DNA from: Dechloromonas denitrificans
GTDB taxonomy: Bacteria; Pseudomonadota; Gammaproteobacteria; Burkholderiales; Rhodocyclaceae
Direction: 5' to 3'
DNA: 64,000 nucleotides
Assembly (NCBI RefSeq): GCF_020510685.1
Contig: NZ_CP075185.1
Location: forward strand, 2,418,001-2,482,000
In this document: positions 1 through 64,000 of the stretch, one piece after another
Position numbering within the stretch: position 1 is the first letter of the stretch
How the letters are laid out: each line of letters begins with the position of its first letter
The notes under the pieces: model-generated
Told to the model about the DNA's origin: nothing
Seen by the model: only the letters and a program-made list of their open reading frames with translations
Databases searched by the model: none
Translations under genes and position numbers: made by a program

Positions 1-600
1 ATCGTCCTTGCGCATGAACGCCAAGGGGTCGGCAAAGGGGGCCATGGCCCGGCGCAACTGCACCGGCGGGATAGTCAGATCGGCCTCGCTTTCGCCGTAG
101 GCGTTGTAATTCAGGCACTCGCCCAGGGCTTTGAGCTGTTTGATCTTTTCCTGATCAAGCCCGATCGATCGGGCCATCTCCTCGGCCATGGCCGACAAGT
201 TGTCGCCAAATGCACCAACCACTGCCCACTCACGAAAACGTCCCGCCAGATAGCGGTCAACCAGCAGGCTGGTACACACCTTGGCCGCCGGATCAAGGGT
301 CAAGCGCAGCAGCGTATGTTCGGGTGTCCGGGGAGCATGGTGATGGTCGAAATATTCGACGCTGACGCCGACGTTGAGCAGCTTGAAGAGCGCCTCTTCG
401 TTCGCACCGACTGGAATGTCGAGCACCGTCACCGAGTCTCCCGGACAGGCCATGACCCGGGCAAGGAGCCCGTGCTCGCGTTTGGCACCGGTAATCAGCA
501 CCGACTCCCGCGGCTCGGCAAGCCGTAGCTGTTGCAGGGAACACAGGCCGTCGGCATCGCCATTGAAAACATCGAAGTGGGTGTGCCGCGGCGCTTTCAC
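1..600 (-). CDS. DHH-family phosphoesterase, C-terminus outside window
   Basis: Reading the minus strand from a GTG at 600, the frame stays open to the window edge, giving the first 200 residues. Residues 9-18 (FDVFNGDADG) match motif I of DHH/RecJ-like phosphoesterases, with the metal-binding Asp pair. Residues 84-88 (FDHHH) are the DHH motif itself. Family members hydrolyse phosphodiester bonds in nucleic acids, dinucleotides or related small molecules with Mn or Mg; the exact substrate cannot be read from this fragment. GTG is the only plausible start, because a stop codon lies 29 codons upstream in frame and no ATG intervenes. The start overlaps the stop of a small possible upstream frame (GTGA). 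The family call is firm, the substrate unknown. Confidence 0.8.
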   Translation of the reverse strand, partial: MKAPRHTHFDVFNGDADGLCSLQQLRLAEPRESVLITGAKREHGLLARVMACPGDSVTVLDIPVGANEEALFKLLNVGVSVEYFDHHHAPRTPEHTLLRLTLDPAAKVCTSLLVDRYLAGRFREWAVVGAFGDNLSAMAEEMARSIGLDQEKIKQLKALGECLNYNAYGESEADLTIPPVQLRRAMAPFADPLAFMRKDD

Positions 601-755
601 GATGCTGCCCTGGCCACCGGTATCGAACCCCACTGGCGCTTCAACGACACAACCGGCATCTCGTTCGCGACGCTGATCTCGGGGCTATCGCTGTTCATGG
701 CACGCAATACCTCACGGCGGACTTGATGACACTGGCACCGGCCATCCGTTGCCAT
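597..755 (-). CDS. Possible 52-residue upstream ORF
   Basis: A 52-codon frame from ATG 755 ends in a TGA that overlaps the GTG start of the DHH gene by four bases, the arrangement typical of translationally coupled genes. The peptide contains Cys-Gln-Cys near residues 7-9 but resembles no family I recognise. It could be a real coupled gene, a leader peptide, or chance. The whole 601-861 interval otherwise shows nothing convincing. Confidence 0.2.
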   Translation of the reverse strand: MATDGRCQCHQVRREVLRAMNSDSPEISVANEMPVVSLKRQWGSIPVARAAS

Positions 756-861
756 GTTCCGATTCTGCGGCTCGGCAACGGTAGGGGCTATCCCGACTTC
801 CGGGTAGTCTCATTACCGCGAATCGATGAGCTGTTGCCCGCGGGAGATGGCGACTACCCGA

Positions 862-1755
862 TCAAAGCGGTGCAACCTGAAACTGGATCGATTCGACATT
901 TTCGGCAGAAGACGGTGCGCCAAGATAGATCCGGCCCTGGCCGAACAAGGCTTGTTCGTTGCGATGAACGAACAGCTCGACTTGATCGTCCAGAACAAGG
1001 TATGAGCCATTGGTGCTGTGATCGACATAAAAAAACCGGTCAAAACGGCGCTCTATGCTTCCATGTTCCCGAGAACAGCGCGGATCCAGCAGGGTAATGC
1101 CCGAGCCGGGCTGGCGGCCAAGGCTGAGCGATGGGCGCAGCGCGTCGATGCGCTGCGTTGCCCCGCGATAGTGCAGGTCGAGCCAACCGCCCTCCAGGCC
1201 CAGAGCCGAAAGGGCCGCCTGCGCAGCCGCCGGGTGACTCCCCTGCCAGGCAATCTGGCAGATATCCAGTCGCCGTTTGCCGCAACTGAGTGGCCAGTTA
1301 AGCGCGCCATCAACCGCCGACAGCAAGTGTGGAAAGACATTCAGGCGGCGCGGCAAGCTGAGCAGGATATGCGCCGGGTCGGCCAGCGCGGCAAGGCTTG
1401 AGGCCGGATTCGGACCATTCCCGGAAAAATAATGCGCTTCGCCGATCCGGTGACCTGAGCAAATGCCGACTCGCATCACCAGGGGCAGACTGGCATAGCG
1501 CGGCATTTCCGCCACCCGCTGCTGCATCTCGATGGCCGACTGCAAAGCTTCTCCGCCGTCGGCAAAGAAGGCGGTCAGATTGCCGCCGGCCCGGTATACC
1601 ACTCTGCCGCCATGGCGGACCAGTGTTTGCCTGATCCGCTTTTCGCAACGTCCGAGTACGTATTGCACTTCCTGCCGATCAAGGCTGTTGGCCAGCCCCT
1701 CTGCATCACTGACATCCACCGTCAGAACGGACAATGCACCACCACTCGTCGCCAT
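862..1755 (-). CDS. Degenerate class III cyclase-like domain fused to FHA domain
   Basis: A 297-residue protein if it starts at ATG 1755; codons further upstream look non-coding. Residues about 8-170 resemble class III adenylate/guanylate cyclases: LTVDVSDAEGL has the first metal-binding Asp. The usual GDG of the second motif reads GGN (residues 57-59, in RAGGNLTAFF), so the second metal ligand is missing and catalysis is unlikely. Residues about 205-290 form a forkhead-associated domain with the SREH and TNGS motifs that bind phosphothreonine peptides. The pairing suggests a cytoplasmic signalling or scaffold protein that reads Ser/Thr phosphorylation. It lies alone between the DHH gene and the DUF1178 gene, on the same strand, without tight coupling. 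Confidence 0.72.
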   Translation of the reverse strand: MATSGGALSVLTVDVSDAEGLANSLDRQEVQYVLGRCEKRIRQTLVRHGGRVVYRAGGNLTAFFADGGEALQSAIEMQQRVAEMPRYASLPLVMRVGICSGHRIGEAHYFSGNGPNPASSLAALADPAHILLSLPRRLNVFPHLLSAVDGALNWPLSCGKRRLDICQIAWQGSHPAAAQAALSALGLEGGWLDLHYRGATQRIDALRPSLSLGRQPGSGITLLDPRCSREHGSIERRFDRFFYVDHSTNGSYLVLDDQVELFVHRNEQALFGQGRIYLGAPSSAENVESIQFQVAPL

Positions 1756-1888
1756 GCCGCACCGTCGCACTCTTGATCTAAATTCACGCTTCGATCGTAG
1801 GAGTCCGCCACACGTCAGGAAATACGGCATTTGCCTTATTCGCGATAGGCAAATACCGGTAATGGGTCGGCAGACCCATGCGCCAGGA

Positions 1889-2347
1889 TCAGTTCAGATC
1901 CTCTTCCTTGATACTGGATAGACGCAGGATCGCGATTCCCTCTTCCTGCAAGGCTTCACACTCCTCTTCCGAGGCATCGCCACGAATCGGACGTTCGGGT
2001 GCTTCGTTGTAATGAATTTTGCGCGCCTCTTCGGCGAACGATTTGCCAACGTCCTCGCAGTTGTTGGCCATCGCCTGTACCAGTTGCCGATAGAGGGCCA
2101 GCACGTGGGTACCCGCCGGCATCATCGCCGTGCTGCCGCCGATTGATGTTGACGACGACTCCTCAACCGCTTCCTTGGAATGATGGGAACCAATGGCTAC
2201 TGCGGATGGCACACGCCGGACGATGTGGCTATCGCATTGCGGGCAGCAAACCATGTGACGTTCCTGTTGCGACTCAAAATCATCAGCACTTTGAAACCAC
2301 CCTTCAAACCGGTGATTGTTGTCGCAGCTTAAGTCGTAGATGATCAT
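1889..2347 (-). CDS. DUF1178 family protein
   Basis: A 152-residue cytoplasmic protein starting MIIYDLSCDNNHRFEGWF, characteristic of DUF1178. Four cysteines (C8 plus CCPQC near 34-38) suggest zinc binding like rubredoxin/FmdB-type ribbons. The C-terminus is acidic. Biochemical function is unknown. The ATG at 2347 lies ten bases from the CCA copy in the tRNA-Leu remnant, and its AGGA Shine-Dalgarno follows that CCA directly. Before the element inserted, this gene therefore probably sat immediately downstream of tRNA-Leu and may have been cotranscribed with it. Confidence 0.8.
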   Translation of the reverse strand: MIIYDLSCDNNHRFEGWFQSADDFESQQERHMVCCPQCDSHIVRRVPSAVAIGSHHSKEAVEESSSTSIGGSTAMMPAGTHVLALYRQLVQAMANNCEDVGKSFAEEARKIHYNEAPERPIRGDASEEECEALQEEGIAILRLSSIKEEDLN

Positions 2348-2356
2348 TGAGAGTCC

Positions 2357-2374
2357 TGGTGCCGGGACGGGAAT
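2357..2374. repeat. Far attachment site: remnant of tRNA-Leu 3' end
   Basis: The 18 bases TGGTGCCGGGACGGGAAT repeat the complement of the tRNA-Leu 3' end at 15714-15732 in the same orientation, with one base missing. The 13 bases at 2362-2374 are identical to 15720-15732. This is the footprint of tyrosine-recombinase integration into a tRNA 3' end. The one-base loss would break the acceptor stem, as expected in a copy no longer under selection. Confidence 0.8.
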
Positions 2375-2431
2375 GCAACAAACCGCTGAACGGATTGCTA
2401 TCAGGTGAAATCGAAAATCGTTGTTTTCGAG

Positions 2432-2452
2432 TTACCCCCAAATATACCCCCA
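2432..2452. promoter_or_regulatory. Paired TACCCCCA sites, candidate integrase arm sites (left end)
   Basis: Two copies of TACCCCCA start at 2433 and 2445, 12 bp apart. The same pair with the same spacing and orientation occurs at 15581 and 15593 near the other end. Matched paired repeats at both ends of a tRNA-integrated element are what arm-type binding sites of a tyrosine recombinase look like. Just upstream (2411-2430) is a 7-bp inverted repeat, TCGAAAA/TTTTCGA, with a 6-base spacer. Confidence 0.55.
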
Positions 2453-2536
2453 TCGAAACGTTGCTGGCACCTGTATTTTGTAAGGGCGCGAATCATACCA
2501 CCCCACCCTTGCCCATCAACGTGTCGCTGCCGCGTT

Positions 2537-2566
2537 GAGGGATATAGCCATTTGGACTATTCCCTC
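2537..2566. other. Imperfect inverted repeat in the left-end gap
   Basis: GAGGGATATAG pairs with CTATTCCCTC across a 9-base loop, with one bulge. It sits between the left arm-like sites and the end of the cargo gene. It lacks an adjacent T-run, so it is not a clear terminator. The rest of 2375-2623 shows no gene. Confidence 0.3.
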
Positions 2567-2623
2567 CCGAAAGAACACACTGATCGAGTAGGACCGTGCC
2601 TGATTTTCCTGATAGCGCGCCCC

Positions 2624-3400
2624 TTACACATCAAATAGCGGGCCGTGCATTTGCTCCCACGATGGATAGAGTGGTTCAGTAACCGTACGCAAATATGCGG
2701 CGAAATCTTGAATTGCTTTTGGCTTTTTTGTTAGGTCACGAAGTGGGAGCATTTTTGAATACGCCAACGCAGCACGCACCAACTGACGGGCATTCGGATA
2801 ACTGAACATGACATACCGCCTTTCGACACCGACCTGCAGTATCGGATGCAAAACCGGATCCCCAAACTTCGAAGATGGGTGAACTGCTTCATCCCTAAAT
2901 CTGTACAACTCGCCCAAAACCGATCGTAGATTCGCGATACCTTGCCTTTTTAGCCCGAAGGACACGCGCAACTGTTCTGCGACTTTCGCAAACCTTGCCT
3001 GCTTTTTCCGTGTATTCGGAGTATGCGCTGCTGGCTTGATAGGCATCCTCTCCAAAGTAGCCGCATACAGAGACTCAAAGAACGTTGCCGCAGCAACTGA
3101 AGCCTGGACGGAGGCCTTGAATTCTTGATCAATCAGCAGGTCGAGCTCAGAATCATTTTCAAACTCGCCAGCCGCCGATTTTTCGTGTGCAAGCTTTGCT
3201 TTGGCGAGATTTTCCATTGCGATCTCTAGCCAGTGGATGCAAGTATCCAATTGCAATTCGAGGCGGACAGAGCCTCCCGAAACGCCGTCCTGGTCATAGT
3301 TAATGACCATCCCCCCCACGGGGATACGAGGAGTAACTCCTCTTGAAACCCGTATCCCAACCGGAGCACCATTAGAAAAGCTGCATTTTGGCTGACTCAT
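2624..3400 (-). CDS. Cargo protein with HEPN-like RX4H motif
   Basis: A 258-residue soluble protein that I do not recognise as a named family. Predicted helices carry YRFRDEAVHPS near residues 167-176; R169-DEAV-H174 fits the RX4-6H signature of HEPN ribonucleases used in toxin-antitoxin and abortive-infection systems. The N-terminal 40 residues look unrelated and may bind a partner. A Shine-Dalgarno-like GAAGGA lies upstream of ATG 3400; ATG 3310 is an alternative start. It is the last gene before the far attachment site, next to an integrase, a usual place for accessory defence cargo. No antitoxin gene is beside it. The HEPN reading is inference from one motif. Confidence 0.5.
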   Translation of the reverse strand: MSQPKCSFSNGAPVGIRVSRGVTPRIPVGGMVINYDQDGVSGGSVRLELQLDTCIHWLEIAMENLAKAKLAHEKSAAGEFENDSELDLLIDQEFKASVQASVAAATFFESLYAATLERMPIKPAAHTPNTRKKQARFAKVAEQLRVSFGLKRQGIANLRSVLGELYRFRDEAVHPSSKFGDPVLHPILQVGVERRYVMFSYPNARQLVRAALAYSKMLPLRDLTKKPKAIQDFAAYLRTVTEPLYPSWEQMHGPLFDV

Positions 3401-3599
3401 GCCAAGAATCCTTCACAGGTCAAATAGCAATCATGGGGCGAAGTAGTGTTCAGCGTCCGCCCCCGCGAACCTCGTTTCAAATCAGCAAGTTTTCTCAGAA
3501 ACACAGCCCGCTACCTGCGAGCGCTTGCCGGCATCATGGACGCTCCAAGGTTTGCGTTCTTCCCTTTCAGTTATTCGCCAAGCGCCCCTAGTCAAAGGC

Positions 3600-4601
3600 T
3601 CATAGAGACCTATTTAGCGGCTCGACAATTTGAGCATCGTCAAGCTTGATGTAGCTATCCGACATGGCCTTTGTAGTGTGTCCGAGCAGCGCCTGGTAAT
3701 CGATCCCGGCCCGCTTTGCGTCGGTTGCTGACTTGCCGCGAATATCGTGGAAATGCACATCTTCGATGCCGGCTTCATTTCGGGCCTTTATCCACCATTG
3801 GTTCAGCTGCTGATAGTCGTACTGCTGGCCGCGCATCGTGCAGAGCAAGAAAAGGCCGCGCACCGGGCGCTTGATGGCCTTCGCGTTCTCGATAGCCAGG
3901 TCGAGGGCGGCATTGCGCTTGAACAGTTGCAGCTTTTCGGTTTTCTCCTGGCGGATGGTCAGGCCTTCCGTGGTGATCTGGCTCAAGTGAATATCGAGAA
4001 TGTCTCCGATTCTTGCACCAGTAACATACGAAAGGTCCATTGCTGCGCGAAGAACAGGGGTCGCCTTCTCACGAATGGCGATAAATTCTTCATCGGTGAT
4101 GTAGCGCTTGCGCCGGGCGACAGTCAGGTTTTCTACTTCCTTTGCCGGATTTCTATCGATGATTCCGCGGCGAATAGCAATGTTTAGGACCGTGGTAAGG
4201 ATTGACTTTCCGGTGTTGGCCATCACCTTCGAGTTGTGCCCGTCCTGCCACCCAGCAACGTGATGCGGCTTGATTTCAGCTACTGACGTGAATTCTTGGA
4301 ATGCCAATTTCAACTGTTTGGCCACAGCCTTGTACTGCTTCCGGGTGTTATCTGATAGTTTGGCAAATGTTTCGCATGCCATCCAGTCGTCGACCAGCGA
4401 TGCAAGCCCGTTTTCATTTCGACTGTCTGGAACAGCTTCGATCTCAGCCCACCGCCGGCGCGCTTCGTTGATCTCTTTGCCTAGGCCGATCCACTTACGA
4501 GGAATTCTCGTCGTGACGTAGTAAAACGTCCCGCACTTAAGGTGCATACGAGGTGGAAAATCGAGGTTGTTCTGGCGCTGACGACCTATTGCGGCTTTCA
4601 T
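3600..4601 (-). CDS. Phage tyrosine recombinase/integrase (second integrase)
   Basis: A 333-residue integrase with all catalytic residues: R197 (TGARIGD), H285-x-x-R288 (HDIRG), H308 (LLGHTT) and nucleophile Y317 (SDSYIK). The SAM-like core-binding domain is about residues 66-160. It catalyses site-specific recombination for phage integration and excision. It differs in family from the P4-type integrase at the other end of the element. Its start overlaps the stop of the DUF4224 gene by four bases (ATGA), the usual excisionase-integrase pairing of lambdoid prophages. It probably entered as part of a different phage. No attachment site of its own is visible. Confidence 0.9.
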   Translation of the reverse strand: MKAAIGRQRQNNLDFPPRMHLKCGTFYYVTTRIPRKWIGLGKEINEARRRWAEIEAVPDSRNENGLASLVDDWMACETFAKLSDNTRKQYKAVAKQLKLAFQEFTSVAEIKPHHVAGWQDGHNSKVMANTGKSILTTVLNIAIRRGIIDRNPAKEVENLTVARRKRYITDEEFIAIREKATPVLRAAMDLSYVTGARIGDILDIHLSQITTEGLTIRQEKTEKLQLFKRNAALDLAIENAKAIKRPVRGLFLLCTMRGQQYDYQQLNQWWIKARNEAGIEDVHFHDIRGKSATDAKRAGIDYQALLGHTTKAMSDSYIKLDDAQIVEPLNRSL

Positions 4602-4822
4602 TTCTTTCCCCAGTTCATATTCAATTTCGGCTCAGGGGGCGCCGTATCTCTGTTGGGAACATCAAGGGAAAGCATTTCCTCGACGTGCTTTCTGAGTACC
4701 ACAGGGCGCCCGGTAATGGCGTTGCGCTCGAACTTCCATCCACGCTTTTCCAGCCAACGGCACTGATCGGCTGAGCGCACATATCCGGTCAGTTCCCGGA
4801 CCTCTTCCTTGGTCAGGAACAT
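4598..4822 (-). CDS. DUF4224 small protein, probable excisionase-like partner
   Basis: A 74-residue protein starting MFLTKEEVRELTGY, with the DUF4224 pattern: Thr-Lys-Glu-Glu-Val, then LEKRGWKFERN and GRPVVLRKHVEE. Family members sit directly before phage integrases and are thought to act in excision or integrase control. ATG 4822 is preceded by an in-frame GTG at 4825. A GGGAAG lies 7-10 bases upstream. The last four bases overlap the integrase start. Confidence 0.75.
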   Translation of the reverse strand: MFLTKEEVRELTGYVRSADQCRWLEKRGWKFERNAITGRPVVLRKHVEEMLSLDVPNRDTAPPEPKLNMNWGKK

Positions 4823-4847
4823 CACTTCAGCACTTCCCGGTTAATCT

Positions 4848-5177
4848 TCATGCGGTCCTGCATCTTCCCGGCCTGTTTCTCGATACTTGTTTCAGTAGAT
4901 CGCTTAATTTGGCGTCATTTGTGGCGGATGTCGATGTGCCAGATCGACCCGCGCTTGTCGGGGACCAGTGCTTCGGCATCGTTTTAGAGGTCTGGCTGTA
5001 TTGGGCCCTCATCCACTCTATAAGATCTGCCTCAATGAACACCCACTGCCGCCCAGGCTTGCAGCCGGGGATTATGCCGGCACGAGTCTTCCGCATGAGC
5101 GCGTCTTCGCTCATGTGAAGTAATGCTGCAGCGGCAGTGAGGTCGAGGGTCTTCATCAGGTAATTGGTCAGGAACAT
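4848..5177 (-). CDS. Helix-turn-helix DNA-binding protein
   Basis: A 109-residue protein whose residues about 8-60 (LDLTAAAALLHMSEDALMRK, then GRQWVFIEADLIEWM) have the MerR/HTH_17 excisionase-type fold. The C-terminal half is polar and probably disordered. A strong AGGAGG lies ten bases upstream of ATG 5177; GTG 5180 is also possible. The first 14 coding bases and the GTG before them are the same as at the DUF4224 start. It is probably a phage regulator or excisionase. Confidence 0.65.
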   Translation of the reverse strand: MFLTNYLMKTLDLTAAAALLHMSEDALMRKTRAGIIPGCKPGRQWVFIEADLIEWMRAQYSQTSKTMPKHWSPTSAGRSGTSTSATNDAKLSDLLKQVSRNRPGRCRTA

Positions 5178-5317
5178 CACTCGAACACCTCCTAGCCCGC
5201 CATTTTCTGCGGTCGCCCCAGGACATAGCTTATTGCTTTCCCTCGTTTCTGGCACCCCGAGCCTGGAATATGCCGAAGGCTCGGGATGGGAGACTGCAGG
5301 GGCCTAGCGATTGGCCG

Positions 5318-5932
5318 TTATGGCAGAATACCGGAAGCCTTCCAGTCGAAAGGCTTGGATTCGATGGCGCCAGGGCAAGGTGCGAGCAGACGTTCCAAAA
5401 GCTGCGGCCAGACCTCCCGCAATGCTTGGCTGTCCAATACCTTGGGGCTGATGATTAGTTTGGCTTCCAGGCCGAAGACGCTCTTCACGAGCCGCAGCCC
5501 CTTCACCAAGTTCTCCAGGTCGTCCAGGTGGTCAATCTTGGCGCTGGCGAATGAAGCCGGTACGGCGCGGCCATCGTCAAGAGTCAGCCCGGTCAGCTCC
5601 TCCTCGGTCACACACTCGGCGTTCCCGACGGCGCCATCCCGATCCTGCCAACGGTGCATGTACTTCATCGCCCACCGGATGCTTTCGATGGCTTCTTTCG
5701 GCTCGCCGCGCTCGATCTGGCGAATGGCTTGGCTCAACTGCTGAAGCCCTTCATCGAATTCAGTCCAGCAAGTAACAGCGAGGCCGTAGGCGTCCCGCAT
5801 TACGTTGTCCAGTTCGGGCAGGTTGTTCGCCCTGGCCCACTGGCCTACCTCGTTGATGAGGTGCTTCATCGTGTTGATGTTGCGGGGACCATTACAGACG
5901 GCAGGGACAGGGGTATAGGTAAGGGTTTGCAT
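5318..5932 (-). CDS. Phage protein of unknown function
   Basis: A 204-residue soluble, acidic protein starting MQTLTYTPVPAVC. GGAG six bases upstream fixes ATG 5932 even though the frame is open for 37 more codons. Residues about 20-110 look helical. No domain is recognised. It follows a leader with an intrinsic terminator (6081-6102), so its expression may be controlled by attenuation or by a small RNA, as in phage immunity regions. The 5178-5317 interval contains no recognisable gene. Confidence 0.6.
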   Translation of the reverse strand: MQTLTYTPVPAVCNGPRNINTMKHLINEVGQWARANNLPELDNVMRDAYGLAVTCWTEFDEGLQQLSQAIRQIERGEPKEAIESIRWAMKYMHRWQDRDGAVGNAECVTEEELTGLTLDDGRAVPASFASAKIDHLDDLENLVKGLRLVKSVFGLEAKLIISPKVLDSQALREVWPQLLERLLAPCPGAIESKPFDWKASGILP

Positions 5933-5944
5933 GTTGCACTCCAT

Positions 5945-6150
5945 AGAAAGCGGATTTCCCCGCTCGCCCCCCGCCAAGAGGGTGAGCAGGCCGTGCAGGT
6001 TGGCGGACCAGTCTATGGGCTGGCAGGGGTTTCCCCCTCCCACACGGCCCGCCCATTGGGCGCAGCCATGCGACGGACGTAAAAAAACCGCGCTCGGCGG
6101 TTGTCCGCCATAGAATCCGGGCCGCCAAGCCCGCCTGCTGTTGTTTCAGC
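5945..6150 (-). other. Leader region with Ash/Icd-like reading frame and hairpins
   Basis: Between the unknown gene (start 5932) and the next gene (end 6270) there are 337 bases. Two minus-strand frames are open across it. One encodes GFFTSVAWLRPMGGPCGRG around 6078-6022, resembling the N-terminal part of Ash/Icd-like proteins that phages such as P4 encode beside their immunity RNA. The stretch is GC-rich with many inverted repeats. I read it as a phage leader or immunity-RNA region rather than a confirmed gene. From 6151 to 6269 I see nothing definite. Confidence 0.35.
6081..6102 (-). terminator. Intrinsic terminator inside the leader
   Basis: On the minus strand AACCGC, loop CGAGC, GCGGTT, then five further Ts: a 6-bp stem with a T-run. 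It lies about 150 bases upstream of ATG 5932 and would end transcripts coming from the operon at 6270-13755, or produce a short regulatory RNA. Confidence 0.6.
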
Positions 6151-6269
6151 ATTGCAAACAGGATAGCGTCAGGATGAATGCACGGTCAATACCCATCACC
6201 AAATCGGCCTCGAGCCACCGCAGCCAATCCGGGGCGCTGATCATCGGTTGATGGTCGCGCCCCTCCCCG

Positions 6270-6488
6270 TTACCTCCCCGTCACTACCCTTGCCGTAACC
6301 TTGCCGCCCTCCAGGGTCGAACGCCCCTCCTCGGCGAATTTAACCACCGACCGGGCCGGTATCCCGAGATAGATGGCAGCAGCCTTTGCATCCCACTTGA
6401 ATCGCTCCAGGGCGAGAAGGCAAAGGCGTTGAACTGTCGGCAGATTGTCGTACTTCACTGCCCTACTGCTTCCAATGAATGACGTCAC
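6270..6488 (-). CDS. Small phage protein, unknown
   Basis: A 72-residue frame with a GTG start at 6488; GTG 6458 is an alternative that avoids overlap with the gene before it. The helical segment KAAAIYLGIPARSVVKFAEE could be a helix-turn-helix, which would suit a regulator. Last gene of the long minus-strand operon. Confidence 0.45.
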   Translation of the reverse strand: MTSFIGSSRAVKYDNLPTVQRLCLLALERFKWDAKAAAIYLGIPARSVVKFAEEGRSTLEGGKVTARVVTGR

Positions 6489-6747
6489 CCCTCAAGTCTT
6501 CGGGATCAACAATCATCCCGAGGGAAAACATGTTTTCGATCATCTTGCGGGCTTCGGGATCAACCCACAGCAGAGGAACGTCGAGCCGCCCCACGATACT
6601 GGCCGTAGTGAATACCGGCGTTCCATCCTCCCGGTACCCATCTGCTTCAGGCAAAACCCCGAGTTGCTGCAACCTGGCCGCCGACTCGGCAATGGTGCGT
6701 GGTGTCATGGGGGTGTCGTCGGCCAATTCTGAGAGCGCTTGCATCAT
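6463..6747 (-). CDS. Small phage protein, unknown
   Basis: A 94-residue protein beginning with two Met codons (6747 and 6744). Its start overlaps the stop of the preceding gene (ATGA). Mixed alpha/beta composition with no recognised motif. Conserved operon packing supports real coding. Confidence 0.55.
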   Translation of the reverse strand: MMQALSELADDTPMTPRTIAESAARLQQLGVLPEADGYREDGTPVFTTASIVGRLDVPLLWVDPEARKMIENMFSLGMIVDPEDLRGDVIHWKQ

Positions 6748-6998
6748 ATTTTCTCATCACCATCGACAGACTCGACACACGGGCCATTGAATGCGCGGTT
6801 GAACTCCCGGCTGGCCCTTTCCCTGAATGCTGAATCAGTCTCGCCGGCTTGGCGGTTGATCTGCTGCCCGCCACAAAGTGCAGATGTTGGTCCGGCCTTC
6901 GGATCAACAATCATCCGAATAATCCTCATCGGCTCCAGCTCCAGCGGCGGGCGGTTCGCAGCTTCCAGCTTCTCAATCCTTTTCAGCAATACACTCAT
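6744..6998 (-). CDS. Small phage protein, unknown
   Basis: An 84-residue protein opening with a short coiled coil (LLKRIEKLEAAN), then a segment with RIIRMIVDP. Small proteins of this plan often precede terminase genes in phages; that is recollection of context, not proof, and no terminase follows here. Coupled by four-base overlaps at both ends. Confidence 0.55.
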   Translation of the reverse strand: MSVLLKRIEKLEAANRPPLELEPMRIIRMIVDPKAGPTSALCGGQQINRQAGETDSAFRERASREFNRAFNGPCVESVDGDEKI

Positions 6999-7264
6999 CG
7001 TGATTTCCTTTTTTCAGTAGTTGCCTCGAGGTCGGTGAGGCGTTTTTCAATGATGCTCAGTTCGTAGGCCTTGGCGATCTGGGACAGCATGAAGACCAGC
7101 CGACTGGCTTCTGCGGTATTGATGACCTTGCCCCTGGCCTCCCGATACACCCTCGCCATCTCCTGGCGGATGCACTCCGGATTGGCGAGATTAATTCGGG
7201 GGGTAGGTGGCAGCAGCTCACCAGAAAGCGCGCCACCTTCCGCCGTTTTTTTCGTGCGGGCCAT
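6995..7264 (-). CDS. Small phage protein, unknown
   Basis: An 89-residue protein, starting at ATG 7264, where the last A of the upstream TGA stop is the first A of the start (TGATG). The centre (INLANPECIRQEMARVYREA) and the C-terminal coiled coil (IIEKRLTDLEATTEKR) resemble small phage packaging-associated proteins seen before terminase genes. That resemblance is weak evidence. An in-frame TTG at 7267 is less likely as a start. Confidence 0.55.
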   Translation of the reverse strand: MARTKKTAEGGALSGELLPPTPRINLANPECIRQEMARVYREARGKVINTAEASRLVFMLSQIAKAYELSIIEKRLTDLEATTEKRKSR

Positions 7265-9210
7265 CAATCACGCGGATCGGCAGCAAGGATTGGCGCCGAT
7301 CGGTAAGCTACCGGCCTGGCCCTGCGTGCGAACTGGGCCAACGTTCCGGGTTGGGTACCAGACTCCAGAAGCCTGGCCGCCTCTTCGGGGTTCAGCATCG
7401 CACTCCCAATCCTTTGTTGGATTTCCTGATTGGCCCGGCCGTACGGAATGCGCAACAGGTTCCCCAACACCATCCTGACCGGCGTAGATCCGCCGAGAGA
7501 ATTGCCGAGCGCCTGGCGCAGCAGTTGGTCTTGGGCGATGTTCTGCACCGTGTTGCTGCCGGTTGCCTTTCCTGCATTCATCGCCAGTTGCCCAGCGTTC
7601 ATGTCGGCCGCGACATTGCGCAGAATCTGCAACTGCTCGGGGCTGAGTCGCTTCGCCAGGTCGGCGCCATCATTCTTCAAGATCTGGTTCAACTTCGCTG
7701 GCGACAGCATCAAATTGCCGGCCGTATCGGTCGCGCCGGTCTGCATCCGCTTCAGCACATCCTGCAGCACCTCCATCTGATTGATGGGCTTGCTCTGCTC
7801 GGTGTAGGTGATCAGGTAGTCCTTCCACGATGGCACGATGCCTGCGCCTTCGGCTGGCACTGCTCTGCGGCTGGCACTATCGATCGCATCGTCGAACATT
7901 CCTTTCACGGCGTTGAGCTGGCCAGATGCGTAGCGCAGATTTCCGGCTTCACCTTGCAGCTTGCCGCTCAGTACGTCGTTGATGTCCTTGCGAAGCGCAT
8001 ACAGGGCACGGGCGTCTATCGTGCCGCCGTTTCCAATAGCCCCCGACAATTGATCCCTGACACTCGATAGCGCAGCCTGAGATATTCGCCCGGCGTTGTT
8101 CGGATCGGCCAGGAGGTTGTCGACTCCCGATAGCAAACCTTGCGCATCGATGTTGCCGGCCCGGCCCAGTACGCTTTCGCGCATGGCATCCGTTGCCGCA
8201 TTGCGCTCAGCCTTCGCGGTGGCAATCTTGCCGGCCGTCCCGGCGATGCCTTCCAGTGCTGCGGTGCGTGCTGTGTTCTGGCCGGTTATGCGGTTGGTCA
8301 GTTCTGCCGCAAATTCCGGGCTTGAGTTCTGCATGGTGCGCTGCAGCCCTGACAAGCCAACGTCACCGGCGGCTGCCGCGGTGGTCGGCAGTGAGCCAGG
8401 CACAACCTGCTTCAACGCCTGGATTTCGGCCAGCGCTCGCTGCGGGTCGTTGGCGTACTGCTTCAGGATGTCGGAAACGAGGCGCTCTTGACCTGATTTG
8501 AAGAAGGGTCGCACGGCACCCAATGCAGCGTTACCAGCCGCCCCCGCCAATTTCAGGGCGCCAGGCATCACAGCACCGATTGCCGCCCCCGCGCCGGCAT
8601 CTTCGGGGTTGACCATGGCAGCGGTAGCGCCACCGGTTACTGCGCCACCGGCAGAGCGAGCGGCCAAACCGGCCGCCCCTGCCAGTCCTTCCGCCCTCAT
8701 GCCTCCGGTTGCGATAGCATCGGCCAGCGGAGCGAGCGCTCGGGAGGCCACACCAGCACTTGCCAGCGCTTTGACCGGTGCGGCGATTGCGCCGCCTACC
8801 GGCAAGGTGGCCAGCACTTGGCCGCCGAACCGGCCGACGGATGCCGCCGAGCTCTCGCCGTACTGCTTTTCAAAGTCAGACTTACCGGCCTCGTTCATAG
8901 CCTTGACGCGCAGCCCCTCGTTGGTGCCGGCCAGCTTGTCGAAACCACTGGCCAACCACTGCGCCCCGGTGTCGATTACATCCTTGGCGCCACGAGCCAC
9001 ACCCATTGCCAAGTTGCCGGCGCTGTCGAGCATTCCTGCTTCCTTCGGCTGCGCCGACTGGCGTTTGCTCAGGTGGTCAATGATTTCCCCATCCGAATAG
9101 CCAGCGTTGCGGGCCTGCGCCAGATTGAAGTTTGAGCCTTTGGCCAGGTGGTCGGAAATCTCGCTGTCAGAGTATCCAGCCTGCCTTGCTGCTTGAATAT
9201 CGAAAGCCAT
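7264..9210 (-). CDS. Large phage virion-like protein (putative ejection/internal protein)
   Basis: A 648-residue Ala/Gly-rich protein. It opens with two imperfect repeats, QAARQAGYSDSEISDHLAKG and QARNAGYSDGEIIDHLSKR, a motif I associate with podovirus-type internal virion proteins. Residues about 130-240 are rich in Ala and Gly and could contact membranes; the rest is mostly amphipathic helix. This composition suits proteins ejected with phage DNA to cross the envelope. It lies five bases after the 400-residue gene and is coupled to the small gene that follows. No enzyme motif is visible. The virion role is inference. Confidence 0.6.
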   Translation of the reverse strand: MAFDIQAARQAGYSDSEISDHLAKGSNFNLAQARNAGYSDGEIIDHLSKRQSAQPKEAGMLDSAGNLAMGVARGAKDVIDTGAQWLASGFDKLAGTNEGLRVKAMNEAGKSDFEKQYGESSAASVGRFGGQVLATLPVGGAIAAPVKALASAGVASRALAPLADAIATGGMRAEGLAGAAGLAARSAGGAVTGGATAAMVNPEDAGAGAAIGAVMPGALKLAGAAGNAALGAVRPFFKSGQERLVSDILKQYANDPQRALAEIQALKQVVPGSLPTTAAAAGDVGLSGLQRTMQNSSPEFAAELTNRITGQNTARTAALEGIAGTAGKIATAKAERNAATDAMRESVLGRAGNIDAQGLLSGVDNLLADPNNAGRISQAALSSVRDQLSGAIGNGGTIDARALYALRKDINDVLSGKLQGEAGNLRYASGQLNAVKGMFDDAIDSASRRAVPAEGAGIVPSWKDYLITYTEQSKPINQMEVLQDVLKRMQTGATDTAGNLMLSPAKLNQILKNDGADLAKRLSPEQLQILRNVAADMNAGQLAMNAGKATGSNTVQNIAQDQLLRQALGNSLGGSTPVRMVLGNLLRIPYGRANQEIQQRIGSAMLNPEEAARLLESGTQPGTLAQFARRARPVAYRSAPILAADPRD

Positions 9211-9215
9211 AGCGA

Positions 9216-10418
9216 TTACCTTTCAAAGGAGGAGAGCGGTGGGCGGTTCTGGCCGGACGGACTCGCGGGTTGTTGCGTGTCAGCTTGGCCGCCGCTGAAG
9301 AACTGGCGCCAATGCGCCCGCTTCTCGTTGATCTTCGGTGTGTCGGGGCTGGCTGGGTCGAATATCGGATTGGCGTTGGCGTATTTCAGCCACGCCTGAT
9401 CGGCGCCCCGTAGCGTTCCGTTGCCTTCGATGTAGGAGCGCATGAACTCGGCGCGATCTCGCTCTTGCTTCGACTTGGCTATCATCCCGAGCGCTATGGA
9501 GTCGTTGGCTTTCTTGTCCTTGTCGATGCCAATTGTTCCCTTGGAAAACATTTTGGCATCAAAGTCGGACGTGGCCCCACTACCTGGCTGGCGCATCTTC
9601 GGCACTATCTTGCTGGCGATAGCGTCCATTTCCTGAAGGTCGGCGTCACCTATTTTTCTGGCCCATGCCATGGGAGCACTGCCAACAACGGGGCCGGTGC
9701 TTGTCTTGGCGTTCAGGTCTTGGAAGCGCTTTGCATCCTGCTCAAACTGCTGCGCGTCGCGGGCCTCCTGTTCGATGCCGGAAACCTGCTTGTCACCCGC
9801 TTGGTACATCGTGGTTTGAAACTTCTCGCGTGCCTTTCGAGACAGGCCGCGCAAAGGATCGGCGGGAGCTGCTGGAACGCCAAGCTGATTTGCCAGTAGC
9901 CCATTCGGTGCATCTGATTCCGCTTCGCCTTGAAGGTCGCGCAATTGAGCAAGCATCACCTTGTTTTGCAGCATCCGGCCTTCCGTGTCGGCCTGAGCGC
10001 CTTGCAACTGTTGGCGCCTGTAGTCCATATCCAGCACCTGACGCTGCCGGGCCATCGTTGCATCGCGATCCACATTCGTTTGCACGGTTCGGCCGTCGGC
10101 CAGAATGACGGCGAAAGGGTCAGTCTTGGACCGGTAGCCTTTGCCATATCCGGCAATTTCAATCGGCTGCGCGTAATCCGGCAGCTGGCCCTGCCCTTGC
10201 GGCTGGCTGTCGAAATTCACCACCGCGCCGGTCGTGTTGTTGCGCATGTAGTTCCCCTGCTGTTCCGGCTGGGAAACCATATCGCGCAATGACATCGTGG
10301 GCGGCCCCTGGTCAAGTTCCCCTTGGGTTCCTGCCCCACGTAAAGCGCGCTCCCAGCCGGCCAGGTCGGCCAGACTGACGCGCCCCATGCGTTGCCCATT
10401 TTCAATGCTCTGTAGCAT
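9216..10418 (-). CDS. Phage virion-associated protein, unknown
   Basis: A 400-residue hydrophilic protein. The centre (about 120-240) is coiled-coil-like and rich in Gln and Arg. The region around 290-350 (FSKGTIGIDKDKKANDSIA, then RAEFMRSYIEGNGTLRGAD) recurs in phage late proteins as I remember them. No catalytic motif is seen. A good GGAAGG Shine-Dalgarno precedes ATG 10418. It is followed directly by the larger virion-like gene, so the two probably act together, perhaps as a pair of internal virion proteins. Confidence 0.55.
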   Translation of the reverse strand: MLQSIENGQRMGRVSLADLAGWERALRGAGTQGELDQGPPTMSLRDMVSQPEQQGNYMRNNTTGAVVNFDSQPQGQGQLPDYAQPIEIAGYGKGYRSKTDPFAVILADGRTVQTNVDRDATMARQRQVLDMDYRRQQLQGAQADTEGRMLQNKVMLAQLRDLQGEAESDAPNGLLANQLGVPAAPADPLRGLSRKAREKFQTTMYQAGDKQVSGIEQEARDAQQFEQDAKRFQDLNAKTSTGPVVGSAPMAWARKIGDADLQEMDAIASKIVPKMRQPGSGATSDFDAKMFSKGTIGIDKDKKANDSIALGMIAKSKQERDRAEFMRSYIEGNGTLRGADQAWLKYANANPIFDPASPDTPKINEKRAHWRQFFSGGQADTQQPASPSGQNRPPLSSFER

Positions 10419-10420
10419 GG

Positions 10421-10855
10421 CTACACCTTCCTTTCTGTTGCGGCATCGGCCGCGGTGGTTAAAACCGAACTCAAAACATGCGCAAGTGGCCGCTGCTGCG
10501 TTTTTCTCTCACCACAGGCGCACGGATATTCCTCGCCATCCGTTTGACCATCCAGCATGTCGCGCCGTAGCTCCCAGAGGATTGCCAGCGCATCGCAGGC
10601 ATAGGCAATGCGTAAAATCTTCACGGCGACCACGGCGCCCTCTTCTGCAGACATGCCTGGCAGTCGGTAGCAGTAAGGCGGCACGTCGCCGGGGGCGGAT
10701 CGCTTCGCCGGTCGGATGGCTCGGGCTGATTTGCCCTCCACGGCCTGCATGGCTTCATCTGCCTCCCGTTGCGCCTTGGCCGCGGAGTGCTTCGACCGTG
10801 CCCCGCGCTGCCCCGCTTGTCTTGCCTTCTCGCTTTTGGATAAAACGGCCTTCAT
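10421..10855 (-). CDS. Small phage protein, unknown
   Basis: A 144-residue protein starting MKAVLSKSEKARQAGQRG; ATG 10855 overlaps the stop of the preceding gene by four bases, which selects it over longer frames. The first 60 residues are basic. The second half has ECxC-type cysteines (YPCACGE) that might bind metal. Function unknown. Confidence 0.55.
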   Translation of the reverse strand: MKAVLSKSEKARQAGQRGARSKHSAAKAQREADEAMQAVEGKSARAIRPAKRSAPGDVPPYCYRLPGMSAEEGAVVAVKILRIAYACDALAILWELRRDMLDGQTDGEEYPCACGERKTQQRPLAHVLSSVLTTAADAATERKV

Positions 10856-11145
10856 CGCCGAGCCTCCCGGAAGCCGAGGGTTCTGACTGCCTCGGCTTCG
10901 GTGGCGAAGTAGTCCGCCCACAGGCGGTAGCGTTGTTCGTGGTCATCGATTGCCGCTGACACCTCGACACCGGGCGCAATGCTGACGGTCAGCCCTTGAC
11001 GCTGAAGGTCAGGGCCTGGCGCCAGATCCCGGCGCAGCATGTCCTTGAATTCCTCCATCTCTGCCGGTGTCCAGTCGCCGCTATTGAGGCGAGCAGCCGC
11101 CCATGTGTCGAAATCGTCCTTGAACTGTCTGGTCACGGTTGCCAT
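10852..11145 (-). CDS. Small phage protein, unknown
   Basis: A 97-residue acidic protein starting MATVTRQFKDDFDTWAA, two bases after the helicase stop. No recognised domain. Its position between helicase and virion-like genes suggests a phage accessory function. Confidence 0.55.
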   Translation of the reverse strand: MATVTRQFKDDFDTWAAARLNSGDWTPAEMEEFKDMLRRDLAPGPDLQRQGLTVSIAPGVEVSAAIDDHEQRYRLWADYFATEAEAVRTLGFREARR

Positions 11146-11147
11146 GC

Positions 11148-12080
11148 TCAGAACTCCACGTGGTCATTTGCAGCCATCAACGCCATGGCCTTGGGTTGAT
11201 CGTTTGGGCCTTGCAGGTAGCTCTGGCTACGGCGATCGAACCAGAGTTGAATTCGCCCCTCCCATTCGCCGTGGCGGTGCTTGCAGACGGTCAGCAGCGC
11301 GTCCGCTTCGTCGTTCTTGCTGTGGTCACCATTCTCGATCGCCAACTCCTTGCCGCGGTTGCGCCAGACACTGAACACGTTGTCGGCCAAGTCGGTAATC
11401 GATGCCGAGCCGCGCACGTCGAACTTTCCGGGTGGGGTCAGTTCGTCCTTGACCTTGCGGCTATGGGCGAGCAGATGAACCGCCTGGCCGGTATCGTGGG
11501 CATGGGTGGCCAGTGCCAAAACAAACTGTTTTTGGGCGTCGTAGCCGTCCTCCGCAATCCCGCAACTCAGCAGGTTGTCGACCACGAAATGGGTGACACC
11601 GAGTTGTTCGTGGCAATAGCGGCCCACGGCGAGAATCCGCTCGGGGCTGACTTGGCCCTGCTGGTCGTAGATCCACAGCCGGTTATTCGTCCAGGCGTGC
11701 AGGTCGTGAATCTCCCGCCGTCCCGGCGCATTGCATCCGAAAGCTTGCCGGCACATGCGCTGCATCGTCGCCGCCGGCTTCATCTCCATGCTGGCAATGC
11801 AGAGCTTTTCGCCCTGAGCCATGAGATGCAGCCCAACCTGGCCGACGATCATGGATTTGCCGTGACCGCTCATGCCGGGCCAGATCGAAAGCTCACCGCG
11901 GCGCAGTCGGACAATCTCGCTGGTTTTGCCCCAGGGCAGGCTGGCGCCGGCCAGAGAGGGCGGGCGCTCGAAGGATGAGATTACCTCGTCAGCCCAGGAG
12001 GCCGCCGGCCGGATGCTGGCCGCTTCATCAGGGCCCCGCAGATAGGCGTCGAAATCGATGCTGTCTTCGATCACGTTCAT
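11148..12080 (-). CDS. Phage DnaB-like replicative helicase (RecA-fold ATPase)
   Basis: A 310-residue protein with a Walker A motif GMSGHGKS at residues 69-76 and a hydrophobic-Asp Walker B (THFVVDN) near 170. A later segment (LLAHSRKVKD) matches the DnaB/Twinkle sensor loop. It lacks the N-terminal DnaB domain, like several phage helicase-loader or mini-helicase proteins. Expected role: unwinding at the element's origin. ATG 12080 overlaps the upstream stop by four bases and a longer frame is not needed. Preceded by an O-like replication gene and a small gene, it forms a replication module. Confidence 0.8.
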   Translation of the reverse strand: MNVIEDSIDFDAYLRGPDEAASIRPAASWADEVISSFERPPSLAGASLPWGKTSEIVRLRRGELSIWPGMSGHGKSMIVGQVGLHLMAQGEKLCIASMEMKPAATMQRMCRQAFGCNAPGRREIHDLHAWTNNRLWIYDQQGQVSPERILAVGRYCHEQLGVTHFVVDNLLSCGIAEDGYDAQKQFVLALATHAHDTGQAVHLLAHSRKVKDELTPPGKFDVRGSASITDLADNVFSVWRNRGKELAIENGDHSKNDEADALLTVCKHRHGEWEGRIQLWFDRRSQSYLQGPNDQPKAMALMAANDHVEF

Positions 12081-12607
12081 GACGCCGCCCCCCAGGCTGC
12101 ACCGAAGATGCGCCGAAAGCCCGCCGTAGCCATATCGATCAGCGCAGCGTCGAAGTGCTCGGCGTTCTCCATGGCCCGGCGCTTCACCTGGCCGGCAATC
12201 TGCAGCAGGCAATCGCTGGCCGATCCGGCCGAGCCCAGGCCCGCAAGCGTCGCCCGCTGCACTGCGCTCATTCGCCGGCCGGTCTTTGTCCGGGGGCGGT
12301 AGCCATCGACCAGCAAGTTGACTCCATCCTGCTGATCAGCAAACCAAACCGACAGGGCGGCAGGTGCTGCCGTATCGATCGCCTTGACGATGCCGGAGAG
12401 GTGCGGCGTTTCAGTCGTCGCCACGATCAGGACCGGCAGCGCTACTACGAAACGCCAGTCGTAGCTGCGCGATGGCTGGGCAATGATCACCGGGTTGGTT
12501 TCGCTCAATGGTCCGATGAGGGAAATCAGCAGCAGGTCGGCCGGCCGCTTGCCGGCGGTGCGCAGGGCGACAATCTCGGCAGCGCCGTAGGGAAGTTGGG
12601 CGGCCAT
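12077..12607 (-). CDS. Phage protein in replication module, unknown
   Basis: A 176-residue protein with a hydrophobic beta-rich centre (RFVVALPVLIVATTE). No motif recognised. It sits two bases after the O-like gene and overlaps the helicase start, so a replication accessory role is likely by position only. Confidence 0.55.
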   Translation of the reverse strand: MAAQLPYGAAEIVALRTAGKRPADLLLISLIGPLSETNPVIIAQPSRSYDWRFVVALPVLIVATTETPHLSGIVKAIDTAAPAALSVWFADQQDGVNLLVDGYRPRTKTGRRMSAVQRATLAGLGSAGSASDCLLQIAGQVKRRAMENAEHFDAALIDMATAGFRRIFGAAWGAAS

Positions 12608-12609
12608 GA

Positions 12610-13347
12610 TCAGATAGCCCCCGCAAAGATCGGGTTACGGGCCAATGGTGCAGACTGGCCAGCAGCGGGCGCCTCATCTTCCCAGCGCCGGCCATTGAGC
12701 CAACTTGCCGGGTGCGGGATGAACAGGCCGCCGTCTTTGCGCCATTGCTCGCCGGCCTTCTGAGATTCAAGCCCGGCCATCAGGTCGGCAAGCGTCTGGC
12801 CGGTCGGTTTGATCTTGCGCCATGCCTTCAGGGCTTGGGGCTTGGCTACCTTCTTCGGGTACTGCTGCCAGAAATTGGTGAAGCCATCATCTGCCGACTC
12901 GCTCGCCGAAGGTGAGCAAGGGGTTTCTTCAGGAATCAGTAAGAGGGAATCAGGAATCAGCAGGATTCCCATGGTGCTTGCATCATCTTTGCACGGTGCT
13001 TGCACCGTACTGGCACTATGCAAACCCTGTGCAGGTATGGTGCTTTGCTTCTCGTCTTTGTGCGGGTTTTGGTGCTTGCAGAAGTTGGTGACTTGCAGGT
13101 AACGCTTACCGTCGACCTGGTAGCGGACAATCATCCCAGTGTCTGCAAGATCATTCAGCACCCCATCACAATCGAGATTGTCGGCTGGGAAGATTTCCAT
13201 CTTGATCTGCTTTGGACGGTCTTCAAGCCTGCCCTCTCGATCGGCAAGCGTCCAAACGCCAATGAACAACAGTCGAGCCTCAAAGGACAGTTCTGCCAAA
13301 TCGGCGTTTCGGAAGAAGCCGGGCTTAATGTTGCGCGATCGAGCCAT
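12610..13347 (-). CDS. Phage replication initiation (O-like) protein
   Basis: A 245-residue protein beginning MARSRNIKPGFFRNADLAEL, followed by LLFIGVWTLADREGRLEDRP: the N-terminal winged-helix seen in many phage replication and DnaT/DnaD-like proteins. A linker (about 105-150) leads to a C-terminal domain (FTNFWQQYPKKVAKPQALKAW) like those that contact the helicase. It likely binds the element origin and recruits the helicase encoded two genes downstream. ATG 13347 lies one base after the preceding stop. Confidence 0.75.
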   Translation of the reverse strand: MARSRNIKPGFFRNADLAELSFEARLLFIGVWTLADREGRLEDRPKQIKMEIFPADNLDCDGVLNDLADTGMIVRYQVDGKRYLQVTNFCKHQNPHKDEKQSTIPAQGLHSASTVQAPCKDDASTMGILLIPDSLLLIPEETPCSPSASESADDGFTNFWQQYPKKVAKPQALKAWRKIKPTGQTLADLMAGLESQKAGEQWRKDGGLFIPHPASWLNGRRWEDEAPAAGQSAPLARNPIFAGAI

Positions 13348-13348
13348 G

Positions 13349-13516
13349 TCACACCCCGGCCAGCTTTGCGGCCTGGCGGCACGCAGCTTCGTATTCGGCC
13401 GAGGTGGTTGCAGTTGCGGTGAGTGACGCCTTCAACGACTCATAGAGCGCAAAGCCATTTTCGCAGCACCTACGTTTCGGCTTCGGTCGTGGCGAGCGAC
13501 GATTGCGCGTTTTCAT
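13349..13516 (-). CDS. Small Arg-rich protein
   Basis: A 55-residue protein, MKTRNRRSPRPKPKRRCCEN then a short helix. ATG 13516 overlaps the AlpA-like gene stop by four bases, which chooses this start. The basic N-terminus suggests nucleic acid contact. Function unknown. Confidence 0.5.
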   Translation of the reverse strand: MKTRNRRSPRPKPKRRCCENGFALYESLKASLTATATTSAEYEAACRQAAKLAGV

Positions 13517-13755
13517 GCAGCCTCCAAATCCGGGGCCAGCATTTTGCGGAGGTCGCCCACGTTCCAGGCGGTAACGCGCTCCGATAGCTTGCGGGGTGCG
13601 GGTAGCGCGCCACGCTTTACCATGCGCCAGACAGTTGCGGCAGAACACCCGATCAGGGCCTGTACTACGGGCTGACGGACGTTTGCAGAATCAGGGAGAG
13701 AGTCAAAGTTTTTGAGCGCATCGGGAATTGCGCCCTGGCTGGTTGATTGTTCCAT
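13513..13755 (-). CDS. AlpA-like helix-turn-helix regulator
   Basis: An 80-residue protein. VVQALIGCSAATVWRMVKRG followed by PAPRKLSERVTAWNVGDL is the AlpA/MerR-like DNA-binding fold common in P4-type elements, where it activates integrase or excision. It heads the long element operon. The Shine-Dalgarno AAGGAG lies inside a perfect inverted repeat (13759-13775), so translation or transcription may be controlled there. Confidence 0.78.
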   Translation of the reverse strand: MEQSTSQGAIPDALKNFDSLPDSANVRQPVVQALIGCSAATVWRMVKRGALPAPRKLSERVTAWNVGDLRKMLAPDLEAA

Positions 13756-13758
13756 GCG

Positions 13759-13775
13759 ATATCTCCTTGAGATAT
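13759..13775 (-). promoter_or_regulatory. Inverted repeat covering the alpA-like ribosome binding site
   Basis: ATATCTC-CTT-GAGATAT is a perfect 7-bp inverted repeat. On the minus strand its loop and right arm contain AAGGAG, the ribosome binding site of ATG 13755. It could be an RNA hairpin masking the site or a protein operator. Confidence 0.45.
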
Positions 13776-13804
13776 GCCACGCGCCGACATGGCACGGTGT
13801 GCAT

Positions 13805-13820
13805 GGAAAACATTTTTTCC
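13805..13820. promoter_or_regulatory. Inverted repeat GGAAAA-CATT-TTTTCC
   Basis: A 6-bp palindrome with a 4-base spacer, 50 bp upstream of the AlpA-like gene in the 13756-13851 gap. Suitable as an operator for the element's regulator. No clear promoter hexamers could be fixed around it. Confidence 0.35.
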
Positions 13821-13851
13821 CCTCAACAGCGGAACAAAATACAGCGCGAAT

Positions 13852-14241
13852 TTAATTCCGGTTTTCTTGGCTCGCCCGAAAAGTTCGAACTTGTTTTACT
13901 GCCGAATCAAGGAGTGCGTCGACTTTGTAATCGCCGGTCGGAATGCCTGCTGCGGTATTGCGCTGAGCCGATTGCAACATCACGCGTCGAATCGACTCTT
14001 TGATAGTTATCGTCTCGCCATCCTCGCGCAATGCTCTTTCCGTTTCTTGCTCAGCCCAAAACGATAGAGCCGGAATGTTGCCGGGGTTACGACCACCTCT
14101 TGGCCTTCCTCGCCCTTTTTTCGGGTGCGATTGCGCATCGAGAGCCGCGGCTAGACGAATGGCAACTTCTCGCCATTCTTCAAGCCCCCAATCAGACGGC
14201 GGGGATTCAAATTCAGCTTGAAATGCATCAAGCGTTTTCAT
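13852..14241 (-). CDS. Element protein with AT-hook-like motif, unknown
   Basis: A 129-residue protein. Residues about 41-54 (KKGRGRPRGGRNPG) look like an AT-hook, which binds the minor groove of AT-rich DNA. The rest is helical. It lies between the P4-type integrase and the AlpA-like gene on the same strand. A role in element DNA organisation or control is possible, not shown. Confidence 0.55.
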   Translation of the reverse strand: MKTLDAFQAEFESPPSDWGLEEWREVAIRLAAALDAQSHPKKGRGRPRGGRNPGNIPALSFWAEQETERALREDGETITIKESIRRVMLQSAQRNTAAGIPTGDYKVDALLDSAVKQVRTFRASQENRN

Positions 14242-14291
14242 CAGCGCTCCTTCTGCGCCCTTCGTTGGGGGCGGCGTACTCGGTTACGTCG

Positions 14292-15506
14292 CTATGCTGC
14301 ATTCCCATGAAGCGGAATGATATTCGCGCCGGCCTTCAACTTGTCCAGGTAGTCCGCCCATAGCTGCATCATTGCCCTACGTTCCTTGATGAACTTGGTA
14401 CGGTTGTAGGCTGTTCCGAGTGCATCAGGCACAGTGTGCGCGAGCTGGTGTTCGATCACCTCCGGCTTCAGGTGCAATTCCTCATGCAGAATCGTTCGAG
14501 CCATTGCCCGGAAACCGTGCCCGGTAATTTCGGTTCTCGTGTCGTAGCCCAGGCGGCGTAATGCTGCATTAATGGCGGCCTCGCTCATCGGCTTCTGTGG
14601 ATCGCGTCCGGGATAAACATACCGCCCGTGCCCGGTGAGGTCGTGTAACTCTCGTAGCGTTGCGACCACTTGCGAAGCCAGCGGCACAATGTGTTCAGTC
14701 TTCGTCTTGGTGACGAAGTAGCGCCATTCGGCCTTGTCGAAATCAATCTGCGCCCACTCTGCCTTTCGCAGTTCGCCGGGACGGACAAACACCCGGGGGG
14801 CAATCTCCAATGCGCACTTCACAACGAACGTGCCGCTGAACGCGTCAAACGAACGGAGCATTTCACCAACTTTGGCCGGTTCGGTGATGCTGGCAAAGTT
14901 GGTCGATCGCGGCGACGGTATGGCTCCCTTCAGATCCGGACACGGATCGCGCTCTGCCCTCCCCGTTGCGATTGCATAGCGCATCACCTGGCTGATCTGA
15001 CCGCGCGAGCGGTGCGCGGTATAGCGAGCACCCCGTGCATCAATTCGACGTAGCACCGACAGTATTTCGGGCGCCGTAATTTCTGAAATTGGCCGAGCGC
15101 CAATCCAAGGAAAGACATCGCTTTGAAGACGGGCCATAGTCTTGTCATATTGGCCGGGTGAGACGATGGTCTTTTGACCTTCCAGCCACTCCCTGGCGAT
15201 GACCTCAAAGCTGTTGGCGGCCTGCTCTCCTTGAGCGGATTTCTGAGCCTTTCGGTTTTCGCTGGGATCAACACCATCGGCCAGGAGCTTCCGCGCATCG
15301 TCCCGCTTGCTTCTGGCTTCCTTCAGCCCAACCTCGGGATAGGTGCCAAACGACAAAAGTTTTTCTTTACCGGCTACGCGGTACTTCAGGCGCCACCATT
15401 TCGACCCTTTTGGATTGATCAGGAGGAACAACCCTTTTTCGTCAGCCAACTTGTAGGGCTTCTCGCCTGGTTTGGCTGTTCGGATAGTGGTATCAGTCAG
15501 GGGCAT
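14292..15506 (-). CDS. P4-type integrase
   Basis: A 404-residue tyrosine recombinase. Residues 1-90 form the DUF4102 arm-binding domain typical of P4-like and island integrases (TIRTAKPGEKPYKLADEKGL). Catalytic residues are present: R242 (VRPGELR), H330-x-x-R333 (GHGFRA), H357 (QLAHTV) and Y367 (TAYNRT). It reads away from tRNA-Leu with its start 208 bases from the tRNA 3' end, the standard arrangement for integrases using a tRNA 3' end. Four GGGGGTA sites lie just upstream. It is the likely agent that inserted this element. Confidence 0.93.
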   Translation of the reverse strand: MPLTDTTIRTAKPGEKPYKLADEKGLFLLINPKGSKWWRLKYRVAGKEKLLSFGTYPEVGLKEARSKRDDARKLLADGVDPSENRKAQKSAQGEQAANSFEVIAREWLEGQKTIVSPGQYDKTMARLQSDVFPWIGARPISEITAPEILSVLRRIDARGARYTAHRSRGQISQVMRYAIATGRAERDPCPDLKGAIPSPRSTNFASITEPAKVGEMLRSFDAFSGTFVVKCALEIAPRVFVRPGELRKAEWAQIDFDKAEWRYFVTKTKTEHIVPLASQVVATLRELHDLTGHGRYVYPGRDPQKPMSEAAINAALRRLGYDTRTEITGHGFRAMARTILHEELHLKPEVIEHQLAHTVPDALGTAYNRTKFIKERRAMMQLWADYLDKLKAGANIIPLHGNAA

Positions 15507-15507
15507 A

Positions 15508-15600
15508 GGGGGTAACTCCGTCCGCGCATCAGGTCAAAACCCACCTTGCCGGGGGTAACAACCTCATGGAGCTATGCAACTACCCCCACAGTTACCCCCA
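15508..15600. promoter_or_regulatory. Four GGGGGTA/TACCCCC sites, candidate arm sites (right end)
   Basis: GGGGGTAA occurs at 15508 and 15551, and TACCCCCA in reverse orientation at 15581 and 15593. The latter pair has the same 12-bp spacing as the pair at the far end of the element (2433 and 2445). Their place between integrase and tRNA fits arm-type integrase binding, and the 15508 copy touches the integrase start, so binding could also repress the gene. Confidence 0.55.
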
Positions 15601-15649
15601 CCAAGCTTGGGATGTTGTGAGACGATATTACACGTAGAGAAACACAAAA

Positions 15650-15678
15650 CAAATAAAAAACCCGCACTTAGGCGGGTT
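15650..15678 (-). terminator. Terminator after tRNA-Leu, inside the element end
   Basis: On the minus strand AACCCGC, a 6-base loop, GCGGGTT and then a T-run (15651-15660). It ends tRNA-Leu transcription. Because it lies on the element side of the attachment site, the present tRNA terminator was supplied by the element. Confidence 0.75.
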
Positions 15679-15713
15679 ATTGATGCTTCGTGATATGACT
15701 TGAAACGCTTAGA

Positions 15714-15732
15714 TGGTGCCCGGGACGGGAAT
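15714..15732. repeat. Attachment site within tRNA-Leu 3' end
   Basis: The 19 bases TGGTGCCCGGGACGGGAAT form the complement of the tRNA-Leu 3' end including CCA. Thirteen of them recur exactly at 2362-2374. The intact tRNA is kept on this side, as is usual. Confidence 0.8.
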
Positions 15733-15799
15733 CGAACCCGTACAGCCATAAGCCGAGAGATTTTAAGTCTCTTGTGTCTACCAATTTCACCACCCGGGC
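15714..15799 (-). tRNA. tRNA-Leu(UAA)
   Basis: An 86-base tRNA with 7-bp acceptor stem GCCCGGG/CCCGGGC, anticodon TAA in a 7-base loop, long variable arm typical of Leu, T-loop GTTCGATT and encoded CCA. It has its own -10 (15809-15814) and a terminator upstream that separates it from the other tRNAs. It is the integration target of the adjacent element. Confidence 0.95.
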
Positions 15800-15808
15800 G
15801 GATTGTTG

Positions 15809-15814
15809 ATTATA
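15809..15814 (-). promoter_or_regulatory. -10 element TATAAT of tRNA-Leu
   Basis: A consensus TATAAT ends ten bases before the mature tRNA-Leu 5' end. No good -35 is visible 17 bp upstream, where the preceding terminator's T-run lies. Confidence 0.5.
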
Positions 15815-15830
15815 TCGGTGTCCCGATACG

Positions 15831-15860
15831 AAAAAGGGAAAGCGCTCAGCGCTTTCCCTT
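15831..15860 (-). terminator. Terminator of the Gly-Cys-Gly tRNA unit
   Basis: A 12-bp perfect stem, AAGGGAAAGCGC/GCGCTTTCCCTT, with a 3-base loop followed by TTTTT on the minus strand. It closes the three-tRNA transcript before tRNA-Leu. Confidence 0.85.
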
Positions 15861-15867
15861 CGTATAT

Positions 15868-15943
15868 TGGAGCGGCAGAAGAGTCTCGAACTCTCGACCT
15901 CAACCTTGGCAAGGTTGCGCTCTACCAACTGAGCTACTGCCGC
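15868..15943 (-). tRNA. tRNA-Gly(GCC), second copy
   Basis: A 76-base tRNA with acceptor GCGGCAG/CTGCCGC, anticodon GCC and encoded CCA. It is identical over its whole length to the copy at 16082-16157 and lies 7 bases after tRNA-Cys. Confidence 0.95.
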
Positions 15944-15950
15944 AAATTCT

Positions 15951-16024
15951 TGGAGGCGCGAGCCGGAGTCGAACCGACCTACACGGATTTGCAATCCGGT
16001 GCATAACCGCTTTGCTATCGCGCC
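15951..16024 (-). tRNA. tRNA-Cys(GCA)
   Basis: A 74-base tRNA with acceptor GGCGCGA, anticodon GCA and encoded CCA. It lies between the two identical tRNA-Gly genes. Confidence 0.95.
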
Positions 16025-16081
16025 GTGCCTACAAATTATGCGATACAACCAGAAAGAAGACTACGTTTCTTTCAGAAAAAC

Positions 16082-16157
16082 TGGAGCGGCAGAAGAGTCT
16101 CGAACTCTCGACCTCAACCTTGGCAAGGTTGCGCTCTACCAACTGAGCTACTGCCGC
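16082..16157 (-). tRNA. tRNA-Gly(GCC), first copy
   Basis: A 76-base tRNA, anticodon GCC, encoded CCA. First in the cluster, 17 bases after a consensus -10. Identical to the copy at 15868-15943, implying a local duplication. Confidence 0.95.
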
Positions 16158-16173
16158 GTCAAACAGAGCGCGC

Positions 16174-16201
16174 ATTATAGACGCCCCAACGGGTTTGTCA
16201 A
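16174..16201 (-). promoter_or_regulatory. Sigma-70 promoter of the tRNA Gly-Cys-Gly cluster
   Basis: On the minus strand TTGACA (16201-16196), 16 bp, TATAAT (16179-16174): both hexamers are perfect consensus. Transcription would start about ten bases before tRNA-Gly. Confidence 0.88.
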
Positions 16202-16207
16202 CATCAA

Positions 16208-16789
16208 CTACGCTTTTTCCGCGCTACGCTTGACGATTTCCGGCCACGCCATGCGCAGATAGTATCCCATCGACCACAGCGTCAGCAGCGCGGCAACCCA
16301 GATCAGCACATTGCCGATCAAGCGTATATCGAGGCCGAACAGCGGCGCGTAATAAAGGAGCAGCGGGATGGCGACCATCTGGGCAGCCGTCTTGACTTTG
16401 CCGAGCATGGATACGGCGACGCTCTTGGCCGCGCCAATCTTGGCCATCCATTCGCGCAGCGCCGAGATGGTGATCTCCCGGCCGATGATGATCGACGCGA
16501 CAATGGCATCGGCCCGCCCCAATTGAACCAGGATAATCAGCGCGGCAGCCACCATCAACTTGTCGGCAACCGGGTCGAGAAAGGCCCCAAAGGCCGAGGT
16601 CTGGTCGAGTTTTCGCGCCAGATAGCCATCAGCCCAGTCGGTAAATGCCGCCGCGACAAATATTAGAGTGGCCGCCAGATCGCGTTCGTGCGGCGTTGCC
16701 CAGCCCGCCGGCAGGAAATAGACCGTGATCAGTAGCGGGATCGCCACGATACGAAGCCAGGTCAGCAGGATGGGGAGGTTGAAAGGCAT
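16208..16789 (-). CDS. pgsA: CDP-diacylglycerol-glycerol-3-phosphate phosphatidyltransferase
   Basis: A 193-residue inner-membrane enzyme making phosphatidylglycerophosphate, the first committed step to phosphatidylglycerol and cardiolipin. The CDP-alcohol phosphotransferase signature is complete at about residues 54-80: DGYLAR, then SAFGAFLDPVADK, holding the metal-binding aspartates. Four to five hydrophobic helices are visible. It follows uvrC by three bases, an order conserved in many proteobacteria, and is followed by the tRNA cluster with its own promoter. Confidence 0.95.
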   Translation of the reverse strand: MPFNLPILLTWLRIVAIPLLITVYFLPAGWATPHERDLAATLIFVAAAFTDWADGYLARKLDQTSAFGAFLDPVADKLMVAAALIILVQLGRADAIVASIIIGREITISALREWMAKIGAAKSVAVSMLGKVKTAAQMVAIPLLLYYAPLFGLDIRLIGNVLIWVAALLTLWSMGYYLRMAWPEIVKRSAEKA

Positions 16790-16792
16790 GCG

Positions 16793-18604
16793 TCAGTGTA
16801 ATGCAGAATAAATTTTGTCGGCCATTTCCCGACTGATGCCGGGGACTTCAGCCAGCTGTTCGGGGCTGGCCGCAAGAACGCCAGGCAGACCGCCAAAACG
16901 GGAAACCAGCGCCTTTCGTCTCGCCGGGCCAACACCAGGCAGACTGTCGAGCGTAGACGTTTTCCTCGCCTTGCCCCGCCGGGCACGATGGCCGGTGATG
17001 GCGAAACGGTGAGCTTCGTCGCGGATTTCCTGAATCAGGTGCAGTGCCGGATGTTCCGGCGGCAATTGTAGCGGCTCGCGCCCGTTCGCGAAAATCAGCG
17101 TTTCAAGGCCAGGCTTTCGCTCTTCCCCCTTGGCGACGCCAAGCATCGGCAGGTGCGCCAGACCGAGGTCGGCCAATGCGCTATAGGCTGAACTTACCTG
17201 GCCTTTGCCACCGTCAATCAGGATCAGATCGGGTGCCACGCCTTCCCCGGCCGCGATGCTGCCATAACGCCGGGTTACCGCCTGGCGCATCGCCGCATAG
17301 TCGTCGCCGCCCTGAATGTCCTTGATGTTGAAACGGCGGTAATCGGACTTTTTCATGCCGTTGCCGTGATAAACCACGCAGGAGGCAACGGTGGCCTCGC
17401 CCATGGTATGACTGATATCGAAACATTCGATGCGGGAAATCGCCTCGGGAAACTGCAGCGCTTCCTGCAGGGCGGCGAGTCGTTGCTCTTGCTGGGCGGT
17501 TGCCTGATTGCGGGCGAATATCGCCAATCGAGCATTTTGCAGGGCCATGTCCACCCAGGCCTTATGGACAACTGAGCGTGCTTCCTGAATCGGCACCGGG
17601 CGCCCGGCGATCTCCGCCAGCATCGCTTCGCTTTCCACGCGCTCATCTTCAACCGGAAGCGGACAGACGAGAACCCGCGCCGGCGCCGGATGGGCGGCAT
17701 AGTGTTGATGAATGAATGCCGCTACTGCGTCGGCGAGCGAAGATTCACCGGCATTGCTCGGGAATAACGGACGGTCGCCGAGATGCCGACCGCCGCGAAC
17801 CATCGCCAGATTGACGCAGAGCTGCCCGGCATCCTTGAGCGCCGCAATGATATCGACGTCCTCACCCTTGCTGCTGGAAACAAATTGCTTTTCCTGGATC
17901 TGATGCAGCGACTGGATCTGGTCGCGATAAATCGCCGCCTGCTCGAAGGCCAGACGGGCGGAAGCTTCCTCCATCGAGCGGGTCAGTCGCTTGGTGACTT
18001 CCTGCTGCTTGCCGAGCAGGAACATCGAGGCCAACTGAACGTCGGCGGCATAGTCTTCCGCTCCAATGTGAGCAACACACGGCCCGCTGCAGCGTTTGAT
18101 CTGATAGAGCAGGCAGGGCCGCGAGCGATTGGCGAAAACCGTGTCTTCGCAAGTGCGCAGACGGAACATCTTCTGAAGCAGGTGGATACTGTCCCGCACA
18201 GCCCAGGACGAGGGATAGGGGCCAAAATACTCGGCCTTGCGGTCCGGGTTTCCACGAAAGAATCCGAGCCGGGGAAACTCGCTTTTGCTGAGGACGATGT
18301 AGGGGTAGGACTTGTCGTCGCGAAAGAGAATGTTGTAGCGCGGCGATAGCGACTTGATCAGATTGTTTTCGAGTAATAGCGCCTCCGCCTCGGTGCGGGT
18401 CGAGGTAGTTTCAATGGTGGCGATCTGGCTGACCATGTGCGCAATGCGCGGACTGGAGACATTTTCGCGGAAATAGGACGCAACCCGCTTCTTCAGATTC
18501 TTGGCCTTGCCGACATAGAGGACGGCACCTCCGACATCGAGCATCCGGTAAACACCGGGCAACTCGGTCAGCGAGGCCAGGAAAGCCTTGGCATCGAAAC
18601 TCAT
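16793..18604 (-). CDS. uvrC: Excinuclease ABC subunit C
   Basis: A 603-residue nuclease of nucleotide excision repair that makes both incisions around DNA lesions marked by UvrAB. GIY-YIG domain at about 13-90 (GVYRMLDVGGAVLYVGKAKN) for the 3' cut; UVR domain near 205-240 that binds UvrB; RNase H-like C-domain from about 375 with FDISHTMGEATVA; and a tail with two helix-hairpin-helix motifs (SLPGVGPARRKAL, EVPGISREMADKI). Full length. It lies just upstream of pgsA; uvrB lies elsewhere in the window (47385-49457). Confidence 0.97.
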   Translation of the reverse strand: MSFDAKAFLASLTELPGVYRMLDVGGAVLYVGKAKNLKKRVASYFRENVSSPRIAHMVSQIATIETTSTRTEAEALLLENNLIKSLSPRYNILFRDDKSYPYIVLSKSEFPRLGFFRGNPDRKAEYFGPYPSSWAVRDSIHLLQKMFRLRTCEDTVFANRSRPCLLYQIKRCSGPCVAHIGAEDYAADVQLASMFLLGKQQEVTKRLTRSMEEASARLAFEQAAIYRDQIQSLHQIQEKQFVSSSKGEDVDIIAALKDAGQLCVNLAMVRGGRHLGDRPLFPSNAGESSLADAVAAFIHQHYAAHPAPARVLVCPLPVEDERVESEAMLAEIAGRPVPIQEARSVVHKAWVDMALQNARLAIFARNQATAQQEQRLAALQEALQFPEAISRIECFDISHTMGEATVASCVVYHGNGMKKSDYRRFNIKDIQGGDDYAAMRQAVTRRYGSIAAGEGVAPDLILIDGGKGQVSSAYSALADLGLAHLPMLGVAKGEERKPGLETLIFANGREPLQLPPEHPALHLIQEIRDEAHRFAITGHRARRGKARKTSTLDSLPGVGPARRKALVSRFGGLPGVLAASPEQLAEVPGISREMADKIYSALH

Positions 18605-18616
18605 ACGCTCAGCAAC

Positions 18617-19264
18617 TTACCCGAGGTGCGCTTTGACGCCGGCGAAAACAGCCTCGAAGCTCTCCCGCGACAAGCGCCCGGTCCGCCAGTTATAGCCGCT
18701 ACAGTGATAACTATCGACGAGTAACCGGCCATCCGGTAGCGAATGCGTGACATTGTGGCCGAAGACAAAATCCTTGACCTTCAAACCATAGCTCCAGAGC
18801 AGCGCCTGATGTGCGACAGCCCCCAGGGCGACAATTACTTTCAGACGCGGCATGGCCGCCAACTCGGCCTTGAGATGCCCATTGCACTGGCGAATTTCGG
18901 CCGTTGTCGGTTTATTGGCCGGCGGCAGGCAGCGAACGGCGTTGGTGATGCGGCAATTACTCAATTGCATGAGGGGATTTGCCCATTTATCCAGCCCCAA
19001 CGGTTCGGCGGCGCTGGCAAAGCCAAAGCGATACAGCGCGGGATAAAGCAACTCACCGGCGACGTCGCCAGTGAACGGCCGGCCGGTGCGATTCGCACCT
19101 TTCTCACCGGGACCAAGGCCGACGACGAGCAGTTCGGAGTCGAGCGGACCGAAGGCGGGAACAGGCAAGGCGTGCCAGTCCGGGTCGCGCTGGCGAATGG
19201 TCGCCAGGTGTTCGGCCAGGCGCGGGCAAGTGGTGCAGTCTTGGGGGTCGTTAAATGCAGGCAT
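18617..19264 (-). CDS. Uracil-DNA glycosylase, family 5-like (UDGb)
   Basis: A 215-residue base-excision repair enzyme that removes uracil or other deaminated bases. Iron-sulfur cysteines are suggested by DCTTCPRL near residue 10 plus C112 and C188. The motif GLGPGEKGANRTGRPFTGD at about 49-67 and SYHCSGYNWRTGRLS near 185-199 fit family 5 UDGb rather than family 4. ATG 19264 is chosen because the family begins close to the first Cys pair; the longer frame runs through earP. Only 15-24 bases separate it from the divergent earP start. Confidence 0.82.
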   Translation of the reverse strand: MPAFNDPQDCTTCPRLAEHLATIRQRDPDWHALPVPAFGPLDSELLVVGLGPGEKGANRTGRPFTGDVAGELLYPALYRFGFASAAEPLGLDKWANPLMQLSNCRITNAVRCLPPANKPTTAEIRQCNGHLKAELAAMPRLKVIVALGAVAHQALLWSYGLKVKDFVFGHNVTHSLPDGRLLVDSYHCSGYNWRTGRLSRESFEAVFAGVKAHLG

Positions 19265-19279
19265 GGCGGCGATGTTAGC

Positions 19280-20371
19280 ATGTCGCCCATGCAGCTTCAT
19301 TGGGACATCTTCTGCCGCGTTATCGACAACTACGGCGACATCGGCGTGTGCTGGCGACTCGCCCGGCAGTTGGCGAACGAGCACGGCAAACATGTTCGTT
19401 TGTGGCTCGACGACCTGAACAGCCTGCAGCCCCTGTGCCCAGCCATCGACCCAGCACGGGCTCGGCAGTCTTGCTCGGCTGTCGAAATCATCCATTGGAC
19501 CGAAAACCCTCGGATAGACCGCGTTGGCGAGGTCGCTATCGAAGCTTTTGCCTGCGAGTTGCCGGTCGCCTACCTGGAAGCGATGGCCCGGACCACGCCA
19601 ACACCCTGCTGGATCAATCTCGAATACCTGACCGCGGAAGCCTGGGCGGAAAGTTGCCATGGCATGGCATCGCCCCACCCTTCGCTACCGCTGACCAAAT
19701 ATTTCTACTTTCCAGGATTTTCGACGACGACGGGCGGCCTGTTGCGCGAACAAGGACTGTTTGCCGAGCGCGACGAAACAATCGCCCAGGCCACCGGCCA
19801 TCATGGGCTGGATATCAGTCTGTTCAGCTATGACACGGCCCCGATTTCCGCACTTATCGAAACGCTCGCCGAATCCTCTATCGAAACTCGCCTTCATGTG
19901 GCGCCCGGCAAGCCGTTGGCAGCCGTCGCGGCACACTTTGGCAGCAACGGACCGTGGCAGCACGGGCGCCTGCGTGTCCAGCCTTTTGCCTTTCTGCCGC
20001 AAGACGACTACGACCGGCTGCTTTGGCGGTGCGACATCAATTTCGTCCGGGGCGAGGATTCGTTCGTCCGGGCGCAATGGGCCGGCAAGCCTTTTGTCTG
20101 GCAAATCTATCGGCAAGAGGAAGACGCTCACCTGATCAAGCTTGAAGCTTTTCTCGACCGTTACACCGCCGGGTTGAGCGCGGTCGGCGCAACGGCTGTG
20201 AGTCAGCTTTTTCGGGTATGGAATTCAACCGGCGACTTGCGCCAGGCCTGGGCCGACTTCATCGCCATCCGCTCGGAACTCGATCGACACAACCATCGCT
20301 GGGCGAATCAACTGGCGAAAAACGAGAATCTTGCCGAGACTCTCGTCAAGTTCTGCGCCGCCAAGGTATAA
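19280..20371 (+). CDS. earP: EF-P arginine rhamnosyltransferase
   Basis: A 363-residue GT-B glycosyltransferase that uses dTDP-rhamnose to modify Arg32 of elongation factor P, needed for efficient translation of polyproline stretches. Diagnostic N-terminus [20 protein letters not shown], and [20 protein letters not shown] in the C-terminal nucleotide-sugar domain. It is followed 37 bases later by efp, and that EF-P has arginine at position 32. ATG 19280 and ATG 19289 are both possible; neither has a clear Shine-Dalgarno. Confidence 0.93.
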
Positions 20372-20408
20372 TCCGCCGCTTTATTTTTCAGCTTTTTGGG
20401 AATCCCGA

Positions 20409-20966
20409 ATGAAGACCGCACAGGAACTACGCTCTGGCAACGTAATTATGGTTGGTGCCGACCCGCTCGTCGTCCAGAAGACCGAATACAACAAGTCCGG
20501 CCGCAACTCTGCTGTGGTCAAGATGAAGCTCAAGAATCTGCTGTCCGGCGCCGCTTCCGAAGCCGTCTACAAGGCTGACGACAAGTTCGAAGTGGTTCAG
20601 CTCGACAAGAAGGAAGTGACTTATTCCTACTTCGCCGACCCGATGTATGTATTCATGGACGGCGAATACAACCAGTTTGAAGTCGAGGCCGAGAACATGG
20701 TCGACGCGCTCAAATATCTGGAAGACGGCCTGGCTTGCGAAGTCGTTTTTTACAACGGCAAGGCAATCTCCGTTGAACTGCCGAACAGCGTGGTCCGCGA
20801 AGTGATCTACACCGAACCTGCTGTCAAGGGCGACACGTCCGGCAAGGTTCTGAAGCCTGCCAAGCTGTCCTCCGGCTTTGAGCTGCCGGTGCCGGCTTTC
20901 GTCAATATCGGCGACAAGATCGAAATCGACACTCGCACCGACGAATACAAGAATCGCGTCAAGTAA
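20409..20966 (+). CDS. efp: Elongation factor P
   Basis: A 185-residue three-domain translation factor that binds ribosomes stalled at consecutive prolines and speeds peptide bond formation. The loop [11 protein letters not shown] places Arg at position 32, the residue rhamnosylated by EarP, instead of the lysine used in E. coli. The KOW-like N-domain and two OB domains are complete. ATG 20409 fits the family; the frame stays open upstream into earP. Likely one operon with earP, ending at the terminator 20988-21013. Confidence 0.97.
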
Positions 20967-20987
20967 TCACGAGATTCACGGTACGCC

Positions 20988-21013
20988 AATCGGGCAGCTT
21001 CGGCTGCCCGATT
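20988..21013. terminator. Bidirectional terminator between efp and nagZ
   Basis: AATCGGGCAGC-TTCG-GCTGCCCGATT: an 11-bp perfect stem with a stable TTCG tetraloop between two convergent genes. Confidence 0.85.
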
Positions 21014-21018
21014 TCATT

Positions 21019-22038
21019 TCAGGCCATCAATCGGGCAATGTTTTCCCGGGCAGCCTGATAGCGCGAATCGACCTGTAGCGCCGCCCAATCCTTGGCCGGC
21101 AAGCCGGGCAACAAGGCTTCAACGCGCTTGCCGCGCAGTGGATCGACTTCCGGATGCCAGTCGGCGAGTACCTCACCCACGGCAGCAGGTGAATTACAAA
21201 CCAGCAACATGTCGCAACCGGCGCGATAGGCGGTATCGACCCGGCTCAGCATGTCGCCCACGACACCGGCCCCGGCCATTGAGAGATCGTCGGTAAAAAC
21301 CACCCCATTAAACTTAATGTTATTTCTCAAATAATCGATCCATTTATTTGAAAATACAGCAGTATTGCAATCCATACATTCATAAATCACATGCGCCGCC
21401 ATGACCGCATCCAGGGCCAGCTCGCGGTACGGCAGCAGGTCCTCCTGCATGGCTTCCAGGCTGCGCCCATCGACCGGCAACTCGACGTGCGAATCCGGGA
21501 TGACATAGCCATGACCGGGAAAATGCTTTCCACAGGAAGCCATGCCGCCATCGCGCAAACCGGCCGACAGGGCATTGGCCAGCGCCACTACTGCTTCGGG
21601 TTGCCGATGAAAAGCCCGGTCGCCGATGACCCGCGATGGACCATAGTCGAGATCGAGAACCGGGGTAAAGGAATAATCGACACCCCGTGAGCGCAATTCG
21701 GCGGCCAAGACGAAGCCGACCTGACGGGCGGCTTCGAGCCCTGCTTCCGGCCGCTCATCCCATAACCGCCCCAAGACAGCCATCGGCGGCAAGCGGGTAA
21801 AACCGTCGCGGAAACGCTGCACCCTGCCCCCTTCGTGATCGACGGCAATCAGCAGGGCCGGCCTACGCAGGGCATGAATTTCCCGGGTCAGAGCGGCGAG
21901 CTGTTCCGGGGTGGTGTAATTGCGACTGAACAGAATGATGCCGCCAACCAACTGATGACGAAGGCGGTCGCGATCGACTTCGGTGAGCTGCGTGCCGGCG
22001 ATGTCAATCATCAGCGGGCCGAGAGCTTGGTAAATCAT
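21019..22038 (-). CDS. nagZ: Beta-N-acetylhexosaminidase NagZ
   Basis: A 339-residue cytoplasmic family 3 glycosidase that removes N-acetylglucosamine from anhydro-muropeptides in peptidoglycan recycling. GGIILFSRNY, DHEGGRVQR, KHFPGHG (general acid/base loop) and FTDDLSM (nucleophile Asp) are all present. ATG 22038 overlaps the acpS stop by four bases. Last gene of the lepA operon. Confidence 0.95.
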   Translation of the reverse strand: MIYQALGPLMIDIAGTQLTEVDRDRLRHQLVGGIILFSRNYTTPEQLAALTREIHALRRPALLIAVDHEGGRVQRFRDGFTRLPPMAVLGRLWDERPEAGLEAARQVGFVLAAELRSRGVDYSFTPVLDLDYGPSRVIGDRAFHRQPEAVVALANALSAGLRDGGMASCGKHFPGHGYVIPDSHVELPVDGRSLEAMQEDLLPYRELALDAVMAAHVIYECMDCNTAVFSNKWIDYLRNNIKFNGVVFTDDLSMAGAGVVGDMLSRVDTAYRAGCDMLLVCNSPAAVGEVLADWHPEVDPLRGKRVEALLPGLPAKDWAALQVDSRYQAARENIARLMA

Positions 22039-22412
22039 GCGTGTTCCAGAATGACGTAGGCGATGGCGTAATCAGCTTCATCGCTCAAGGAAAGATGGGC
22101 TTTGAGGCCCCGGTTTTCGATCAACTCAGCCAGTTCGCCACAGAAAACCAGGGTCGGCTTGCCCAGCTCATCGTGATTGACGGCAATGGCCGACAACACA
22201 GCAGGCGGCCGTACGCCGGTGCCGAGTGCCTTGCTGAAGGCTTCCTTGGCAGCAAAACGTTTGGCAAGAAAACGCCCCTTGCTGGCAGCCTTGGCAAACT
22301 CCTCAATTTCCTGGGGTGCCAACAACCTGCTGAGCGCCCGGTCGCCATGGCGTTCCCACATTTGCTGCAGGCGTTCGACCGCGACGATATCGGTGCCGAT
22401 ACCGTAGATCAT
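22035..22412 (-). CDS. acpS: Holo-[acyl-carrier-protein] synthase
   Basis: A 125-residue enzyme that transfers 4'-phosphopantetheine from CoA to apo-Acp[16 protein letters not shown] has the first metal-binding Asp, and [19 protein letters not shown] the second signature. It overlaps pdxJ upstream and nagZ downstream by four bases each. Its target acpP is encoded at 34663-34899. Confidence 0.96.
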
Positions 22413-23164
22413 TCGCTGCGCTCGGCCGCTTCACGCATCAATTGCTTCATTTCGCGAACAGCTTCGCGCAAGCCGACGAAAATCGATCGGCTGACAATGG
22501 CGTGACCGATGTGCAACTCTCGAATTCCCACCAAACGGGCCATCGGCTGCACGTTGTAATAATTGAGCGCATGCCCGGCATTGAAGCGCATGCCGAGTTC
22601 GCGGATGCGCTGGCCGGCCAGACGGATCTTCGCCAGTTCGGCGATCACCGCCGGGGCTTCGGCATCGCGGCCACGGGCATGAAAGGCGTGTGCGTAGGGT
22701 CCGGTATGGATTTCACAGACGCTGGCACCGATACGGGCCGCCGCTTCAATTTGCGGCAGTTCGGCATCGATGAAGACGCTGGTAACGATACCGGCACCGG
22801 CCAAGCGGGCGATGACATCCTTCAGGCGTCCTTCCTGGGACAGAACGTCAAGTCCACCTTCCGTCGTCACTTCATGCCGTCCTTCCGGCACCAGCATTGC
22901 CATTTCCGGCTTCAGCCCACAGGCGATGCCGACCATTTCGTCAGTTGCCGCCATTTCCAGATTAAGTTTGACCTGAGTCAGTTCGCGCAAACGCCGCACG
23001 TCGGCATCCTGGATGTGGCGGCGATCTTCGCGCAGATGCACGGTAATCCCGTCAGCCCCGCCGAGATGGGCCTCAACAGCCCCCCAGACCGGATCCGGTT
23101 CATAGGTACGGCGGGCCTGACGCAGCGTGGCGATGTGGTCGATATTGACGCCAAGTTCGATCAT
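22409..23164 (-). CDS. pdxJ: Pyridoxine 5'-phosphate synthase
   Basis: A 251-residue TIM-barrel enzyme that joins 1-deoxyxylulose 5-phosphate with 3-amino-2-oxopropyl phosphate in vitamin B6 synthesis. [17 protein letters not shown] and [13 protein letters not shown] are family signatures; the C-terminal [13 protein letters not shown] phosphate-binding segment is intact. Part of the recO-pdxJ-acpS overlap chain. Confidence 0.96.
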
Positions 23165-23889
23165 AGCTCTTGCAACTCCTTGAATATTTTACGGGTTTCC
23201 AATTCCTTGCCAGCCAGATAATAAGCCATCAAGGTCCGCATCAACTGCTTGGCTTCCAAACGGGAACGCGAGTCGGAAAAATCTTCAGCCTCAAGGTCGA
23301 GCAGTGTCGTACCCCTGACGACTTGCGCCGCCGCGTCGGCATGCTCGACACGCACCGGCCCCTGCTCCATGCGGTAGGTGTAATACGCCGCCGGAATGAT
23401 CGCCTCACCGGCGCTGTCATGGCTCAGTGTCAGGCCATAACCAAGCTCCTGTAGCAGCGCTTTCTCAAAGCTGCGCAGATCGGGCTCACGCACCTTGCCA
23501 CTCGGATCGACGGCCAGCCGGGCGAGCATTTCGGCATAACGCACGAAAAGGTGTTCGTGCGCATCCTCGCGCGGCAGCAGGTGCATCAGCAATTCATTGA
23601 GGTAATAGCCGCAGAACAGGGCATCGCCGACCAGCAAGGGTTGGCCGCCCAGCCATTCGGCTTTCATCAGGGTGAGAACTTCCCCTTTGCCGGCCCAGCC
23701 GATCTCGATCGGCTGGAAGGCCATCAGCAAGCCGCGTATCGCCGAACGGGGGCGGCGGGCGCCGCGCGCCAACAAAGCCATGCGCCCGAAATCGCGGGAA
23801 AATACTTCGACAATAAGACTGGTTTCCCGGAACGGGTACGTATGCAAGACGTAGGCCGGCTGGCCATCGACTTTGCTGCGCAGGTTCAT
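23161..23889 (-). CDS. recO: DNA repair protein RecO
   Basis: A 242-residue recombination mediator that loads RecA on SSB-coated single-stranded DNA with RecR. N-terminal OB fold ([20 protein letters not shown]) and helical C-domain. It lacks the zinc-binding cysteines some RecO proteins have. Overlaps era and pdxJ by four bases. Confidence 0.94.
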
Positions 23890-24770
23890 TCGTAACCGAG
23901 GCTCTTCAGCAGGCGTTCGTCATCGTTCCAGCCCGATTTGACCTTGACCCAGATCTCGAGATAAACCTTGCCGTCGAACAGGCGCTCCATGTCCTGGCGT
24001 GCTTCGCTGGCGATGCGCTTGAGCGACTCGCCACCTTTGCCGATCACAATGGGCTTGTGGCCTTCGCGGTCGACAACGATTGCCGCGAAAATCCGGCGCA
24101 GATTGCCTTCGATTTCGAATCTTTCGATTTCCACCGTCGTCGCGTAAGGCAATTCATCGCCAAGCAGGCGGAAGACTTTTTCTCGGATGTACTCGGCCGC
24201 AAGAAAACGTTCGCTTTTGTCGGTCAGATCGTCTTCCGGGAACATCAGCCCTTCGTTGGGCAGGTGCTTGCGGGCTTCGGCCAGTAGATCTTCGGTCTGG
24301 CGACCTTTGGTCGCGCTGATCGGGACCACCGCTGCATAATCGTGCTCGGCGGAAACCTGGGCCAGGAAAGGCAACAAGGCGTTGCGTTCCTTGAACTGAT
24401 CGGTCTTGTTGACAACCAGAATCACCGGACGGTCTTTCGGCAACAACCTGACGACCGCCTGATCCTTGGCATCATAACGACCGGCTTCAACAACGAAGAG
24501 CACCAGATCAACATCGCTCAGCGTCTGGGTGACGCCGCGATTCATTGCCCGGTTCAAGGCATTGGAAAACTTGGTCTGAAAACCGGGGGTGTCAACGAAG
24601 ACGAATTGCGCATCCTCCTTGGTCACGATGCCGGTAATCCGGTGGCGAGTCGTTTGCGCCTTGCGCGAAACAATACTGATTTTTTCCCCAACCAGACGGT
24701 TGAGCAGCGTCGACTTGCCAACATTGGGTCGGCCCACGATAGCGATGTAACCGGAACGGATTTTTTTCAT
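23886..24770 (-). CDS. era: GTPase Era
   Basis: A 294-residue essential GTPase for 16S rRNA maturation and 30S assembly. G1 GRPNVGKST near residue 12, G3 DTPG, G4 NKTD, then a KH domain (KPIVIGKGGESLKRIASEAR) near 235-260. It overlaps rnc by four bases, the conserved rnc-era pair. Confidence 0.97.
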   Translation of the reverse strand: MKKIRSGYIAIVGRPNVGKSTLLNRLVGEKISIVSRKAQTTRHRITGIVTKEDAQFVFVDTPGFQTKFSNALNRAMNRGVTQTLSDVDLVLFVVEAGRYDAKDQAVVRLLPKDRPVILVVNKTDQFKERNALLPFLAQVSAEHDYAAVVPISATKGRQTEDLLAEARKHLPNEGLMFPEDDLTDKSERFLAAEYIREKVFRLLGDELPYATTVEIERFEIEGNLRRIFAAIVVDREGHKPIVIGKGGESLKRIASEARQDMERLFDGKVYLEIWVKVKSGWNDDERLLKSLGYE

Positions 24771-25435
24771 GCCTTCAATTCTTTCAATGCCTGTTCGGCG
24801 GCGATCTGCTCCGCAATACGGCGGCTAGGTCCGTAACCGACGGTACGCACGGACGGATGGTCAATTTCACAAGCCACCTTGAAACGCTGCTCGTGGGCAG
24901 CGCCGGTCGCTTCAAGAAGCTGGTAACGGGGCAACGGTTTCTTGCGCCCTTGCAGCCACTCCTGCAAGCTGGTTTTGGCATCCTTCTGCACCTGTCCTGG
25001 TCGCAGCTCATCCAGCAGAGGGGTATACAGCTTGATGATGACCGCGTAGGCAGCATCGAAACCGGCATCGAGATAGATCGCGCCAAACAAGGCCTCGAGC
25101 GCATCGGCCAGAATCGAAGGGCGTTGGGCACCACCGCTTTTTAGTTCGCCCTCACCCAGGCGCAGGCAGCCGCCGATATCGAGGCTTAAGGCCAGGCGAT
25201 GCAAGGCGTCCTGGCGAACCAGGTTGGCACGCAAACGGGACAGATCGCCCTCCGGAAAATCCGGAAAGCGATGAAACAAGGCCGCAGCGATAACACAATC
25301 AAGAATGCCATCGCCGAGAAATTCCAGCCGCTCATTATTCGGCGTACCAAAACTACGGTGCGTCAGCGCCGTCCGGAGAAGAGTCTGGTCAGAAAAACAG
25401 TGGCCGAGAGTATTGGCAACGGACTGCGCGGTCAT
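24767..25435 (-). CDS. rnc: Ribonuclease III
   Basis: A 222-residue endonuclease cleaving double-stranded RNA in rRNA processing and mRNA decay. Signature NERLEFLGDGILD at about 33-45 (usual Ser replaced by Gly after GD), a second acidic motif DALEALFGAIYLDAG near 115, and a C-terminal dsRNA-binding domain (KTSLQEWLQ, then RIAEQIAAEQAL). Full length. Confidence 0.96.
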   Translation of the reverse strand: MTAQSVANTLGHCFSDQTLLRTALTHRSFGTPNNERLEFLGDGILDCVIAAALFHRFPDFPEGDLSRLRANLVRQDALHRLALSLDIGGCLRLGEGELKSGGAQRPSILADALEALFGAIYLDAGFDAAYAVIIKLYTPLLDELRPGQVQKDAKTSLQEWLQGRKKPLPRYQLLEATGAAHEQRFKVACEIDHPSVRTVGYGPSRRIAEQIAAEQALKELKA

Positions 25436-25441
25436 GCCATA

Positions 25442-25792
25442 TTACTCAGCGGTCGACCCTTTGTAGTCAATCAGCAGGCTGACATTCCAGAAAAGATGAA
25501 TACGCTTTTCATAGGCAAATTCGATGACGATTTTGCCGCCATCCTTCGATATATCGAGTTGGTTGCCGTAAAACTCGAGCATGTCGATTTCAGCGAACTT
25601 GTCGAACGACTTGCGGACATCGGCAACCGTGGCATCGGGGCCAACCTGAGCGACGACAGCTTTGGAGTCCTTCAAAATCTTGAAGTACTCGATGGCGGTC
25701 GGAGCCACTTTCATACCGAGCACAGCCACCAGAACAAGGACAATGCCCCAGAAAATCAGACCAGAGAGCGCCACGCCACGTTGATATTTCAT
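25442..25792 (-). CDS. DUF4845 membrane protein
   Basis: A 116-residue protein with one N-terminal membrane helix (LSGLIFWGIVLVLVAVLGM, about 9-27) and a small periplasmic or cytoplasmic domain. The DUF4845 family is always found between lepB and rnc in beta- and gammaproteobacteria. Function unknown; it may assist signal peptidase or pilin-like processing, by position only. Confidence 0.85.
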   Translation of the reverse strand: MKYQRGVALSGLIFWGIVLVLVAVLGMKVAPTAIEYFKILKDSKAVVAQVGPDATVADVRKSFDKFAEIDMLEFYGNQLDISKDGGKIVIEFAYEKRIHLFWNVSLLIDYKGSTAE

Positions 25793-25802
25793 TGATATCC
25801 CC

Positions 25803-26591
25803 TTACTTGAAGGAACCGATCCGGCTGAGATCGCTGAGGTTAAGCCAGATAAAGAACGCCTTGCCGACTATGTTTTCTTCGGGCACGAAACCCCAAGCCC
25901 GGCTATCCCGGCTGTTATCGCGGTTATCACCCATCATGAAATAATGCCCGGCCGGCACCTTGCAGGTAACGCCAGCAGCATTGTAAGAACAATTTTCGCG
26001 ATAGGGAAAACGCCCGGCATCGGGCACAAAAGCCGGCGCATCGGTATCGTTGAGCAGGTTATGCTGAACCTCGCCCATCTTGGCAAGATACTGTTCCGAA
26101 TAGTAAAGACGTTCCGGGTGCAGATAGTCAGCCGTTTTGGTCATTTCAACCGGCTGGCCATTGATGGTCAAACGCTTGTTTTGGTAGGCCACGGTGTCGC
26201 CCGGCAATCCGACAACGCGCTTAATGTAGTCGAGCGACGGATCTTCCGGATAACGAAAAACCATCACATCGCCACGTTGCGGTTCGTTGATGCTAATGAT
26301 TTTCTTGTTGATCACCGGCAGGCGGATGCCATAGGTGAATTTGTTCACCAAAATAAAATCACCAACCAACAACGTCGGGATCATCGAGCCGGAGGGAATC
26401 TTGAAAGGCTCGAACAGAAAGGAGCGGAGCACGAAGACGATCAGGATGACCGGGAAGAAGCTGGCTCCCCACTCGACCCAAAGGGGTTCCGGCCCAATTT
26501 TTACACGAAGCTTGCGGAATTTCAGAATATCAACCGCATAAAGCACGCCGGTAATCACCAGCAGCACAAAAAGAATCAGGGCAAAGTTCAT
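25803..26591 (-). CDS. lepB: Signal peptidase I
   Basis: A 262-residue inner-membrane serine protease that removes signal peptides from exported proteins. Two N-terminal membrane segments, then the catalytic Ser in FKIPSGSMIPTLLVGD and the catalytic Lys in DYIKRVVGLPGD; box E GDNRDNSRDSR is present. ATG 26591 is chosen: the in-frame codon at 26603 is TTG overlapping the lepA stop. Confidence 0.96.
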   Translation of the reverse strand: MNFALILFVLLVITGVLYAVDILKFRKLRVKIGPEPLWVEWGASFFPVILIVFVLRSFLFEPFKIPSGSMIPTLLVGDFILVNKFTYGIRLPVINKKIISINEPQRGDVMVFRYPEDPSLDYIKRVVGLPGDTVAYQNKRLTINGQPVEMTKTADYLHPERLYYSEQYLAKMGEVQHNLLNDTDAPAFVPDAGRFPYRENCSYNAAGVTCKVPAGHYFMMGDNRDNSRDSRAWGFVPEENIVGKAFFIWLNLSDLSRIGSFK

Positions 26592-26599
26592 CGCTATTC

Positions 26600-28390
26600 T
26601 CAATTATCGACACGAAGCACTGCGAGGAAGGCTTCCTGCGGAATTTCCACACTGCCCACCTGCTTCATCCGCTTCTTGCCTGCCTTCTGCTTTTCCAGCA
26701 GTTTTTTCTTGCGCGAAATGTCGCCGCCGTAACACTTGGCCAGCACGTCCTTGCGCATCGCCTTGACGTTTTCACGGGCGATGATGTGCGACCCAATGGC
26801 AGCCTGGATCGCTACGTCATACATTTGACGAGGAATCAGTTCGCGCATCTTGGAAGCGAGTTCCCGGCCGCGATATTGCGAATTGGCTCGGTGCACGATC
26901 AACGACAGCGCATCGACTTTCTCGGTGTTGATCAGGATATCGAGCTTGACGACATCGGCCGCACGATATTCCTTGAAGTCGTAGTCCAGCGAGGCATAGC
27001 CTTTTGAACAGGACTTCAGCTTGTCGAAGAAATCCATCACCACTTCAGCCATCGGCATCTCATAGACCAGCTTCACCTGCCGGCCGTGGTAATGCATATC
27101 GACCTGATTGCCGCGCTTCTGGTTGCACAGCGTAATTACGTTACCGAGATAATCCTGTGGCACAAAGATCGTCGCCGAAATGATCGGCTCGCGTATTTCT
27201 TCAATCTTGCTGAGTTCAGGCAATTTGGCCGGATTTTCGATCTGAACCAGCGTTCCGTCACGCAGCACGACCTCGTAGACAACCGTCGGGGCAGTGGTGA
27301 TCAGGTCCTGATCGAACTCGCGCTCAAGGCGCTCCTGCACGATTTCCATATGCAGCAGGCCAAGAAAACCGCAACGGAAGCCGAAGCCAAGGGCTTGCGA
27401 GACTTCCGGCTCATACTGCAATGATGCGTCATTGAGCTTGAGCTTTTCCAGCGCTTCACGCAGCGAGTCGTACTGATTGGATTCCACGGGATACAAACCG
27501 GCAAACACCTGCGGCTTGATCTCCTTGAAGCCGGGCAAGGCCGAAGCGGCCTTGCGGTCGACCGTAGTGATCGTATCGCCGACCTTCGCCGCTTTCAGTT
27601 CCTTGATGCCGGAAATGACGAAACCCACTTCGCCAGCCCGCAACGCATCGCGCGGAACCGATTTCGGTGAAAAAACGCCGACCTGCTCACACAACTGGAT
27701 AGCACCGGTCGCCATGAACAGCAGCTTGTCCTTCGGACGAAGCACGCCATCAACGACACGAACCAGCATCACCACGCCGACATAATTATCGAACCATGAA
27801 TCAATGATCAGCGCCTTGAGCGGTGCCGATGGATCACCCTTGGGAGCCGGCACACGGGCTACAACGGCTTCAAGAATATCCTCGACACCAAGACCGGTCT
27901 TGGCCGAAGCCAATACCGCATCAGTGGCGTCAATACCGATCACATCCTCGATTTCCTGACGGGCGCTATCCGGGTCAGCCGACGGCAGATCAATCTTGTT
28001 CAAAACCGGCACAACTTCGACATCCAGCTCGATGGCGGTGTAACAGTTAGCCACGGTCTGCGCTTCAACTCCCTGCGAGGCATCAACAACCAGTAGCGCA
28101 CCTTCGCAGGCCGACAGCGAACGGGAAACCTCGTACGAAAAATCGACGTGCCCCGGGGTATCGATCAGGTTCAGATTGTAGATCTTGCCATCACGTGCCT
28201 TGTACTGCAGCGAAGCAGTCTGGGCCTTGATGGTAATGCCGCGTTCGCGCTCGATATCCATCGAGTCGAGTACCTGCGCTTCCATTTCACGGTCGGAAAG
28301 ACCGCCACAAAGATGGATGATGCGATCGGCCAGCGTTGATTTGCCGTGGTCGATATGGGCAATGATAGAGAAATTACGGATGTGATCCAT
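26600..28390 (-). CDS. lepA: Elongation factor 4 (LepA)
   Basis: A 596-residue translational GTPase that acts on stalled or mistranslocated ribosomes and in initiation or 30S assembly. G1 [11 protein letters not shown]2 [11 protein letters not shown]3 DTPGHVDF, G4 NKID, and the LepA-specific C-terminal domain ending [19 protein letters not shown]. First gene of the operon running to nagZ; a terminator at 28400-28427 separates it from grx. Confidence 0.97.
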
Positions 28391-28399
28391 TGATGCTAG

Positions 28400-28427
28400 T
28401 AAAAAAGGGCGCTTTTCCAGCGCCCTT
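28400..28427 (-). terminator. Terminator of the rpoE-rseC-degQ-grx unit
   Basis: On the minus strand AAGGGCGC, 7-base loop, GCGCCCTT followed by a run of Ts. It lies between grx (ends 28451) and lepA (starts 28390). Confidence 0.82.
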
Positions 28428-28450
28428 CCCTGTTCAGAAGACCCTGAATT

Positions 28451-28696
28451 TTAGCGGATTTCGGCCAAATATTCACGGGTTTTAGCCTCATCGAGGAAGT
28501 AATGACAAAGCTCTGTTTCGCCATGCAGCAAAACCGGCACCATTTCGTCGTACTTCGCTTCGAGCACCGGGTCGGCATCGACATCAACCACGGTGACCAC
28601 GGCCGAAAACTCGGCAGCCAACGGCGCCAAAGCCATCTCCATGTCGTGACAGAGGTGGCAGTAGCTGCGGCTAAGCAGGGTCAGTTCAACCCCCAC
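28451..28696 (-). CDS. Glutaredoxin-family protein
   Basis: An 81-residue thioredoxin-fold protein with active-site CHLC at about residues 13-16 (SYCHLCHDM) and cis-Pro in DEMVPVLLHG. Belongs to the DUF836/glutaredoxin-like family found beside the rpoE locus. Likely a cytoplasmic thiol reductase. It overlaps the end of degQ by 11 bases, so it is translated from the same message. Confidence 0.85.
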   Translation of the reverse strand: MGVELTLLSRSYCHLCHDMEMALAPLAAEFSAVVTVVDVDADPVLEAKYDEMVPVLLHGETELCHYFLDEAKTREYLAEIR

Positions 28697-30110
28697 CGTT
28701 CAAACCCTTGATTGTGACGAAAGTCTGCATGTCACCACGGCGGATCAACAGCGTAACATTGCTGCCCTTCTCGAACTGGGCAAGCAGTTTATTGAACTGA
28801 TCAACAGTCTTGACTTCGGTAGTCGCCCCCTTGCTGATGACCGCGATGACAATGTCACCCGGCCGCAGGTCGGCACGTGCACCGGAGCCACGAATCTCTT
28901 CGATGAGCAGCCCCGAGTTCATTTTCAGCTCGCGCTTTTGTTCGGCAGTCAGTTCATTGACGACCAGACCGAGACGGTTGGCGGCCTGCTCAGGCGGCTT
29001 GCCCCCCCTGGACTGACGAGCGCTGGCTTGTTTTTCGTCGACCATTTCGCCGACCGTAACGGCAATATCACGGGTCGCCCCTTTGCGCCAGACCTGCAGC
29101 ACCGCGCGGCTTCCCGGCCGGACAACCCCGACCATGCGCGGCAAATCGGCCGAGTTGTTGATAGTCTTGCCATCGAACTTCAAGATCACATCACCGGCCT
29201 CCAGGCCAGCCTTTTCAGCCGGGCCACCTTTTTCAACGGCATTGACCACAGCCCCAATCGGCCTACTCAAGCCCAGCGAGTCGGCCAACTCCTTGCTGAC
29301 CTCCTGTATGACCACGCCAAGACGACCGCGACTCACTTTGCCGGATGCACGCAACTGACTTTGCACCTCCATTGCCACATCGATGGGAATGGCAAAGGAA
29401 AGTCCCATATAGCCGCCGCTGCGACTGTAAATCTGGGAATTTATGCCAACCACCTCGCCGCGCATATTGAACAGCGGCCCGCCCGAATTACCCGGATTGA
29501 TCGCGACATCGGTCTGGATGAAAGGAACGTAATTTTCCTGCGGCAACGAGCGGCCCTTGGCCGAAACGATCCCTGCGGTGACCGAATTATCGAAGCCGAA
29601 TGGCGATCCGATGGCGACCACCCACTCCCCCACTTTCAACTGCGCGGTGTCCGCCAATTTGACAGCCGGCAGACCGGTGGCCTCGATCTTGATTAACGCC
29701 ACATCGGTCCGCTTGTCCGATCCGATAGTCTTGGCCTTGAATTCGCGCTTGTCCGTCAAGCGCACGGTAACCTCATCGGCGCTATCCACCACGTGGGCAT
29801 TGGTCAGTATGTAGCCATCGCTGCTGATGATGAAACCGGAGCCGAGCGATTTGTTCTCGAACTCACGCGGCGTCGCACCGCTGGGTGGGCGCGGAATGAA
29901 GCGCTTGAAAAATTCAAAGGCCGGGTCGTTCTCATCGAACGGAAACGGCATCATCTGGTTTTGGCCACGCGTAACCTGTGTGGTGCTGATATTCACCACG
30001 GCAGGCCCTTGCTTCTCGGCAAGCTCAGAAAAATCCGGCAGACCGCGCGCCTGAGCATTAACTAATGAGCAGAAAAAAATTAGCGAAAAAGCAGTAATAA
30101 GACGATTCAT
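28686..30110 (-). CDS. Periplasmic serine protease of the DegP/DegQ/MucD family
   Basis: A 474-residue envelope quality-control protease. Signal peptide MNRLITAFSLIFFCSLVNA. Catalytic triad: His in TNAHVVDSA, Asp in DKRTDVALIK, Ser in INPGNSGGPLF. Two PDZ domains follow (about 260-345 and 375-470). AGGAGG ten bases upstream fixes ATG 30110; the ATG at 30119 is only one base from that site. In Pseudomonas the equivalent mucD sits at the end of the algU operon; here it follows rseC directly. Confidence 0.93.
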   Translation of the reverse strand: MNRLITAFSLIFFCSLVNAQARGLPDFSELAEKQGPAVVNISTTQVTRGQNQMMPFPFDENDPAFEFFKRFIPRPPSGATPREFENKSLGSGFIISSDGYILTNAHVVDSADEVTVRLTDKREFKAKTIGSDKRTDVALIKIEATGLPAVKLADTAQLKVGEWVVAIGSPFGFDNSVTAGIVSAKGRSLPQENYVPFIQTDVAINPGNSGGPLFNMRGEVVGINSQIYSRSGGYMGLSFAIPIDVAMEVQSQLRASGKVSRGRLGVVIQEVSKELADSLGLSRPIGAVVNAVEKGGPAEKAGLEAGDVILKFDGKTINNSADLPRMVGVVRPGSRAVLQVWRKGATRDIAVTVGEMVDEKQASARQSRGGKPPEQAANRLGLVVNELTAEQKRELKMNSGLLIEEIRGSGARADLRPGDIVIAVISKGATTEVKTVDQFNKLLAQFEKGSNVTLLIRRGDMQTFVTIKGLNGGG

Positions 30111-30133
30111 TGGCAGCATACCTCCTGATTCAA

Positions 30134-30568
30134 CTAGGATCGGGAAATGATGTGGGGACGTTCGGTGAAATTTCCAGAGCCATCTCGAGAACGAAAGCGA
30201 ACGTAAAAAACCGAAAGAACAAGTCCCCCACCGGCCCCCAACACCGCTCCCAAATCACCACCGATTTGCGTACCGAGCGCTGCTCCGACAAGCATGGACA
30301 GGAGCGGCACGCCGTAGGCCAGATTGGCCGTGCGTCGCACACTGCCAGCAGCGATCGCAACAGTCACACGCTCGCCGACCGAGGCAGCAACGAGATTGTC
30401 CACACGGTAAGTCTTCGGTCCGCTGCAAAACATCTGCGTCAAATGCTGACCACCACAGCCACCCTTTTCGTGACAACGGCCGCAGCCGCCCTGCTCGACT
30501 TCAACCAGTGCCTGATCGCCATCCACTGAGCGGACGACCGCCTGGATAGTGCTATTTTCTTCATTCAT
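30134..30568 (-). CDS. rseC: RseC/MucC family membrane protein
   Basis: A 144-residue inner-membrane protein. N-terminal cysteines GCGRCHEKGGCGG plus FC at about 28-48, typical of RseC and its iron-sulfur or redox role; then two membrane helices (about 80-120). RseC modulates sigma-E and reduces SoxR in enterics. It starts three bases after the rpoE stop. Confidence 0.9.
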   Translation of the reverse strand: MNEENSTIQAVVRSVDGDQALVEVEQGGCGRCHEKGGCGGQHLTQMFCSGPKTYRVDNLVAASVGERVTVAIAAGSVRRTANLAYGVPLLSMLVGAALGTQIGGDLGAVLGAGGGLVLSVFYVRFRSRDGSGNFTERPHIISRS

Positions 30569-30571
30569 ATT

Positions 30572-31171
30572 TCACCAACGTCGATCGGGTGCGATATCCA
30601 GCAGCGGACGTAATTTAGCCGCAACCGCTTCGCGCGCCCGGAAAATTCTGGAACGTACGGTTCCAATCGGACAGGCCATGATTCCGGCAATTTCTTCGTA
30701 TGACATCCCATCTATTTCGCGCAATACGATGGCCGTCCGCAATTCCTCTGGCAAGGCTTCCATTGCCGAATTTACGGTCTGGCCGATCTGCTTCGAGAGA
30801 AGCAGACTCTCGGGGGTATTGATGTCGCGTAACTGACTCGCATCTTCAAAGCCCTCCGCCTCCTCGGCGTCGTACTCAGTAGACGTTGGAGCACGCCGAC
30901 CTTGCGAAACCAGATAATTTTTGGCGGTATTGATGCCAATGCGATAAAGCCAAGTGTAGAAGGCACTATCTCCCCGAAAGGACGGCAAGGCGCGATAAGC
31001 CTTGATGAATGCCTCTTGTGAAACATCCTCCACTTCCGCTGGATCGCGAATAAAGCGCGAAAGCAGACGGCCCAACTTGCGCTGGTATTTGCTTACCAAC
31101 TGGTCGAAGGCGCGCTGATCTCCGCCTTGCGCCCGCTCGACCAGTGCCTGATCGATCTCGCGCTCACTCAT
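30572..31171 (-). CDS. rpoE: RNA polymerase sigma-E factor (RpoE/AlgU)
   Basis: A 199-residue ECF sigma factor for envelope stress. Region 2 (YQRKLGRLLSRFIRDPAEVEDVSQEAFI) and region 4 (LREIDGMSYEEIAGIMACPIGTVRSRIFRARE) are complete, close to E. coli RpoE and Pseudomonas AlgU. Normally it is followed by the anti-sigma genes rseA and rseB; here rseC follows after three bases and neither is present. A possible -10 (TATACT) lies at 31219-31224. Confidence 0.95.
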   Translation of the reverse strand: MSEREIDQALVERAQGGDQRAFDQLVSKYQRKLGRLLSRFIRDPAEVEDVSQEAFIKAYRALPSFRGDSAFYTWLYRIGINTAKNYLVSQGRRAPTSTEYDAEEAEGFEDASQLRDINTPESLLLSKQIGQTVNSAMEALPEELRTAIVLREIDGMSYEEIAGIMACPIGTVRSRIFRAREAVAAKLRPLLDIAPDRRW

Positions 31172-31218
31172 GGCTCTCGTTTTCCCTGGGGGTAGTCGTT
31201 AGTATGTTTATGAATCGG

Positions 31219-31224
31219 AGTATA
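31219..31224 (-). promoter_or_regulatory. Possible -10 element of rpoE
   Basis: TATACT on the minus strand, 47 bases before ATG 31171, in the 171-base gap between rpoE and nadB. No convincing -35 and no sigma-E type GGAACTT/TCTGA pair could be assigned. Confidence 0.35.
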
Positions 31225-31342
31225 GCTCAGCATTTTTTGAGCAGTAGATAGGGGATTATCCTTAATTGTGACTGTCTGTAACGGGAAGATGGGTTTTCCA
31301 CGTGCTATATTTCAGTCAAAATAATCCCCCTAGAGAACAGCC

Positions 31343-32920
31343 GTGCAGAATTTTGATGTCCTTATCATCGGCAGCGGGTTGGCCGGACAGTCGGCCGCCC
31401 TCAGGCTAGCCGAGCATTGCCGTGTGGCGCTGGTCAGCAAACGGAGCTTGGAAGACTCGGCATCCGGGTGGGCTCAAGGCGGTATTGCAGCAGTTCTCGA
31501 CAGCCAGGACTCGATCGAGGCGCACATTCAGGACACCCTGATCGCAGGTGCTTGGCTCAATGATGAACCGGCCACCCGCTTCGTGGTTGAAAACGGTCGC
31601 CGCGCCATTGAATGGTTGATCGAACAGGGCGTCCCCTTCACCAAGGACGAAGCGGGCTATCACCTGACCCGCGAAGGCGGCCACAGCGCCCGTCGCGTTA
31701 TTCACGTCGCCGACGCTACCGGCCTAGCCGTCCAAAATACGCTGACCAAAAAAGTCCGCGCCAATCCGAATATCACGGTACTCGAAAGCCACATCGCCAT
31801 TGACCTGATTACCGGTGAAAAACTGGGAACCGGAGAAAACCGCTGTTTCGGCGCGTATGTTCTGGATAGTCGCAATGGTGAAGTAATCACGATAGGCGCC
31901 CCAAACACGCTACTGGCGACCGGTGGCGCAGGCAAGGTTTATCTCTACACGACCAACCCCGACACCTCGACCGGCGACGGCATTGCCATGGCTTATCGCG
32001 CCGGCTGCCGGGTTTCGAACATGGAGTTCATCCAGTTCCATCCGACCTGCCTTTATCATCCACAGGCAAAATCTTTCCTGATTTCCGAAGCGGTTCGTGG
32101 CGAAGGCGGCCTGCTCCGTCTGCCCGACGGGACGCGCTTCATGCCGGAACACGATGAACGGGCTGAACTCGCCCCACGCGACATCGTCGCCCGGGCGATC
32201 GATTTCGAGATGAAGAAACGCGGCCTCGATTGTGTTTTCCTCGACATCTCGCACAAGGGCGAGGATTTCATCCTCAATCACTTCCCCAACATCCACGCCC
32301 GCTGCCTCGAACTTGGCATCGATATCGCACGCGAGCCGATTCCAGTGGTTCCCGCCGCGCATTACACCTGCGGCGGCATCGTCAGCGACCTCAATGGACA
32401 AACAGATGTCGCCAATCTCTACGTCGCGGGTGAGGCTTCCTGTACCGGCCTGCACGGCGCCAACCGACTGGCCTCGAATTCGCTGCTTGAGTGCTTGATT
32501 TTCTCGGAAGCGGCAGTCAAGGACATTCTCAGCAGAAAAACAGAGGCCCTACCGGAGCTGCCACTTTGGGATGAAAGCCGCGTCACCGATACCGACGAAG
32601 AAGTGGTCATTTCGCACAACTGGGATGAGTTGCGCCGCTTCATGTGGGATTACGTCGGAATCGTTCGCACCACCAAACGCCTGAAACGGGCCAAACATCG
32701 CATTGGCTTGCTGACACGCGAAATCCATGAGTTTTACTCGACATTCCGGGTCAGCCATGACCTGATTGAACTACGCAATCTCGTCGTTACGGCCGATTTG
32801 ATTGTGCGCTGTGCCATGCAGCGCAAGGAAAGTCGTGGCCTGCACTTTTCCCGCGACTATCCTGAAATGCTGAAAAAGGCGAAAAACACGGTTCTCAAGC
32901 GTCGTCGTCCGGCACGTTGA
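31343..32920 (+). CDS. nadB: L-aspartate oxidase
   Basis: A 525-residue flavoprotein converting L-aspartate to iminoaspartate, the first step of NAD synthesis. N-terminal FAD site [13 protein letters not shown], the fumarate reductase-like substrate segment [15 protein letters not shown], and [18 protein letters not shown] start at 31343, supported by protein length. Its 3' end overlaps the convergent YgfX-like gene by 26 bases. Confidence 0.96.
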
Positions 32921-33332
32921 AATCAGCCTGCCAGCGGAGAAACACCCGAAGGCGTCGAAAATCCTGTCGTTTCAGCGAATCGACGGTAACAATCAGCGTA
33001 TGACACTGTCCGTTGTCGGCTACCAACCTGATGATGGTCAACCACGGATGAACCGTTGCCCCCGGCAGCAAGCGGGTCGCCAGGAAATCACTTTCACGAA
33101 TGCCACGAATGGAAACCTGCCCGGCACGCTCGAGACGAATTGCTGAAAGCTTCGGCGACATCTGCCGCCAGGCTAGTCCAAAAAGTAGCCAGGTCGCCAT
33201 CACAAACGCCAGCTGAACTAGGGGCGATTGTCGAAAAGCCAGCGCCGCAGCGGTTGCCGAGAAAGCGGCAAGAAGCAAAACCGCGTCCAGAAAACGAGAA
33301 CGGTGCAGTCCGATGGTAATCGGAAACTGCAT
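32895..33332 (-). CDS. YgfX/CptA-like membrane protein
   Basis: A 145-residue protein with two membrane helices at about 12-32 and 36-52, then a soluble domain with [23 protein letters not shown]. The plan matches the YgfX (CptA) family, small inner-membrane proteins that in E. coli affect cytoskeletal proteins or succinate dehydrogenase assembly (YgfX/YgfY). No SdhE-like partner is adjacent. It follows fabF by 22 bases on the same strand. Confidence 0.65.
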
Positions 33333-33354
33333 CGTTTTTACCTGACACGCCGGA

Positions 33355-34590
33355 TCAGACGCGCTGGAATACCAGCGAACCGTTGGTGCCGCCGAAGCCG
33401 AAATTATTCTTCAGCGCAATATCAATTTTCATTTTTCGTGCCGTATTGGCGCAGTAATCAAGATCGCATTCCGGATCCTGATTGAAAATATTGATGGTTG
33501 GCGGCGAGATCTGATGATGAATGGCAAGGACCGTAAATAACGACTCGATCCCGCCAGCACCACCCAACAAATGCCCAGTCATCGACTTGGTCGAATTGAC
33601 CACCACCTTGTAGGCACTATCACCAAACGCCAGCTTGATGGCCGCCGTTTCGTTTTTGTCGCCGAGGGGGGTCGAAGTACCGTGGGCATTCAGATACTGC
33701 ACATCAGACGGCCCAACGCCGGCATTTTTCAGGGCGTTCAGCATGCTACGCCGTGGGCCATCGGTATCCGGAGCCGTAATGTGGTGGGCATCAGCACTCA
33801 TGCCAAAGCCGGTTAGCTCGGCATAGATCTTGGCGCCACGGGCCTTGGCATGCTCATACTCCTCAAGAACCATGACCCCAGCCCCCTCGCCCAAGACGAA
33901 TCCATCGCGATCCTTGTCCCACGGACGACTGGCGGTTGCCGGATCGTCATTGCGGGTGGACAGCGCGCGAGCGGCACAGAACCCCCCCATACCGAGCGGC
34001 GACACCGTAGACTCGGCACCACCAGCAACCATCACGTCGGCATCGCCGTACTCGATGATGCGGGCAGCGTCGCCAATGGAGTGCGTCCCCGTGGTACAGG
34101 CTGAAACGAGGGCGATATTCGGCCCCTTGAAGCCATACATGATGGACAGGTTGCCGGAAATCATGTTGATGATTGATCCCGGCACGAAGAACGGCGAAAC
34201 CTTACGGACACCGCCGGCGATGTACTCCTCCTTGGTCGCTTCGATCAGTGGCAGACCACCAATTCCTGAACCAATGGCGACGCCAACGCGCTCGAGATCG
34301 GCCACGTTTTCCTGATCCAGGCCTGCATCACGCACAGCCTGAATGCCGGCCGCCATGCCGAAATGAATGAAAGTATCCATTCGACGGGCATCCTTAGCCG
34401 AGATATAGCTGGCGATATCAAAATTCTTGACCTCGCCGGCAATCTGAACCGGAAAGGTAGATGCATCGAACTTAGTGACATGGGCGATGCCGGAGCGGCC
34501 GGCCAGAATATTCTGCCAAGCCTCTTCGACGGTGTTTCCGACCGGGCTAACGATACCCAGTCCGGTAATTACGACTCTGCGACGTGCCAA
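33355..34590 (-). CDS. fabF: 3-oxoacyl-ACP synthase II
   Basis: A 411-residue condensing enzyme that elongates fatty acids. Catalytic Cys in SACTTGTHSIG, and His in NAHGTSTPLGD and MTGHLLGGAGG. The start is TTG at 34590 (TTGGCACGT), with GGAG six bases upstream; no ATG lies nearby, so this is a rare-codon start. Preceded by a strong hairpin after acpP. Confidence 0.96.
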   Translation of the reverse strand: MARRRVVITGLGIVSPVGNTVEEAWQNILAGRSGIAHVTKFDASTFPVQIAGEVKNFDIASYISAKDARRMDTFIHFGMAAGIQAVRDAGLDQENVADLERVGVAIGSGIGGLPLIEATKEEYIAGGVRKVSPFFVPGSIINMISGNLSIMYGFKGPNIALVSACTTGTHSIGDAARIIEYGDADVMVAGGAESTVSPLGMGGFCAARALSTRNDDPATASRPWDKDRDGFVLGEGAGVMVLEEYEHAKARGAKIYAELTGFGMSADAHHITAPDTDGPRRSMLNALKNAGVGPSDVQYLNAHGTSTPLGDKNETAAIKLAFGDSAYKVVVNSTKSMTGHLLGGAGGIESLFTVLAIHHQISPPTINIFNQDPECDLDYCANTARKMKIDIALKNNFGFGGTNGSLVFQRV

Positions 34591-34615
34591 GGTTCACTCC
34601 GAAAGCAAATGTGGC

Positions 34616-34640
34616 AAGGCCGGCCATGGAGGCCGGCCTT
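34616..34640 (-). other. Intercistronic hairpin between acpP and fabF
   Basis: A perfect 10-bp inverted repeat AAGGCCGGCC/GGCCGGCCTT with a 5-base loop, without a T-run. It probably protects the acpP 3' end or partly attenuates fabF, matching the much higher ACP demand. Confidence 0.6.
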
Positions 34641-34662
34641 ACCTAGGGCAACCAGAATTGGT

Positions 34663-34899
34663 TTATTTTTTGTTGGCGAGGATGAAATCGACAGCCTGCT
34701 GGACCGTGGTGATCTTCTCAGCCTGGTCGTCAGGGATTTCGCACTCGAATTCTTCTTCCAGCGCCATGACCAGTTCGACGGTGTCCAGGGAATCCGCGCC
34801 CAGATCGTCCACAAAGGAGGACTCATTCTTGATGTCCGCTTCGTTCACGCCCAGTTGTTCGGCGACGATCTTCTTGACGCGCTCTACGATGTTATCCAT
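34663..34899 (-). CDS. acpP: Acyl carrier protein
   Basis: A 78-residue acidic four-helix protein carrying the growing acyl chain. Phosphopantetheine site is Ser37 in [14 protein letters not shown] lies seven bases before ATG 34899. Lies between fabG and fabF in the usual order. Confidence 0.98.
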
Positions 34900-34972
34900 T
34901 AGAAAAACTCCTTCCCCTCAGGGGTACGAAAAAAAACGTTGCAAGTTTACCAAAAGCCGAGGCTTCCGGGAA

Positions 34973-35713
34973 TTAATCCATAAACATGCCGCCATTCACA
35001 TGCACTGTCGTGCCCGTGATGTAGGCGGCGGTCGGGGATACGAGAAAACTGACAGCACCGGCGATATCTTCCGGCGTTCCAGCTCGACCAAGAGGAATTG
35101 AGGCAAGCATAGCCTTCTTTTGCTCTTCGGTCAGTGCATGTGTCATGTCGGTGGCAATAAAGCCCGGCGCAACACAATTAACAGTGATGTTACGGCTACC
35201 CAGTTCGCGAGCCAGCGAACGGGACATTCCCGCAACGCCGGCCTTGGCGGCGCAATAATTGGCCTGTCCGGCATTTCCGGAATAGCCAACGACCGACGTG
35301 ACATTGACGATACGACCGAAACGCGCCTTCATCATGCCCCGCATGACGCCGCGCGACATGCGGAAAACCGCCTTGAGATTAGTGTCGATTACGGCATCCC
35401 ACTCGTCGTCGCCCATGCGCATGGCCAGATTGTCACGAGTAATCCCAGCATTATTGACGAGAATCGTTATGGCACCGAAATCCGCGACGATATCACCAAG
35501 TACCGAGTCGGTCTGGGCCGCATCGCATACATTGAGAGCCACGCCCTTCCCTTTCAGGCCAGCTTCGGCAAGAAAGGCAGAAATCTTTGCCGCTCCATCA
35601 TCGCTAGTGGCCGTGCCGATAACGGTAGCGCCACGCTTGCCGAGTTCCAGCGCAATGGCACGACCGATGCCGCGTGTGGCACCGGTAACCAGCGCAATCT
35701 TGTCATTCAGCAT
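34973..35713 (-). CDS. fabG: 3-oxoacyl-ACP reductase
   Basis: A 246-residue NADPH-dependent short-chain dehydrogenase that reduces 3-ketoacyl-ACP. Nucleotide site TGATRGIGRA, catalytic Ser-Tyr-Lys in VTSVVGYSG and QANYCAAKAG, and the C-terminal YITGTTVHVNGGMFM. ATG 35713 has GGAG six bases upstream; the in-frame TTG at 35716 is unlikely. Confidence 0.96.
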   Translation of the reverse strand: MLNDKIALVTGATRGIGRAIALELGKRGATVIGTATSDDGAAKISAFLAEAGLKGKGVALNVCDAAQTDSVLGDIVADFGAITILVNNAGITRDNLAMRMGDDEWDAVIDTNLKAVFRMSRGVMRGMMKARFGRIVNVTSVVGYSGNAGQANYCAAKAGVAGMSRSLARELGSRNITVNCVAPGFIATDMTHALTEEQKKAMLASIPLGRAGTPEDIAGAVSFLVSPTAAYITGTTVHVNGGMFMD

Positions 35714-35716
35714 CAA

Positions 35717-36643
35717 CTACTCCAGACCGAGGTTGGCATCGATAGCTAGGATATCGGCCAGGGCAACGCCGGTCACGCCGTCAGCACAGCGCTTGCTCAG
35801 ACCAGCCAGCACCTTGCCCGGACCGCATTCGGCGATCGTCGTGACCCCCATTGCGGCCATCGACTGAATCGTCTCAACCCAGCGAACCGGATTGTAGGCC
35901 TGGCGGACCAACGCATCCTTGATACGAACCGGATCGCTTTCGATGGTCACATCCACGTTGTTGATTACCGGAGTCGCCGGCACACGCAGCGTCAACTCAG
36001 CCAGGCGCGCCGCCAGTTTGTCGGCGGCAGGACGAATCAACGAGGAGTGGAAAGGTGCCGATACCGGCAAGGCCTTGACCATCTTGGCGCCGCGAGCCTT
36101 GCAGGCTTCCATGGCACGCTCGACGGCAGCCTTGTGACCGGCAATCACGGTCTGCCCCTGGGCATTGAAATTGACTGGCTCAACAACTTCACCTTGAGCC
36201 GCTTCGACGCAGGCTTCAGCAATACGGGCGTTGTCCAGCCCCAGCACCGCCGCCATACCTCCTGTTCCAAGCGGCACGGCGGCCTGCATGGCGGCAGCAC
36301 GCAAGCGAACCAGCGGTACGGCCTCCTTGAGCTCAAGGACGTTGGCAGCGACCAGCGCCGAGTATTCGCCCAGGCTGTGACCGGCCAGAACGACGGGCTT
36401 GCGCCCGCCCTTTTCCAGCCACAGGCGCCAGGCAGCGATGCCTGCCGTCAACATCACCGGCTGGGTATTAACCGTCTGAGTCAGCACGTCGGCCGGCCCT
36501 TCGGCAACCATCGCCCAAAGGTCATCACCGAGAGCGGCCGAAGCTTCATCAAAGGTGGCGCGCACCACGGCGGAATCGCCGTAGGCAGCCATCATGCCAA
36601 CGCTCTGCGAGCCTTGGCCGGGAAATACGAAAGCAAAAGACAT
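35717..36643 (-). CDS. fabD: Malonyl-CoA-ACP transacylase
   Basis: A 308-residue enzyme loading malonyl groups on ACP. FVFPGQGSQ at the N-terminus, nucleophile Ser in GHSLGEYSAL near residue 92, and His in VSAPFHSSL near 200. Sits between fabH and fabG. Confidence 0.97.
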   Translation of the reverse strand: MSFAFVFPGQGSQSVGMMAAYGDSAVVRATFDEASAALGDDLWAMVAEGPADVLTQTVNTQPVMLTAGIAAWRLWLEKGGRKPVVLAGHSLGEYSALVAANVLELKEAVPLVRLRAAAMQAAVPLGTGGMAAVLGLDNARIAEACVEAAQGEVVEPVNFNAQGQTVIAGHKAAVERAMEACKARGAKMVKALPVSAPFHSSLIRPAADKLAARLAELTLRVPATPVINNVDVTIESDPVRIKDALVRQAYNPVRWVETIQSMAAMGVTTIAECGPGKVLAGLSKRCADGVTGVALADILAIDANLGLE

Positions 36644-36661
36644 GTTTGTCCGTCTCCTGAA

Positions 36662-37621
36662 TCAGAATTCGAGCAGGGCAGCGCCCCAGGTAAAGCCTCC
36701 GCCAACGCCCTCCAGCAGCACTTTCTGGCCGCGCTGGATGCGTCCGTCACGCACCGCCTCATCGAGTGCCAGTGGCACCGAGGCTGCCGAGGTATTGCCG
36801 TGACGATCAACAGTCACGATGACCTTGCTACGATCGATACCTAGTTTTTTCCCCGTCGCATCGATGATGCGAATATTGGCCTGATGCGGAATCAGCCAGT
36901 CAACGTCACCGGTCTGAATGCCAGCCGAGTGACAGACTTCTTCGGCAACATCCGCCAGCACCCGGACAGCAAACTTGAAGACGGCAGGACCATCCATACG
37001 CAGGAATGGATCACCAGTTACCTGTCCGCCGCTAATCTGGCCGGGAACATTCAAAATGCCATTCTGGCTACCGTCGGCATGCATCGCCGTAGCGAGAATT
37101 CCAGGCGCATCTGAGGCTTCAAGCACGACAGCACCGGCACCGTCACCGAATAGCACGCAGGTGCCGCGATCGGTCCAGTCGAGGATCCGTGAAAAGACCT
37201 CGGCACCGATGATCAGCGCTTTTTTGTGACTACCGGAGCGAATAAATTTGTCGGCAATCCCCAGTGCATAGGTAAAACCGCTGCAAACCGCCTGTACATC
37301 AAAAGCCGCCGCCCCTTTGTTACCTAACTGCCCTTGAATCAGACAGGCGGTACTGGGGAAAATAAAGTCCGGCGTCGAGGTAGCGACAATGATCAGATCA
37401 ATTTCGCTGGCTGCAACACCGGCCATTTCCAGAGCACGCTGCGCCGCCACCAAACCCAGTTCGCTGGAGGTAGTGCCCGGAGCAGCAAGGTAGCGACTGC
37501 GAATACCGGTACGCGTGACGATCCATTCATCATTGGTATCGATGCCACGCGCAGCCAGATCGTGGTTACTTACGGGGTTTCCGGGAAGGCAGCTGCCCGT
37601 ACCGATCAGACGTGCATACAT
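36662..37621 (-). CDS. fabH: 3-oxoacyl-ACP synthase III
   Basis: A 319-residue enzyme that starts fatty acid synthesis by condensing acetyl-CoA with malonyl-ACP. Catalytic Cys in [11 protein letters not shown] near residue 112, His in [10 protein letters not shown] near 245, Asn in [10 protein letters not shown] near 275. Begins directly after plsX. Confidence 0.97.
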
Positions 37622-38650
37622 TCAGACACTCTCCACAGCGACGGCTTTAACCGCAGCCATCTGGGCCATACGCCCGGTAATACGTTCCAGAACACGATTT
37701 TCCGCAGCATCGAAGGCGCGCGAAATCGCGTTACCGAAGGCCATCACATCAGCCGAACCGTGGCTCTTGACTGAAATCCCCTTGAGTCCGAGAAGAATGG
37801 CCCCGTTGTAACGTCGATGGTCAAAACGCTTCTTGAAGTTATTGAGGACGGAAATGGCAATCAATGCGGCAATTTTTGTTAACCAGTTACGTTTGAACTC
37901 GCTACGCAACGAAGAGGCCAACATCTGCGCCAGACCTTCGGAAGTCTTCAAAGCAACATTACCGACAAAGCCGTCGCAAACGATCACATCGGCTTCGCCT
38001 TTGAAAATTCCGTCACCCTCGACATTACCGACAAAGTTGAGATCGGATCTACGCAACAGTTCGGCCGCCGCTTTGACAACCTCGTTGCCCTTGATCTCCT
38101 CCTCACCGATATTGAGGATGCCGACAGTCGGCCGATCCTTGTGCTCCATGGCGGCCACCAGCATGGCCCCCATGATGCCGAACTGCAGCAAATGTTCCGG
38201 CCCACAGTCGACGTTGGCGCCCAAGTCGAGCATGTGCGTATGACCGTTGATTGTCGGCAGTGGCGCGCAGATGGCGGGGCGATCGATGCCGGGCAGCATT
38301 TTCAGCACGAACCGGGAAATTGCCATCAGCGCCCCGGTATTGCCCGCAGAAACGCAGGCGTCAGCCTCCCCGGCCTTGACCAGGTTGACGGCGACGCGCA
38401 TGGACGAGTCTTTCTTGCCGCGCAGGGCGAGCGATGGCGACTCGTCCATACCAACCACTTCCGAGGCATGGACCAGACGTAGACGAGGATTTTGGGCATG
38501 GCTGCCAAGCAAGGGGCGCAAAACCTCCTCCTGACCCACCAGGATGAGATTTGCTGCCGTTTGCTCCGCAAGAAACTGGATAGCCGCCGGAACCGTTACA
38601 GACGGCCCGTGGTCACCCCCCATGCAATCAATAGCAATGCGGGTTGTCAT
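37622..38650 (-). CDS. plsX: Phosphate acyltransferase PlsX
   Basis: A 342-residue enzyme that makes acyl-phosphate from acyl-ACP for phosphatidic acid synthesis. [18 protein letters not shown] is the family N-terminus, which fixes ATG 38650. This start lies at the end of the T-run of the preceding terminator and has no Shine-Dalgarno, which is unusual. An in-frame TTG at 38698 would extend the protein through the hairpin and is not supported by family length. Confidence 0.93.
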
Positions 38651-38691
38651 AACAAAAGAAAAGGCAGGCGGTCCGAAACGAACCGCCTGCC
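38651..38691 (-). terminator. Terminator-like hairpin between rpmF and plsX
   Basis: On the minus strand GGCAGGCGGT, 9-base loop, ACCGCCTGCC, then TTTTCTTTTGTT ending at the plsX ATG. A 10-bp stem plus T-run is a good intrinsic terminator, so plsX and the fab genes likely receive only read-through or have a start masked by it. Confidence 0.8.
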
Positions 38692-38705
38692 CCTTCAATG
38701 AACGA

Positions 38706-38885
38706 TTACTCGCCCTTTGCCTTCAGGACTTTCTTGCCACGGTAAAACCCGTTGGGAGAAATGTGGTGACGCAGATGCGTCTCGCCCGTGGTCGGCTCGA
38801 CAGCCAGCGGCGGTGCGACGAGGAAATCGTGAGCGCGATGCATACCACGCTTGGAAGGGGATTTTTTGTTCTGTTGAACGGCCAT
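38706..38885 (-). CDS. rpmF: 50S ribosomal protein L32
   Basis: A 59-residue ribosomal protein: [20 protein letters not shown], then [15 protein letters not shown]. Belongs to the L32 form without the zinc-binding cysteines. GGAG seven bases upstream. Between yceD and plsX, the conserved order linking ribosome and lipid synthesis. Confidence 0.97.
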
Positions 38886-38903
38886 GTTGATACTCCAAAA
38901 AAA

Positions 38904-39392
38904 TCAGTTCGGCTTGCCTTTAAGCCCGGCCAATGTTGCGAACGGATGAACCCGTTCGCCGGCATCGGCTGCGCCAGGCAAACCACATTTTTCGTGCCGC
39001 GGCGCGACTGGCAGAGCCAGGAGAATTTCATCCTCCACCAACTCAACCACATCCAGTTCGCGTGCCACCGGCAGGAAATCCCGGGTGTCGTCTTCCAGCT
39101 CATCTTGCGACAAGTCGGCGCCTTCAGGAACGAGTTCCAGCAAGCTGTCGACATCGAGTTCATGAGGAACGGCGTTCAGGCAGCGCTGACAGGCCAGCGG
39201 GATAACTCCCGAAACCTCCAGATGCAGCATGCACTCTCCGCGCGCCCCCTGAGACCCCTGAAGGCGGAAAGATACCTCTCCCTCCACCTCGGTCAGCAGA
39301 TCATGCAGACGCTCAAGGACAGAGACTGGCAGCGTTCCCTCAAGAACACGGCCTTCCCTAGCAAAAACAAAAGCGTCTGAAATTCTTTTCAA
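38904..39392 (-). CDS. YceD/DUF177 family protein
   Basis: A 162-residue protein, partner gene of rpmF. LACQRCLNAV and the acidic segment SLLELVPEGADL are family features; members take part in 23S rRNA or ribosome assembly in some bacteria and plastids. The start appears to be TTG 39392; no ATG is near, and no Shine-Dalgarno is clear. A strong promoter lies 29-57 bases upstream. Confidence 0.85.
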   Translation of the reverse strand: MKRISDAFVFAREGRVLEGTLPVSVLERLHDLLTEVEGEVSFRLQGSQGARGECMLHLEVSGVIPLACQRCLNAVPHELDVDSLLELVPEGADLSQDELEDDTRDFLPVARELDVVELVEDEILLALPVAPRHEKCGLPGAADAGERVHPFATLAGLKGKPN

Positions 39393-39420
39393 TGTTGAGC
39401 TGTTACGACTTAAACCCTAG

Positions 39421-39449
39421 ATGATATTATTTTTGGCTTTCCAAGTCAA
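39421..39449 (-). promoter_or_regulatory. Sigma-70 promoter of the yceD-rpmF(-plsX-fab) operon
   Basis: On the minus strand TTGACT (39449-39444), 17 bp, TATCAT (39426-39421): five of six matches in each hexamer with ideal spacing. The predicted start is about 20 bases before the yceD TTG. Confidence 0.8.
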
Positions 39450-39503
39450 AACAAAGTGCTGCTTCAAGAAGTAATCGCAACACCTTGTTGTAACGAGCCT
39501 TTC

Positions 39504-40085
39504 ATGCCACCAAAACTAATTCTCGCGTCAACCTCGCCCTACCGGCGGGAGTTGCTGGGCCGTCTCGGGCTGCCTTTTGAAGTCGCCAATCCGCAAACCG
39601 ATGAAAGCCCCCTCGCCGGTGAAACACCTGAGGCCATGGCTTTGCGCCTGTCTGAAGCCAAGGCACGAGCAGTTGCCGAAGCATATCCGGATGCCCTGAT
39701 CATCGGTAGCGACCAAGTCGCTACCGTCGATGGTGAAATTTATGGCAAGCCCGGCACCCACGAGCGCGCCGTCGAGCAACTGCGAGCCTTGTCGGGGAAA
39801 ACCGTTAATTTTTTCACTGGCCTCTGCCTGTTCAACTCAAGGACCGGCGAAGCCGATGTGCATGGCGTTCCGACACTGGTAACTTTTCGCCAACTGCGCG
39901 ACACGGAAATTGAGAACTACCTCCGCCGCGAGCCCGCCTACAACTGTGCCGGCTCGGCCAAATCCGAGGGCCTTGGCATCGCCCTGCTGAGCAGCATGAA
40001 GGGGGAAGATCCCAACGCCCTGGTTGGTTTGCCACTGATTGCGCTATGCGACATGCTGCGTCGCCAGGGCATGGCGATACTTTGA
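39504..40085 (+). CDS. Maf-like nucleotide pyrophosphatase (YceF type)
   Basis: A 193-residue housecleaning pyrophosphatase. [14 protein letters not shown] at the N-terminus, [17 protein letters not shown] in the centre with the catalytic Asp. The YceF-type subset prefers 7-methyl-GTP. ATG 39504 fits the family start. Its TGA stop overlaps the next gene start (TGATG). Divergent from yceD. Confidence 0.92.
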
Positions 40086-40792
40086 TGCCGGGCACACTCT
40101 ACCTGATACCCGTACCACTGGGACCGACGGCTCCAGCGGAATCCTTGCCAGCCAATGTATTGGCGACAATCAAGCCATTGACACATTTCGTCGTCGAACA
40201 GGCCAAGACAGCCCGCGCCTTTCTCAAGGCAGCGGGGACCGATACCCCCCTGCAGGAATTGACACTGGTGGAGCTTAACGAGCACACCAAGACGAACGAG
40301 CTCGACCTTCTGCTCGCTCCCTTGCGTACCGGCCACGACGTCGGCCTGCTCTCCGAGGCCGGCTGCCCCGCTGTCGCCGACCCCGGGGCAAATCTGGTGG
40401 GACTGGCGCAAAAGGAAAACATCCGCGTCGTTCCGCTCATCGGCCCCTCGTCGCTACTGCTCGCCCTAATGGCCTCAGGCTTGAATGGTCAGCGTTTTGC
40501 CTTTCAAGGCTACCTGCCGGCCAAGGAAGCCGACCGAAGCAAAGCCCTGAAAGAGCTCGAAAGCGAATCCAGAAAGCGGCAGCAAACGCAGATTTTCATC
40601 GAGACGCCATATCGCAACCGGCAAATGTTCGACAGCATCCTGCAAGCCTGCCAACCGGGAACTCGCCTGGCTGTCGCAACCGACCTCACGCTACCCGGCG
40701 AATCGGTACTGACGCGAACAATCCAGCAATGGAAAAAACAAACGCCGCCCGAAATCGAGCGGCGTCCGTCAGTTTTCCTTCTGCTCGCCTAA
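40085..40792 (+). CDS. RsmI-like SAM-dependent methyltransferase
   Basis: A 235-residue tetrapyrrole-methylase-fold protein: LYLIPVPLGP at the N-terminus, LLSEAGCPAVADPGANLV and VVPLIGPSSLLLALMASG, all typical of RsmI relatives. It is shorter than RsmI, so it is probably a paralogue rather than the 16S C1402 2'-O-methyltransferase itself. Coupled to maf by a one-base overlap. Confidence 0.82.
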   Translation: MPGTLYLIPVPLGPTAPAESLPANVLATIKPLTHFVVEQAKTARAFLKAAGTDTPLQELTLVELNEHTKTNELDLLLAPLRTGHDVGLLSEAGCPAVADPGANLVGLAQKENIRVVPLIGPSSLLLALMASGLNGQRFAFQGYLPAKEADRSKALKELESESRKRQQTQIFIETPYRNRQMFDSILQACQPGTRLAVATDLTLPGESVLTRTIQQWKKQTPPEIERRPSVFLLLA

Positions 40793-40796
40793 GCCG

Positions 40797-41759
40797 CTAC
40801 TGAAAACGAACGCCCTGAGCGCTTTCCGAAAAGCCATTCCAGAATCCGGCAAAGGTGCTTGCCCCCAATCGCTTGGCAAAGCGTTCAGCGATATTGTCCT
40901 TGACCGAGTAATCAAGGACTTTTTCCGCCTTGATGACATCGCGCGCCACTGAATCCACGCTGCCAAAACCATCGGCAAGGCCAAGCTCGACGCTTTGCGC
41001 GCCCGTCCACATCAAGCCCGAGAACATCTCCGGGGATTCTTTCAGCCGCTTGCCGCGACCAGCCTTTACGACATCGATGAATTGCTGATGAATATCGTTG
41101 AGCAAAAGCTGCGCATGCTCCTTGTGCTGCGGAGCCTGAGGTGAAAACGGGTCGAGGAAGCCCTTGTTTGCACCGGCCGTCAGCAAGCGGCGCTCGACGC
41201 CCAACTTGTCCATCGTGCCGGTAAAACCAAAGCCATCCATCAGCACGCCAATCGAACCAACGATGCTGGCCTTGTCTACATAAATCTTGTCAGCCGCAGC
41301 GGCCACGTAGTAACCACCCGAAGCACACATATCCTCGACGACTGCGTATAACTGCTTGTCCGGATACTTGCCGCGCAAGCGCCGGATCTCGTCATTGACA
41401 ATCCCGGCCTGAACCGGACTACCGCCCGGGCTATTGATGCGCAAGATTACTCCGACCGCATTCTTGGCCTCGAAAGCACCGTTGAGTGCCGCGATCAGAT
41501 CTTCTCCGTTGGCCTCACCCTTGGCCTGGATGACGCCATTCAGATTGACCAGTGCCGTGTGGCGCTCCAAATGTTCGGCATCAGCCCCCCAATCGACAAC
41601 CGCAACCATGACGACAAGCAGGTAGGCAAAGCCAAGAAACTTGAAAAATATTCCCCAGCGCCGCCGCAAGCGCTGCTCTTGCAGCGCCGAGAAGGCCAGT
41701 TTTTCCAGCGCCTGGCGTTCCCAGCCAGGTGCATTGTTGGGTGTTTGGGGGTTATCCAT
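40797..41759 (-). CDS. sppA: Signal peptide peptidase SppA (S49 family)
   Basis: A 320-residue membrane-anchored serine protease that degrades cleaved signal peptides. One membrane helix at about 37-56 (FFKFLGFAYLLVVMVAVV), INSPGGSPVQAG and the catalytic Ser in MCASGGYYVAAAAD. Short 36K-type SppA. ATG 41759 is the family start. It overlaps the Rieske gene end by eight bases. Confidence 0.92.
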   Translation of the reverse strand: MDNPQTPNNAPGWERQALEKLAFSALQEQRLRRRWGIFFKFLGFAYLLVVMVAVVDWGADAEHLERHTALVNLNGVIQAKGEANGEDLIAALNGAFEAKNAVGVILRINSPGGSPVQAGIVNDEIRRLRGKYPDKQLYAVVEDMCASGGYYVAAAADKIYVDKASIVGSIGVLMDGFGFTGTMDKLGVERRLLTAGANKGFLDPFSPQAPQHKEHAQLLLNDIHQQFIDVVKAGRGKRLKESPEMFSGLMWTGAQSVELGLADGFGSVDSVARDVIKAEKVLDYSVKDNIAERFAKRLGASTFAGFWNGFSESAQGVRFQ

Positions 41760-42111
41760 GATTATTCTGTTGATCCAAATATATGAGTCCTGCAATTTCG
41801 CGGACCCTTAGAGGTTTCAAACCTTTTCCCTGGCAGCGTCCACCGAGACATCTGCCGGATTCCGGAGCATAAAGTGCGCCATGAATCGAGCAAATCAAGT
41901 ATAGCTTGGAATTATCAAAGAACTCCCCTGGTTGCCAATCAAGCTCCGCCGGAACATGTGCACATTCATTCAAATAGGCATAAACACCACCCTTGTAGCG
42001 AATGACGAAGGCTGGCACATCCTGTTGATGACGCCTTATCGTGAACCTGACCCCCTTGCCCGCCTCGACCACTTCATGACTGGCGCAGATCAGGCGAAGT
42101 TCTTCAGCCAC
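41752..42111 (-). CDS. Rieske [2Fe-2S] ferredoxin-like protein
   Basis: A 119-residue protein with Rieske cluster ligands C50-x-H52 (ECAHVPAE) and C-x2-H in LICSIHGALY. Likely a small electron carrier, partner unknown. The start is GTG 42111 with GGAG eight bases upstream; it overlaps the end of the phosphatase gene by 22 bases. In many betaproteobacteria this gene lies between gph and sppA. Confidence 0.85.
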   Translation of the reverse strand: MAEELRLICASHEVVEAGKGVRFTIRRHQQDVPAFVIRYKGGVYAYLNECAHVPAELDWQPGEFFDNSKLYLICSIHGALYAPESGRCLGGRCQGKGLKPLRVREIAGLIYLDQQNNHG

Positions 42112-42740
42112 AGATCAAGCTCCTGAACCGTATGCAGACAAGCCAGCGGTTTGCACTCCAGCAAGTGGTCATGGGGATGCGCACCATAGGTCACCGCCAG
42201 ACTATCGACACCGGCATTGCTGGCCATCAACAGGTCGTGCGAGGTATCGCCGATCATTATCGTCGCCCCGGCAGCAATCCCGCATTCCGCCATCAGCTCT
42301 TCCAGCATCTGTGGATGCGGCTTGGAATGACATTCGTCGGCGCAGCGCGAAGTCTGAAACAGCGGACGCAACCCGGAATGATCAAGCGTCCGGTCAAGAC
42401 CAGGACGACCTTTTCCCGTCGCGACCGCCAGGACATGCCCGGCGGCCTGCAGGCGAGCCAGCATTTCACGCACCCCGACAAACAGATTCAACTCGTGATC
42501 GCTTGACAGGTAATGAAAGCGATAACGCTCGATCATTTCCTGATAGCGCTCAAGCGGCAGATCGGGAACCGCATGGCGCAAGGCATCAGACAAGCCAAGC
42601 CCGATCACATGGCGGGCGCGCGTATCATCCGGAATCGCCAGACCAAGGTCGCGACAGGCCGACTGTATGGCGTTAACAATGGCCCCCGCCGAATCGAGCA
42701 AGGTGCCATCCCAATCAAAAACGACCAGTTCGTATTTCAT
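42090..42740 (-). CDS. HAD-family phosphatase, Gph-like
   Basis: A 216-residue phosphoglycolate phosphatase-like enzyme: nucleophile Asp in VVFDWDGTLLDSA, motif II ATGKGRPGLD, Lys in CHSKPHPQ, and motif IV MIGDTSHD. ATG 42740 lies five bases after the rluC stop. Substrate not certain; clearing of 2-phosphoglycolate or similar sugar phosphates is likely. Confidence 0.87.
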   Translation of the reverse strand: MKYELVVFDWDGTLLDSAGAIVNAIQSACRDLGLAIPDDTRARHVIGLGLSDALRHAVPDLPLERYQEMIERYRFHYLSSDHELNLFVGVREMLARLQAAGHVLAVATGKGRPGLDRTLDHSGLRPLFQTSRCADECHSKPHPQMLEELMAECGIAAGATIMIGDTSHDLLMASNAGVDSLAVTYGAHPHDHLLECKPLACLHTVQELDLWLKNFA

Positions 42741-42745
42741 TGACT

Positions 42746-43753
42746 TCAACAACCCTTCGCCAAAATATCCGCCAGATTCTCGGCGGTGAATTCTCGTACA
42801 TTTTGCTGGTCGACCACCGCGATGTAGCTCCTTATGCCGTCCGGCAGAGGCGCGACGCACTCCAGCAGCGCCGCCGAAAGCGGATGTCGAAACGCCATGC
42901 GCCAAGCGTGCAGCGCCATGCGTTTGAGGCCGTTACGCTTGCTCTCTCGATTCAGAGCGAAATCACCATATTTTTCGTCACCGAGAATGGGAAAACCAAG
43001 GTGCGCCAGATGGACACGAATTTGATGGGTCCGTCCGGTTTTTAGCTGGGCTTCAAGCAAGCTCATCTCCGGCCAGCGCGCCAGCAGGCGAAACACCGTA
43101 TGCGATGGCTTGCCCTCAGGGTTCACCGAGACGCGGCGCTCACCACTGTCCGTCAGATATTTATACAGCGGCAACTTGACGTGTTGGGTCGTGTTCATCC
43201 AGCGCCCCTTGACCAGAACCAGGTAACGCTTGTCCGCCCCGGCCCCGTGCTCACGGAACATGTCGTGGAGCGCCGTCAATGCCAGCCGCTTCTTGCCGAC
43301 CAGCAGCACACCCGAGGTTTCACGGTCGAGGCGGTGGGCCAACTCAAGGAACTTGGCTTGCGGCCGTTGCCGACGCAGTGCCTCAATAACGCCAAAACTG
43401 ACCCCGCTACCGCCGTGCACCGCAATCCCTTCCGGTTTGTCGATCACCAGCATGGATTCATCTTCGTAAATGATCGGCAGATCGACCCGTTGCTTGGCGG
43501 CTTCGTCGACCTCATTCTGCGGCCGTTCGGCAATGCGAATAGGTGGAACGCGCAGTTTATCGCCGGCGCACAGGCGGTAGGTCGCATCGACCCGGCCGCT
43601 ATTTACCCGCACCTCGCCACTACGCAGAATGCGGTAAAGATGGCTTTTTGGAACACCCTTGCAATGCCGGATCAGGAAGTTATCCAATCGCTGGCCCTGC
43701 TGCTCTTCGTCGATCACCAGATGGGTGACTGAATAGTTACCAGCGCTGTTCAT
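42746..43753 (-). CDS. rluC: 23S rRNA pseudouridine synthase RluC
   Basis: A 335-residue enzyme making pseudouridines 955, 2504 and 2580 of 23S rRNA in E. coli. S4 domain at about 15-75 (RLDNFLIRHCKGVPKSHLYR), catalytic Asp in AHRLDRETSG, and RTHQIRVHLAHLG. It is divergent from rne, the classical rluC-rne arrangement. Confidence 0.95.
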   Translation of the reverse strand: MNSAGNYSVTHLVIDEEQQGQRLDNFLIRHCKGVPKSHLYRILRSGEVRVNSGRVDATYRLCAGDKLRVPPIRIAERPQNEVDEAAKQRVDLPIIYEDESMLVIDKPEGIAVHGGSGVSFGVIEALRRQRPQAKFLELAHRLDRETSGVLLVGKKRLALTALHDMFREHGAGADKRYLVLVKGRWMNTTQHVKLPLYKYLTDSGERRVSVNPEGKPSHTVFRLLARWPEMSLLEAQLKTGRTHQIRVHLAHLGFPILGDEKYGDFALNRESKRNGLKRMALHAWRMAFRHPLSAALLECVAPLPDGIRSYIAVVDQQNVREFTAENLADILAKGC

Positions 43754-43766
43754 TTTCTAATATACT
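43737..43766 (+). promoter_or_regulatory. Candidate rne promoter
   Basis: TTACCA at 43737-43742, 18 bp, TATACT at 43761-43766. Transcription from here would give a leader of about 378 bases before rne, close to the length of the E. coli rne leader. The -35 is weak and overlaps the rluC start region. Confidence 0.45.
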
Positions 43767-43772
43767 GCCCAC

Positions 43773-44150
43773 GTTTTACGTCTCAGTTTGCAAGAGATTC
43801 AGAACCGTCAGACCGTTTGCCTCGTGCATAAAGCGCGACTGCCACGCGGCAGGCTCCGAAGCCTCACTTGTGCGACTTGTACAAGCCAGACCAACGTAAA
43901 ACGACTGGTTAAGTTCACTCACCAAAAGTAGTGATGTTAATGGATTAGCCCGCCGTAAGCACGCACGGATTGCCCGTTGCAGGAATTTTCAGGTTGCGCA
44001 TTTCAATAAAAAACACGCGACCGTTTGTTGATCAGCACTTTCATCATCGCCTTTGCCATTTACCCATGACGCAACCCGATAACTGAAACTGTCGCTGCCT
44101 GTACGGGTGTTCCGTTGCAGCGTGCCCAAGCGCGCTGGAGCCCCAATACA
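43773..44150 (+). promoter_or_regulatory. Long rne 5' leader, possible autoregulatory RNA
   Basis: About 380 bases without a gene between rluC and rne. Small hairpins are present, for example AGGCT-CCGA-AGCCT at 43851-43864 and the palindrome CTTGTACAAG nearby. RNase E of enterics controls its own mRNA through a long structured leader; the same is inferred here. GGAG at ten bases before ATG 44151 is the ribosome binding site. Confidence 0.5.
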
Positions 44151-46838
44151 ATGAAACGCATGCTATTCAATGCGACACAGGCGGAAGAACTCCGTGTCGC
44201 CATTGTCGATGGTCAGAAACTGATTGATCTCGACATTGAGTCCGCCGCCAAAGAGCAACGCAAGAGCAACATTTACAAGGGTGTCATTACCCGCATCGAA
44301 CCCAGCCTCGAAGCGTGCTTCGTCGACTACGGTGCCGATCGCCATGGTTTTCTCCCATTCAAGGAAATTTCTCGCGCCTACTTCCAACCCGGCGTCGAGG
44401 TAAGTCGCGCCAAGATCAACGAAGCGCTGAAAGAAGGCCAGGAACTGATCGTTCAGGTCGACAAGGACGAGCGTGGCAACAAGGGCGCCGCCCTGACCAC
44501 CTACGTTTCGCTGGCCGGCCGATATCTGGTCCTGATGCCGAACAATCCGCGCGGCGGCGGCGTTTCCCGTCGCGTTGACGGCGACGAGCGCACCGAACTG
44601 CGCGAAGTCATGGATCAGCTTGAAGTCCCCAACGGCATGAGCCTGATCGCCCGCACCGCTGCCATCGGCCGCCAATCCGAAGAATTGCAGTGGGACTTGA
44701 ACTACCTGCTGCAACTTTGGACCGCCATCGAAGGTGCCGCCAAGCAGCAAAACGGCGCCTTCCTGATTTACCTAGAAGGTAGCTTGGTCATTCGTGCCAT
44801 TCGCGACTACTTCCATTCGGAAATCGGCGAAATCCTCATCGACACCGACGAAGTCTATGACCAGGCTCGCGCCTTCATGGGTACGGTGATGCCGGCCAAC
44901 ATCAATCGCGTCAAGCGCTATCGCGACGATGTTCCCCTGTTCTCACGCTTCCAGATCGAGCACCAGATCGAAACGGCGTTTGTCCGTCAGGTCAACCTGC
45001 CGTCCGGTGGCGCCATCGTCATTGACCATACCGAAGCACTGGTTGCGGTCGACGTCAACTCAGGTCGCGCCACCAAGGGTGCCGACATCGAGGAAACCGC
45101 CTTCAAGACCAATCTGGAAGCGGCTGAAGAGCTGGCCCGCCAGTTGCGCCTGCGCGACCTTGGCGGCCTGATCGTCATCGACTTCATCGACATGGAAAAC
45201 CAGCGCAACCAGCGCGAGGTCGAAAACCGCCTGCGCGATGCGCTGCGTTTCGACCGGGCCCGTGTTCAGATGGGCAAGATCAGCCGCTTCGGCCTGATGG
45301 AACTGTCCCGTCAGCGCCTGCGCCCTGCCCTGGCGGAAACCAGCTACATCTCCTGCCCGCGCTGTACAGGCACCGGCCACATCCGCTCCACCGAATCCGC
45401 TGCGTTGCACATCCTGCGCATCCTGGAGGAAGAGGCGATGAAGGAAAACACCGGTGCCGTGCATGTCCAAGTCCCGGTCGATGTCGCTACCTTCCTGCTC
45501 AACGAAAAGCGCCCGGATATCCAGGCCGTCGAGCTGCGCCACAAGGTCACCATCCTGCTGATTCCAAACGTTCATCTCGAAACCCCGGCGCACACGATTA
45601 CCCGCCTGCGCCACGATGACCTGAACAACGAGGAAATCCGCGAGCCGTCCTACAAGATGGTCGACATGCCGCTGGAGGAAGCCATCAAGCAAGCGACCCA
45701 GATGGAAGCCGCCAAACCCCGTCAGGAAGCGGTCGTCAAGGGCATCTCTCCGGATCAGCCGGCCCCGATGATGGCCGAAAGAATTGTTGAAGTCGCCTCA
45801 ACGACTCCAGCCCAGAGCGATAGCGGCTTGATCTCCAAGATCATGTCCTGGTTCCGCACCCCGCCGAAGGCGGTTGAACCGGCTCCGGCGCCCGCTCCGG
45901 CGAAAAAAGCCCGCGAGGGCCGTAACGATGGTCGTCGTGAGCGCGGTGAAGGGCGTGGCGATAATCGCCGCGGTGGCCGCAACGGCAATCAGGAGCGCGG
46001 CGAGCGCAGTGAGCGTCCGGAACGAGGCAATCGCAACGAACGCAACGCCGAAAAGGCTCCGCGCGAGGAGTCGACCGCAGCCACCGGCGAACGCCCGGAA
46101 CGTCAGGAACGCCGTCCGCGTGGTGAACGCAAGGAGCGCCGCGAGCGCCAGCAACCGGAAGTCGTCGAAAACAAGTTGACGCCTGAAGTTGCAGCTGCCG
46201 AGGTTACGGCGAACAATGCGGCGATCAACGCCCCCGAAGGTCAGGAAAGCGGCAACGGAGAAGAACAAGGCGCCCGTCGCCGTGGTCGCCGTGGCGGCCG
46301 TGGTCGTAGCGAACGTCGCAACGAAACCGACAGCGCCACCGCGGCACCGGTTGCCCAGGACAACAGCTCGATGGCCGACGAAGCCATTGCTCCGCCGGTC
46401 AGCCAGGAGCCACTGGTTGTCGTAATCCCGGCCGCCGAAGCCGAAGCTCCTGCTCCGGTCGAAGCGTCTGCCCCGGCAGCGCAGCCTGAAGTCGTTGCGG
46501 AAGTCCCGCCAGTCGAGGAAAAACCTGCACCGGTCGTCGCTGAAATCGCATCGGTTGCTATTGAACCCGCCCCCGTTGTTGCTGCACCGGTTGAAGCTGT
46601 CGCAGTTGAGATTGTGGAAACCGTTGAAGTTGCAGCCCCACCGGCACCGACCGTAGTCGTTGCGACAGTCGATCTGGAAAAATCCCTGGTCGAAAGCGGC
46701 CTGGTATTGGTCCAGACCACGGCACCGGCAGTTATCGCCCAGGAACCGCCGGTCAAGCTTGGTCGTCCGCGCAAGCAGAAGCCGGCTGGCGAACAGGCCG
46801 AGGCAGCACCGCTGGTGATGGTTGAAACAGGCAAGTAA
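44151..46838 (+). CDS. rne: Ribonuclease E
   Basis: An 895-residue essential endoribonuclease of mRNA decay and rRNA/tRNA processing, core of the degradosome. [20 protein letters not shown] at the N-terminus; S1 domain about 37-120; the catalytic DNase I-like region with [13 protein letters not shown] and [13 protein letters not shown]; Zn-link Cys pair CPRCTGTGH near residue 402. After about 560 comes a long disordered scaffold with Arg/Gly/Glu-rich RNA-binding stretches, then an Ala/Pro/Val tail ending with LGRPRKQKP. Followed by a strong terminator. Confidence 0.96.
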
Positions 46839-46851
46839 AACGCCTGCACTA

Positions 46852-46887
46852 AAAAAGAAGGGGCGCCCATGGGTGCCCCTTCTTTTT
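46852..46887. terminator. Terminator between rne and the tyrosine phosphatase gene
   Basis: AAAAAGAAGGGGC pairs with GCCCCTTCTTTTT around a 10-base loop. A- and T-runs on both sides make it work in both directions for the two convergent genes. Confidence 0.9.
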
Positions 46888-46905
46888 GTCTATCGCACGA
46901 GATCG

Positions 46906-47388
46906 CTATGGCTTACCGAGTCTTCCCCTGATTTCATCGATCAGCCCCTGGGCGCCGTCTTCGACCATATCGAGCACCAGATCGAAGCCGTGACCGAGAC
47001 CGTAATACGGATCAGGAACCTCCTCATCATCAAAGTTCTTGGCAAACTCCATGAACAGTTTGATGCGTGTCTTTTGCTCCGGCGTTGCCATGCGAAGCAG
47101 GTTTTCAAGATTGCTCCTGTCCATCGCCAGGATCAGGTCGAAATAGTCGAGATCCTGCCGGGCGACCTTGCGGGCACGAAACTGGGTAAGGTTGTAGCCA
47201 CGGGCGGCGGCGGCGCGCTGCGTCCGCGCATCGGGAGCTTCACCGACGTGGTAACCGTGGGTTCCCGCAGAGTCGACTTCGACCCTATCACCTAATTTAT
47301 TATTTTTTATATACTGCCTGAGGACCCCTTCCGCCGTTGGGGAACGACAGATGTTGCCCATACAGACGAGCAGCACGCGAAAGCTCAT
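46906..47388 (-). CDS. Low-molecular-weight protein-tyrosine phosphatase
   Basis: A 160-residue cytoplasmic phosphatase. The P-loop CX5R is C9-MGNIC-R15 ([10 protein letters not shown]), and the general acid lies in DPYYG near residue 130. Such enzymes regulate tyrosine-phosphorylated kinases, often of polysaccharide export; no such genes are near. Overlaps the uvrB stop by four bases. Confidence 0.92.
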
Positions 47389-49457
47389 TTTGTCTCATCT
47401 CCGTCAGGGTCGTGCTGCGCCGCGCCGAATACCCGCTCCCTGAGCCGGAACAGATCATCGCGGGCTGCCGCCGCTTTTTCGAATTCCAGGTTTCTCGCGC
47501 ACTCCAACATCAATTTCTCGAGCCGTTTGATCTCCCTGGCTACTGTCTTCTCATCCATTGCCTCATATACGGCCTGCTGCTGAGCTGCCTTCAATTCGGT
47601 CTGGGCGGATTCCGCATCATAAACGCCGTCGATGATGTCCTTGATTTTCTTGGACACCCCGCGCGGCGTAATGCCGTGCTCCGCATTGAAAGTAATCTGT
47701 TTTTCCCGCCGCCGCTCGGTTTCGGCAATCGCACGCTGCATGGATTTTGTAATCGTATCAGCATAAAGGATTGCCGTGCCATTGAGATGGCGCGCGGCGC
47801 GGCCCATGGTTTGAATCAGCGAGCGCTCTGAACGCAAAAAGCCTTCCTTGTCGGCATCCAGAATAGCAACCAGGGATACCTCGGGAATATCCAGCCCTTC
47901 GCGCAGCAGATTGATGCCGACCAGCACGTCGAACTCACCCAGACGCAGATCACGGATGATTTCCACGCGCTCGACGGTATCGATGTCTGAGTGCAGATAG
48001 CGGACCTTGATGCCATTATCGGCCAGGAAATCGGTCAGATCCTCAGCCATGCGTTTGGTCAACGTCGTCACCAGAACTCGTTCGCCGAGTGCGATACGTT
48101 TTTTGCTCTCGGCCAGCAAATCGTCGACCTGTGTCGATGCCGAACGCACCAACACCTCCGGATCAACCAACCCGGTCGGCCGGGCCACCTGCTCAACGAC
48201 CTGCCCGGCATGCTCATTTTCGTAATCGGCAGGCGTCGCGGAAACGAAAATGGTCTGCCGCAAATGCGCCTCGAACTCGCTGAACTTCAATGGCCGGTTG
48301 TCGAGCGCCGACGGCAGGCGGAAGCCGTAATCGACCAGATTTTCCTTGCGCGATCGGTCACCTTTGTACATCGCACCAACCTGGCCGATCGAGACATGCG
48401 ATTCGTCGATGAACATCAAGGCATCCGAAGGCAGGTAGTCGATCAGGGTCGGCGGCGATTCGCCCGGCTTGCGCCCGGAAAAATGCCGCGAGTAATTTTC
48501 GATCCCTTTGCAGAAACCGATCTGGTCGAGCAATTCGAGGTCAAATTTGGTGCGTTGCTCGATGCGCTGAGCTTCGACCAGCTTGTTGTTCCGGGTGAAG
48601 AAATCGATACGTTCGCGCAATTCATCCTTGATCGCCTCGATGGCACGAACAACCGTGGCCCGGGGCGTCACGTAATGCGAAGCCGGGAAAACGGTAAACC
48701 GCAGCGCCTTGTGCAGCAAATGGCCGGTCAGCGGATCGAAGAACTGCAGGCTTTCGATTTCGTCGTCGAACAGCGAGACACGGATGGCATGCTCGGCATG
48801 CTCGGCAGGAAAAATATCGATGATGTCGCCACGCACGCGGAAAATGCCGCGATGGAAATCGACATCGTTGCGTTCGTACTGCATGTCGATCAGGCGCTTG
48901 ACGATGGCCCGCTGATCCAGGCGATCCCCGACACGCATGGTCAGGATCATGTTGTGGTACTCGTCACGGTCGCCGAGACCGTAGATGCAGGAGACGGTCG
49001 CGACGATCACTACGTCGCGCCGCTCGATCAGGCTCTTGGTGGCCGACAGGCGCATCTGCTCGATGTGGTCGTTGATCGAGCTGTCCTTCTCAATGAAAAG
49101 GTCGCGCGAAGGCACATAGGCTTCCGGCTGGTAGTAGTCGTAGTAGGAGACGAAATACTCGACGGCGTTTTCCGGGAAGAACTCCTTGAACTCCGAATAG
49201 AGCTGGGCGGCCAGCGTCTTGTTCGGGGCGAGGACCAGCGCCGGACGGCCGGTCCGGGCGATGACATTGGCCATCGTGTAGGTTTTCCCCGAGCCGGTCA
49301 CACCGAGCAGCGTTTGATAGGACAACCCATCCTCCAGGCCTTCGACCAACAGGCGAATCGCCTCGGGCTGGTCGCCAGCCGGTGGAAACGGTTGATGCAA
49401 TCGATACGGGCTGCCTTCAAAACAGACAACCGGGATACTGGTCTTGGTTTCGCTCAT
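47385..49457 (-). CDS. uvrB: Excinuclease ABC subunit B
   Basis: A 690-residue helicase-like damage-verification subunit. Walker [11 protein letters not shown] near residue 55, the beta-hairpin [19 protein letters not shown] box, motif [14 protein letters not shown], and a C-terminal UVR domain ([22 protein letters not shown]) that contacts UvrC. Full length. Confidence 0.97.
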
Positions 49458-49532
49458 GCTAAAATTCTTCGGTTTTCCTCGCGCGGCAAAGGCGCTGCGC
49501 GGACAGTGTTCCTATTATTCCATGGAGACCTT

Positions 49533-50741
49533 ATGTCCTCTTCGATCTTTGCTGCGGTAGAGATGGCCCCGCGTGATCCCATCCTCGGCCTGAACGAATC
49601 ATTCAACGCCGACACCCGCGGCACCAAGGTCAACCTTGGCGTCGGTGTTTACTTCGACGACAACGGCAAAATCCCCCTGCTCGCAGCCGTCAAGTCGGCC
49701 GAAGACGCACGCGTCAAGGCTGCATTACCGCGCGGTTATCAACCGATCGAAGGCTCTCCGGCCTACAACCAGGCCGTGCAGAACCTGTTGCTCGGCAAGG
49801 AATCCGAACTGATCGCCAACGGCCAGGTCATCACCGCCCAGTGCCTGGGCGGCACCGGCGCGCTGAAGGTTGGTGCCGATTACCTGAAACGCCTGAACCC
49901 GAACGCCAAAGTCTATATCAGCGATCCCTCCTGGGAAAATCACCGTGCGCTGTTCGAGTCGGCCGGTTTCGTTGTCGAAAACTATCCGTACTACGATGCC
50001 GCCACCCGGGGCGTCAATTTCACTGGCATGAAGGCCTGCCTGAACAGCCTGGCCGCCGGTTCCGTCATCATCCTGCACGCCTGCTGCCACAACCCGACCG
50101 GCGCCGATCTCTCGGATGCCCAATGGCAGGAAGTCGTCGACGTCTGCCGCGAGCGTGGCCTGGTGCCCTTCCTCGACATGGCCTACCAGGGCTTTGCCGA
50201 CGGCATCGACGCCGATGCGGTCGCCGTCCGTGCCTTCTCTGCGTCCGGCCTACAGTTCTTCGTCTCCAGTTCCTTCTCGAAGAGCTTCTCGCTTTACGGC
50301 GAACGCGTTGGTGCGCTGTCCGTCATCACCGCCAGCAAGGAAGAGTCCGCTCGCGTCCTGTCGCAGGTCAAGCGGGTGATCCGCACCAACTACTCCAACC
50401 CGCCGATTCACGGTGGTGCCCTGGTTGCCGCCGTCCTCGCGACGCCGGAGTTGCGTCAGATGTGGGAAACCGAACTGTCCGGCATGCGCGACCGCATCCG
50501 TGCCATGCGCACCGGCTTGGTCGATGCCATCAAGGCACAGGGCGTCGCTCAGGATTTCTCCTTCGTCGTTCAACAACGCGGCATGTTCTCCTACACCGGT
50601 TTGACCGCTGCTCAGGTCGAACGGATGAAGGACGAATTCGGCATCTACGCCGTGTCGACCGGACGTATCTGCCTGGCGGCGCTGAACACCAAGAATCTGG
50701 AATATGTCGCCAAGGCCATCGCCGCCGTGACCAAAGCCTGA
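49533..50741 (+). CDS. Aromatic/aspartate aminotransferase (class I)
   Basis: A 402-residue PLP enzyme transferring amino groups between aromatic or dicarboxylic amino acids and 2-oxoglutarate. FAAVEMAPRDPILGL is the AspC/TyrB N-terminus; PLP-binding Lys lies in SSSFSKSFSLYGERVG; conserved ALKVGADYLKRL and HACCHNPTGADLS. ATG 49533 has GGAG upstream. Substrate preference between TyrB and AspC cannot be fixed. The frame is open far upstream through antisense uvrB, but that is not coding. Confidence 0.93.
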   Translation: MSSSIFAAVEMAPRDPILGLNESFNADTRGTKVNLGVGVYFDDNGKIPLLAAVKSAEDARVKAALPRGYQPIEGSPAYNQAVQNLLLGKESELIANGQVITAQCLGGTGALKVGADYLKRLNPNAKVYISDPSWENHRALFESAGFVVENYPYYDAATRGVNFTGMKACLNSLAAGSVIILHACCHNPTGADLSDAQWQEVVDVCRERGLVPFLDMAYQGFADGIDADAVAVRAFSASGLQFFVSSSFSKSFSLYGERVGALSVITASKEESARVLSQVKRVIRTNYSNPPIHGGALVAAVLATPELRQMWETELSGMRDRIRAMRTGLVDAIKAQGVAQDFSFVVQQRGMFSYTGLTAAQVERMKDEFGIYAVSTGRICLAALNTKNLEYVAKAIAAVTKA

Positions 50742-50758
50742 TTTTTTCAAGGCTGAGC

Positions 50759-50791
50759 AAAAAGGGCGAGACCGCGGTCTCGCCCTTTTTT
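50759..50791. terminator. Terminator between aminotransferase and AsmA-like gene
   Basis: AAAAAGGGCGAGACC/GGTCTCGCCCTTTTT forms a perfect hairpin around GC, with A- and T-runs on both sides; serves the two convergent genes. Confidence 0.9.
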
Positions 50792-52475
50792 ATTTGCTAC
50801 CGGAAGCTGTGAGATCCGGCAGCATCCCCGAGACATGGACAGGCACGTGCCGACTCGACACGGAAGTCTGGATACCGATGCTCAACGTGGCATCAATCGG
50901 CCGATCGCGACGGGCCAGGAACTGACCGGTCGCCGTCATCATGCCGGCGTCGAGCCGAATGTCGCGGCCGCTGACCTGCCCGGGATTGATCGTGATGTTG
51001 GTGCGCAAACGATCGAATTTTGTCGCGCCGGAGCGCACCGCGGAACCGCCGCCGCGCCTGGCCACTTCCCCGAGATCGACCCCATACAAAACACCCCGGG
51101 TAATATCCGCATCAAGCATGCCTTCGAGACTATTCCACATGCTCGCCCAATCGTTCCCGCCGGCTCTCAGGCGCAATGTGCCACCCAGATCGCCCTCCAG
51201 CTTCAGCGTTGGCACGAACGCCGCGCTTAGTTGACGACAGTCGATTCGGTGCAGGCTGGCATCACCGGCCATCACCAGACCATTACTCCAGTCGAGCAAC
51301 CAGTTGCCTTTCAGGATGCCGCCAAGGAAGGTGGTATCGATGCTCTGAATCAGCAGCTTGTTTTTTTGCAGCAGCCCCTTGGCTTGCAGCGAGTCGAAAG
51401 AAACCGGCATGCCGGCGGGCTTCCAGGCCAAGCCTTCGATGTTGAGCAACAGCCCCTGGGGGGTAGGCACCACAGCCAGCCTGATGCTGCGATCGACGGC
51501 CTGAAAAGCGGCTTTTTCAACACTGCCATCGGCCTTGAAAATAATTTCCCCAGCGATATCGCGTAGCGCAATATCGCGCACCGTTACTGCGCTGCGCTCG
51601 ATGCGAAGGCGCCGAATCACCACCTCGTCAGCCGCCGCCCCCCGCGCCGCGCCAAACATCGGCAAAGCGACCAGACGATTGGCTGAAAGCACGGCACCGA
51701 CGACATCGACACGGGAAATCCGCTGCGGCCCGCTCCCCAGCAGAGCAAATGGGGACGCAATGTGGATTGTCTCGATTCGCGAATCGCCAGCTTCGCCAAT
51801 CCGAACATCCGCCAGGTTCAATTGCGGCTGCGGCAAGAGCGTCATGCCAACGTGACCGACCTTGACCGGTGTTTGCAACAAACGGCTCGCCGCCGCCTCG
51901 ATCGCCGGCTTGAAATCAGCGTAGGGGTAAAACAGCACCAATCCGAGCAGTAAAAGAACGGCACCGGCAAGTCCGAGCAGCCCCCACTTCAGCAACGGAA
52001 TTCTCTTGCCGTCGTCATCATGTTCATCGGGAACTGGCTTACGCGGCGAGATCGCCACTGTCTCGGACGATACGGCGCTCTTATTGCGTGGCGAAGGAAG
52101 AATCGGTTTGCCGAAAAAAGAAAATTTTCCGCCCCTACTGTCGCCCCCGGGACGGTCAGGAGGGGAAAGGGATTTTGGGCCGAAAGTCGAAAATTGGGAA
52201 AGGGCCGAAACCTGTTCTTTGTGGCTCGGCAGCCCGCTTTCCGCCCAAACCGAGGCCGCTTCGAGCCTCGGGGCGATAAACCCGCCCTCCTCCAGCTCAC
52301 GAAGCGCGCTCTCGACCATGCGCGGATTTTCCATCTTTACCGACAGCTCCTCGATGGTCAGTTTTCCATCAACCTGAACCAGGACCATGCGAAGGTTACG
52401 CTGTACAACCCGCGTACTTTGCCGAACCGCCTCGTCCCCCATCGGCGTTTTTGCATAAACAAGCTTAGGATCCAT
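50790..52475 (-). CDS. AsmA-like membrane protein with N-terminal winged-helix-like domain
   Basis: A 561-residue protein. Residues 1-85 (LRMVLVQVDGKLTIEELSVK, then MVESALRELEEGGFIAPR) look like a small winged-helix domain. A Ser/Pro-rich linker follows, then one membrane helix near 163-185 (LLKWGLLGLAGAVLLLLGLV). The large C-terminal part has the repeated beta pattern of AsmA-like lipid-transport/assembly proteins (GGILKGNWLLDWSNG, MLDADITRGVLYGVDLGEV). So the soluble domain is probably cytoplasmic and the AsmA part periplasmic. Start is ATG 52475, near the tRNA-Asn promoter. Confidence 0.75.
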   Translation of the reverse strand: MDPKLVYAKTPMGDEAVRQSTRVVQRNLRMVLVQVDGKLTIEELSVKMENPRMVESALRELEEGGFIAPRLEAASVWAESGLPSHKEQVSALSQFSTFGPKSLSPPDRPGGDSRGGKFSFFGKPILPSPRNKSAVSSETVAISPRKPVPDEHDDDGKRIPLLKWGLLGLAGAVLLLLGLVLFYPYADFKPAIEAAASRLLQTPVKVGHVGMTLLPQPQLNLADVRIGEAGDSRIETIHIASPFALLGSGPQRISRVDVVGAVLSANRLVALPMFGAARGAAADEVVIRRLRIERSAVTVRDIALRDIAGEIIFKADGSVEKAAFQAVDRSIRLAVVPTPQGLLLNIEGLAWKPAGMPVSFDSLQAKGLLQKNKLLIQSIDTTFLGGILKGNWLLDWSNGLVMAGDASLHRIDCRQLSAAFVPTLKLEGDLGGTLRLRAGGNDWASMWNSLEGMLDADITRGVLYGVDLGEVARRGGGSAVRSGATKFDRLRTNITINPGQVSGRDIRLDAGMMTATGQFLARRDRPIDATLSIGIQTSVSSRHVPVHVSGMLPDLTASGSK

Positions 52476-52510
52476 ACGTAAGTTTTTTTCTTCTAAAAGC
52501 CACAAGACGC

Positions 52511-52539
52511 TTGACGCAAGCGGGTTCGATACCTATAAT
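52511..52539 (+). promoter_or_regulatory. Sigma-70 promoter of tRNA-Asn
   Basis: TTGACG at 52511, 17 bp, TATAAT at 52534-52539. Transcription starts a few bases before tRNA-Asn. Confidence 0.9.
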
Positions 52540-52551
52540 GCGCTCCTCTGT

Positions 52552-52627
52552 TCCTCGATAGCTCAGTTGGTAGAGCGCCGGACTGTTAATCCGTAGGTCC
52601 CTGGTTCGAGCCCAGGTCGGGGAGCCA
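52552..52627 (+). tRNA. tRNA-Asn(GUU)
   Basis: A 76-base tRNA: acceptor TCCTCGA, D-arm AGCTCAGTTGGTAGAGC, anticodon GTT, T-loop GGTTCGAGCC and encoded CCA. Own promoter and terminator. Confidence 0.96.
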
Positions 52628-52642
52628 GAGAAAACCACATTT

Positions 52643-52669
52643 AGCCCAATCATCAAGATTGGGCTTTTT
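52643..52669 (+). terminator. Terminator of tRNA-Asn
   Basis: AGCCCAATC, 5-base loop, GATTGGGCT, then TTTT. The rest of 52670-52835 shows no gene. Confidence 0.88.
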
Positions 52670-52835
52670 GCTTTCCGGCCCAAGTTCAGCCACGGCACAG
52701 TTGCATTCCATTACCGCCCCCTCCCCGCTGAATGGTCGAAAATTCAACGCCAGATGATAACCGGCGTTTGCTTGCTCAAACAATGCTTGACCCAACCGAA
52801 AGCCGCTTGGGCAACGATTATTCGCCCTTTGAAAC

Positions 52836-53957
52836 TCACACATCGGCAAAGCGATAAGCGATTTCCGCGAATTCGGCCTGAATTTCAAGAAACAGATCGA
52901 CCAGCCGGGGATCGAAATGCTTCCCGCTGTCGGCACGAATGACGTTGATCGCCTCGTCTATCGGCAATGCTTCTTTGTATACGCGCTTGCTGACCAGTGC
53001 ATCGAAGACGTCGGCGATGGCCATTAAACGGGCGGCCAGCGGAATTTCCTCGCCCTGCAGCAGGTCCGGATAACCACGGCCGTCCCAGCGCTCATGATGC
53101 CAACGGGCAATCTGCCGCGCCACTTCGAGGAAGGCCAGAGCCGGGCTGCCGTCGCCGGCGATGGCGGGACTTGCATCCTTGACCCGCTGCATGGCCTGGG
53201 CAATGGCATCGGCACCGATCTGGCTATGCTTTTTCATTATTTCAAATTCGTCGTCCGAGAAGCGCCCAGGTTTATACAGGACGCTGTCGGGAATGCCGAC
53301 CTTGCCGATATCGTGCAGAGGCGCCGCCTTGACGATAGAAGTGAGTTCTTCCTCAAGCAGATTGCCGAAGCGCTCCGGGTGCCTTCGAATGGCGTGAACC
53401 AGCGCCTCGACGTAGGACTGGGTTCGATGAATGTGGTTTCCGGTGTCACTGTCGCGCGTTTCGGCAAGAATCGCCAGGGCATGCAGGCTGGCGCTCTGGA
53501 TCACCTCGTTGTCACGCATGCGCCGTTTGACTTCGGCGTCGAGAAAGGCGTTCTGATCCCTGAGCCACTCCTTGGCCCGTTTGTTTTCGAGTTGAGTATG
53601 AACCCGTGCCAAAACGACGGCCGGCTTGACCGGCTTGGCAATGTAATCCGCGGCGCCAAGTTCGAGGCCACGCTCTTCGTCCATGGCCGAATCCTTGGCG
53701 GTCACGAAGATGACCGGAATGTCGCGGGTTACGATGTTTTCGCGCAGATGTTCGAGAACCGAGTAGCCATCCATTTCCGGCATCATGACGTCGAGCAGAA
53801 TCAGGTCCGGGCGCGGTTCGGAAAGTGCCGAGCGCAGCGCGCGCTGGCCGCCGGTAGCGACTTTGACCTGATAGAAAGGGGCCAGCACCGCACCGAGAAT
53901 CTCCAGATTTTCCGGCTGATCGTCGACCAGGAGAATGGTTTGTAGGTGCTTGTTCAT
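52836..53957 (-). CDS. Response regulator with HD-GYP cyclic-di-GMP phosphodiesterase domain
   Basis: A 373-residue protein. Receiver domain at about 5-120 with phospho-acceptor Asp56 (LILLDVMMP) and Lys108. HD-GYP domain at about 155-365: HD in [14 protein letters not shown] (H215-D216) and the GYP loop [20 protein letters not shown] (G295-Y-P). Such proteins hydrolyse cyclic-di-GMP and so lower surface attachment or change motility. It overlaps the hybrid kinase gene by four bases and is its probable output. Confidence 0.94.
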
Positions 53958-56900
53958 GCTGTTTCCAGGGTGCTCAGTGCTTCATCATAAGCGAAGCGTG
54001 AAATTTGTTGTCCCAGACGCTCCAGGACGACCGGCTCCAGCACCCCGGCCAGGACGCTCCGGTTTTCCTCGAAATAGTGCCGTGCAGCGATATCGTCGGC
54101 CGCCAGCAACACCTTGAGCCGGGCCAGCAGGCGCCGCGGACTGACCGGATCGGGCAATGCGAGCGCCGGAGGAACGATGGCCTCCGGCGTAGCGAGGAGC
54201 GCCACGATGTCGTTGATCAAACGGGGCAGTTCCTCGGCCAACTGGTCCAGGTGAACCTGGGCAGCTTGCAGAACGGGATCCTTGAGCGACCTTTCCAGTT
54301 CGGTGGCAAGCCGTTGAATAGCGGCCGCCCCGATGCCGCCAGCTCCCCCCTTCAGGGAATGGGCGCAGGACTCGGCCTCGCGAATGTGCTGTTGCGCGAG
54401 GTGGTCACGTAATTTCTCCACGTCATCGCGATGGCCATCGGCAAACAGTTGCAAGATCCGCAAATAGGAGGAAATTTTGCCGCGAACGATGTTCAGTCCG
54501 GCATCGACATCGAGACCTTCAATGTCTCTCAGCCTCGCCTCCAACAACGGATTACTGTCCTGGGGCATCTCGGCGCGGGGCAAAACATCGTCTTCCGGCA
54601 CACTTTCTTCACGGCGCGGGAGCCAGTGAAGCAGCGCATCGATCAGCGCCTTCGGGTCGATCGGCTTGGCGACATGATCGTTCATGCCCGCCTCCAGGCA
54701 TAACTGACGATCCTCGGCAAAAGCATTGGCGGTCATCGCCAGAATCGGCAGTTCGGAGCGGCCGGGCAAGGCGCGAATCCGCCGGCAAGCTTCCAGACCA
54801 TCCATGCGCGGCATCTGAATATCCATCAGGATCAGTTCATAGGCATTGGCGCGCGCCATATCGACGGCCATCTGGCCATCCTCGGCCAGATCGACCGAGA
54901 CGCCGGAGTCGTGCAGCAGTTCAAGCGCCACTTCCTGATTCACCCGATTGTCCTCGGCCAACAGAATGCGACGACCCTGCAACTTGCTGCGGACATCGAC
55001 AATGCTGATCTCCGGGCTTGTCGGTTTGAGCAAATAGCCGGGCTGAGTACGCGCGATCGCATCAAACAAGCTGGAGGGGGTGGCGGGCTTGCTGAGTATT
55101 CCGTCGATATCGCGACTCGCGGCTACCCTGGCCAGGTAATCGCGCCCCGGCACCGTCATCAGAATGATGCTCGGGTGCTCTGCCGGACAGGCCTGACGCA
55201 GCTTGCGCGCGGTCTCGATACCATCCATCCCGGGCATTTCGGCATCGATCAGGACCAAGCCAAAATGCCGGTCTGAACGCGCCGCCTCGACCACCTCGCG
55301 CACCGCATCGGAACCGCGGGCCGCCGCAGAAACCTCGAGGCCGAATCGGGCCAGGGTCTGCATGATCGCTTCACGAGCCTCCGGCAGATCGTCCACCACC
55401 AAGGCCCGCGGTTCGGCCATGCCGATCTTCGGGATATCCGGGACGCCTTGGCCATTGAGCATCAGCAAGGGCACCTCGACCCAGAAAGTACTCCCCTTGC
55501 CGGGTTCGCTGACGACCCCCACGGCCCCGCCCAGCAATTCCGCCAGGCGCCGGCTGATGGCCAGCCCCAGTCCGGTGCCGCCAAACTGGCGGGTGGTCGA
55601 ACTATCGGCTTGTTCGAACGCTTGGAATATCCGCGATTGCTGCTCAGCAGTCAGACCGATGCCGGTATCGCAGACCTCGAAGCGGACGTGCAACTGACTG
55701 GCCGAGCGGCTGACCGCTTTAGCCCTGAAGACGACGCTCCCCGTGTGGGTAAATTTGACGGCGTTGCTCGCGAAATTGACCAGAATCTGCTGCAGGCGGA
55801 CGCTGTCGCCCCGCAGCACGAACGGCAGCTCCGGATCGATGCGCACGACGAGCTCGATCCCTTTTGCGGCGACCGCCTCGCCAACCAGATTGGCGATGTT
55901 CTTGAAGAGCTCGTCCAGCTTGAACTCGACGCTCTCCAGGCTCAATTTGCCGGCCTCGATCTTCGAAAAATCGAGAATGTCGTTGATGATGCTCAGCAAG
56001 TGCTTGGCGGCATCGGTAACCTTGTCGAGCTGTTCGATCTGCCGCGGCAGCACCGCCTCGCGCCGAAGCAGATGGGTGAAACCGATGATCGCGTTGAGCG
56101 GCGTCCGGATCTCATGGCTCATGTTGGCCAGGAATGCACTCTTGGCTGCATTGGCCGTCTCGGCAATCTCCTTGGCCTCGGCCAGTTCGGAGGTCCGGTC
56201 GCGGATCATCTCTTCGAGATGGTCGCGGTGGCGGATCAACTCGTTTTGCGCGCTGCGATGCTCGGTTATGTCGTAGGCGACGCCGAGCACCCCGATCAGC
56301 GTGCCATCCGCCGCCCGCATCGGCGTCTTGGTCGTCTCAAAAAGACCGCGGTAGCCATCGGCCTTGAAGGTCAGCCACTCTTCATTGACCGAAGAGTGGT
56401 TCGAGCTGGCCGCCAGTCGGTCCTTGCTGCGGAAGAAATCAGCCTGCTCGCGATCGACGAAGTCGTAATCGGTCCGGCCAATGACGGCCGCTTGGGCGGC
56501 ACCGAAAAATCGCTCGAAAGGCGGGTTACAGGCCAGATAGACCCCGTTCGGATCCTTGAGCCAGACCAATGCCGGAATCGTTGCAAACAGCGTTTGCAGA
56601 CGCGTCCGTTCGAATTCGAGTTCCGAGAGCGTTTTCTGCAGATTGCTGTGGATCTGGAGCAGTTCCAACTCGACGCGCCCGGTCAGGGTGAACATCACGG
56701 CGGCAAAGGCAACCAGGGTAATGGCGGTAATCAGCGGCACCAGAACCAGCAAGCGCTTGGTGCGCTGCAACTGCACATCACCGTCTTCACGAATGTGGTC
56801 ATTCAGCGTTTTGAGATCATCGAGCAGAAAATCCTGACGTTGCTGGAGAAAATCGATGGCGTTCACCAGCGTCCGCACCGCGACATAGTATTCGCCGCCC

Positions 56901-57355
56901 TCGCTGACATTCAGGCCTTCACCGAAGCGGCGCAGCAAGGATTTCTCCTGCAGACTGCTTTCGCTGAAAGCCGGATTGGCCAACTGCCCCTTGATGCCAT
57001 CGATTTCCCGCCGGATCAGCTGCCAACTACCGGCAATGGCATCCGCCTGGGTCGGCGCTTCCCTGGCCACCCCGTCAAGCAGCCGGTCGAAATCGTTCAC
57101 CGAGGCTTCCCAGCTCTTGCGCTGCTTGATCAGTTCCGGCGTCGATAGCAGGCGCTCCGTGTGGTACTTCAAGGCCAGGACGGATTTATAGGCGTCCTCC
57201 ACGGCGCGCTGGCGGGCGACGACCGCGCTGTAATCGAAAGCCAAATAGGCGACCGCCACCCCGCTCAGCAGCGCCCCGAGGATGAGCACGGCGAACCCAT
57301 ACAGCGAGATATTCCGGATGCTTCGTGGGTTTTTGATCACAACCTGACCTGCCAT
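53954..57355 (-). CDS. Hybrid sensor histidine kinase with two receivers and Hpt domain
   Basis: A 1133-residue inner-membrane phosphorelay kinase. Membrane helices at about 18-40 and 203-225 enclose a periplasmic sensor of some 160 residues. Then PAS (about 250-370), HisKA with His414 in [12 protein letters not shown], ATPase domain with NAVKFTHTG and [10 protein letters not shown], receiver 1 (about 650-765, Asp704), receiver 2 (about 810-930), and Hpt with [17 protein letters not shown] near 1010. ATG 57355 shares one base with the binding protein's stop (TAATG), which selects it. No known family name; a BarA/ArcB-like architecture. Confidence 0.92.
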
Positions 57356-58836
57356 TATCGATTCACGTTCAGCGAGGCCTTGTAGTAGGCAATCTGCTTG
57401 TCCCGGCCAAGCCGCTCGGTAATCTTCTCCCATTCCTCGGCCGCCCGGTCGAGCGCCTCTTTCGGCTTCATCTCGCGGTTGACCGCCTTGGCGACGAACT
57501 CGTCGGCGACACGGTAATACTCCCCGGCACCGGGAATGGTTATGTCGTAGACGACATTCGCGTTCGATAGCGACTGGGTGATTTCCTCAAGATAGGCTTT
57601 GGCCGACTCGGTCGAAAATCCTGACTGATTCCACGAGGCGGGATCTTCAAAATGCGAGCGACGCGACGGGTTGACCGCGGTTCCGCTGATCGCCGTCAGT
57701 TTTTTGGTCAGTGCTTTCGAGGTCATGTGGGCGGCAAACTCAAAGGCCAGGGCTTTGTTCTTCGAAGCCTTGCTGACGAAGAAAGTCCAGTTGCCGCTGA
57801 TCGAAGAGACCTGATTCGGCCGCTCGTCCCAGTGGCCGCTTATCGCGTTGAAAACTTCGCCACTGCCCGGAATCTGGCTGTAGCCGATCTTGTCCTTGAC
57901 CACCGAGGCCGGCGAGTTGACCGCATGCACGCCCATGTCGGCCCAATCGATAGCCATCACCGTCTGCCCGGAAACGAAACTGTTGCGGACGTCGTGGCCG
58001 GCAAAATTGACCATGCCCGGCGGGCCATATTTCAGCGTGTCGACCCACACCTGCAAAGCCCGGACGAATCCAGGATTGTTGATCCGCGGCTTTAAGGTAT
58101 CGGGGTCGAAGTAGTAGGCAGGATCGTCGGGATGCTTGGCAAAAGCCGCCGCCTGGGCAAAGAACTGGAGCATCGAGATATCGCCCTTGACCCGGTTGCC
58201 GGCAACGCCATAGCCCGGCTTGCCATTGCCATTCCAGTCCCAGCCGGTGAAAAACTCGGCAATGTCGCGATAGGCTTTCCACGTTGCGGGTGGCGCCAGG
58301 TCATATTTGTACTTTTTCTTGAATCGCGCCTGAAACTCCGGGTTGGCGAAAATATCCTTGCGGTAATAGAGATTTATGCAATCGCCATCATAAGGCAAGC
58401 CGTAGGCGACGTTATTCCATGACAAGACCGTATTGCGGTAGATCGGCAGCACATCGTCCCAGTCGATCTTCCGCTTGATCGCTTCAGGAACCGGCTCGAC
58501 ATACCCACCACTGAGAAGCGTGCCGCTCCACATCGAAATGACGACGTAGATGTCGAAATTAGCATCCGCCGACTTCAGCGACTCATCGATTTTCTCGATA
58601 GTCTCGTTCCAGCCCGGCGTCAGCACCCGGACCTTGGCACCGGTCTTCTCCTGGAAATTCTCGACTTCATCGAGAATCGGCCCGCGAATCAGACGGGCAT
58701 CGAGTTTGGGCACAATCAGCGAAATCGATTGCCCTTCGAAAGGTCGCGCCAACGGCTTGGTCGGCGCTTCGCCTGGTTTCTCGCCACAACCAAACAAGGC
58801 GGCAAGGACGACAAGGCAGATGCTGATTCGTTTCAT
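57355..58836 (-). CDS. Extracellular solute-binding lipoprotein (sugar-type)
   Basis: A 493-residue family 1 binding protein. Signal sequence with lipobox ALFGC (Cys17 is the lipid anchor). [20 protein letters not shown] and the central sugar-type fold follow; residues [10 protein letters not shown] and [20 protein letters not shown] suit ligand binding. No ABC permease or ATPase gene is nearby. Instead the kinase follows by one-base overlap. It likely presents a ligand to the kinase's periplasmic domain, as LuxP does for LuxQ. Strong GGGAGGGAG site upstream of ATG 58836. Confidence 0.88.
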
Positions 58837-58960
58837 GCTGACTCCCTCCCCACGAGAGCTACAAATATGCCAAACGGCTTTTTATGGCAAGGCGAACGAT
58901 CCGGATCGCCCTGATCGCCGCGGGTGACGCAATAGACTTGTATATTTGATACTTCGGTCG

Positions 58961-59014
58961 GTGGAAAATCAACCGTTGATTTGAGCAAAGTGGAAAAATC
59001 AACAATCGATTGAC
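58961..59014. promoter_or_regulatory. Two tandem operator-like repeats upstream of the binding protein operon
   Basis: GTGGAAAATCAACCGTTGATTTG at 58961 is matched by a second copy beginning GTGGAAAAATCAACAATCGAT at 58990; the two GTGGAAAA starts are 29 bp apart, close to three helical turns. Each copy holds an inverted repeat (AATCAAC and GATTg/t). They lie 125-178 bp before the operon's first ATG, in the 58837-59048 gap. Binding protein unknown. Confidence 0.55.
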
Positions 59015-59048
59015 ATTTTGCCGGCAAACCCAAACCGCAGCACAGCGA

Positions 59049-59579
59049 TCAGTCCTCGCCGGAAGCTTCCGGGAACAGCACGTCGGTAAAACCAAAGCGT
59101 GAGAAATCGCGGATGCGCGAGGGGTAAAGCCGACCGATCAGATGGTCGCATTCGTGCTGCGCCACCCGCGCATGAAAACCACTGACCGTCCGGTCGATCG
59201 CCTGGCCGAACGGATCGAAACCCTGGTAACGAATGCGGCCGTGACGGGGGACCTCGCCGCGCAGACCGGGCACCGACAGACAGCCTTCCCAGCCCAGCTC
59301 TTCCTCGGCGCCGAGCGGCGTGATCACCGGGTTGATCAGAACGGTTTGCGGAACCGACTCGGCATCCGGGTAACGTTCGCTCGTCTCGAAACCGAAAATC
59401 ACCACCTGCAAGCCGACGCCGATTTGCGGCGCGGCGAGGCCAACGCCGTCAGCCGCACGCATGGTCTCGAACATGTCGTCGAGCAACTGGCGAAGCTCCG
59501 GCGTATCGAAACGCAACACCGGGGCGGCCAGTTGCGTCAGGATAGGATCTCCCATGCGGAGAATGGCTCGGACGGTCAT
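59049..59579 (-). CDS. def: Peptide deformylase
   Basis: A 176-residue metalloenzyme removing N-formyl groups from new proteins. Motif 1 [10 protein letters not shown], motif 2 EGCLSVPG with metal Cys, motif 3 QHECDHLIG with the two His. ATG 59579 is the family start; the frame is open upstream but not coding. Not adjacent to fmt, so perhaps a second or lone copy. Confidence 0.94.
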
Positions 59580-59668
59580 CGCAAAAACCTCGTTACGCTT
59601 AGCTGGAAACCGCCAATTTTGCGTCAATAACGCCGGGGCAAGGCAAAATTTCTGCTGACGGCGGGCGA

Positions 59669-60022
59669 TCAGACCAGCACTTGGCGCGTGGCGGCGAAAA
59701 AATGGTGAATCTGCTGTTCGATTCGACGATCGGTCATCACCTCCGGCCTTCGGCCATGCGGACAAGGCAGCCCGGGGGTGGTGCCAAACAGCCGGCAGAT
59801 CAGCGGGCGTTCCGCATAAACCTGGCAGCCCTCTTCGCCCAGGTGCGGACAGCTCAGATCGGCCAGCGCCGCCTCATGAACGGCACGGCTCTTGACCGGC
59901 AAGCGGGCCATCTCTTCGCTGGAGGTGGTCACCGGCCCACAGCAATCGTGACACCCCGGCAGGCAGGCGAACGACGGAATATGTCGGCGGAAAAACCTGA
60001 TCTTCTGGCTGTCTGTGGTCAC
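59669..60022 (-). CDS. YkgJ-family cysteine-cluster protein
   Basis: A 117-residue protein with a cysteine cluster (CLPGCHDCC near 20-28, C59, C67, C75, C86) that probably binds zinc or iron-sulfur. Function unknown. GTG start at 60022 overlaps the MFS stop by four bases. Confidence 0.8.
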
Positions 60023-61257
60023 TGATTACCTTGCGCGGAGATCCCCATGTTCTCGGGGCACACCGCAAGAATAGCAGCGCTTTCGGCCGCTTCGCTCTTT
60101 TCGACAAGCTTCAGCAGCAACAGCAGCGCAGTACCGACCACCATCACCGCCGCCGCGACGTAGAGGCCGACCGCGTAACTGCCCAGACGCACAGCGAGCC
60201 AGCCGGTGAAGGCCGGCCCGATGATCTGGGCGGCCCCGTAGGAAAGGGTCATCTTGCCCATCATCTTGGCCGGGCGCGTCGGATAGTAGCGACCGGCCAT
60301 GCTCAAGACCAGACTGACCATGCCGATGAAGGTGCCGCCGAAGAGCAGTGCGCCGAACAGCGAAGCCAGCAGGCCGCCGAGCATGACCGGTAGCAGGATG
60401 CCGATGATCTGCAGCACGGCGGCGAGGATCAGCGCATTGAGATCGCCGGTTCGCCGGGCGATGAAATCCCAATTGATGCAGGCTGGCGCCGCCCCGATAC
60501 CGATGGCGAGAAAGACAAGATTGCCCTGCCCGGCCAGCCCCGGCAGTTGATTGATGATGGCGACGATGAAGGTCGCGCTGACCACATAGCCGAAACCGGC
60601 GCAAAAATAGGCGGCCATGAATAGACGCATGAAAGTCGGGCTGGGCGGATTGTCTTCCATCTTTTGCCCGCTCTTGGTCAGCGGACTGCGGTCCGGCGCC
60701 GGCAGCCAGCGCAGCGCCGGAACGAGCAGCAGACAGCCGATCGCCGAGAAGGCGAACCATTGCTCGCGCCAGTCCAGCCAGTGGCTCATCAGGCCGACCG
60801 CCGCCGCGCAGCCGGCGATGCCGATGCCGATACCGGAAAAATGGATGCCCAGTTCGCTGCGATGATTGTGGCGGATCAGCCAGTTGAGGATCAGGCCGGT
60901 GCCGAACAACATCCCGGCCGCACTGCTCAAACCGGCGAGGAAACGGGACAGCGCCCAGACGATGACGTTATCGGTCAGGCCCATGACAACCGTGCTGAGC
61001 ACCGCCAGCACCATGCCAATCCGGTACAGGCGATCCTTCAGTACCAGATCGCTGATCAGCGAGGCGAGCAAGGCGCCGCTCAGATAACCGGCGTAGTTCA
61101 GCGCCGCCAGCCAGCCGGCGGCAGCGACGCCCAGCCCTGCCTGCTGCTGCATCAGCGGCAGCAGCGGCGTGTAGGAAAAACGGGCGACGCCAAGCACCAG
61201 AATCAGGCTGAAGATACCGGCGCCGAGCACCTTGATGCGTTCTCTCTGTGGGCTCAT
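60019..61257 (-). CDS. MFS transporter, YbfB/YjiJ family
   Basis: A 412-residue inner-membrane transporter with about 12 hydrophobic helices. The N-terminus (LGVARFSYTPLLPLMQQQAG) matches the YbfB/YjiJ family, usually sugar or drug efflux of unknown substrate. GGA before ATG 61257. It is transcribed divergently from a LysR regulator 99 bp away, which probably controls it. Confidence 0.88.
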   Translation of the reverse strand: MSPQRERIKVLGAGIFSLILVLGVARFSYTPLLPLMQQQAGLGVAAAGWLAALNYAGYLSGALLASLISDLVLKDRLYRIGMVLAVLSTVVMGLTDNVIVWALSRFLAGLSSAAGMLFGTGLILNWLIRHNHRSELGIHFSGIGIGIAGCAAAVGLMSHWLDWREQWFAFSAIGCLLLVPALRWLPAPDRSPLTKSGQKMEDNPPSPTFMRLFMAAYFCAGFGYVVSATFIVAIINQLPGLAGQGNLVFLAIGIGAAPACINWDFIARRTGDLNALILAAVLQIIGILLPVMLGGLLASLFGALLFGGTFIGMVSLVLSMAGRYYPTRPAKMMGKMTLSYGAAQIIGPAFTGWLAVRLGSYAVGLYVAAAVMVVGTALLLLLKLVEKSEAAESAAILAVCPENMGISAQGNQ

Positions 61258-61310
61258 TGGAGCTTCCTTATGGTTTGTCGGCACCACGATATCCGCTGTA
61301 ACATATCCGT

Positions 61311-61342
61311 ACAATTGAATTGTTCAGAACGAACCGTTCGTT
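61311..61342. promoter_or_regulatory. Two palindromes between the MFS and LysR genes
   Basis: ACAATT-G-AATTGT at 61311-61323 and AACGAA-CCG-TTCGTT at 61328-61342 lie next to each other in the 99-bp divergent gap. The first has the T-N11-A type shape of LysR sites. They are likely operators for the adjacent regulator. Confidence 0.5.
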
Positions 61343-61356
61343 ATTGGAGATACGTT

Positions 61357-62214
61357 ATGGAATTGATCGCCCTGCACACCTTCCGCACGGTCGTCGAGGA
61401 AGGCGGCATCCTCGCCGCCTCGCGCAAGCTGAATACCGTGCAGTCCAACGTCACCAGCCGCATCCGCCGACTGGAAGAGGAACTCGGCGCCGAGTTGTTT
61501 TTCCGCAAGGGGCGCGGCCTGGAACTGGCCCCGTCCGGTCGCGTCTTGCTCGATTACGCGCGGCGCATGCTACTGCTTGAACGGCAGACCAGCGCCGCCG
61601 TCAAGCAGGTCGGCGAAAGCGCCGGCGAACTGCGCATCGGGGCGATGGAAACCTTTGCCGCACTGCACCTGCCGAAGGCGCTCAAGGCGGTGCGCGCGAC
61701 GCATCCGCGGGTCGAACTGCGGGTCGTCACCGACACCAGCGCCGCGCTTGCCGAGCGGGTGCTGGCCCACAAGCTCGATTGCGCCTTCATCGCCGGGCCG
61801 GTCGTGCATCCGGCCTTGCAGTTCGAGTTGCTGGTGATCGAAGAGTTGGTCCAGATCTGCGCCATCGGGGCCAACCCGGTAGTGCAACCGCTGATCCTCT
61901 TCCGCGAAGGCTGCGCCTACCGCGCCCGCGCCCTCGCCTGGCAACGAGCGATGGGCCACGCCGTGGCCGATGCGATGGAGTTCGGCACCCTGGAAGGCAT
62001 TCTCGGTTGCGTATCGGTCGGCCTCGGCTGGACCTTGATGCCACGCCGGGTAGTCGAGCAATCTCCGCATGCCGCCGACCTCGTCATCGAAACGCTGCCC
62101 GACGACATCGCTCAGGTGCCGACCGGCATGATCTACCTGCGCGATGCGCCGCCGATGAACGTTCTGAACACCCTGGCCGAAGCCGTGGCCGCCGCAGCCC
62201 GCCCGAAAAACTGA
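61357..62214 (+). CDS. LysR-family transcriptional regulator
   Basis: A 285-residue regulator. N-terminal winged helix (FRTVVEEGGILAASRKLNTVQSNVTSRIRRLE), then a periplasmic-binding-like effector domain from about 88. Close in plan to regulators adjoining MFS efflux genes (PtxR/CrgA-like). GGAG before ATG 61357; the long upstream open frame in antisense of the transporter is not coding. Confidence 0.92.
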   Translation: MELIALHTFRTVVEEGGILAASRKLNTVQSNVTSRIRRLEEELGAELFFRKGRGLELAPSGRVLLDYARRMLLLERQTSAAVKQVGESAGELRIGAMETFAALHLPKALKAVRATHPRVELRVVTDTSAALAERVLAHKLDCAFIAGPVVHPALQFELLVIEELVQICAIGANPVVQPLILFREGCAYRARALAWQRAMGHAVADAMEFGTLEGILGCVSVGLGWTLMPRRVVEQSPHAADLVIETLPDDIAQVPTGMIYLRDAPPMNVLNTLAEAVAAAARPKN

Positions 62215-62278
62215 CGTATCATCCCGGCCCTGAAAAATGGCTGTTCGAGACTGAAATGCTGACGAGTTTTGCCAAGCG

Positions 62279-62560
62279 ATGAGCAATCCAAAACCCTGGT
62301 ATCTGTATTTGATCGAATGCGTGGACGGCAGCATCTACACCGGCATCACCGTCGACGTCGAGGCCCGCTACGCCGCCCACCGGAACGGCAGCGGAGCGCG
62401 CTACACGCGTTCGCACGTCCCGGCCAGACTGCTCGGATTTGAAGTCCACCCCGACCGGTCAACGGCGTCACAAGCCGAATACCGCGTCAAGCGGCTGAGC
62501 GCCACCGAAAAACGCCGCTTTGCCGGTACGCTGATGCTCCCGGAAATCACCCTGCCCTAA
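62279..62560 (+). CDS. GIY-YIG nuclease-fold protein (YhbQ/UPF0213 family)
   Basis: A 93-residue single-domain protein: WYLYLIECVDGSIYTGITVD, then ARYTRSHVPARLLGF, and Glu in SQAEYRVKRLS. Members act on DNA structures in some species. 65 bases after LysR, followed by the HugZ-like gene after one base. Confidence 0.9.
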   Translation: MSNPKPWYLYLIECVDGSIYTGITVDVEARYAAHRNGSGARYTRSHVPARLLGFEVHPDRSTASQAEYRVKRLSATEKRRFAGTLMLPEITLP

Positions 62561-62561
62561 C

Positions 62562-63206
62562 ATGCAAATCGCCATCGCCTCCGCCATTCACCTGTTGCAC
62601 GCGACACCCCACGCGGTGCTCGCTGCCCACTCGACGCAGTTGCCCGGTTACCCGTATGCCACGGCCGTGCCGCTGGTCGTTGACGAAGCGCAGCGACCGC
62701 TGCTGCTGATCAGCAGCCTGGCGGAACACACGAAGAATCTGCTGGCCGATGGCCGGGCGAGCCTCGCCGTCAGCGAGACCGCACCGGCAAATATCCAGAA
62801 CGCGGCGCGCATCACGCTGCTCGGCGACTTCGCGCGATGCGAGCCGACCGCGGCGACCGTCGCCCGCTATCTGCGCTTTCAGCCGGATGCCGGGCAATAT
62901 CTGCAGCTCGATTTCATGTTCTTCCGGATGCAGGTCAAACGGGCGAGGTTTATCGGCGGCATCGGCAAAATGGGCTGGCTGGATTCAGCCGACTGGGACC
63001 AGCCGAACAGCATTACCGCCGAGCACGAGGAAGAACTGCTGGCAGCCGCCGCTGCACTCGCCGCCCCGGGCATCCGCTTGCTCGGTATTGACTGCTACGG
63101 CGTCGACTATCTGTCGGCCGGCAACCGGCAACGGCGGTGCTTTGAGGCGGCGCTATCGGCGGATGAATTGGCCAAAGCGCTGCCCGACCTTGTCCGCCGC
63201 CTGTAA
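62562..63206 (+). CDS. HugZ-like/pyridoxamine 5'-phosphate oxidase-fold protein
   Basis: A 214-residue split-barrel protein. Residues about 15-120 match the PNPOx-like flavin or heme-binding fold (VLAAHSTQLPGYPYATAVPL, LLISSLAEHTKNL); the C-terminal domain (ITAEHEEELLAAAAAL, LLGIDCYGVDYLSAG) matches HugZ heme-utilisation proteins. It may oxidise heme or act as a flavin oxidoreductase. Confidence 0.82.
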   Translation: MQIAIASAIHLLHATPHAVLAAHSTQLPGYPYATAVPLVVDEAQRPLLLISSLAEHTKNLLADGRASLAVSETAPANIQNAARITLLGDFARCEPTAATVARYLRFQPDAGQYLQLDFMFFRMQVKRARFIGGIGKMGWLDSADWDQPNSITAEHEEELLAAAAALAAPGIRLLGIDCYGVDYLSAGNRQRRCFEAALSADELAKALPDLVRRL

Positions 63207-63287
63207 ATCCGTGAAGACCGCTACAGTCTGACTGAACTGAAGGCGGCAAGAAGACTCTGACCCCGGTCAATTTGTCCTCTGCGAGTC

Positions 63288-64000
63288 ATGCCACCCATCG
63301 CCATCAGCACCGTCACCACCGCCCGGGAAATCGGACGCGCCGCCTGGGAGCGTCTTGCCCCGCCCGGCCACCCCTTTCTCAATGCCGATTTTCTCGACAT
63401 TCTCGAACGCCACGAGACGGCTGGCCCGCCCTGTGGCTGGCAGGCCAATCACCTGATCGCCAAAGGCCGCGACGGCATGGTGGTCGGCATCCTGCCGAGC
63501 TACCTCAAGCGCAACTCGCATGGCGACTTCATCCGCGACTGGTCCTGGGCAGCCGCCTACGAGCAACTGGGCAAGGTCTATTTCCCGAAACTGCTGAGCG
63601 GCCTGCCGCACACCCCGGCACGCGGCCCACGCCTGCTGGTCGGTTCGGGGAACGATGCCGATGGGCTTCGCACAAGCCTGGTCGAGGCCGCCAGACACCG
63701 CGTCTCGGCCAACGGATTGTCCTCCTGGCACATCGCCTTGCCGGCCGACACCGACGTCGATCTGCTCGTTTCGCAAGGCCTGCTGGTCAGTCACGATGTC
63801 CAGTTCCATTGGCGAAATCGCGGGTTCGGTGATTTCGACGAGTTCCTCGGCGCCTTTGCCTCGGCGCGCCGCCGCAAGGTCAAGGCGGAACGCCGGCGGA
63901 TCGTCGACAGCGGTCTGCGCATCGAAGTCCGGCACGGCGATGAAATCGATCCCGCCGAGTGGCCCGCCCTCCACCAACTCTATGCCACGACGTTCGACAA
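63288..64000 (+). CDS. GNAT-like/DUF482 (peptidogalycan) protein, C-terminus outside window
   Basis: The first 237 residues of a frame open to the window end. The centre (FSARRRK-like FASARRRKVKAERRRIVDSG) and FLNADFLDILERHETAG match the DUF482 GNAT-like family annotated as peptidogalycan biosynthesis. It is probably an acyltransferase. Function is not proved. ATG 63288 is 81 bases after the HugZ-like stop. Confidence 0.75.
   Translation, partial: MPPIAISTVTTAREIGRAAWERLAPPGHPFLNADFLDILERHETAGPPCGWQANHLIAKGRDGMVVGILPSYLKRNSHGDFIRDWSWAAAYEQLGKVYFPKLLSGLPHTPARGPRLLVGSGNDADGLRTSLVEAARHRVSANGLSSWHIALPADTDVDLLVSQGLLVSHDVQFHWRNRGFGDFDEFLGAFASARRRKVKAERRRIVDSGLRIEVRHGDEIDPAEWPALHQLYATTFD

Follow-up and report, generated by a model that had tools for sequence, protein, structure and literature searches.

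What does a sugar-type solute-binding lipoprotein do when its gene directly precedes the genes for a hybrid sensor kinase and a predicted cyclic di-GMP (c-di-GMP) phosphodiesterase? For most c-di-GMP enzymes, the signals to which they respond are not known. According to an excerpt of the review PMC8846402, only one of the 27 families in the periplasmic-binding-protein clan has been studied in c-di-GMP networks. We addressed the question with a locus from Dechloromonas denitrificans, located in a 64,000-nucleotide stretch of contig NZ_CP075185.1 (hereafter the window).

Three overlapping genes and an unclassified sensor domain

ORF-based gene calls and Pfam matches identify three minus-strand genes in a row: those for a solute-binding protein (SBP), a hybrid phosphorelay kinase, and a REC-HD-GYP response regulator. 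A preliminary description of this DNA stated that these genes overlap by one to four bases, and this is accurate. The SBP and kinase genes share one base at position 57355 within a TAATG junction (57353-57357, minus strand), and the kinase and regulator genes share four bases in an ATGA junction (53954-53957, minus strand). The longest kinase ORF begins at 57433. However, we placed the start at the ATG at 57355, which yields 1,133 amino acids, because aligned relatives start near this shorter start.

No ABC gene adjoins the triplet in the ORF list or Pfam results for the window locus. A scan of positions 52600-59200 recovered no sigma-70-like site, and it recovered 10 terminator-like sites where 7.3 were expected. 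We also considered a near-palindrome pair upstream of the SBP gene as an operator. This candidate was rejected: the exact pattern has a single occurrence in the genome, it is absent from other-genome loci among 231 loci compared, and it is not found upstream of 17 relatives at ≤2 mismatches.

The first gene (57355-58836, minus strand) encodes a putative sugar-type solute-binding lipoprotein of 493 amino acids that matches SBP_bac_8 (3.3e-24) and SBP_bac_1 (3.2e-20). The lipoprotein assignment is alignment based: within a lipobox-like context, Cys17 is conserved without exception across 22 aligned relatives. Its closest solved sequence relative is the trehalose/maltose-binding protein 1eu8 (2.4e-15), and the window SBP has one match in its own genome at E≤1e-3. 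The last gene (52836-53957, minus strand) encodes a 373-amino-acid regulator, a predicted c-di-GMP phosphodiesterase, with matches to Response_reg (7.3e-25) and HD_5 (5.9e-28). Its closest solved relative is the c-di-GMP phosphodiesterase 4r8z (1.7e-46). It resembles other REC-HD-GYP regulators in having a receiver and an HD-GYP domain with the metal (HDIGK) and GYP motifs, but it differs in being tied to a kinase that would depend on an SBP. An NCBIfam NosR-family model scored below its cut-off for this protein (141.3 versus 400).

Between these two genes lies that for the kinase (53954-57355, minus strand), whose sensor is followed by the Pfam domains PAS, HisKA, and HATPase_c, two Response_reg stretches, and Hpt. 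The H-box is at residue 411, the receiver aspartates are at residues 700 and 841, and the Hpt histidine is at residue 998. Residues 1-240 (56636-57355, minus strand) comprise the sensor domain and two hydrophobic segments; a hydropathy scan placed the latter at approximately residues 12-47 and 199-230, bracketing the periplasmic part. An alignment of 20 sensor sequences includes 17 invariant columns and strongly conserved polar motifs (KYxTERLLTT and EKSLLRRLGEGLN). No Pfam family exceeded its cut-off when three sensors were scanned alone (the best, Lit at 0.0025, was below its own cut-off), none was found at E≤1e-3 in the first ~220 residues of eleven full-length partners, and a profile search of the PDB gave only chance-level matches. 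Given these scans, we rejected the reading as a known sensor domain.

Pairing of the binding protein with the sensor domain

A gene with the sensor domain adjoins the SBP gene in all 27 loci examined that carry this SBP subfamily, which come from Pseudomonadota, Campylobacterota, and one member of Thermodesulfobacteriota. Locus domains were called by BLAST or phmmer comparison with reference proteins or with domains taken from the window and the fetched loci, and ten partners were checked with Pfam. The proposal that the binding protein is tied to a receptor rather than to a transporter is supported. Genome-wide counts agree. Among 298 Campylobacterota genomes, the same 6 contain the SBP and the sensor, adjacent by coordinates. 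In the order to which the window belongs, one of 300 genomes has the sensor, and that one, the window genome (G000), is also alone in having the SBP subfamily. In a set of 23 genomes, the 21 with the SBP subfamily have the sensor, whereas two Chloroflexota with a 38% identical SBP beside permeases do not. SBP and sensor distances are correlated (r=0.90, with 0 of 2,000 permutations as high), a correlation that is also expected from mere co-inheritance.

What follows the sensor varies. The 27 loci comprise five with a kinase and an HD-GYP regulator, nine with a kinase that lacks this regulator, ten with a fused GGDEF-EAL protein, two with a fused HD-GYP protein, and one cut by a contig end. Output types are exchanged within a single SBP clade. 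The HD-GYP motifs are present in 5 of 5 regulators and in both fused HD-GYP partners; the regulator at L032 has the motifs LLDVTMPDMDG and HDMGK. All 10 fused GGDEF-EAL partners have the GGDEF motif; nine of them have EAL and one has EVL (L033). Five kinases (L038, L042, L126, L128, and L129) carry other phosphoacceptor motifs, AHQWRQP and AHNFNNN. A search for the window's three-gene order in other genomes found it again in G044 (with a split SBP frame), L026, L027, and L032, and this recurrence argues for more than chance. Nevertheless, the preliminary description, which treated the triplet as one coupled unit, holds only for the SBP and the sensor. The HD-GYP regulator is one among several exchangeable outputs and is not found next to the kinase in three of eight betaproteobacterial kinase-type loci (L025, L028, and L137). 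Judged from these layouts, the conserved unit is the SBP plus the N-terminal sensor domain of the kinase, not the triplet.

We favor a reading, to which we assign a probability of roughly 70%, in which the locus belongs to a modular receptor family whose ligand-loaded SBP acts on its sensor in the manner of NspS-MbaA, through a non-homologous sensor. Outside the inner membrane, the lipid-anchored SBP would capture a small ligand; it would then act on the periplasmic domain of the partner sensor, presumably by docking, and thereby change the cytoplasmic output. In the window, this output would be a phosphorelay (HisKA, REC, and HPT) that passes phosphate to the adjoining REC-HD-GYP phosphodiesterase and alters c-di-GMP breakdown. 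In relatives, the same pair would front a fused GGDEF-EAL protein, a fused HD-GYP protein, or a kinase without a neighboring HD-GYP regulator. Earlier, a drop in c-di-GMP had been proposed. The sequence does not give this sign: the kinase could be either stimulated or inhibited by the ligand, and both GGDEF and EAL occur in relatives.

An excerpt of PMC11113362 describes adjoining SBP and kinase genes whose products do not detectably interact, and therefore gene adjacency alone is no proof of an SBP-receptor interaction. The sensor might instead bind its own signal, and the SBP might serve only as a buffer, carrier, or scavenger of ligand that does not dock. The conserved polar motifs of the sensor could form such a ligand site. 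Yet among the subfamily loci and genomes examined, no sensor occurs without the SBP, apart from a marginal match in G271 (7.8e-5 over 73 positions), and the small unclassified sensor appears confined to this SBP subfamily. Moreover, described SBP-receptor systems act by contact, as far as excerpts of PMC9602780 and PMC8967002 go. We consider this alternative unlikely.

Another option is that the pair works as proposed but that the HD-GYP regulator is a passenger and the main kinase output lies elsewhere. In its favor, 9 of the 26 classifiable loci have a kinase with no HD-GYP regulator next to it. Because of these loci, c-di-GMP is not an obligatory output of the family; many members do have a c-di-GMP enzyme as output, which supports this part of the earlier proposal. 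However, the ATGA coupling of kinase and regulator, the presence of a regulator with 64-69% identity to that of the window after the kinase in five betaproteobacterial loci, and the fusion of c-di-GMP enzymes to the same sensor in other members together make a passenger role quite improbable.

The question of transport

Because the fold family of the SBP and its nearest ABC-linked cousins (Chloroflexota loci L044-L046, 38% identity) belong to ABC operons, the SBP could be an ordinary importer part that works with ABC permeases from other loci, and its position ahead of the kinase would serve just to co-regulate uptake and signaling. More distant SBPs mostly adjoin ABC permeases, and the nearest cousins adjoin two permeases and a kinase above the xylulokinase cut-off (411.9 versus 380.25 bits). 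We searched genomes with one Chloroflexota permease as the query, so that the results are limited to relatives of that permease. Some match was found in 12 of 23 sensor-bearing genomes. In contrast, the other 11 have none, including G000, whose assembly is one contig with a completeness of 100; at E≤1e-5, nothing in it matches the permease that adjoins the closest ABC-linked relative. An orphan SBP that uses a related permease in trans is thus unsupported for the window genome, and the description of the SBP as lacking ABC transporter partners stands for the adjoining genes and for relatives of this permease. In the loci with annotated flanks, no permease lies beside the SBP; the one exception is a pair of ABC genes upstream of L027 that look unrelated. 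The close family therefore presents the opposite of an SBP always linked to an ABC permease and a kinase occurring alone. With the constant pairing of SBP and sensor also against it, the importer explanation is very unlikely.

Under the receptor reading, a near-invariant SBP suggests one conserved ligand class. Of the 91 positions invariant in 29 subfamily SBPs, 27 are not common to three Chloroflexota cousins. The ligand may be a small carbohydrate, and a pentose-like compound or polyol is a tentative guess. The guess of a small carbohydrate, perhaps pentose-like, is drawn from the xylulokinase-like neighbor of the 38% cousins and from pocket positions, of which some (D150, G151, D152, W103, W298, and D431) also occur in more distant ABC SBPs. 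Both G044 and the second copy in G202 have a split SBP reading frame, which either counts against indispensability or reflects sequencing error.

Known systems and the meaning of a proposed portable receptor

TorT-TorS and LuxP-LuxQ are systems that combine an SBP with a hybrid kinase. The window locus is similar in placing an SBP beside a hybrid kinase with a His-Asp-His relay through receiver and Hpt domains, but its output is an HD-GYP enzyme. NCBIfam models for TorS and LuxQ match the kinase core with 432.8 and 356.5 bits, below their curated cut-offs of 676.5 and 1200, and thus the kinase is not a member of either family. TorS and LuxQ sensors are present in the PDB, whereas the window sensor profile has no relative there. 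The SBP likewise shares its sequence family and several pocket-equivalent positions with CUT1-type sugar ABC importer SBPs such as 1eu8, but the window operon has no permeases.

The closest functional precedent is NspS-MbaA of Vibrio cholerae and Sinorhizobium meliloti, which excerpted sources describe as an SBP and a c-di-GMP receptor, with the SBP gene directly before and overlapping the receptor gene. The window SBP gene also lies immediately before its receptor gene, with a one-base overlap, and 10 of 26 classifiable relatives have a GGDEF-EAL output. However, the window receptor is a kinase with a phosphorelay and an HD-GYP regulator rather than a single GGDEF-EAL protein. Its sensor is not detectably homologous to the first 287 amino acids of an MbaA-like protein (L226, from an nspS-mbaA-like pair of Sinorhizobium glycinis; hhalign probability 0.3%), and a sensor HMM did not match the MbaA-like protein at E≤10. 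The SBP is only distantly related (102 of 503 columns, probability 88%), and its likeness to the polyamine-binding, PotD-type SBPs of NspS-MbaA receptors is at the level of a common superfamily. Membership in NspS-MbaA was rejected on the ground of the non-homologous sensor. We found no description of a set of SBP, kinase, and HD-GYP regulator among the matches listed from titles and abstract starts of open-licence literature, in keeping with the earlier statement that no named system has this exact set, although NspS-MbaA is a close precedent in function.

We consider it somewhat more probable than the contrary that these loci represent an undescribed receptor family, in which a dedicated carbohydrate-type SBP and its private sensor form a portable module that has crossed phyla and acquired at least four output layouts, many with c-di-GMP enzymes. 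Across three phyla, the binding protein and the unclassified sensor remain together, and the output changes. Coupling between SBP and receptor is testable in any tractable member, with the natural output swaps as controls. Sulfuricurvum, Sulfurimonas, and Sideroxyarcus are chemolithotrophs, and the sugar permease query matched their genomes weakly or not at all. If the portable-module reading is true, it points to a conserved extracellular carbohydrate as a signal, not food. A lipoprotein resembling those of sugar uptake appears to have been turned into that half of a membrane receptor which does the sensing, in many members a receptor that would act on c-di-GMP, the messenger for the choice between biofilm and swimming.

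The coupled genes and a predicted phosphorelay

Three coupled genes lie on the minus strand at 52836..58836. The first, identified as an open reading frame (ORF) that begins at 58836, encodes a sugar-type solute-binding lipoprotein (SBP) of 493 amino acids. It is followed by ORFs with Pfam support for a hybrid kinase (1,133 amino acids, from the ATG at 57355) and a REC-HD-GYP regulator (373 amino acids, ending at 52836), and the gene junctions read TAATG and then ATGA in the sequence. A convergent tRNA-Asn gene (52552-52627) is located downstream. Upstream of the SBP gene, at 58965-59011, two near-palindromes 30 bases apart follow the pattern AATCAACNNTTGATT, one copy exactly and the other with 1-2 mismatches. 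The exact pattern occurs at only one place in the window genome (4.62 Mb, single contig), and the near-palindrome pattern is not kept upstream of SBP genes in relatives.

The N-terminal domain of the kinase (amino acids 1-240, hereafter the sensor) matched no Pfam family over cut-off when three sensors were scanned, and its PDB matches were at chance level only (best E 0.23). An alignment of 20 sensors has 17 invariant columns and carries the motifs KYxTERLLTT and FSxxNLMEKSLLRRLGEGLN. When the sensor stretch was used as the query in two protein searches, 47 and 54 proteins came back, with 6 in common and so 95 distinct ones in all. These comprise 60 kinases, 17 GGDEF-EAL proteins, 16 HD-GYP proteins and 2 incomplete sequences in a hand count from precomputed Pfam annotation. 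Neither a chemoreceptor nor an adenylate cyclase is among the 95, whose candidates were restricted by protein length limits.

We propose that the SBP would capture a ligand and, once loaded, act on the sensor to produce a transmembrane signal. The kinase would then autophosphorylate at its H-box (amino acid 411), and the phosphate would pass via a receiver and the Hpt domain (amino acid 998) to the HD-GYP protein, whose receiver has LLDVM at amino acid 54, so that c-di-GMP hydrolysis would be altered as the last step. Domain and motif scans found the relay components and motifs in the window and in relatives, and we infer each transfer, together with its sign, from sequence. In its account of NspS-MbaA, PMC8967002 describes norspermidine-bound NspS as associating with MbaA and favouring synthesis, and MbaA as staying a phosphodiesterase when NspS is apo or spermidine-bound. 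That pair shows that SBP-receptor coupling of the proposed kind works. A caution comes from PMC11113362: an SBP gene that neighbours a kinase gene need not be linked to it in function.

A conserved SBP-sensor pair with different outputs

A protein search with the window SBP returned 491 proteins at E<=1e-20. Nearly all of the best 120 share at least 58% identity with it, and source names among these include Rhodoferax, Gammaproteobacteria, Sulfuricurvum, Sulfurospirillaceae and Arcobacteraceae; an alignment of 22 of the best 120, including the query's own protein, has a mean column identity of 71%. Named genomes, when scanned, yielded 78 loci. Over the loci examined, the scores of the SBP profile drop stepwise. 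Unsplit subfamily genes score at least 649 bits, the pieces of split genes 522 (G044) and 382 (G202), three Chloroflexota loci 405-421, G150 306, and the other loci examined at most 166. Among 199 relatives, the SBP was matched at E<=1e-20 in 11 and strongly in three (G014, G044 and the window genome, G000). The SBP frame of G044 is split into two overlapping ORFs (L015:11332-12812), through either real loss or sequencing error, and its kinase and HD-GYP regulator are intact.

Our examination covered 27 loci of the subfamily: the window, G044 (L015), L025-L043, five from further genomes found in the co-occurrence search (L125-L129) and a second copy in G202 (L137). In all 27, the gene next to that of the SBP carries this N-terminal sensor; at L041 the contig end falls within the sensor, and at L137 the pair is divergently arranged. 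Spacing ranges from a 4-base overlap to a 13-base gap across 15 tabulated loci. The output is a kinase with an HD-GYP regulator at five loci (window, G044, L026, L027, L032), a kinase without an adjacent HD-GYP regulator at nine (L025, L028, L038, L042, L126-L129, L137), a fused GGDEF-EAL at ten (L029-L031, L033-L037, L043, L125) and a fused HD-GYP at two (L039, L040), and is cut by the contig end at L041. From these counts, a c-di-GMP enzyme is fused or adjacent in 17 of the 26 classifiable loci. Receiver genes, including one for a REC-GGDEF-EAL protein, come next after the L038 kinase, and in L039 the HD-GYP is followed by a partial GGDEF match.

Two further arrangements were observed. The Sulfuritalea MAG that carries L028 has a second, divergent sensor kinase (L137:3428-6964), divergently oriented beside a second SBP with a split frame. 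In G341 (L165:1553-3526), the SBP-kinase pair is preceded on its own strand by a GGDEF protein that ends ~75 bases before it.

The sensor was matched in 21 of 23 genomes searched, with two copies in G202 and none in two Chloroflexota. When both proteins were searched for in 298 genomes from the same class as G209, the sensor was present in 7 (E<=1e-4; one, G271, by a 73-position fragment at 7.8e-5) and the SBP in 6 (E<=1e-40). All 6 SBP genomes also hold the sensor, with the genes adjacent by coordinates in each; five of these co-occurrences are new, since G209 was both the search centre and a source of the sensor profile. Among 300 genomes of the window's order, the sensor occurs only in the window genome. 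The SBP reaches E<=1e-20 in 19 of these, the subfamily being confined to the window genome (1.3e-283; next G150 at 6.9e-91, the rest 2.7e-44 or weaker). The SBP-sensor family is thus rare and patchy in its distribution.

Transport genes and the candidate ligand

A permease match lies at most 7 kb away in 50 of 56 distant-SBP loci (L047-L102, 21-25% identity), the others being L066, L068, L085, L088, L095 and L099, and the Chloroflexota loci L044-L046 (SBPs of 38-39% identity) have two permeases each. Used as a query, the L044 permease found a match at E<=1e-5 in 15 of 26 genomes. Within the 23 sensor-bearing genomes, 12 have some match, five of them weak (G211, G214, G215, G217 and G426; best E 1e-8 to 5e-7), and the best match in G207 is 2.3e-11. 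The other 11, including G000 and G044, have none at this threshold; with many MAGs among these genomes, the absence is firmest for G000. The linked SBP is the sole PF13416 match in 6 of the 23.

SBP positions aligned to the residues that we take to line the pocket of 1eu8, a trehalose/maltose binder, include W103, Y149, D150, D152, W298, G348, W350 and D431. All eight are unchanged across 29 subfamily sequences, and three Chloroflexota ABC-linked SBPs have the same residues there. The likeness is only partly specific, because six pocket-equivalent positions are also common to four more distant ABC SBPs. Our best guess for the ligand, a weak one, is a small carbohydrate or polyol. The operons at L044:1874-8079 and L046:9827-16019 combine the nearest ABC-linked SBP with two permeases, an FGGY kinase and an aldo-keto reductase; the L044 FGGY kinase scores over the xylulokinase cut-off. 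These operons provide a lead to the ligand class.

Exchange of outputs and probable recruitment of binding proteins

Of the 41 rows in an SBP tree, the 24 from the subfamily fall together in a single starred clade (99/99), and the deeper order is unsure because of long branches. The tree needs two label changes for GGDEF-EAL, five for kinase and two for kinase with HD-GYP regulator, and outputs were therefore swapped repeatedly over the clade. The three beta-/gammaproteobacterial GGDEF-EAL loci cluster (100/100) with kinase loci of betaproteobacteria, apart from the GGDEF-EAL loci of Campylobacterota. Distances between SBPs correlate with those between sensors (r=0.90 over 23 pairs; 0 of 2000 permutations as high), a result that co-inheritance alone could also produce; the SBPs average 62% identity and the sensors 36%. 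The subfamily is distributed over Pseudomonadota, Campylobacterota and one Thermodesulfobacteriota, which suggests horizontal transfer.

As a comparison pair, we used L226 from Sinorhizobium glycinis, which is nspS-mbaA-like by gene order and family only; its PotD-like SBP ORF overlaps a GGDEF-EAL ORF by 4 bases. The sensor profile did not match the first 287 residues of the L226 receptor (0.3%), and the two SBPs share only a superfamily. Therefore, the window system is alike in working principle but is not a member of the NspS-MbaA group.

In three genomes of the same genus or family as the window (G015, G119 and G084), an SBP of only 27-31% identity is followed by a GGDEF-EAL protein in which the window's sensor profile found no match. 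These SBPs, a second sugar-type group (L021:7318-11371, L022:7368-11431, L023:7385-11439), form their own clade in the tree, and their link to c-di-GMP signalling was apparently recruited independently. In G150 (L016:1139-7150), a 32% identical SBP is followed by a kinase of a different kind and then a REC-kinase; the hybrid kinase has another N-terminal half, and the REC-kinase ORF overlaps it by 4 bases. Sugar-type SBPs have thus probably been recruited to signalling more than once.
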